Made by a program: the position numbers and the translations under genes. A stretch of 23,232 nucleotides of DNA from IMG/VR virus record IMGVR_UViG_3300027896_000232, positions 1 through 23,232 of that record; one strand, 5' to 3'. This stretch comes from a virus. The notes below the pieces were generated by a model. It did not search any database. It was given only the letters and a program-made list of their open reading frames with translations, and had not been told where the DNA came from. Positions 1 to 23,232 of this stretch are shown piece after piece. Position 1 is the first letter of the stretch, and each line of letters starts with the position of its first letter.

Positions 1-893
1 AAACCTTGACTCTCGACTGGATAAGGAAATCAGCTTTTTTTATTAATTCAGAGCAGATGAAAGTTGATGCGGGAGAACATGACGGCATTAGTCTCAAGGG
101 CAGTATTGATGCAATTATAACCGATATTCTCGAAGTTGACCGCCTGCTCGAACATAAAGCTATCAATCACTTTACCTTTCAGAAATATTGGGATGGTGAA
201 ATGCCCATTGATTACTTTACTCAGGTTTGTCTCTATCTCCGGGGATTGCAGAAGGTCGGTCCCGACATCGTAGAGGCAATCCTACTAATCAAAAATAAAA
301 ACACTGCTCAATACATAGAATATCTTCTCAGATATGAAGGTGCTGAATTTGATTCCCTGTTAGTAATTGAGCGCACTAACTCCATCGGAGAAAAAGTTGA
401 AATGAATGTGGTCTTTGAGCAGATCACCGGAACCGCCTTCCAGAAGTTTGCCGAAATTGACAGGCACATCAAGGAGCAATCCCTTCCTAAGCGTCAATAC
501 GATAATGACGATTGGCATTGTTCCTACTGCCCCTATTCAAAGACCTGCTGGGAAAACTACCAACAGGAATTTCAGGAGTTAAGAACAGATACCGAACTAC
601 CGGAAGAGATTGCAACGATGGCTCGCTATTTCAAGGAACTTGGGGCGCAGGAAAGCGATATTAAGAAAGAGCGAGACGACATCAAACACAAAATCATCAA
701 TACCTTAAAGGCAACGGAATCGCGCAAAGGCAGGGCAGGTGAATATATGATGGAGATAAAACTGGTTGAGACTTCAAAGCTCAACAAAGACCTGCTCACC
801 CCTGCCGAAATTGAGAGAGCAACGGAAGCCAGTTTTTACGAGAAGTTAAACGTATCCAAAATGAAGGGGGAAGAAAATGGTAAACGGGTTTAG
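1..893 (+). CDS. PD-(D/E)XK nuclease, RecB/Cas4-like (5' partial)
   Basis: The reading frame is open from the first base, so the true start lies upstream; the TTG at position 6 is only the first possible in-window start and is used for numbering. Visible signature: GSID with Asp35, then LLEHK with Glu49 and Lys51 (the D...ExK nuclease core), then Gln73-x3-Tyr77, the QxxxY motif of RecB-type nucleases. A Cys172-x2-Cys175-x5-Cys181 cluster follows, which in Cas4/AddB-like nucleases binds a [4Fe-4S] cluster together with an N-terminal cysteine that would be outside this window. The C-terminal part is charged and helical. Known role of the family: DNA end processing or recombination. It overlaps the next gene by 17 bases, so the two are probably co-translated. 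The fold is well supported; the exact role in this phage is inferred. Confidence 0.8.
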   Translation, partial: TLTLDWIRKSAFFINSEQMKVDAGEHDGISLKGSIDAIITDILEVDRLLEHKAINHFTFQKYWDGEMPIDYFTQVCLYLRGLQKVGPDIVEAILLIKNKNTAQYIEYLLRYEGAEFDSLLVIERTNSIGEKVEMNVVFEQITGTAFQKFAEIDRHIKEQSLPKRQYDNDDWHCSYCPYSKTCWENYQQEFQELRTDTELPEEIATMARYFKELGAQESDIKKERDDIKHKIINTLKATESRKGRAGEYMMEIKLVETSKLNKDLLTPAEIERATEASFYEKLNVSKMKGEENGKRV

Positions 894-1836
894 TCAAAAG
901 GTAACACAGATTAAGGGATTGTCAGATCGCCGAAGGTTGCCCCGGTTAGGGGTTATCCGTCTCGGACTGAAAGCAAAGAGCAAGCAATCGGGAAAGGAAT
1001 ATCCGACTGAGGTTTCTTACTTCGTGTGTCCACCGGACGTTCAAAAGATATTCGGAGAGAAACCCACAGAGATTGAGGTTATGCTCCCCATTAACGACAT
1101 CAATGCCGTATTCCCACAAGCCTATAAGATGTATGGCTCATCAAAGGGGTTAAAATGTCAGGGGGACGGAGAGACGGCTTATCGGGTAAACGAGGAATCA
1201 AAGGAAATGGAGCAGATACCATGTCCCTGTGATTGTCTGGAATCCGGTAAATGTAAACAGACCGGGACCTTGATGGTTATGATCCCTAAAGTATCGGTTG
1301 GTGGAATTTACCAACTGAGAACATCCTCATACAATTCCATCGTGGACATCAATTCCGGCCTTGATTACTGCTCTGCCCTCATCGGGAGATTTGCCATGAT
1401 CCCTCTTACACTGAGGCGAGTAAAGACCGAGACCCACCACGATGAGAAGAAGCAAAACCATTACACCCTGCAGATTATCTTCGATGGCAACATAGATACC
1501 ATTAATGCACTCAGAACAGACACCCAGAGAGTTCTTGAGCACCCCCGGTTTGCCCTGCCACCAGCAGAGGATATAAGCCCCGAAGCAGGTCCGGTTGATA
1601 TTATTATTGACGAAGAACAGCAGGAACCATCGGGAGAACCAACACCAGCACCGGCAGACGGGAAACCATCAGATAACCAGCTTGCCGACTTCGACATCTG
1701 GCTGAAAGACAACGGATATAAAACATGGGCTGCCGTTCAGATTCTTGTTAAAAAGAAAACGGGCAAGGGTGTCAACAAGATCGAAGATCTCACCATCGAG
1801 GATATTGCAAAGACGGTGAGCAAGAATGGGAATTGA
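877..1836 (+). CDS. phiC31 gp3-like / recombination directionality factor-like protein
   Basis: 319 residues. It starts at ATG 877 behind a purine-rich AGGGGGAAG. The N-terminal half has the look of the phage gp3-like family (recombination directionality factor-like): an IRLG strand near residue 28, a KEYP..V.YFV segment, an IFPQ..K.YGSSKGLKCQGDG block, a CPCDC...C cysteine cluster near residues 117-127, and a GGIYQLRTSSYNSI segment. A Pro/Glu-rich acidic linker (about 225-260) leads to a small C-terminal helical domain. In phiC31 the gp3 protein switches the serine integrase from integration to excision, but many relatives sit beside RecB-like nucleases, as here, and may act in recombination or replication. 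The family call is from memory of the sequence pattern; the function is inference. Confidence 0.55.
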   Translation: MVNGFSQKVTQIKGLSDRRRLPRLGVIRLGLKAKSKQSGKEYPTEVSYFVCPPDVQKIFGEKPTEIEVMLPINDINAVFPQAYKMYGSSKGLKCQGDGETAYRVNEESKEMEQIPCPCDCLESGKCKQTGTLMVMIPKVSVGGIYQLRTSSYNSIVDINSGLDYCSALIGRFAMIPLTLRRVKTETHHDEKKQNHYTLQIIFDGNIDTINALRTDTQRVLEHPRFALPPAEDISPEAGPVDIIIDEEQQEPSGEPTPAPADGKPSDNQLADFDIWLKDNGYKTWAAVQILVKKKTGKGVNKIEDLTIEDIAKTVSKNGN

Positions 1837-1868
1837 GCATGAGCATGGGCTGCCCGGCCGGCCTTCGA

Positions 1869-1892
1869 GTGGGGGCGTGTGGTGCTCCCCAC
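1869..1892 (+). other. GC-rich hairpin in the 1837-1911 spacer
   Basis: GTGGGG at 1869-1874 pairs with CCCCAC at 1887-1892 around an irregular 12-base loop. No T-run follows, and an AAGGAG ribosome binding site lies just downstream. It is therefore not a canonical terminator; it may influence mRNA stability or translation of the next gene. This is a weak call. Confidence 0.25.
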
Positions 1893-1911
1893 CCCGGGAT
1901 AAGGAGAAATA

Positions 1912-2118
1912 ATGGCTTGTAACCATAGTAAACGCAAAACAGTAATGTCATTTATGGTGCCGGATAATGGTAATCCAACCACAACCGGGGAACGTCTTAT
2001 TGAGGTTCTTTACTGTCCATCCTGCGGAAAGGGATGTTTGCAATTCTCTAACGACCTGATGGTTGAACGGTGGAAATGGTTTCCGGCAAAGTTGAATATT
2101 TTTGAGGACAGCAAATGA
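1912..2118 (+). CDS. small zinc-ribbon-like hypothetical protein
   Basis: 68 residues with a good ribosome binding site (AAGGAG, 6 bases before the ATG). It contains Cys3-x-His5 near the N terminus and CPSCGKGC in the middle, a pattern typical of a small zinc-binding ribbon. The C-terminal part (ERWKWFP) is aromatic and basic. It overlaps the next gene by four bases (ATGA), implying translational coupling. Function unknown; small zinc proteins of this type are common in phage early regions and may bind nucleic acid or host proteins. Confidence 0.65.
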   Translation: MACNHSKRKTVMSFMVPDNGNPTTTGERLIEVLYCPSCGKGCLQFSNDLMVERWKWFPAKLNIFEDSK

Positions 2119-2480
2119 CCCAAACCTCCCTCGACTTCTCCACCCCAGAAATGAATCCCATCGAGGAAAACATCATGGCTATTCTTAAACGTTATAGTCG
2201 AGGAGAGGAAAATGCCATCACCGGGAAGCTCATTGAAATATGGATAAACGTCCCCTATAAAAAAATTCAGGCTACTATCAGCCATCTTGTCACCGTCCAT
2301 GATATTCTTATCGGGTCCTGCAATGACGGCTACTACATCCCGGTTACGCCGGAGGAAGTGAAGGAGGCGTGCAGACCGCTGATGGGAAGGTTGAGGAAGT
2401 TATCACACAGGCTGGCGAAGTTGCAGAAGATAAGCGAAGAGGAAGTTTACGGGCAGGCACGACTGGAGTTCACCCCATGA
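2115..2480 (+). CDS. winged-helix-like hypothetical protein
   Basis: 121 residues. The N-terminal 15 residues are unstructured, followed by a helical core (about 17-75) that reads like a winged helix: an IMAILKRYSRG helix, an AITGKLIEIWINVPYKKIQATISHLVTV helix-turn-helix-like segment, then an ILIGS..DGYYIPVT beta-wing. The C terminus is a basic helix (RPLMGRLRKLSHRLAKLQ). The order HTH then GYYI wing is a frequent pattern in short phage DNA-binding proteins. It is coupled by ATGA overlaps to both neighbours. It probably binds DNA; no specific role can be assigned. Confidence 0.6.
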   Translation: MTQTSLDFSTPEMNPIEENIMAILKRYSRGEENAITGKLIEIWINVPYKKIQATISHLVTVHDILIGSCNDGYYIPVTPEEVKEACRPLMGRLRKLSHRLAKLQKISEEEVYGQARLEFTP

Positions 2481-2749
2481 AATCTATCTCCCTCTGGCTC
2501 GGTGCAATCATCCTGTATCTACTATCATTGCTTATCGTGGCAAACGATGCTTTTAAAAATGGACGGGCGGAAGGGAATCGCAGGGGCTTAGAAATACTTA
2601 ACCAGCATAAATTTCACTACTTCCTTAACCCAAACAATCCTAACCCTCGTGTAACTTGTGAGGAGGGCAGATGGTTTTTCATCCAGCAGATCACCGAACA
2701 GCAGGCAGATGAATGGATGAAGAATAATCCGATGGGGGTGCCAAAATGA
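2477..2749 (+). CDS. small single-pass membrane protein
   Basis: 90 residues from ATG 2477, which overlaps the preceding stop (ATGA). A longer in-frame reading upstream lies inside the previous gene and is not favoured. One hydrophobic segment at about residues 5-22 is followed by a soluble tail rich in Asn, Gln and aromatic residues. The hydrophobic segment could be a membrane anchor or an uncleaved signal; no clear signal-peptidase site is visible. Unknown function; it sits among other small early genes. Confidence 0.6.
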   Translation: MKSISLWLGAIILYLLSLLIVANDAFKNGRAEGNRRGLEILNQHKFHYFLNPNNPNPRVTCEEGRWFFIQQITEQQADEWMKNNPMGVPK

Positions 2750-2799
2750 TTGACTATCTCCGTCCCCTGCGGGCGATTTGGGAGGCCGATTATGAGTAA
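2746..2799 (+). CDS. possible 17-residue linking ORF
   Basis: ATG 2746 overlaps the previous stop (TGATG arrangement), and its TAA at 2797-2799 overlaps the start of the methyltransferase gene at 2792. The peptide is MIDYLRPLRAIWEADYE. It may be no more than a coupling peptide or chance, but it carries translation across the gap without a break. Low confidence. Confidence 0.2.
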   Translation: MIDYLRPLRAIWEADYE

Positions 2800-3274
2800 C
2801 ATCGAACTCTTTAACGAAGATTGCATGGTAGGCATGGCTCGCTATCCTGATAAGCATTTTGAACTGGCAATAGTTGATCCGCCTTATGGGATAAATACCG
2901 GAACGGTTGTGGGGGGGGCAAGCCATTTGGTCAAAGTAGGGGGGGAAAAATTATCACGCCCAAAACATACAAGGGGTTTGATGACTCCCGAACCCCTAAC
3001 AAAAGTGCGCATCCATCCCACCCAAAAGCCCGTCAAACTCTACGAATGGCTACTTCGCAACTACGCCAAGCTGGGTGATAAGATTCTTGATACTCATTTA
3101 GGCTCTGGAAGCATAGCCATTGCCTGTCATAACCTGGGGTTTGACCTCGTGGGATTTGAGATAGATAAGGATTACTTTGAGGCGGCGAGTGAGAGGTTAA
3201 GGAAACATCAAGCACAGAAGAGGATGTTTGAGCCGGGGGAAGTAAAGGCGAAAGAACAGGTGATGTTTGAATAA
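2792..3274 (+). CDS. decayed beta-class DNA methyltransferase lacking its central region
   Basis: 160 residues from ATG 2792, with GGAGG upstream. The catalytic motif DPPY is at residues 29-32. The C-terminal half has the usual HPTQKPVKLYEWLL block (75-88) and the SAM-binding motif LGSGS (103-107) followed by GFEIDKDYF. This order is that of beta-class N6-adenine/N4-cytosine methyltransferases. Family members usually have a long segment between DPPY and HPTQKP, including the target-recognition region; here only about 40 residues intervene and they do not look native. After a G8 run at 2911-2918 the expected sequence (GKPFG..., then TYKGFDDSRTPN) is readable in another frame at about 2917-3003, after which the original frame resumes at the HPTQKP block. 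The gene therefore seems to have suffered a frameshift plus an internal deletion and is probably inactive, though the frame remains open. Confidence 0.75.
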   Translation: MSNIELFNEDCMVGMARYPDKHFELAIVDPPYGINTGTVVGGASHLVKVGGEKLSRPKHTRGLMTPEPLTKVRIHPTQKPVKLYEWLLRNYAKLGDKILDTHLGSGSIAIACHNLGFDLVGFEIDKDYFEAASERLRKHQAQKRMFEPGEVKAKEQVMFE

Positions 3275-3518
3275 CTTTAAAGACTGGTGGTCAGACTTCG
3301 AATGGAAACCCTTTTTTAAACATATAAAAAGGGCGGTGCTGATCATCCTGCATTGCGTGATCTTCGGGGTGATCGGCTTCTTTGCCAGCCAATACCTTTA
3401 CCTTGAGCATAAAGCTGAGCAGCCGTATGAGGACAGCCTGATGAGGGCGAGTGAAGTCGTGAAGGAGAAGGGCTGTAGCATGAATATCAGGATTGAGAGG
3501 GGGAAGTCTAATCCGTAA
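3267..3518 (+). CDS. small single-pass membrane protein
   Basis: 83 residues from TTG 3267, overlapping the methyltransferase stop; an AGGTG lies about 7 bases upstream. The N terminus (about 1-22) is aromatic and basic, a hydrophobic helix spans about residues 23-45 (VLIILHCVIFGVIGFFASQY), and the tail is charged. The topology suggests a cytoplasmic N terminus with a single transmembrane segment. No ATG start is available near this position, so the TTG start is a best guess. Function unknown. Confidence 0.5.
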   Translation: MNNFKDWWSDFEWKPFFKHIKRAVLIILHCVIFGVIGFFASQYLYLEHKAEQPYEDSLMRASEVVKEKGCSMNIRIERGKSNP

Positions 3519-4134
3519 TTTTAACTGTCCCGACTATTCCTCATGTCTCGAAGCTGCAGCTCTGAAAAATAAACCGTCCTTAGATTGTGAGAGGTGCGAA
3601 AAAATGAATGTTTTAAAACCAGAGAAGAGGGAAGAGGTAAGGGCGCGCCTGGCTGCCGGGGAGTCGCTCCGAGAGGTTGCCGAAAAAGCGGGAGTGGCAA
3701 AAGGAACGGTAGAGAAAATAAAAAAGGAGGGCAAGGCAATGCCAGCAGAAAGATGCAGTGAAAGCGGCTGTACCAGAGGTCGGGTTAAAGACGGACTGTG
3801 TTACCGTCACTATCACCAGAAGTTTGGGAAGAAGCCGTGGGGAGAAGCAGGGCAAGCCAGAGAGAATAAGGCCGATCATAATACCTGTAAATTCGAGGGC
3901 TGCCCGAAGTATCCCTGGCGGAAGGGATATTGCCGAGCGCACCTGAATTTATTGAGTAAGGCTCCTATTCCAGCAGCAAAGAGTATCCCTGCCCGGGTAG
4001 ATCCACCTCCTGCAACTCCAGGCCTACAATCTGCCCTGAATGGCTTTGTGAGGGAGGCGGTAAGGAAGGACCTGGGACCGCTGGTTGAGGCGATGGAGAG
4101 GGTTATAAATGAGTATCGGGCAGTGGTTGGATAG
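3493..4134 (+). CDS. HTH plus multiple zinc-module protein, possible regulator
   Basis: 213 residues if read from TTG 3493, the first possible start after an in-frame stop at 3481. ATG 3604 has a better ribosome binding site (AGAGG) and would give a shorter protein, but the preceding residues (CPDYSSCLEAAALKN...DCERC; Cys12, 18, 32, 35) look like a genuine zinc motif, so I keep the long form. A helix-turn-helix-like segment follows (about 43-80: REEVRARLAAGESLREVAEK, then AGVAKGTVEKIKK). Two near-identical modules come next: Cys88-x4-Cys93-x9-Cys103-x2-His106 and Cys132-x4-Cys137-x9-Cys147-x2-His150, the GxC..H knuckle seen in many phage and HNH-associated proteins. A Pro/Ala linker and a C-terminal helix finish it. 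It probably binds nucleic acid as a late regulator or adaptor. No nuclease motif is visible. Confidence 0.6.
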   Translation: MRGGSLIRNFNCPDYSSCLEAAALKNKPSLDCERCEKMNVLKPEKREEVRARLAAGESLREVAEKAGVAKGTVEKIKKEGKAMPAERCSESGCTRGRVKDGLCYRHYHQKFGKKPWGEAGQARENKADHNTCKFEGCPKYPWRKGYCRAHLNLLSKAPIPAAKSIPARVDPPPATPGLQSALNGFVREAVRKDLGPLVEAMERVINEYRAVVG

Positions 4135-4156
4135 GGGGCAGGAATTACCCTGCCCC
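4135..4156 (+). terminator. hairpin between convergent operons
   Basis: GGGGCAGG (4135-4142) pairs perfectly with CCTGCCCC (4149-4156) around a 6-base loop. A T-rich run (TTATTTTTT) follows after seven bases on the plus strand. It lies between the stop of the early plus-strand operon and the stop of the minus-strand gene at 4164, the usual place for a terminator. The gap before the T-run makes it suboptimal. Confidence 0.55.
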
Positions 4157-4163
4157 GGGGAGG

Positions 4164-4523
4164 TTATTTTTTGGATTTCTGGAGCAGCTCAATGATTAAT
4201 TTTTCCATCGTCAATCCACGATCCACCGCCTCATGTCTCAGCCAGTTATGGAGATCGGCTGGACAACGGCGGAGGATGATCTGGCGGGTATCAACCTTTA
4301 CGCTTTCCATTGCGTCCCGTACTTCTTGGGGGGCAAATATATCGCCACCCTCTGGATTGCGATCAATGTATCGTGCTTTTTCACGCAGGGCAAACAGCGC
4401 AGCCTCTTCGGGAGTTTTGCCCGCATGAGCACCATGATACCCACCGCCAAAAGCTCCCGTAACATCGGCATAGTAGGCATTGCCTCGCTTAGTGATCGTG
4501 ATTGCGCTTGCTTGTTTTTTCAT
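4164..4523 (-). CDS. ribbon-helix-helix (HicB/Arc-like) regulator
   Basis: 119 residues with a very strong ribosome binding site (AAGGAGG) on the minus strand. The N-terminal part (about 6-50: ITITKRGNAYYADV, then TPEEAALFALREKARYI) resembles the beta-alpha fold of HicB-like antitoxins. The last 40 residues give a ribbon-helix-helix: strand RQIILRR, helix PADLHNWLRHEAVDRG, helix TMEKLIIELLQ. RHH proteins dimerise and bind operators. It is the second gene of a two-gene minus-strand transcript starting at the promoter near 4957-4984. No HicA-like toxin is visible beside it, so it is more likely a phage transcriptional regulator than half of a toxin-antitoxin pair. The RHH call is fair; the regulatory target is unknown. 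Confidence 0.65.
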   Translation of the reverse strand: MKKQASAITITKRGNAYYADVTGAFGGGYHGAHAGKTPEEAALFALREKARYIDRNPEGGDIFAPQEVRDAMESVKVDTRQIILRRCPADLHNWLRHEAVDRGLTMEKLIIELLQKSKK

Positions 4524-4542
4524 TTTTTATCCTCCTTAAAAA

Positions 4543-4914
4543 TTAAACTGCATAACTTGCTAACTCGTCCATGCTATCTACTGGGGCGGGTTGCTGCTTT
4601 TTGGCTTGCTGCGCTTGATACTCGGCGTAAGCATCTGCTCGGTTGGATAAGGAGTGTCGCTTGCCATCATTCCCAACAACATAGTAATTTGTATCCCCAC
4701 CATTGCCTCGATGATCTTTTTGCCCAGCTGCAATTATATCCCCCGGTTGAGCCTCGATCACCAGGAGGCCATCGCTTCCACTTCCTCCATCAATTTCGCC
4801 AATCCACGTGCCCCACTCCATCTCTCCTTTTGGCGTGGGGAACGTCACCTTGGCGATCCACGGCTTACCGTATCTGCGGGCGTTGTAACTATCGGTTTTT
4901 TTCTCGATCTTCAT
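4543..4914 (-). CDS. hypothetical protein of the minus-strand island
   Basis: 123 residues with ribosome binding site AAGGAGA on the minus strand, the first gene after the strong promoter at 4957-4984. The N-terminal half is beta-rich (WIAKVTFPTPKGEMEWGTWIG, then a Gly/Ser loop, LLVIEAQPGDIIAAGQKDHR), followed by YYVVGNDGKRHSLSNRADAYAEYQ and a Gln/Pro-rich tail. No signal peptide or membrane segment. I do not recognise the family. Opposite orientation and a strong promoter suggest expression independent of the lytic operons, possibly in a lysogen or immediately on entry. Confidence 0.6.
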   Translation of the reverse strand: MKIEKKTDSYNARRYGKPWIAKVTFPTPKGEMEWGTWIGEIDGGSGSDGLLVIEAQPGDIIAAGQKDHRGNGGDTNYYVVGNDGKRHSLSNRADAYAEYQAQQAKKQQPAPVDSMDELASYAV

Positions 4915-4956
4915 TTTTTCTCTCCTTGTTTAATGGTTAACTGCATCATGCCTACC

Positions 4957-4984
4957 ATTATATATACATATATCGTGATGTCAA
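4957..4984 (-). promoter_or_regulatory. perfect-consensus sigma70 promoter for the minus-strand island
   Basis: On the minus strand TTGACA (4984-4979) is followed by a 16-base spacer and TATAAT (4962-4957). Both hexamers match consensus exactly. The start point would fall near 4950, leaving a leader of about 35 bases before ATG 4914. The spacer holds an ATATAT-AC-ATATAT dyad (4960-4973), and CATCA/TGATG arms (4944-4948 and 4976-4980) flank the -10, which may be operator half-sites. Confidence 0.75.
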
Positions 4985-5038
4985 GCATTATTTTTAATTA
5001 TTTTTATGGCTCGCAAACACGCATGGTTACGGCATTTG

Positions 5039-5055
5039 ATACCCTGCGGGGGTAT
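5039..5055 (+). promoter_or_regulatory. possible operator dyad upstream of the replication gene
   Basis: ATACCC (5039-5044) and GGGTAT (5050-5055) form a perfect inverted repeat with a 5-base centre. It lies in the divergent spacer 4985-5117, about 60 bases before the replication-type gene. I see no convincing plus-strand -35/-10 pair in this spacer. The dyad could bind a repressor, possibly the RHH protein encoded opposite. This is inference from position only. Confidence 0.3.
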
Positions 5056-5117
5056 GGTAGAGGCTAAGATTAAGAAAAATTAATGTTGGAGAGAGTTAGA
5101 TTTGGATAGGGGGTGAG

Positions 5118-5891
5118 ATGGGAAAGCTTCCTTATATTACTTTTTTTTCTGGTGATTGGATGAAAGATCCGAGACTTTCGTTATGCAGTCCTGCCACCCG
5201 CGGGATATGGATAGACTTCATTTGTTCCATGCACGAGTTGGATCACTGTGGTGTTATCTCCGGTGATCGAGATCAGCTCTCCAGAATCGGACGTTGCTCA
5301 GTCGTTCAACTCGACCATGCACTTATCGAGTTATCCACATCCGGGACAGCAGACCTAACGGAACGTAACGGAATTATAACGCTCATTAATCGCAGGATGA
5401 AAAGAGAGTATAAGGAAAGAGAAAACAATAAGTTACGCCAACAACGATATTATCAAAAACACACATCTAACGAAAATCTCACAACTTCTCTTTCATCTTC
5501 ATCTTCAATTTCATCTTCAAATAAAGAGAAAGAAATATTAAAGAAAGAGAAGTACGGTTCTTTTTCTCATGTGCTTCTGACCAATGATGAATATCAGAAG
5601 CTTCAGGAAAAATTCAATTCAGATCTTAAGGAGTGGATCAGAAAACTTGATGAAGGGATAGAGATGAAGGGCTACAAATACAAATCTCACTATCTGGCGA
5701 TTTTAAAATGGGCAGAGAGAGAAAAAACACAACCGGCCAAGTCAACAGGGAGCCGGAGCAGGCTCCTTGACGACTACTACAGGAAACCTGAAAAGTACAC
5801 ACCTCATTATCTACCACCGGACCCGGAGATAGAACGACCTACACCCGCTGAGGTAAGGGCACTGATCGGGAGTGTTGGGAAGAAGGTATGA
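5118..5891 (+). CDS. phage replisome-organizer-like (DUF1376/YdaU-type) protein
   Basis: 257 residues, start at ATG 5118 behind AGGGGGTG. The opening YITFFSGDWMKDPRLSLCSPATRGIWIDFICSMHE pattern (split here: YITFFSGDWMKDP, then ATRGIWIDFICSM) is typical of phage replication proteins with an N-terminal winged helix. GVISGDRDQLSRIGRCS and GIITLINRRM would form the recognition helix and wing. A basic stretch (about 93-115) and a Ser-rich, low-complexity linker (about 121-133) separate it from a C-terminal domain (about 145-257) with a WIRKLDEGIEMKGYKYKSHY helix that may contact helicase or loader. Family role: origin recognition or helicase recruitment. It begins the second plus-strand operon after the divergent control region. 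No helicase is visible in the window. Confidence 0.6.
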   Translation: MGKLPYITFFSGDWMKDPRLSLCSPATRGIWIDFICSMHELDHCGVISGDRDQLSRIGRCSVVQLDHALIELSTSGTADLTERNGIITLINRRMKREYKERENNKLRQQRYYQKHTSNENLTTSLSSSSSISSSNKEKEILKKEKYGSFSHVLLTNDEYQKLQEKFNSDLKEWIRKLDEGIEMKGYKYKSHYLAILKWAEREKTQPAKSTGSRSRLLDDYYRKPEKYTPHYLPPDPEIERPTPAEVRALIGSVGKKV

Positions 5892-5909
5892 AACGCAATA
5901 GGAGGAGCT

Positions 5910-6119
5910 ATGAAATTATGTAAGAAGTGTAGAGATGAATTTACTGACAGGCAAATACACGGCTGGACTGATCCCAGTTTTAGTCATTGTCACCACGAAG
6001 AAGAGCCGGAAGGGTGCGAGCTATGTAAAAAAAAGATCTTCGAAGATAAAGAAAAATACGAAAAAATATTAATCCCTACTATTGCAAAATTTTGTCCTAA
6101 CTGTGGACGGAAATTGTGA
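5910..6119 (+). CDS. small three-cluster zinc protein
   Basis: 69 residues with an excellent ribosome binding site (GGAGGAG). It contains CKKC near the N terminus, HCHH near residue 27, CELC at about 36-39 and CPNCG near the C terminus, enough ligands for two zinc sites. Rich in Lys and Glu otherwise. Unknown role; its position after the replication protein suggests DNA metabolism or host take-over. The next gene begins close to or overlapping its stop. Confidence 0.6.
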   Translation: MKLCKKCRDEFTDRQIHGWTDPSFSHCHHEEEPEGCELCKKKIFEDKEKYEKILIPTIAKFCPNCGRKL

Positions 6120-6145
6120 AATCCCAAAAACAGAGGGAAGACAAG

Positions 6146-6379
6146 ATGTCCGAAGCGATCAATCAGGAGTGCGCACTGGAAGGGTGGGCCGAGATAGGGA
6201 AAATGTTCGGAATGGCAAAATCAACTATGTCCATGAGGAGGAAGGAACTGCTTGAATGTGGGGTAATCTTTTATATCCTTAAAGGTAGACCACCAAAACG
6301 ACATAAGCGGGTTTGTGCCTTTCCTTCAATGTTGCGCATGTGGGCTCAAAAGAAGAGTGTGAGTGGAGGAAAGTTGTGA
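6146..6379 (+). CDS. small helix-turn-helix protein
   Basis: 77 residues from ATG 6146, preceded by GAGGGAAG. An alternative GTG at 6116 overlapping the previous stop would add 10 residues but has a poor ribosome binding site. The core (LEGWAEIGKMFGMAKSTMSM) is a helix-turn-helix: helix GWAEIGKMFG, turn, recognition helix KSTMSMRRKELLE. It is followed by a CGVIFYILKGRPPKRHKRV wing with basic residues and a final FPSMLRMWAQKK helix. Small HTH proteins of this kind often precede terminase genes in phages and may regulate late expression or act in packaging-site recognition. The next promoter region carries tandem repeats that could be its target; that link is inference. Confidence 0.55.
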   Translation: MSEAINQECALEGWAEIGKMFGMAKSTMSMRRKELLECGVIFYILKGRPPKRHKRVCAFPSMLRMWAQKKSVSGGKL

Positions 6380-6468
6380 TGATGAGTACTAAGGGGATTA
6401 TTAAGGGGGAAAGAAAATCCTTTGTCAAGATAAATCTTTTTACTGCCTGTTTTACCTATAGATTTTAG
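6379..6468 (+). CDS. possible 29-residue ORF
   Basis: ATG 6379 overlaps the preceding stop (TGATG), with GGAGG about 10 bases upstream. It encodes a basic peptide beginning MMSTKGIIKGERKSF and ending TACFTYRF. It has no recognisable features, and the start arrangement is its only support. Confidence 0.22.
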   Translation: MMSTKGIIKGERKSFVKINLFTACFTYRF

Positions 6469-6507
6469 TTACTTCGGAAATTAAATAAAAAAGTCGTGAA
6501 AAATAGT

Positions 6508-6558
6508 TCTTACCATTGAATCTCTAATCAAGTCATACCATCAGGTCTTACCATCAAG
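6508..6558 (+). repeat. four degenerate ~13-bp tandem repeats upstream of the terminase promoter
   Basis: Four units run head to tail: TCTTACCATTGAA (6508-6520), TCTCTAATCAAG (6521-6532, one base short), TCATACCATCAGG (6533-6545) and TCTTACCATCAAG (6546-6558). The last ends two bases before a TTGACA hexamer. Direct repeats in register just upstream of a -35 box are typical of an activator or repressor array. Near a replication-protein gene they could also be origin iterons. They lie in the 6380-6597 gap, which otherwise holds AT-rich sequence. Confidence 0.6.
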
Positions 6559-6560
6559 TT

Positions 6561-6589
6561 TTGACAAATAAAAAGTATTGTATTACAGA
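6561..6589 (+). promoter_or_regulatory. probable promoter of the terminase/portal operon
   Basis: TTGACA at 6561-6566 is a perfect -35; 17 bases later TACAGA (6584-6589) is a poor -10. A good -35 with a weak -10 next to tandem repeats fits a regulated promoter. An AAGTAT...ATACTT inverted repeat (6573-6578 and 6589-6594) spans the -10 and could be an operator. The predicted start point, near 6596, lies almost at the first ATG of the following gene. Confidence 0.45.
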
Positions 6590-6597
6590 TACTTGCA

Positions 6598-6930
6598 ATG
6601 AAAAGCAAGGTGACTGCCGAAGAGATGTCAGCCGCAATTGCAATCCCGATGGAGTCCTGCCTTCGCAAAGATGGGATCACCAGAGCATTCCTCGTTAAAA
6701 AACTTAAAGCAGAATTAAGCGCAACTGAAGTCAAGGCATTTAACAGCCAGGGGGCGATCATCTATTCCAAGCCCCTGACCGCCTGGGACATCCGCCAGCG
6801 AGCCCGCATGGATGCACAACGGCTGCTCAACCTCTATCCACCTGACAAGATGCAGCTCGATGTTGGCGAGATCATCATCAATTATCACAAGCCAGCCGGC
6901 CAACAGGAGATCAACAAAAAGCGTGGGTAA
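6598..6930 (+). CDS. terS: terminase small subunit
   Basis: 110 residues from ATG 6598. The middle (about 26-80) follows the small-terminase pattern: GITRAFLVKKLKAEL, then SATEVKAFNSQG, then LTAWDIRQRARMDAQRLLNL, then YPPDKMQLDVGE. Such proteins bind the packaging site and feed DNA to the large subunit encoded just downstream. There is no clear ribosome binding site before 6598, and the predicted transcription start is at or just before this ATG, so the message may be leaderless. ATG 6622 (MSAAIAIP..., with GAAGAG just before it) is a possible alternative start. The C terminus (QQEINKKRG) is basic. Confidence 0.7.
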   Translation: MKSKVTAEEMSAAIAIPMESCLRKDGITRAFLVKKLKAELSATEVKAFNSQGAIIYSKPLTAWDIRQRARMDAQRLLNLYPPDKMQLDVGEIIINYHKPAGQQEINKKRG

Positions 6931-7021
6931 CTGGTATGAGCCTATAACCTGGGGATCTGTAGCGATAGGGTGGATTGCAACGGCAATTATTGTCTGGATT
7001 TTAGGGAGTCAAAATGGCTGA
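6923..7021 (+). CDS. 32-residue membrane microprotein
   Basis: GTG 6923 overlaps the small-terminase stop, with CAGGAGA about a dozen bases upstream. The peptide reads GNWYEPITWGSVAIGWIA, then TAIIVWILGSQNG: one hydrophobic helix (about 11-27) and a short polar end. It overlaps the following gene by eight bases. Tiny one-helix proteins between packaging genes recur in this window. Function unknown. Confidence 0.4.
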   Translation: MGNWYEPITWGSVAIGWIATAIIVWILGSQNG

Positions 7022-7226
7022 GGAAAATACTTATAAATCTCTGTGCGATGCTGTGGATTATTACAGGATCCAGACCGGCAAACGACCCGAAGTGATTAAA
7101 ATTTCTGAGGGTAATTTCAAAAAATTAAAAGATGAAGCCGAAAAATTTGGTTGGCTAATTTTCAGGAATAGCAAACTATTCCCCTGCTCAATCTATGGAG
7201 TCCCCATTGAGGTTGTAAATGGCTGA
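7014..7226 (+). CDS. hypothetical small protein between terminase genes
   Basis: 70 residues from ATG 7014, overlapping the large terminase start by eight bases. An alpha-beta mix: helix (YKSLCDAVDYYRIQTG), strand (EVIKISE), helix (NFKKLKDEAEKFGWLIF), then strands ending YGVPIEVVNG. The pattern (a ligandable loop, a long helix and a GVPIEVV end) resembles short phage proteins that accompany packaging or capsid genes, but I cannot name the family. No zinc or membrane motif. Confidence 0.6.
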   Translation: MAEENTYKSLCDAVDYYRIQTGKRPEVIKISEGNFKKLKDEAEKFGWLIFRNSKLFPCSIYGVPIEVVNG

Positions 7227-8598
7227 ATACGACATGTTTCCCTCTCCCATTCAGGATGATTTCATCGAGTCCACGACCCTCGAAAACTGCATCATGTCCC
7301 CACGAGGAGAAGGCAAAACTGAGGCCGGAATCATGGCCATGACCATCCATGCAACGCGCCAGGAGCGCAAATACAGGCCGATCCCCTGGGCAATCTTGCG
7401 TGATACATGGACAAATCTTGAGAGGACTACCCTCCAGAGCTTCCTCAACCCCCGTCCCGGCAGTTTTGCAGCGTCTATACGGCCTCGATTAGAGGTCAAA
7501 GATGGTGGCCGCAAGTTATCATTGCCCGGATATTGGGATGCCTGGCTGTTTGGCGTTGATACCGTGGCAGACCTCAACAGGTTCCAGTCCATGCAGCTCG
7601 GGGGCATGTGGTTTGAGGAGGTCGCACCGGCAGCGATGGAGGAGATCGGGTCGGGGATCAGCGAGGATACATGGTTGGTTGGTATCACATCGCTCAGGCA
7701 CCCGGTTACAACGGGACGCCGGGCGCAGATCACGATGAACTACCCGGACGAGGATCACTGGAGTTGGATAAGATTCCACGAGCAAGGGCAAGGCTCGCTG
7801 TTTAGGATTCCCCGGGGAGAGAACAAACACATTGACGACGACTATCGTAACAACATGGCTGCAGCTCTCCGCAATAAGCCCTCAATGCTGGCCAGGCTGG
7901 TGGAAGGCAGACCAGCTCAGGTTACATTAGGGGAGGCTGTTACCCCTGAGTATAAGCCGGATTTTCACAGATCCCCCGTCAACCTCAATCCATTAAAGGG
8001 CGTGAAGGTTATCCGTTGCTGGGATGGTGGCCTCAATCCAACGTGTGTATTCTGCCAGCTCACACCAAGAGGTAGACTGTTCATCCTCGATACTCTCCGG
8101 GGCGTGAATATGGGATTGACACAGTTGATTGAGTCCCAGGTTATCCCGCTCATCACTACCCGGTATAAGGACATCGAGCATTGGCAGGATATGGGCGATC
8201 CGGCGATGAACGAGCGGGAGTCAAGCGATTCAACCTCTATTGCCTCAGCACCTATCAACAAACTCCTGAGTGCAAGTTTTGAGGCTGGGGAATCATCCTG
8301 GACAGCCAGGAGAGAGGCGATTAAAGAACTACTGGGTCGTAACGTTGACGGGGAGGCGATGCTGTATCTCAGTAAGCACGAGGGCATACTGCACCGTGCC
8401 CTCAATGGAGGTTGGCACTACCATAAGGATCATACCGGACAAGTGCTGAGAGACAAGCCGGTTAAAGACCTGCACTCTCATCCGGCAGACGCCTTGACTC
8501 ACATGGTGGCAAAGATATTCAGGATTCAGCCAAAGGAGATTGTGTTACCGAAGCACAAGAACCTTGCTAAGTCGTATGTAGTGGGGATGGGGGCATGA
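7219..8598 (+). CDS. terL: terminase large subunit
   Basis: 459 residues. ATPase domain: Walker A SPRGEGKT at 27-34, Walker B LGGMWFEEV with Glu133-Glu134, and a coupling-type motif around ITMNYPDEDHW (171-181). Nuclease domain: Asp269 in CWDGG, the DMGDP aspartates near 324 and 327, and Asp424 in HPADAL, giving the acidic triad expected of the RNase H-like terminase nuclease. It translocates DNA into the procapsid and cuts the concatemer. The length is typical. It overlaps the preceding and following small genes, so it is co-translated with them. Packaging type (cos or pac) cannot be told from the sequence alone. Confidence 0.92.
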   Translation: MAEYDMFPSPIQDDFIESTTLENCIMSPRGEGKTEAGIMAMTIHATRQERKYRPIPWAILRDTWTNLERTTLQSFLNPRPGSFAASIRPRLEVKDGGRKLSLPGYWDAWLFGVDTVADLNRFQSMQLGGMWFEEVAPAAMEEIGSGISEDTWLVGITSLRHPVTTGRRAQITMNYPDEDHWSWIRFHEQGQGSLFRIPRGENKHIDDDYRNNMAAALRNKPSMLARLVEGRPAQVTLGEAVTPEYKPDFHRSPVNLNPLKGVKVIRCWDGGLNPTCVFCQLTPRGRLFILDTLRGVNMGLTQLIESQVIPLITTRYKDIEHWQDMGDPAMNERESSDSTSIASAPINKLLSASFEAGESSWTARREAIKELLGRNVDGEAMLYLSKHEGILHRALNGGWHYHKDHTGQVLRDKPVKDLHSHPADALTHMVAKIFRIQPKEIVLPKHKNLAKSYVVGMGA

Positions 8599-8810
8599 AC
8601 AACTGGTACGAGATCCTTCACGGCGGTTCGCAACCCGAGACCCAGGTTGAAGCTCATGCCTGTAAGGACTGTGGCACGGTGGTAGATAAGACCTGGGATA
8701 AGGGACCGGGTGATAAGGACTGTAAGTGTGATGGTCGGGGTAAGGTAACGGTGGCAATGATAAGCGATGAGTACAGGGCAAATTATGCCCGGGTATTTGG
8801 ACATGAGTAA
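8595..8810 (+). CDS. small zinc-ribbon protein
   Basis: 71 residues, start overlapping the terminase stop (ATGA). CKDCG near residue 23 and DCKCDGRG near residue 47 give a four-cysteine zinc ribbon; the tail EYRANYARVFGHE is helical. The GRGKV segment resembles DnaJ-type zinc modules. It may serve packaging or be a DNA-binding accessory; no specific function is supported. Confidence 0.55.
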   Translation: MNNWYEILHGGSQPETQVEAHACKDCGTVVDKTWDKGPGDKDCKCDGRGKVTVAMISDEYRANYARVFGHE

Positions 8811-9027
8811 TCCTATGCCTATGACCGGCTACCTTGACACAATGGAGGACTTCCTGAAATCAAACGCTATCCCTACCTGTAAGAAATGTTATGGACTGGG
8901 CAGGCTGGGAAGGAATCTGACTAAGCATACATTGGAGGTTTGCGATTGCGTAAGAAGAAGGATGGAAGCAGCAGAAGTCATTGGAAGATTACCCCAGGTT
9001 CCACAGCAGATTTCATCTGGTTCCTGA
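8803..9027 (+). CDS. small DnaJ-zinc-finger-like protein
   Basis: 74 residues from ATG 8803, whose ATGA overlaps the preceding stop; an upstream in-frame ATG at 8767 would overlap the neighbour more heavily and is not favoured. CKKCYGLGRLGRN (a CxxCxGxG half-site) and CDCVRRRME near residue 50 suggest one zinc site like half of a DnaJ zinc finger. Its 3' half overlaps, in another frame, the membrane microprotein at 8946-9074. Function unknown. Confidence 0.5.
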   Translation: MSNPMPMTGYLDTMEDFLKSNAIPTCKKCYGLGRLGRNLTKHTLEVCDCVRRRMEAAEVIGRLPQVPQQISSGS

Positions 9028-9074
9028 TCGTGGCGTATGGGTTGATGGTTCTGCTGTGGGTAATGAAGTGGTAG
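8946..9074 (+). CDS. 42-residue membrane microprotein overlapping in another frame
   Basis: It begins at TTG 8946, with GGAGG (8934-8938) seven bases upstream, an ideal spacing. The N terminus is strongly basic (RKKKDGSSRSHWKITPG) and the C terminus is one hydrophobic helix (FIWFLIVAYGLMVLLWVMKW, about residues 23-42), a positive-inside single-pass topology. It reads out of frame with the 8803 gene and extends 47 bases past its stop. It fills the otherwise empty gap before the portal gene. Small cationic membrane peptides in phages can be antiholins, pinholins or superinfection factors. No homologue is claimed. Confidence 0.45.
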   Translation: MRKKKDGSSRSHWKITPGSTADFIWFLIVAYGLMVLLWVMKW

Positions 9075-9104
9075 TCTGTAAGAGGATGGAGTTGGTAGAA
9101 ATAG

Positions 9105-10862
9105 ATGTTTGACATAACCGTACCGACACAGATTGATCCGCAAGAACTCGAAGAGCGAACCGAGGCTGCCAACGCCTATCTCACCGAGGATGAACGCCAC
9201 TTCGTTAATTATGCCCTGGACTGTCTGGATGAGAGCAAAAAGGCTCATAAGAAAATCCGTGACCTCCAGAACGAGTGCTGGGATGCCTACAACAACGAGA
9301 TGAACTTCAGCGCAAAAGAAGAGTGGCAGGCAAAGATCAGCATTAACAAACCCTTCTCCACCGTTCAGAACGCCAAAAGTGTAATCCGTAAAGCCGTGGT
9401 AGAATCCCCGGATTTCTTCACTGTTGAGAAAACCGCAGGTGGCGATCCGCTCATTGCCGACTTTATCGGGAAGTCGCTTAAATACTGGATGGAGACGGGC
9501 AGGGGTGACATCACCGTTGCGATTCCCGATGCCTGCGAAATGGGGTTTGCCGTTGGCATGTCAATGGAGATGATACCAACGTGGAATGAAAAAGGCGGGT
9601 TCCGGTGGGTGCTGGTTGAGCCGTGGAAGGTTCACCGTGATCCCGATGCTCTGCCCCATGATCCCTATAGTGGCAACTACTGGATTCATCAGGAGTGGCT
9701 TGACCTGTGGGTGCTGAAAGAGTTTGAGAAGAAGGGGATTTATAGGGATGTTGAACGGGTAGAAAACGGAACTACGGACGAGAGCGAGGCCCATAAGAAA
9801 ACCCGAAAGAATCAGACCTGGGAGAGAAGTCAATACCGGAAATCAGTGATGGTTAATGAGTTCTGGGGTGTGGTGCTTGACAAGAAAGGAAACTTGCTGC
9901 TCCCCGATGCAACCTATACCGTAGCCGGTAACTTCGTCATAGCCGATCCCAAACCCACTCCCTACCCAAACCTCAGATGGCCGGGAGTATCGTTTTCACC
10001 CTTGCCTCATATTCTCCGCAATCCAGGGAGGGGGCTGATCGAAGGAGTGCTCAGGCTCTGGTATCTCATCAATAACATGCTGTGCCTTCATGTAGATGAT
10101 CTGTCGTGGTTCATTAACGGTATCAAGCAGATTGATCTCAACATGCTCGTCGAAGCGCCGGAAAACGGATTGACCCCCGGCTGCGAACTCTATCTCAAAC
10201 CCGGTGCCGTTGGTGATGCGGTTAAGTGGATTCAGAGCAGGGACAAGACTGGCGATGTTTTAGCTAACCAGCAATTCTTACGGCAGTTGTGGGAAGAAGG
10301 GACATTTATTCCCGATATTATCAAGGGATTGCCGGGCAGTCGTTCTCAAGTAACGCTCGGCGAGCTTGAGATGCAGGCAACTCAGGCAATGGGTGTAGCT
10401 GACAGTATAGCGAAGGATGCCGAACAAGGCATTAAGTTAGCTCTCTGGGCAGCTCAGGAAGTTATTACCATGAACTGGGATATGAAAGACAAGCCCAGTA
10501 TCGCCGACGTCATGGGTATGGAGATTCCACCGTTATTTCTGGCAAGCCTCGAAGAGAAGAAAAACTTTCTGCGGGATCATGCAATCATCAAGGTTAGTGG
10601 TGTCTCACAATTAGTTAAGCGCAATGATCTTCTGGATAAACTCAAAGGGTTAAAGGAGATGGCTGAATCAATGGTGTTTGGTAGATATATGGAACCCTAC
10701 AACATAGCCAAGACGTTTTCCGACACTCTCGGCATGGGGGACCGGAATCTGATCTGTACCGAGGAAGAAGCGAAACAAAGAGACGTAGAGGAAAAGAAAA
10801 AGCAAATGGCACTGGCATTGATGTCAAATCAACCGGGTCAAAAAAGTGGAGGGCAAGCATGA
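9105..10862 (+). CDS. portal protein
   Basis: 585 residues. A helical N terminus (about 18-75) is followed by WQAKISINKPFSTVQNAKS, then an IRKAVVESPDFFTVE strand-rich region, VEPWKVHRDPDALPHDP (about 170-190), a long wing region, and an extended helical C-terminal half (about 380-585) with VTLGELEMQATQAMGVADS. This layout matches P22-type/podovirus portal proteins of similar length. The portal forms the dodecameric vertex through which DNA enters and leaves and on which the terminase docks. It directly follows terminase and small accessory genes, as expected, and overlaps the next gene (ATGA). Confidence 0.82.
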   Translation: MFDITVPTQIDPQELEERTEAANAYLTEDERHFVNYALDCLDESKKAHKKIRDLQNECWDAYNNEMNFSAKEEWQAKISINKPFSTVQNAKSVIRKAVVESPDFFTVEKTAGGDPLIADFIGKSLKYWMETGRGDITVAIPDACEMGFAVGMSMEMIPTWNEKGGFRWVLVEPWKVHRDPDALPHDPYSGNYWIHQEWLDLWVLKEFEKKGIYRDVERVENGTTDESEAHKKTRKNQTWERSQYRKSVMVNEFWGVVLDKKGNLLLPDATYTVAGNFVIADPKPTPYPNLRWPGVSFSPLPHILRNPGRGLIEGVLRLWYLINNMLCLHVDDLSWFINGIKQIDLNMLVEAPENGLTPGCELYLKPGAVGDAVKWIQSRDKTGDVLANQQFLRQLWEEGTFIPDIIKGLPGSRSQVTLGELEMQATQAMGVADSIAKDAEQGIKLALWAAQEVITMNWDMKDKPSIADVMGMEIPPLFLASLEEKKNFLRDHAIIKVSGVSQLVKRNDLLDKLKGLKEMAESMVFGRYMEPYNIAKTFSDTLGMGDRNLICTEEEAKQRDVEEKKKQMALALMSNQPGQKSGGQA

Positions 10863-11332
10863 AGAAGATAAGAGAATTTATAAAATCATTGGATGGAGAG
10901 TTAAAGGCAATGGGGGTTATGGTGCTCATACTCTCGCTGGTCCTCGTTTACCGGCTGGCGTTCTGCGTTGACTGGAATGTACCGGCAACCTCTAACTTTC
11001 CTATCTGGTCCAACCAGATGAGCTTGCAGATAACATCGGGGAGTGATCGGGGTAGAATTACCATTGAAGGGAAATGCGTTACCGAAAAGATAATCGTGGA
11101 GGCACCTGATCTTTCTGGAACTCCTACCCTTACCCTTACTCTCGTTAATCAAGCAAGTCAGTCATATTGGACATGCACAACCGCACTTGCCGAAAATGCA
11201 AAAAGTGTGGTTACGGTGAGTGAACCAATCGCAGGAATTACCTCGTTGTATATTATTCGGTCAACGGCATCAACGACTGGGGAGACTATTCCTATCACTC
11301 TGAACGTAACGAAAGAAGGAGTAAGCAGATGA
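10859..11332 (+). CDS. membrane-anchored beta-rich protein after portal
   Basis: 157 residues, overlapping the portal stop and the next start. A basic amphipathic N terminus (1-17) leads to a hydrophobic segment (about 18-35: MGVMVLILSLVLVYRLAF), then a Ser/Thr-rich, beta-strand domain (about 50-155) with ITSGSDRGRITIEGK, LTLTLVNQAS and IPITLNVT. Two cysteines (Cys61, Cys97 region) could pair in the periplasm. It would sit as an N-in, C-out anchor or be exported. Similar beta domains occur in phage fibre-associated proteins, but the membrane segment is unexpected for a virion part. Family not recognised. Confidence 0.6.
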   Translation: MKKIREFIKSLDGELKAMGVMVLILSLVLVYRLAFCVDWNVPATSNFPIWSNQMSLQITSGSDRGRITIEGKCVTEKIIVEAPDLSGTPTLTLTLVNQASQSYWTCTTALAENAKSVVTVSEPIAGITSLYIIRSTASTTGETIPITLNVTKEGVSR

Positions 11333-13254
11333 ACAAAAAACTCTTCGTATGGTTGTTTCTTGTGGTATTGCTTATCCCCGTTCTGGCATATGCTCAGACG
11401 TACATTAATGGGAATAATATCACCACTGGTGGCAATATCTCCGGTGCGACCTATGGCTCTGATGCTTCGGTAAGCGATGCTGAGTTACTCTTTATCAACT
11501 CATTGTCGAGCAATGTCCAGACTCAAATAAAAAGCGCAGCAAGCTATGGTGCTCATACTTACATTGTTGATCCAACTGGTACTGCTGGTGCTGGTTCATA
11601 CACCACGATTGGCTCTGCCCTTGCCGCAATTCCAGACAAGGGGGTTTTACAATTTTATACTCCATCTGTTATTCTTCTATCCCCTGGATATTATTTTGAG
11701 CAGGTTACAATAGACAAGGGCTATATCACAATTAAAGGTATGGCGAAGGATGAGGTCACTTGGGCTTGTAATGGTTCAGGAGTAACTGGCCCGATGGTTA
11801 CTATTAATATCCTTGCTCCTCAGATAGCGAATGCAGTTGCTATTGAAGATATTACGGTACGGTTGAACAGTGATACAAACAGAGTGATGGGTGCGACTGA
11901 ATACTGGTGTTATATGGCAAATGGAGCAGCACAGCAACTAAAGCTGACCAATATCTATGCTCATGATATGGGCTTAATGCACGCCTCATGTTATGGATTT
12001 CTCAAGGCTGTTGTGCCCTCAAATGTAGGAATTTACCTTACAGATATCTATACTGAGCATCAGGGAGGTGATGATGAGGGGACTCCTGCAATCAGATACA
12101 CAACATCCAATCCTGCTATCTGGATTGAGGGTAGAGCAACTACAAAACTCTATGATTGCTACCTGCATAACATTACCATAAATTCCTACGATAATTTAGC
12201 CTCCAACACTGGTGGTCTGTACTTAAAGAATGCCTCATATATCCAGGCGGATACACTTTCAATAACAACGAATAGCAATACAAATGCCACTACAGTATAT
12301 TCGCTGAAAGTCGAGGGAACTGATGTATCTCAGATGAATAGCAGTCCGCTCTTTATTAAAAACGCTGTTCTGCACTCAGTGGGAGATGCTCTGGTAACTA
12401 CTGCCAATACCTATGTTGACTTGACTGGGGTGAAAATAAGTAATGGAACGCAGAGTATTGCCGGAAGGGTAAAGTCAGAGGCAGGACTGTACGGTAAGGG
12501 TTTAGCAGGACTGGACTCCTTCTATGACAAGCATGGATTTGATAGAACTGGCATCATACTCTGGACATCTACAGGCTCGTATACAAGTTATGGCACAAAC
12601 GGGACTTGGATAAATGATGCTAATAGTGCGTTAAATCTTACTGGTATTACCAGCGTCCCTACTTATTCATCTGATTCGACAGTTAGAACGCCTTATAGGA
12701 CTTTTAATGCTTCCAGTAGCGATACTTTGGCAACAGCAAATTATAATGATATTGCCCTGCAAACAGGGAAACTAACAGTAGGTGCGTGGGTAAATATAGC
12801 TAACGATGACATAACAAAACCATTTTTAGGGAATGTTGTGGCGGCTACAGGAGGGTTAAGTTGGGGGTTGGGAATAGATAGTTATGTAACTGATACAGTA
12901 AACTTTCAGATAAGGGGTAATTCAAATGGTTACTATTTTAGACGAAGTGCAATTAATTTGTTGAATGATTGGCACTTAATAGTTGGAGTTTGGGATGGTA
13001 CAGTTCCAACAGATACAACAGGGATGGCAATATATAGTGACGGCGTTTCTGTTTCAACAACCAGTGCTTCTACAAATGGGGCATGGGGAACAGCACTAAA
13101 AAATACTACAGCACCCATAAGAGTTGGATATGGGAACTTTAGTGGCGATACTATCCAGATGAAGATAGGTGAGTGTTTAATCATGAACAGGGAATTAACA
13201 GCAGCGGAAATACTTGCCTGGTATGAAAAAACCAGATGGTTGTATGGGAAATAG
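11329..13254 (+). CDS. fibre/spike-like protein: signal peptide, beta-helix, LamG domain
   Basis: 641 residues. Residues 1-22 are a textbook Sec signal peptide (NKK, hydrophobic core, AYA before Gln23). Next comes a tail-fibre-like segment (about 45-70: SDASVSDAELLFINSLSSNV), then a parallel beta-helix of the pectin-lyase type (about 80-385; YTTIGSALAAIPDKG, LLSPGYYFEQVTI, YITIKGM). The C-terminal part (about 420-641: KLTVGAWVNI, WHLIVGVWDG, GECLIMNRELTAAEI) is a concanavalin-A-like LamG fold. Such beta-helix plus lectin combinations bind or degrade surface polysaccharide. No catalytic residues can be assigned. The signal peptide is odd for a phage fibre, since virion proteins normally stay in the cytoplasm. 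The protein may instead be exported to the cell surface. Confidence 0.75.
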   Translation: MNKKLFVWLFLVVLLIPVLAYAQTYINGNNITTGGNISGATYGSDASVSDAELLFINSLSSNVQTQIKSAASYGAHTYIVDPTGTAGAGSYTTIGSALAAIPDKGVLQFYTPSVILLSPGYYFEQVTIDKGYITIKGMAKDEVTWACNGSGVTGPMVTINILAPQIANAVAIEDITVRLNSDTNRVMGATEYWCYMANGAAQQLKLTNIYAHDMGLMHASCYGFLKAVVPSNVGIYLTDIYTEHQGGDDEGTPAIRYTTSNPAIWIEGRATTKLYDCYLHNITINSYDNLASNTGGLYLKNASYIQADTLSITTNSNTNATTVYSLKVEGTDVSQMNSSPLFIKNAVLHSVGDALVTTANTYVDLTGVKISNGTQSIAGRVKSEAGLYGKGLAGLDSFYDKHGFDRTGIILWTSTGSYTSYGTNGTWINDANSALNLTGITSVPTYSSDSTVRTPYRTFNASSSDTLATANYNDIALQTGKLTVGAWVNIANDDITKPFLGNVVAATGGLSWGLGIDSYVTDTVNFQIRGNSNGYYFRRSAINLLNDWHLIVGVWDGTVPTDTTGMAIYSDGVSVSTTSASTNGAWGTALKNTTAPIRVGYGNFSGDTIQMKIGECLIMNRELTAAEILAWYEKTRWLYGK

Positions 13255-13258
13255 AGTG

Positions 13259-13330
13259 ATGTCACGCTTCGGTTGGATATTTTACGGAATTGTAGCAGCG
13301 ATATTGGGGTTTTTGATAGCACATATTTAA
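13259..13330 (+). CDS. 23-residue membrane peptide
   Basis: ATG 13259 (or GTG 13256) directly after the fibre-like gene. The peptide is SRFGWIFYGIVAAILG, then FLIAHI: essentially one hydrophobic helix with a basic residue at the front. It ends 13 bases before the holin-like gene. Position at the head of the lysis cassette suggests a pinholin, antiholin or holin partner, but it is too short to classify. Confidence 0.4.
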   Translation: MSRFGWIFYGIVAAILGFLIAHI

Positions 13331-13343
13331 CAAGGAGGTAGTG

Positions 13344-13511
13344 ATGAACACAGATACAAAAACGACAATCACGGGAATAGTAACGGGGGTGCTGACATTG
13401 CTGGTTCAGTTGAACATCCTGAGCCTGACACCGGAGACGGTAACGACTCTGAGCGTTGCCATTATCACTCTTGGCACAATGGTACTGGCATATTTTACGA
13501 ATAAGAAGTAG
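13344..13511 (+). CDS. holin-like protein with two membrane segments
   Basis: 55 residues with an excellent ribosome binding site (AAGGAGGT, 13332-13339). Polar start (NTDTKTT), first hydrophobic helix (about 8-27: ITGIVTGVLTLLVQLNIL), a short LTPETVTT turn, second hydrophobic helix (about 34-51: LSVAIITLGTMVLAYF) and a short lysine tail (TNKK). Two helices, a polar turn and a charged C terminus make the class II holin layout. It lies three bases upstream of the endolysin gene. Holins form the inner-membrane lesion that releases the endolysin. Confidence 0.65.
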   Translation: MNTDTKTTITGIVTGVLTLLVQLNILSLTPETVTTLSVAIITLGTMVLAYFTNKK

Positions 13512-13514
13512 GCA

Positions 13515-13880
13515 ATGGGCGACATCGGGAAGTATCTCAGAGAAGCAGAAATGACCTGCAAGTGCGGGTGTGGCTTCTGCGATGTTGACCCCATGCTGAG
13601 TAACACATTCGATTGGATTCGGTTGTGGTATGGAAAACCCCTGATTGTGAGTTCCGGTTGCCGGTGTGAGAAATACAACAAAGAACAAGGTGGGGAAGAA
13701 AACTCAGCCCACCTCAGAGGTAAGGCGGTTGATATTCTGATAAACAATACTCATGACCGTTTCATCATTGATAAGCTCGCTAAAGAGTGCGGGGTAAAGA
13801 GAATTGGCAAAGGCAAGGGGTTTATCCACATAGATGTAGATGATTCCCTTCCGCAAGAAGTGGAGTGGTTATACACATGA
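13515..13880 (+). CDS. endolysin, M15-family zinc peptidase
   Basis: 121 residues. Core pattern of the M15 (D-Ala-D-Ala carboxypeptidase-like) family: SSGCRCEKYN at 46-55, SAHLRGKAVDI at 64-74 with zinc ligands His66 and Asp73, and FIHIDVD at 103-109 with His105. The family cuts cell-wall peptide cross-links, and single-domain M15 endolysins of this size are common in phages of Gram-negative bacteria. The N-terminal CKCGCGFC cluster is often present in this subfamily. No signal peptide, so release would depend on the holin encoded just upstream. Confidence 0.85.
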   Translation: MGDIGKYLREAEMTCKCGCGFCDVDPMLSNTFDWIRLWYGKPLIVSSGCRCEKYNKEQGGEENSAHLRGKAVDILINNTHDRFIIDKLAKECGVKRIGKGKGFIHIDVDDSLPQEVEWLYT

Positions 13881-14092
13881 CCGGTCTCCCAGGTGAGGGT
13901 TACGCAGCACTGGTAGGAAAGATTATTGATATTGTCAATAACCACGCAGATGACCCTATGTGCCAGTTCAAGGATAAGTTAGAGATCGAGAAGCACGGTC
14001 AGGAAGCGATTAACCAGATAAGGAGTGCAAAGACACAGGATGAGGCGGATCGGGCTTTGGAGGAGTTCGTAAAATGGCTAACCGACTTCTAA
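13877..14092 (+). CDS. hypothetical helical protein in the lysis cassette
   Basis: 71 residues from ATG 13877, overlapping the endolysin stop (ATGA); an upstream in-frame GTG at 13865 is possible but would overlap more. All-helical and charged: GYAALVGKIIDIVNNHADDP, a middle DKLEIEKHGQEAINQIR helix and EADRALEEFVKWL. It overlaps the lipoprotein gene by 19 bases. No membrane segment or motif. Role in lysis is not supported beyond its position. Confidence 0.6.
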   Translation: MTGLPGEGYAALVGKIIDIVNNHADDPMCQFKDKLEIEKHGQEAINQIRSAKTQDEADRALEEFVKWLTDF

Positions 14093-14277
14093 TTATTGTA
14101 TTTCTTGCCTTCCTTTCCGGTTGCGCCACCTGTCCCCCTTGCCCACCCTGCAAAGAACCGCTACCGGCAGGCTACAGGGTGATAAAGGAAAGCACGTATT
14201 TTGAGTTAATGGGAACGGCGGCGAAGCTCAAGGGGGAGCTGCAGGATTGCCTGAAGGATAGGAAAGGGGCAAAATGA
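14074..14277 (+). CDS. small lipoprotein, probable outer-membrane spanin
   Basis: 67 residues. The signal and lipobox are clear: ANRLLIIVFLAFLSGC, with LSGC giving the lipidated Cys at residue 17. A Cys/Pro-rich stretch follows (ATCPPCPPCKEPLP), then a short helix (FELMGTAAKLKGELQDCLK). Size, lipobox and proline-rich neck are typical of Rz1-type o-spanins. The next gene, coupled by ATGA, encodes a membrane protein with a coiled coil and is the likely partner. Pairs of this kind fuse the inner and outer membranes at the end of lysis in Gram-negative hosts. Confidence 0.6.
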   Translation: MANRLLIIVFLAFLSGCATCPPCPPCKEPLPAGYRVIKESTYFELMGTAAKLKGELQDCLKDRKGAK

Positions 14278-14588
14278 TGGGTGACGGTCAATGTCCGATG
14301 GCTGAACATTCTGCGGTAGTTACGAGAATTGATGATATAGAGAAGTCACATCAAGTATTGATAAAGACTCTGCTTACCATAACCTCAATTCTTGTGATCG
14401 TGTTGCTGGCTGTTTTCGGAGGAGTATATGCCAACCTTTATTCTCTCAACACAAAAATTGATATTACTCAACATGAGGTAACGATGAATCGGGAGGATAG
14501 AAAACAACAAGTCTCAAATCTCGAAAAGTCGTTGGTACAGATTGAAGCGAAGTTGGATATGTTAGTACGAACTAATAATAAAAAATGA
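14274..14588 (+). CDS. membrane-anchored coiled-coil protein, probable i-spanin-like
   Basis: 104 residues from ATG 14274. A charged N-terminal segment (1-29) precedes one transmembrane helix (about 30-52: VLIKTLLTITSILVIVLLAV), then a periplasmic tail with a heptad-like pattern (about 60-100: SLNTKIDITQHEVTMNREDR, then QQVSNLEKSLVQIEAKLDML). This matches an Rz-like inner-membrane spanin, except that its cytoplasmic N terminus is longer than usual and its gene lies after, not before, the lipoprotein gene. A holin-accessory role is an alternative. Confidence 0.55.
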   Translation: MMGDGQCPMAEHSAVVTRIDDIEKSHQVLIKTLLTITSILVIVLLAVFGGVYANLYSLNTKIDITQHEVTMNREDRKQQVSNLEKSLVQIEAKLDMLVRTNNKK

Positions 14589-14614
14589 GCCTTCATCGGG
14601 GGACGGAGGGGAAA

Positions 14615-14851
14615 ATGCCAGTAACGATTAAAAATGTAGGCAAGGGAAAATTTCAGGTGAGAACGCCTAACCAAGTTCATGCTAAAGGAACGACAAAGGA
14701 AAAAGCAATGGCTCAAGAACGATTACTCAATGCCGTTGAGCATGGCTGGAAACCCACGGGAAAGAAAATGAGAAAACTCAGGGATAAGTCGCTGCATGGA
14801 AGCGCACCCTTTACGGACAAAGAGATAATGCAAGGTTATAGAAAACTATGA
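14615..14851 (+). CDS. small basic hypothetical phage protein
   Basis: 78 residues from ATG 14615, with GGAGGGG six bases upstream; an in-frame start at 14585 overlapping the previous stop would add ten residues but has no good binding site. The sequence is basic: VTIKNVGKGKFQVRTP, a GTTKEKAMAQERLLNAVEHG helix and a C-terminal SLHGSAPFTDKEIMQGYRK. It resembles short phage proteins of unknown function with a KGTTK...A..RLLNA pattern. It is the last gene before the terminator. Confidence 0.6.
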   Translation: MPVTIKNVGKGKFQVRTPNQVHAKGTTKEKAMAQERLLNAVEHGWKPTGKKMRKLRDKSLHGSAPFTDKEIMQGYRKL

Positions 14852-14911
14852 TCTGAATTTAAACCTTCTTCTGGGGCTGCGCAACCCGAGAAGCAGGCAA
14901 ACCCCAAACAG

Positions 14912-14963
14912 AATAAAAAGCTCTGTTACTGTTCGAACAGGCGGTAATCAGAGCTTTTTTATT
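14912..14963 (+). terminator. strong intrinsic terminator
   Basis: AATAAAAAGCTCTG (14912-14925) pairs with CAGAGCTTTTTTATT (14949-14963), with the T-run inside the right arm. The apical region holds a perfect 12-bp palindrome, CTGTTCGAACAG (14929-14940), and an outer CCCC/GGGG pair (14902-14905 and 14964-14967) may extend the stem. The near-symmetry suggests action in both directions. Only about 20 bases separate it from the next gene, whose AAGGAGGTG binding site follows at once. Confidence 0.8.
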
Positions 14964-14982
14964 GGGGAAAAGGAGGTGATAG

Positions 14983-15306
14983 ATGGGAGTAGAAGTGGAC
15001 ATAGCGAGTGGACTACCAAAGGAAATGCTGAAACAACAGCGGGAACAGCGAATCATTCAGCAGGGTGCTCAACTCGCAGAAGAACTACAAGGTGAAAGTG
15101 GTCAGCGGTTCCTGGTGTTTGTTCTGAAGAGACTGACTGACCGCATGGAAGCATTGATACAGCAGGATGCGTATTGTCAGGGATTGCTTAATTCACTGTC
15201 TGATATGGGCATGGATATTAAGGCAGCCCAGAGGGTAGCGAATAAGGTAATCACTGACAGAATTAACATCGAGATAACCGGACCCGGTGACGGACACTCC
15301 GGTTAA
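14983..15306 (+). CDS. hypothetical protein before the scaffold gene
   Basis: 107 residues with a very strong ribosome binding site (AAGGAGGTGATAG). Mostly helical and charged: LPKEMLKQQREQRIIQQGAQ, then RFLVFVLKRLTDRMEALIQQ, ending in a Gly/Pro tail (TGPGDGHSG). Its Gln-rich helix and position just before scaffold and capsid suggest an assembly role, as small helical proteins often have, but the family is not recognised. Confidence 0.6.
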   Translation: MGVEVDIASGLPKEMLKQQREQRIIQQGAQLAEELQGESGQRFLVFVLKRLTDRMEALIQQDAYCQGLLNSLSDMGMDIKAAQRVANKVITDRINIEITGPGDGHSG

Positions 15307-15318
15307 AGGAGATTAAGA

Positions 15319-16176
15319 ATGGCAAAGGAAAAAGGAAAGGAAACTCGAATCACAGGCCCGGCGGACGATAAACTTGATACTCTGAAAGATGATGTGAAGA
15401 GTATCGAGCCTATTACTGTTGGACACCCTGCCGAGGAGACCCTGCCCAAAAAAGAGGAAGTAACAGAAGAGAAACCAAAGGAAGAAACCGTAGTCACCGA
15501 AGAGAAGAAGGTTGAAGAACCTCCTCCTTCCGAGGAAGAAAAGCCCTCCAAGTACAAAACCATTGAAGAAGCTATCGCAGCCAATCAGGAAGCGCAGAGG
15601 AAGATCACCGAGCTTGCCGAGGAGAATAAGAGGCTGAAAGAACCAAAGGTGGTTCTCAAGCCCGAGCCTCCAAAGGTTGATCCCGTTGACGAGATCACCG
15701 AACGCACGGCAAAGCTCATTGAGACTTTTGATGCTGATGATCCTGAATATGCGAAGAAGGTCAATCGTGCCTGGGCTACCGCCCAGAAAGACATTGCCCG
15801 GCTGACCTATACCGAGCTTACCGATGCTGACAAGACCTATAACGAGCAGGTCACGTACATCAACTCCAAGATCAAGGATGCGAAGATGGATGAATACCAG
15901 GAATTGTTCTGGAAACTCATGCCCTCAATTCCTGGGAATCTCACCGTTGATGATGCAATCAAGTTCGGGTTGGATCTCATTAATGGCACAGTCAACAAGG
16001 CTGTTGAAGCTGAGAATAAACGGAAAGCTGAGATTGATAAGAACCGCCAGAATACAACGGTTCTTACCAAAGGGGGGACACCAATACCACGGAAGGCCGA
16101 GGAGGATTCAAAACCAACTTCTCTGAAGGATGACTTACGGTTTGTCCAAAGTCAAAGACCAAGAGTAGGAGGTTAA
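15319..16176 (+). CDS. scaffold-like protein
   Basis: 285 residues, highly acidic and Glu/Lys/Pro-rich at the N terminus (about 35-90: EEVTEEKPKEETVVTEEKK), then a long helical, coiled-coil-like stretch (about 90-240: EAIAANQEAQRKITELAEEN, then AKLIETFDADDPEYAKKVNR), ending with a basic disordered tail (KAEEDSKPTSLKDDLRFVQS). Composition, size and location directly before the capsid gene are those of a phage scaffold that guides capsid assembly and is then lost. The binding site is AAAGGAG. Confidence 0.65.
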   Translation: MAKEKGKETRITGPADDKLDTLKDDVKSIEPITVGHPAEETLPKKEEVTEEKPKEETVVTEEKKVEEPPPSEEEKPSKYKTIEEAIAANQEAQRKITELAEENKRLKEPKVVLKPEPPKVDPVDEITERTAKLIETFDADDPEYAKKVNRAWATAQKDIARLTYTELTDADKTYNEQVTYINSKIKDAKMDEYQELFWKLMPSIPGNLTVDDAIKFGLDLINGTVNKAVEAENKRKAEIDKNRQNTTVLTKGGTPIPRKAEEDSKPTSLKDDLRFVQSQRPRVGG

Positions 16177-16179
16177 ATC

Positions 16180-17151
16180 ATGGCCGCAGGAACACTCACA
16201 TGGAAATATGACATTACAGATAATGTCATGTTGAATCACACGCTTTCGAAGGATATTCGAAGAGCGTCAATAGCCGAGTGCGTGATCTTTCAACACGCAC
16301 GTATCGAACCCGGCTACGGAAAGAAGAAAGGCGAATCGGTAACGATTCAGCGGGTCAGGGCACTTACTGAACCCGATACCGCAGTGATCGGAGAAGAGGA
16401 CGATATTCCTCTCGATGAGTTTGCTATTTCGACACGAACGATTGTGCCGGAAGAGTTGGGGCGTGCACTGAAGTACACCGATCTCATGAACGAACTCAAT
16501 AACTTCGACATCGAGCAACCAATCCAGCAGGCGTTGAAAGACCAGCAAAAGCTGTGCCTGGATACACTGGCTGCCGCAGCTCTGAAGCGGGCGTATGTCT
16601 GTTTCATTCCCACCAGCGATACCGGCGGGACATGGGACGTGGAAGCTATACCCAGAACCCAGGCAACCGCAAACCTGACCGCCGAACATTGCGGGTTAAT
16701 CAGGGATGAGTTGTTTGGTAAATACCTGGCACCGATGATCGGTGGAGATCATTACGTCGGGCTGGGATCAACCAAGGCATTGAGAGGAATCAAGGAAAGT
16801 CCGCTCTTTGTCACCTGGATGCAGTATTTGCAGAAGGGCATGGTTCTTTATCGGTCTGAAGTCGGAACGATTGAGAATATCCGCTGGGTTGAAGTCAACC
16901 ACAGCAAGGCTCTTTCCGGCCAGGGAAGTTTTGGCGGAGTGGGCTTAAACAGTGTTCTCGGTGAGTTCATCGTATTTGGCAAGGATGCCATTGCCTGTGC
17001 GGAAGTTATTACTCCGCACCTGAGAGCTGAACTGGCTGCAAAGTTCGGAAGACTCAAGGCTATTGCCTGGTACGGGATGCTCAGAATTGAACCGGTCTGG
17101 AACAATGCAAACGTCGGTGAGACTAACATCGTACGTGGCACATCTTCGTAG
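16180..17151 (+). CDS. N4-gp56 family major capsid protein
   Basis: 323 residues, a few bases after the scaffold stop, with AGGAGG before the ATG. Sequence pattern of N4-gp56-type capsids: SVTIQRVRALTEPDTAVIGE near residues 49-68, ISTRTIVPEELGRALKYTDL (about 86-105), a helical LKDQQKLCLDTLAAAALKRA, GGDHYVGLGSTKALRGI near 187-203, and a C-terminal KFGRLKAIAWYGMLRIEPVW. The HK97-type fold is expected; the protein forms the icosahedral shell. It matches its context: preceded by scaffold, followed by decoration-like genes. Confidence 0.82.
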   Translation: MAAGTLTWKYDITDNVMLNHTLSKDIRRASIAECVIFQHARIEPGYGKKKGESVTIQRVRALTEPDTAVIGEEDDIPLDEFAISTRTIVPEELGRALKYTDLMNELNNFDIEQPIQQALKDQQKLCLDTLAAAALKRAYVCFIPTSDTGGTWDVEAIPRTQATANLTAEHCGLIRDELFGKYLAPMIGGDHYVGLGSTKALRGIKESPLFVTWMQYLQKGMVLYRSEVGTIENIRWVEVNHSKALSGQGSFGGVGLNSVLGEFIVFGKDAIACAEVITPHLRAELAAKFGRLKAIAWYGMLRIEPVWNNANVGETNIVRGTSS

Positions 17152-17166
17152 AAAGGAGAGGATAAC

Positions 17167-17652
17167 ATGAGTACATACAAAAACAATATTCCTCTTCCGT
17201 TCCATAGCAGGATTGCCGCGGCTGATAACGTTGTGCCTTACAACGGCTATGCCATTCTCGGCGGTGCAGCGGCAGATATTCTCGGTGCTTTCTATGCACC
17301 GTTCAAATGCCGGATAAAGAGAGCAGGTCTGCTCATTACCGAAACGGTGGCTGCTGCTACTACTGCTCCAGTATTCCACTTTGACAAAGAGGATGCAGGA
17401 ACCGCACCGACATCAGATGGAGATGTGGCGATTATTACCGTGCCCAATGCAATGGCAGCCGGTTATTTCGTGTATGACGATTACCCCATGACCACAAGGA
17501 TTAATTTCGAGCCTGGGGAATGGATACTCGTCGAGATGCACACGGATGCTGCTCATACGGCAACGGTAGCCGGGAAGGTTATTCCTTTCCTCATCGTCGA
17601 AGAAGTGCCGGAAGTGGCTGACAACATCACGACAATGGTTGAAACCGCATAA
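17167..17652 (+). CDS. decoration-like protein, paralogue 1
   Basis: 161 residues. It starts MSTYK and ends EEVPEVADNITTMVETA, the same frame as the next gene. Beta-rich with a YAPFKCRIKRAGLLI segment near residues 43-57 and YPMTTRINFEPGEWILVEM near 102-120. It and the next protein clearly arose by tandem duplication. Position right after the capsid gene suggests head decoration or fibre proteins. No named family; no cysteine-rich or membrane features. Confidence 0.6.
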   Translation: MSTYKNNIPLPFHSRIAAADNVVPYNGYAILGGAAADILGAFYAPFKCRIKRAGLLITETVAAATTAPVFHFDKEDAGTAPTSDGDVAIITVPNAMAAGYFVYDDYPMTTRINFEPGEWILVEMHTDAAHTATVAGKVIPFLIVEEVPEVADNITTMVETA

Positions 17653-17672
17653 CAGAAAGGAGGTAAAAGACT

Positions 17673-18143
17673 ATGTCAACATACAAAACAGATATGCTTC
17701 TTCCCATCAATCCGAATGTCAACTGTGGATTTGGCGGTTACGATATTTCGGCAGGAACGGAGCATGATACCGTGGCGGTCTTTTTCATTCCTTTCAAGTG
17801 CAGGATGAAACGGGTTGGAATGATCGTCAATACGGCGTTCACCGGAGCAGCGACATTCAAGTTTGACAAGGAGACTGTTGGAACAGAATCAGGTTCCGGG
17901 GCAGGCGCAACAGCAGCGAAAATCGTGGGGAATGTAATCATTCCGAGTGGCACGGCTGCTGGCAAAATGGTTTACGATGCCTACCCCATGACCACAAGGA
18001 TCGTAGCTGAGCCGGGGCAATGGATAGTGGTAACACTCGATTCAGATCCAACAGGACTGGTCGGGATCGCTCAACCTGTTTTAATCGTCGAAGAGGTGCC
18101 GGAGGTTGCAGGAAACCTTACCGGCATGCTTGAGACAGCATAA
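17673..18143 (+). CDS. decoration-like protein, paralogue 2
   Basis: 156 residues with a strong ribosome binding site (AAAGGAGG). Shares MSTYK at the start, FIPFKCRMKRVGMIV near residues 36-50, FKFDKE, YPMTTRIVAEPGQWIVVTL, and LIVEEVPEVAGNLTGMLETA with its upstream neighbour. The duplicated pair may give two related surface proteins or fill distinct positions on the capsid. The next gene starts 13 bases downstream. Confidence 0.6.
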   Translation: MSTYKTDMLLPINPNVNCGFGGYDISAGTEHDTVAVFFIPFKCRMKRVGMIVNTAFTGAATFKFDKETVGTESGSGAGATAAKIVGNVIIPSGTAAGKMVYDAYPMTTRIVAEPGQWIVVTLDSDPTGLVGIAQPVLIVEEVPEVAGNLTGMLETA

Positions 18144-18156
18144 GGAGGAAAAAGAT

Positions 18157-18612
18157 ATGAGAAAAAAGATCGCAACACTTTTAGTTTTGCTGCTCATTGT
18201 GTGGATGATCGCACCGGCGATTGTAGCACTGGCGGCAAACCTGGGGGCTTCTGACCTCACCGTTACGATAGACAAGAAACAAATCATCGGTGGGAAGAAG
18301 TTTAATGACATTACCGTAAAGGTAAACAATGGTACTAAAACGTACCCAAGCGGAGGAATAGCACAACCAACTGCCGCTCAATGTGGGATGGTTAGTTCGG
18401 TTACTCAGTTGATTGTAACTGATACCACTTCTAAAATTACTTCGGGTATATCGGGTAATGAAATTAAGTGGGATAAGACCAATAGTAAGTTGATGATTTA
18501 CATTAACTGCCCGGATGGAACATTTAACCAGATGGGAACGAATGGAGCAGCGGCTTACACAACCATCAATACTAATCAACAGTTATTCCGAGGTCAGGCA
18601 CAGGGTTGGTAA
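18157..18612 (+). CDS. signal-peptide-bearing decoration-like protein
   Basis: 151 residues from ATG 18157 with TAAGGAGG; longer in-frame readings overlap the previous gene and are rejected. Residues 1-26 form a Sec signal peptide (RKKIATLLVLLLIVWM, cut after ALA at 26). The mature part (NLGASDLTVTIDKKQIIGGK, then NDITVKVNNGTKTYPSGGIA, IVTDTTSKITSGISGNEIKW) is beta-rich and resembles the small decoration or head-fibre-like proteins that follow capsid genes in some phages, which as I recall lack a signal. This is a family-level impression, not a secure assignment. Confidence 0.6.
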   Translation: MRKKIATLLVLLLIVWMIAPAIVALAANLGASDLTVTIDKKQIIGGKKFNDITVKVNNGTKTYPSGGIAQPTAAQCGMVSSVTQLIVTDTTSKITSGISGNEIKWDKTNSKLMIYINCPDGTFNQMGTNGAAAYTTINTNQQLFRGQAQGW

Positions 18613-18621
18613 CCATTAATT

Positions 18622-18650
18622 GAGAGGGGAGGCTTCGGCTTCCCCTTCTC
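18622..18650 (+). other. stable hairpin with a UUCG tetraloop
   Basis: GAGAGGGGAGGC (18622-18633) faces GCTTCCCCTTCTC (18638-18650) across TTCG (18634-18637), a particularly stable tetraloop in RNA. One bulge or mismatch interrupts the stem. No T-run follows. It lies between the signal-peptide gene and the next gene's binding site, so it is likely a processing or 3'-end protecting element rather than a terminator. Confidence 0.45.
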
Positions 18651-18669
18651 ACCCAAAAGGAGGACATGT

Positions 18670-18966
18670 ATGGCACAGAAAGTCAGATTAGGAGATCGTG
18701 AAGTAACCATCATCAGATATTTCACGCAGAAGATGAAGATCATCTACGAGAAGGCCAATGGGATATTCGTCAGGGCTGATGGCAGCGCCATTGATGAATC
18801 TGATCTCGCCATCATAGCCGAACCCCACAAGACAAGGGCAGCCAAACAGGTAAGCGGCAAGGTTGATATTCCAGAAGATCCACCCGAACCCGAGCCAGAA
18901 GTTGAGGGGTATGCTGAACCGCCTACGTCAAAAAAGGGAGTAGGAAGACCGAAGAGGAATAGGTAA
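18670..18966 (+). CDS. hypothetical protein with an acidic/basic tail
   Basis: 98 residues from ATG 18670 with AAAGGAGGA. The N-terminal half (QKVRLGDREVTIIRYFTQKM, then YEKANGIFVRADGSAID) is alpha-beta; the rest is a Pro/Glu-rich stretch (about 68-84: PEDPPEPEPEVEG) and a basic end (KKGVGRPKRNR) like an AT-hook-type GRPKR motif. Unknown; the tail could contact DNA in the head. Confidence 0.55.
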   Translation: MAQKVRLGDREVTIIRYFTQKMKIIYEKANGIFVRADGSAIDESDLAIIAEPHKTRAAKQVSGKVDIPEDPPEPEPEVEGYAEPPTSKKGVGRPKRNR

Positions 18967-19070
18967 TGGGTTCTGGAGTTAAGCGTTGCCCCAAATGCGG
19001 GGAGATCTATCTGGTTAATCCCTGGATAGATGGAGTTTGCCCCAAATGCGGGGGAAAGGGGAATAAATGA
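18966..19070 (+). CDS. 34-residue zinc ribbon
   Basis: ATG 18966 overlaps the preceding stop. Two CPKCG knuckles (residues 8-12 and 25-29) spaced by 12 residues form a complete four-cysteine zinc ribbon, with KRCPKCGEIYLV and VCPKCGGKGNK around them. It ends within the overlap with the next gene (ATGA). Small zinc ribbons recur through this window; this one sits among structural genes. The intact motif makes a real gene likely. Confidence 0.6.
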   Translation: MGSGVKRCPKCGEIYLVNPWIDGVCPKCGGKGNK

Positions 19071-19345
19071 AAAAGACAGCACCCGAATCAGTAGTAGAAG
19101 AAAAACCTCATGCTTCAATGACCATTGATTGCCCGAAGGGTGCAAAGATGGATTTTGACACTGGGGATTGTGAGGTTGACGAGGAAATGACGATTACCGT
19201 AACGGGTAGAGTCAAATCAATCCGGTATGATGAATATGGAAAGAATGTGCAACTTGAACCGACAAAAGTCAGTGCGTCTTACGACAAGGTCAAAGGCGGG
19301 ATGAAAGATGATCTGAAGGAACTCCGAAAATCAAGGACGGTATAA
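19067..19345 (+). CDS. hypothetical protein in the head-completion region
   Basis: 92 residues from ATG 19067. An acidic N terminus (PESVVEEKPH) leads to a beta-rich core (ASMTIDCPKGAKMDFDTGDC, then EMTITVTGRVKSIRYDEYG, then VQLEPTKVSASYD) and a charged C terminus. Two cysteines flank the core. The next gene follows directly. No family assignment; likely a minor structural protein by context. Confidence 0.55.
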   Translation: MKKTAPESVVEEKPHASMTIDCPKGAKMDFDTGDCEVDEEMTITVTGRVKSIRYDEYGKNVQLEPTKVSASYDKVKGGMKDDLKELRKSRTV

Positions 19346-20197
19346 ATGGCTAACTGGGATACGGGAAAAGAGATTCTTTATTACGTCCTGCTCAAGCTCA
19401 AGGATTACGAGCGGATCAGGCAGGAAGAAGCCAAACTCATTATCCAGGGTATCTACTGGGAACTGCTCATGGAGTTCCCCTGGTTGTTTGCTCTGAAAGA
19501 TCCGCCGGGTATTATCAATACCGTTGCCGAAGTAACCGGGACCGCAACCATTACTAAGGGCAGCGCAACCGTAACTCTCGGTGCAGCCATCGCTACCACT
19601 ATGGCTGGCCGGAAATTCTACATTGATAACGAGTTCGTACCCTACCGGATTTTAACCCATACCGCAGGTACGGTTACGCTCACCCTCGATGCTACCTACA
19701 AGGAAGATAGTGTTACGGCAGGAGCCTTTACCATCTTTCAGGACGAATACAGTCTGGCCTCAGATTGCGCCAAACCCTGGCGGTTCTGGTTCAGGAATTT
19801 GCCTAACGCCAGCATTAATTTCATCGGTGGCGGGGAGATGCAGGCCCGGTTCCCACAGATGTCAAGAGGCGGTATCTCAGTCTATGAAGTCGCACTCATA
19901 AAAGATAATAAGGTAAAGATAAAATCACCGCCAACGGATGCCGTTACCATCGAATACGAATACACTCAGAGACAGTCAGCCCTGACCTTCGACGGCGTGG
20001 TCGCAAACGATACGCCTGTATTTCCACAGGACACCCGCAAAGTCATAGCTGACTGTGCCTTGTTAGAAATGCTGACACCGAAGGACGTTAAGGAAATCGG
20101 GTTGCCTGACCGGGACAAGTTATTGGGCAGGATAAAAATAACCTACATGGCGAAGGATAGGGTCAAGGCATGGATACCGGACAGCAGGAGAATGTGA
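19346..20197 (+). CDS. head-to-tail adaptor-like protein
   Basis: 283 residues, ATG right after the previous stop. The N-terminal helices (KEILYYVLLKLKDYERIRQE, then YWELLMEFPWLFALKDPPG) are interrupted by a beta insert (about 63-120: TGTATITKGSATVTLGAAIA, FYIDNEFVPYRILTHTAG), then LASDCAKPWRFWFRNL and a C-terminal helical region with FPQDTRKVIADCALLEML. This alternation recalls the podovirus gp4-like and related adaptor proteins that attach to the portal. Position after capsid/decoration genes agrees. The assignment is by pattern. Confidence 0.45.
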   Translation: MANWDTGKEILYYVLLKLKDYERIRQEEAKLIIQGIYWELLMEFPWLFALKDPPGIINTVAEVTGTATITKGSATVTLGAAIATTMAGRKFYIDNEFVPYRILTHTAGTVTLTLDATYKEDSVTAGAFTIFQDEYSLASDCAKPWRFWFRNLPNASINFIGGGEMQARFPQMSRGGISVYEVALIKDNKVKIKSPPTDAVTIEYEYTQRQSALTFDGVVANDTPVFPQDTRKVIADCALLEMLTPKDVKEIGLPDRDKLLGRIKITYMAKDRVKAWIPDSRRM

Positions 20198-20206
20198 GGT
20201 GAGAAT

Positions 20207-20833
20207 ATGATCGCAGAATTAATGGGGGCAATAGGTGCAGCCAGTAGTATAGGAAGTTCACTGTTCGGTTCTGGTGGAGAAACGAAAATCCAGTATCCAC
20301 CCGGAACCATGTATGGTGTCCGCACCCTCAAGGCTCAATCTTCCCCTATCCTTCAGGGTAGAATGACATGGTTGGATATTCTCAACATGAAACGGATGAG
20401 GGATACTGCTGAAAAAGCAAGACGATCAGGTGAGGAATCGCTGTTGAGAACTGCTGGCCGGACTGGTTCTTCTGGCCCAGAAGTGGCAAGCGGGTTGCGT
20501 TCAATAAATGAACAGGTCGCTCCTATGACCATCGGCGCACTCAATGACTGGCTGATGAATCGTTATAATCAGGCCATCAACATGGCTTCACAGCTTGCAC
20601 GGGGAACGAATTCCCCTGTTGTTTCTCAAACACAGCCGAGCGATGCTTCAAGGGCAATGAGTCAGGTAGGGCAAATAGGGGGGGGCATAGCGGGTATGAA
20701 ACTCGGGCAACCTACTACACCAGCCCCATCAGTCGCAAGCGCTGCTCCTTCTATGGCTTCAACTGTTCAACCTCCACTTACCTGGGAGCAGATGCAGGAA
20801 TATTACAGACAGAGAAACTATCAAAGAGCATAA
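20207..20833 (+). CDS. putative internal virion / ejection protein
   Basis: 208 residues with binding site GAGGTGAGA. Glycine-rich hydrophobic N terminus (MGAIGAASSIGSSLFGSGG), a helical middle (MTWLDILNMKRMRDTAEKAR, then NEQVAPMTIGALNDWL, NRYNQAINMASQLARG), and a low-complexity Ala/Pro/Ser tail before a C-terminal WEQMQEYYRQRNYQ helix. Similar small proteins with Gly-rich amphipathic starts act as ejected core proteins (T7 gp14-like). Supported by size, start and gene order, not by a specific motif. Confidence 0.45.
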   Translation: MIAELMGAIGAASSIGSSLFGSGGETKIQYPPGTMYGVRTLKAQSSPILQGRMTWLDILNMKRMRDTAEKARRSGEESLLRTAGRTGSSGPEVASGLRSINEQVAPMTIGALNDWLMNRYNQAINMASQLARGTNSPVVSQTQPSDASRAMSQVGQIGGGIAGMKLGQPTTPAPSVASAAPSMASTVQPPLTWEQMQEYYRQRNYQRA

Positions 20834-20843
20834 GGAGTAAATC

Positions 20844-21833
20844 ATGCCTGTAACCTATATGCCACATGGAACTACTCAATCAACTCCTACCTTCTGGGAG
20901 AGCTTTCTACAATCCTATCAAGGCGAGCAGATACGTCAGCAGAGACTAAAAGAGCAGAAGATTGACCAACTTATAAAAATGGGTGAGCTTGCCGGTCATT
21001 ACGACGAGAACCTACAGGGCGAGCTTGCCAGGGCGTTGTCCCCGGATGTATCGGGACTGGACAGGCTCTTTGGACGGAAGGCAAGGACGATAACCCCACC
21101 GGGGAATTTCCTGACTACTGGTGAACAGCGGATGCAGACCAAGAGGGCGGAATGGGGAGCGGAGTTAGAGAAGGCAAAGACGTTGAAGGAGATGGAGATG
21201 GGTGCAAGAGAACCCAAAAGATATACCGTTGATAAGCATCTTCTTGATGAATCAGGCAACGTACTTTACACCGCACCAGAAGCAGACGAAAAATCTCTCG
21301 AATATTTTGACGTTACAGGTCCGGGAGGTGAAAAGGGAGCTTATGGAGCGGCCAAAAAGGGCAAATCAGGTCTCCTTACCTTACCACCCGGTTATAATTA
21401 TACCGGAAAACCAAGTACAGAAAAAGAATATAAACCCGAATATGACAAGATTGTCAATGCTACTGATAGAACGAAACAGGCATATTTGCTAAAGGGATCG
21501 AAGTTCCCTGACGGATGGGAATTTCTGGATACATCAGGAGAGAAGGGAACAGCACCGAAAGTAACGACTGATTCTGATGCCACAAAATATGCAGATGAAA
21601 TGATGAGAAACAGGTTCGGAAAAGGTTGGTTTGTAGATGACCCTTCAAAAATTCTGACTTGGAAAGATGAAACTGGTAAAGACGTAGAAATGGATCAACT
21701 CACATACATGAAAAAATGGCATGATCACTTCTTCCAGCAGGCAAAAGGCGCACAGCCACAGGGCGGAGGCGCACAGCCAAAAACTGACAAAGAGAAAGCC
21801 CTTGAACTTCTAAAAGCACGGGGACGACTTTAA
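20844..21833 (+). CDS. hypothetical structural protein, likely ejection-related
   Basis: 329 residues with binding site AAGGAG. The N-terminal part (ESFLQSYQGEQIRQQRLKEQ, then KIDQLIKMGELAGHYDENLQ) is charged and helical and continues into a long coiled-coil-like stretch (about 93-120: EQRMQTKRAEWGAELEKAKT). The middle is loop-rich, and the end has a duplicated AQP.GGGAQP segment. No catalytic motif. The next gene begins within its stop (TAATG). Confidence 0.5.
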   Translation: MPVTYMPHGTTQSTPTFWESFLQSYQGEQIRQQRLKEQKIDQLIKMGELAGHYDENLQGELARALSPDVSGLDRLFGRKARTITPPGNFLTTGEQRMQTKRAEWGAELEKAKTLKEMEMGAREPKRYTVDKHLLDESGNVLYTAPEADEKSLEYFDVTGPGGEKGAYGAAKKGKSGLLTLPPGYNYTGKPSTEKEYKPEYDKIVNATDRTKQAYLLKGSKFPDGWEFLDTSGEKGTAPKVTTDSDATKYADEMMRNRFGKGWFVDDPSKILTWKDETGKDVEMDQLTYMKKWHDHFFQQAKGAQPQGGGAQPKTDKEKALELLKARGRL

Positions 21834-23232
21834 TGCCTGACCTCGCTCAATTATCAGACGACGAACTTGCGAAGATTGCGGGCGTGAGCCTGAAGTCTAA
21901 AACTGCAAACATATTGCCTGATGAAGAAACATTTCAAGGTTGGTATGGAAATTGGGCAAAAAAATCAGGAATGAATATTAATCCCGATGACCCCTTACAT
22001 CAATATGATTATCGTGCTGCATATAAGGCTGGTGTTGTTCCGCCTGAACCAGGTGGACATTGGCCATCAAAATATAAAATGCCTGGTCATCCCAATAGAT
22101 ATGTGGAAGGACACGATACTCTCATGGAGTCCATGTCTGATGATGAACTCGCAAATATCGCCGGTGTGAAATTATCAACAGAACCAAAAGAATCCCTGCC
22201 CTCAAAAGTTGGCAAATATGCTGTGGGTGCTGCCGAAGCTGGAACTAACTTGGTTCAACAGGCATTTACTTTTTTACCCTCCGGTCTTGCATATCTTGGC
22301 GGACTTCCATTCGGGAGAGAAACCGCTGAAAAAGCAATGGAGAAAACAGCGAACATTGATGTTGCTGGAACTCCTCTTGTCTATCAACCAGTAACAGAAG
22401 AAGGAAAGCAGATTGCTTCACTGATTCCCAAAGGTCTTGAATGGGCAGGAGAAAAGGCAGGTAAAGTTGGTGAATGGACAGGTATTCCCTATGCCGAACC
22501 ATTTTTGAAGTCTCTTCCTGCGTCCATTGCAGTTTTGCTTGGAGCAAAAGGTTTGATGAAGGGAATGAAACCAAAACCCATTCCTGAACCAAAACCCATA
22601 ATGCCTATAATTGAGACTATACCTAAAGCAGAACCTATGGGTGAACAACCAGGTCTTGTTGGAACTGATGTCAATATTCTTCCCGTCCCTGAGATGGCAG
22701 TTCCCATGGGTGAAGTCCCGCCGCTTTCTACTTTTCAACAAATGGCACCTCCACTTCAAAGACCAGTTAAACCCATAACCGGAGATATTATTCCCCCCGT
22801 TCCTCCCGGCTTACAGGGCATGAAGGCTGCCCCACGAGTTGAACAAAAGGCACTTCCCCCTGGTGCTTATGAGATGCCTGCACCTGTTGAGCAGTTACCC
22901 ACTGGCTTTGAGGATTTTGTCAAGGCACAGGTAGAGAAACCACAGGCAGTTCCCCCTGGATTAGGGAAGAAGGCAAAGATAGTAGAACAACCGATTGGGG
23001 AGGTTGCAAAACCTTCTGAATCTACTATAATCGAGCCAATGACTCCCAAGAAGGGGGCGGCCAATATACCACCTGAAATAACCCCGAAGGCCGTAGGTGG
23101 AAAAAATAATCCATCCAGCCCCCCGGAAGTTGGGGGGCGTGTTTTTGCCCCACCAGAATCCACCCCCTCCCCCAAGCAACCATGGGAGATGACTGATGCT
23201 GAGATTAAAGATTTAAAAGGCAAGACACTTGG
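21833..23232 (+). CDS. large internal virion-type protein (3' partial)
   Basis: At least 466 residues; the frame is open to the end of the window. Start ATG 21833 overlaps the previous stop. Two near-identical repeats begin near residues 7 and 101 (LSDDELAKIAGVSL and MSDDELANIAGVKL). Between them lies a DYRAAYKAG...HWPSKYKMPGHP block (about 62-88), a pattern found in large phage virion proteins. Then come a Gly/Ala-rich hydrophobic helix (about 140-165) and a long Pro/Lys/Glu-rich, probably disordered segment (about 245 onward). These features, with location after the ejection-type genes, suggest a large internal or tail-ejection protein. A lytic or other enzymatic domain may follow beyond the window. 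Confidence 0.55.
   Translation, partial: MPDLAQLSDDELAKIAGVSLKSKTANILPDEETFQGWYGNWAKKSGMNINPDDPLHQYDYRAAYKAGVVPPEPGGHWPSKYKMPGHPNRYVEGHDTLMESMSDDELANIAGVKLSTEPKESLPSKVGKYAVGAAEAGTNLVQQAFTFLPSGLAYLGGLPFGRETAEKAMEKTANIDVAGTPLVYQPVTEEGKQIASLIPKGLEWAGEKAGKVGEWTGIPYAEPFLKSLPASIAVLLGAKGLMKGMKPKPIPEPKPIMPIIETIPKAEPMGEQPGLVGTDVNILPVPEMAVPMGEVPPLSTFQQMAPPLQRPVKPITGDIIPPVPPGLQGMKAAPRVEQKALPPGAYEMPAPVEQLPTGFEDFVKAQVEKPQAVPPGLGKKAKIVEQPIGEVAKPSESTIIEPMTPKKGAANIPPEITPKAVGGKNNPSSPPEVGGRVFAPPESTPSPKQPWEMTDAEIKDLKGKTL
23119..23146 (+). other. terminator-like hairpin inside the last ORF
   Basis: CCCCCC (23119-23124), a 7-base loop, and GGGGGG (23132-23137) are followed within five bases by TTTTT (23142-23146). 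This would form a stable hairpin followed by a short T-run, while the reading frame continues through it. It could cause partial termination or be only a feature of the low-complexity coding sequence. Confidence 0.25.

Follow-up and report, generated by a model that had tools for sequence, protein, structure and literature searches.

A gene in a fragment of a tailed phage encodes a fibre-type protein of 641 amino acids that begins with a complete signal peptide. The signal is constant in the family of phage proteins that share its fibre module, it is rare in ordinary fibres, and the genes concerned lie in phage structural operons. The fibres of tailed phages are usually taken to be virion parts made in the cytoplasm. 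Our preferred reading, held with middling confidence, is that this product is a Sec-exported, fibre-derived glycan-binding protein which is not built into virions in the cytoplasm.

The fragment is an IMG/VR virus record of 23,232 bp, and this whole stretch is called the window below. Because further fibre genes may lie beyond the window, any count of its fibre genes is limited. The features that matter here are all on the + strand:

7219..8598, +, terminase large subunit (tblastn to annotated terminases)
9105..10862, +, portal-type connector (phrog_332, E 6.9e-6)
10859..11332, +, 157-aa protein with a hydrophobic N-terminus, ambiguous between signal peptide and anchor; overlaps the portal stop and the fibre start
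11329..13254, +, putatively exported fibre-type protein, 641 aa; open frame, AAGGAG before the ATG, ATGA overlap with the upstream gene
11329..11394, +, signal peptide, residues 1-22, predicted cut before Q23 (n, h and c regions)
11416..11529, +, fibre module, residues 30-67 (the TTGGNISGATYGSDASVSDAELLFINSLSSNVQTQ region), common to nine other phage contigs
11551..12468, +, strand-rich middle, possibly beta-helix-like (local match to L062; predicted strands)
12745..13212, +, LamG / concanavalin A-like domain, residues 473-628 (PF13385, E 8.5e-14)
13344..14277, +, lysis genes: holin-like (by inspection), M15 endolysin, Rz1-like lipoprotein
16180..17151, +, major capsid protein (phrog_1357, E 2.4e-5)
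18157..18612, +, 151-aa beta-type protein with a signal, 3' of the capsid and decoration-like genes

The fibre-type gene is thus located between the portal and the lysis genes, in the structural operon. Portal homologues also come after the terminase in the loci L005, L006 and L045-L050. Terminase ORFs are 842-873 aa long in L003 (574-3195), L046 (5074-7686) and L048 (2212-4740), versus 459-530 aa in relatives, and their inserts look intein-like by inspection. Searching bacterial genomes with a terminase profile gave no confirmed match. The window also holds two adjacent paralogous decoration-like proteins (17167-17652 and 17673-18143; phmmer E 5e-36 in a small set), homologous to single-copy genes 3' of the capsid gene in L046 and L049. 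A short ORF at 2792-3274 has a DPPYG motif and resembles a shortened DNA methyltransferase.

Start codon, signal peptide and domains

The first-pass annotation had read the protein as a Sec signal peptide (residues 1-22) followed by a tail-fibre-type segment, a beta-helix and a LamG fold. It went on to suggest surface display or secretion, with adhesion, capsule modification or receptor masking as candidate roles, or else an unusual assembly route. The signal peptide holds up well. The ATG at 11329 forms an ATGA overlap with the stop of the 157-aa gene, whose own start overlaps the portal stop, and AAGGAG lies 5' of this ATG. No other start with a Shine-Dalgarno sequence was found within 80 codons. 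The next candidates, TTG and GTG codons within the hydrophobic core and then a TTG at residue 59, all lack a Shine-Dalgarno, which makes it unlikely that translation from further downstream yields a protein without the signal. A wrong start codon was accordingly rejected.

The leader reads MNKK-LFVWLFLVVLLIPVL-AYA/Q, where the slash marks the predicted cut: a basic n-region, a hydrophobic core and a small-x-small cleavage site of the Sec/SPase I type. A virion tail fibre would be expected to have a signal-less, cytoplasmic N-terminus, and here the only good start comes with a complete signal. The AlphaFold model is poor overall, and the part of it that scores best is a helix at residues 3-26. 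No lipobox with a Cys at +1 was found in the 641-aa protein, and no outer-membrane sorting signal was seen on it. All signal calls in this work are by inspection and a home-made rule. For the 157-aa neighbour, the N-terminus is called SPI by a loose rule and gets no call by a stricter one.

Chance was considered as the origin of the signal and rejected. Shuffling the N-terminal 60 residues produces such a signal in 2.25% of trials. Of the 623 ORFs in control phage loci that reach 100 aa, 16 have one. All ten of the module-bearing proteins identified have it; this last point places an export signal on a fibre-type protein far from chance.

The LamG fold is firm (residues 473-628), with Laminin_G_3 scoring 52.4 bits against a cut-off of 27.6. 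The tail-fibre-type segment is also real and recurs in independent phage contigs, as described below. The beta-helix fared less well. No profile match was found in Pfam, PHROG, NCBIfam or PDB sequences, and what points to it is a local match to the beta-helix-like start of an L062 protein (43% over 54 aa, E 8e-4 in a 21-protein set) and strand-only secondary structure at residues about 114-350 of a model with pLDDT 36.6. The strand-rich middle may be a beta-helix, a weakly supported assignment. Neither this model nor that of the 151-aa protein (pLDDT 39.6) was good enough to search for similar folds. The head-spike fibre domain of gene transfer agents (NF048003) gave no match at E 0.01, and searching with the entire 641-aa protein turned up no homologue in IMG/VR, INPHARED or PDB sequences. 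Enrichment in cysteine, which would point to folding in the periplasm, was looked for: no difference emerged (p 0.95) in a test which left out the cysteine-rich L006 proteins.

The fibre-module family

A search with the fibre segment found the YGSD-SDAEL module in nine further independent IMG/VR contigs: L051, L052, L053 (with near-duplicate L054), L060, L062, L063, L064, L071 and L072. Identity to the window is 52-68% over 38-43 aa for L051, L052, L062, L063, L064 and L072, and 49% over a longer span for L060; L053 and L071 are weaker. The first module profile (A4) consisted of the window segment plus two hand-written variant rows. Profiles A5 and A7, made from real segments only, recovered the same phages.

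Counting the window, a signal peptide is present at the N-terminus of all ten module-bearing proteins by eye, and of 8/10 by the strict rule. The two missed are L064 (TTG start) and L071 (SFG/Q), whose signals are clear by eye. In L052 and L053 there are alternative starts close by, every one of which yields a signal. The ten leaders are mutually dissimilar, all have the full n/h/c architecture, and most end in small-residue cleavage motifs. As a control, fibres with another repeat (TSPTLVTP) and a complete 5' end were used; a signal is found in 3 of these 69 by eye and 2 by rule (Fisher p 2e-10 and 7e-8 respectively), for a module family which is small and whose definition starts from a signal-bearing protein. 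None of five INPHARED phages reached through fibre repeats has a signal, nor does any of eight head-spike-domain proteins taken from other phages (0/8).

INPHARED searches with the signal-bearing proteins of L006, L051, L053, L062 and L072 found no full-length relative. Most gave nothing; L051, L053 and the 1022-aa protein of L006 gave short or partial matches to fibre repeats or beta-helices.

Hosts can be guessed at for some of these phages. L063 and L071 lack a Shine-Dalgarno, and SFG/Q or LYG/Q sites occur in some leaders. A Q-rule for signal peptides is described for Bacteroidota (PMC5837995), and together these features hint that some module phages infect Bacteroidota.

Cassettes and signal-less counterparts

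Runs of signal-bearing fibre-type genes are found in L006, L062, L051, L072 and L003. In the window, L006 and L062, a run of genes with hydrophobic N-termini begins by overlapping the portal stop. The window run consists of the 157-aa protein (signal or anchor) and the fibre/LamG protein. That of L006 has fibre-like, LamG-like, pectate-lyase-type beta-helix (PF12708, E 3.8e-12) and Fn3-like members, and that of L062 has small, fibre, beta-helix (PF13229, E 1.7e-23), head-spike and Fn3-like ones; the LamG-like and Fn3-like labels in both, and the fibre label in L006, are by inspection, with no family match. The L062 portal belongs to a different family, PF06381, so a single lineage does not account for the cassette. 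LamG, pectate-lyase, Beta_helix and head-spike folds typically bind or cut glycans.

Taking the module loci together with L006 and L003, 32 of 154 ORFs of at least 100 aa bear a signal, against 0/74 in portal relatives and 16/623 in controls; this contrast is partly selected, since L006 and L003 were included for signal-bearing genes seen previously. Like the 18157-18612 gene of the window, other signal-bearing proteins lie near or just 3' of the capsid gene, all placed by inspection: in L168 (13088-13597, on the L060 contig), L064 (1355-1747 and 1850-2446) and L003 (8348-9340). L003 also has an O-antigen-ligase-like gene (10255-11748; Wzy_C, PF04932, E 8.8e-24) amid its signal-bearing genes.

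Signal-less relatives had earlier been proposed as the observation that would speak against export. Relatives by fibre segment all keep the signal; relatives at the portal level carry signal-less proteins, but these are not orthologues of the 641-aa protein. In L045-L050 and L005, the slot 3' of the portal holds signal-less proteins, fibre-like plus LamG-like in L045 and (SPSxSPS)n-linker proteins in most of the others. The 151-aa protein of the window is distantly homologous to such signal-less linker proteins in L046, L049 and L050 (hhalign E 5e-5, probability 68%). Likewise, a signal-less 532-aa protein of L060 matches phrog_5939, the tail-protein family that includes the signal-bearing 455-aa protein of L062. 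Because signal-bearing and signal-less homologues both exist in these two cases, the leader looks like a swappable module on fibre-type proteins.

The linker proteins are small, with long N-terminal Ser-Pro linkers, and lie near portal and scaffold genes: L046 11895-12395 and 14757-15167, L049 13646-14089, L047 5346-5870, L050 5787-6593 and 7605-8087, and L005 6646-7380. L046 and L049 carry glycosyltransferase-like genes 3' of their capsid genes (18525-21270 and 18457-21690), so the linkers might be O-glycosylated.

Role of the signal-bearing proteins

Export of the 641-aa protein is likely, judging from its leader. According to our preferred reading of a Sec-exported glycan-binding protein, it would be synthesised late, translationally coupled to the portal gene via the 157-aa gene. 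It would cross the inner membrane by Sec, be cut at AYA/Q23 and fold in the periplasm. It would act either there or at the cell surface, or else once lysis has released it. Its ligands would be envelope or extracellular glycans, which it would bind and perhaps trim. The benefit would be receptors that are masked, or a matrix that is loosened around the lysing cell. More generally, the class would comprise fibre, beta-helix, LamG/head-spike and Fn3-like proteins with signal peptides in the structural (late) operon.

Of the other readings, the one that survives best is a virion fibre that crosses by Sec, is processed, reaches its fold in the periplasm and is added to particles only as lysis breaks the envelope open. 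The coupling to the portal gene suggests virion-linked expression, and a virion link is favoured by the canonical fibre slot together with this overlap-coupling, seen in the window, L006 and L062. In Nonlabens phage P12024L, too, the gene between the portal and an M15 peptidase is fibre-like, and it has no signal. Some signal-bearing proteins match virion families: the 455-aa protein of L062 (9959-11326) matches the NF048003 head-spike (E 8e-51) and phrog_5939 (tail protein, E 4.5e-39), and one in L003 matches Phage_depo_C below threshold (E 7e-4). We know of no precedent in tailed phages. Against this reading, nothing that follows the signal was recognisable as a dedicated virion-attachment domain, and two module contigs also carry signal-less fibre-type genes: in L060 a tail protein with head-spike and LamG domains adjoins the signal-bearing fibre, and in L064 a fibre-like gene (by inspection) accompanies the signal-bearing one. 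Their presence speaks mildly for a non-virion role. Overall we regard an exported virion fibre as unlikely.

Rather less probable still is an uncleaved anchor, by which the hydrophobic N-terminus would keep the protein attached to the infected cell's inner membrane. The 157-aa neighbour does have a longer, anchor-like N-terminus, but the window leader ends in AYA/Q and most of the ten end in cleavage motifs. That the phage acquired a bacterial gene for an exported adhesin or enzyme (a moron) is very improbable: bacteria do export tailspike-like proteins such as WceF (PMC7949094), but all ten module genes found are in virus records, amid phage genes wherever context sufficed. Of 230 pattern matches across 84,980 genomes of bacteria and archaea, none was confirmed as the module, a weak test given the 48-aa query. 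Equally improbable is an ordinary cytoplasmic fibre whose hydrophobic N-terminus serves particle assembly, which would suit the fibre-type sequence and structural-operon position but not the full n/h/c architecture of ten dissimilar leaders versus 3/69 ordinary fibres and 0/8 head-spike-domain proteins.

Exclusion lipoproteins of the T5 Llp / Cor type are exported phage proteins that can shield receptors; they are small and have a lipobox, whereas the window protein is large and SPase I-type. The L062 455-aa protein is by domain a full member of the NF048003/phrog_5939 head-spike and tail fibre proteins, of which eight other phage members examined (NF048003) are signal-less; the window protein does not match this domain. 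PblA and PblB of streptococcal prophage SM1 are phage tail-type proteins that serve as adhesins on the bacterial surface (PMC2920869); they get there via holin/lysin permeabilisation, while the module proteins each have their own Sec-type signal. WceF of Pantoea stewartii has a tailspike-like beta-helix fold and acts on biofilm glycans, but it is a bacterial gene with a Tat signal, unlike the phage-encoded, Sec-type module proteins. The tailspike TspA of the Rhodobacter gene transfer agent is proposed to act also in soluble form on the matrix after lysis (PMC13420450, preprint); it is a virion-associated baseplate spike, and the portion of the preprint consulted mentions no signal peptide, in contrast to the signal-bearing window protein. 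In the literature searched, which was covered in part, no description was found of Sec-exported fibre cassettes in tailed phages, nor of a virion-morphogenesis or envelope-masking step that takes place outside the cytoplasm.

A wider proposal is that a late cassette recurs among the tailed phages of several bacterial groups and encodes Sec-exported fibre, spike, LamG and Fn3-like proteins. Some of these would be finished in the periplasm and would join virions, or coat receptors and debris, only once the envelope breaks. We offer this as a long shot worth stating. A fibre-like annotation alone does not imply a virion protein or a host-range determinant, and the combination of module and signal is a simple marker for finding such genes. 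In some viruses, fibre-like proteins seem destined for export from the cell rather than for particles built in the cytoplasm. If this is true, fibre modules would double as secreted phage tools against envelopes, matrices or competing phages; alternatively, part of virion assembly would be possible outside the cytoplasm.
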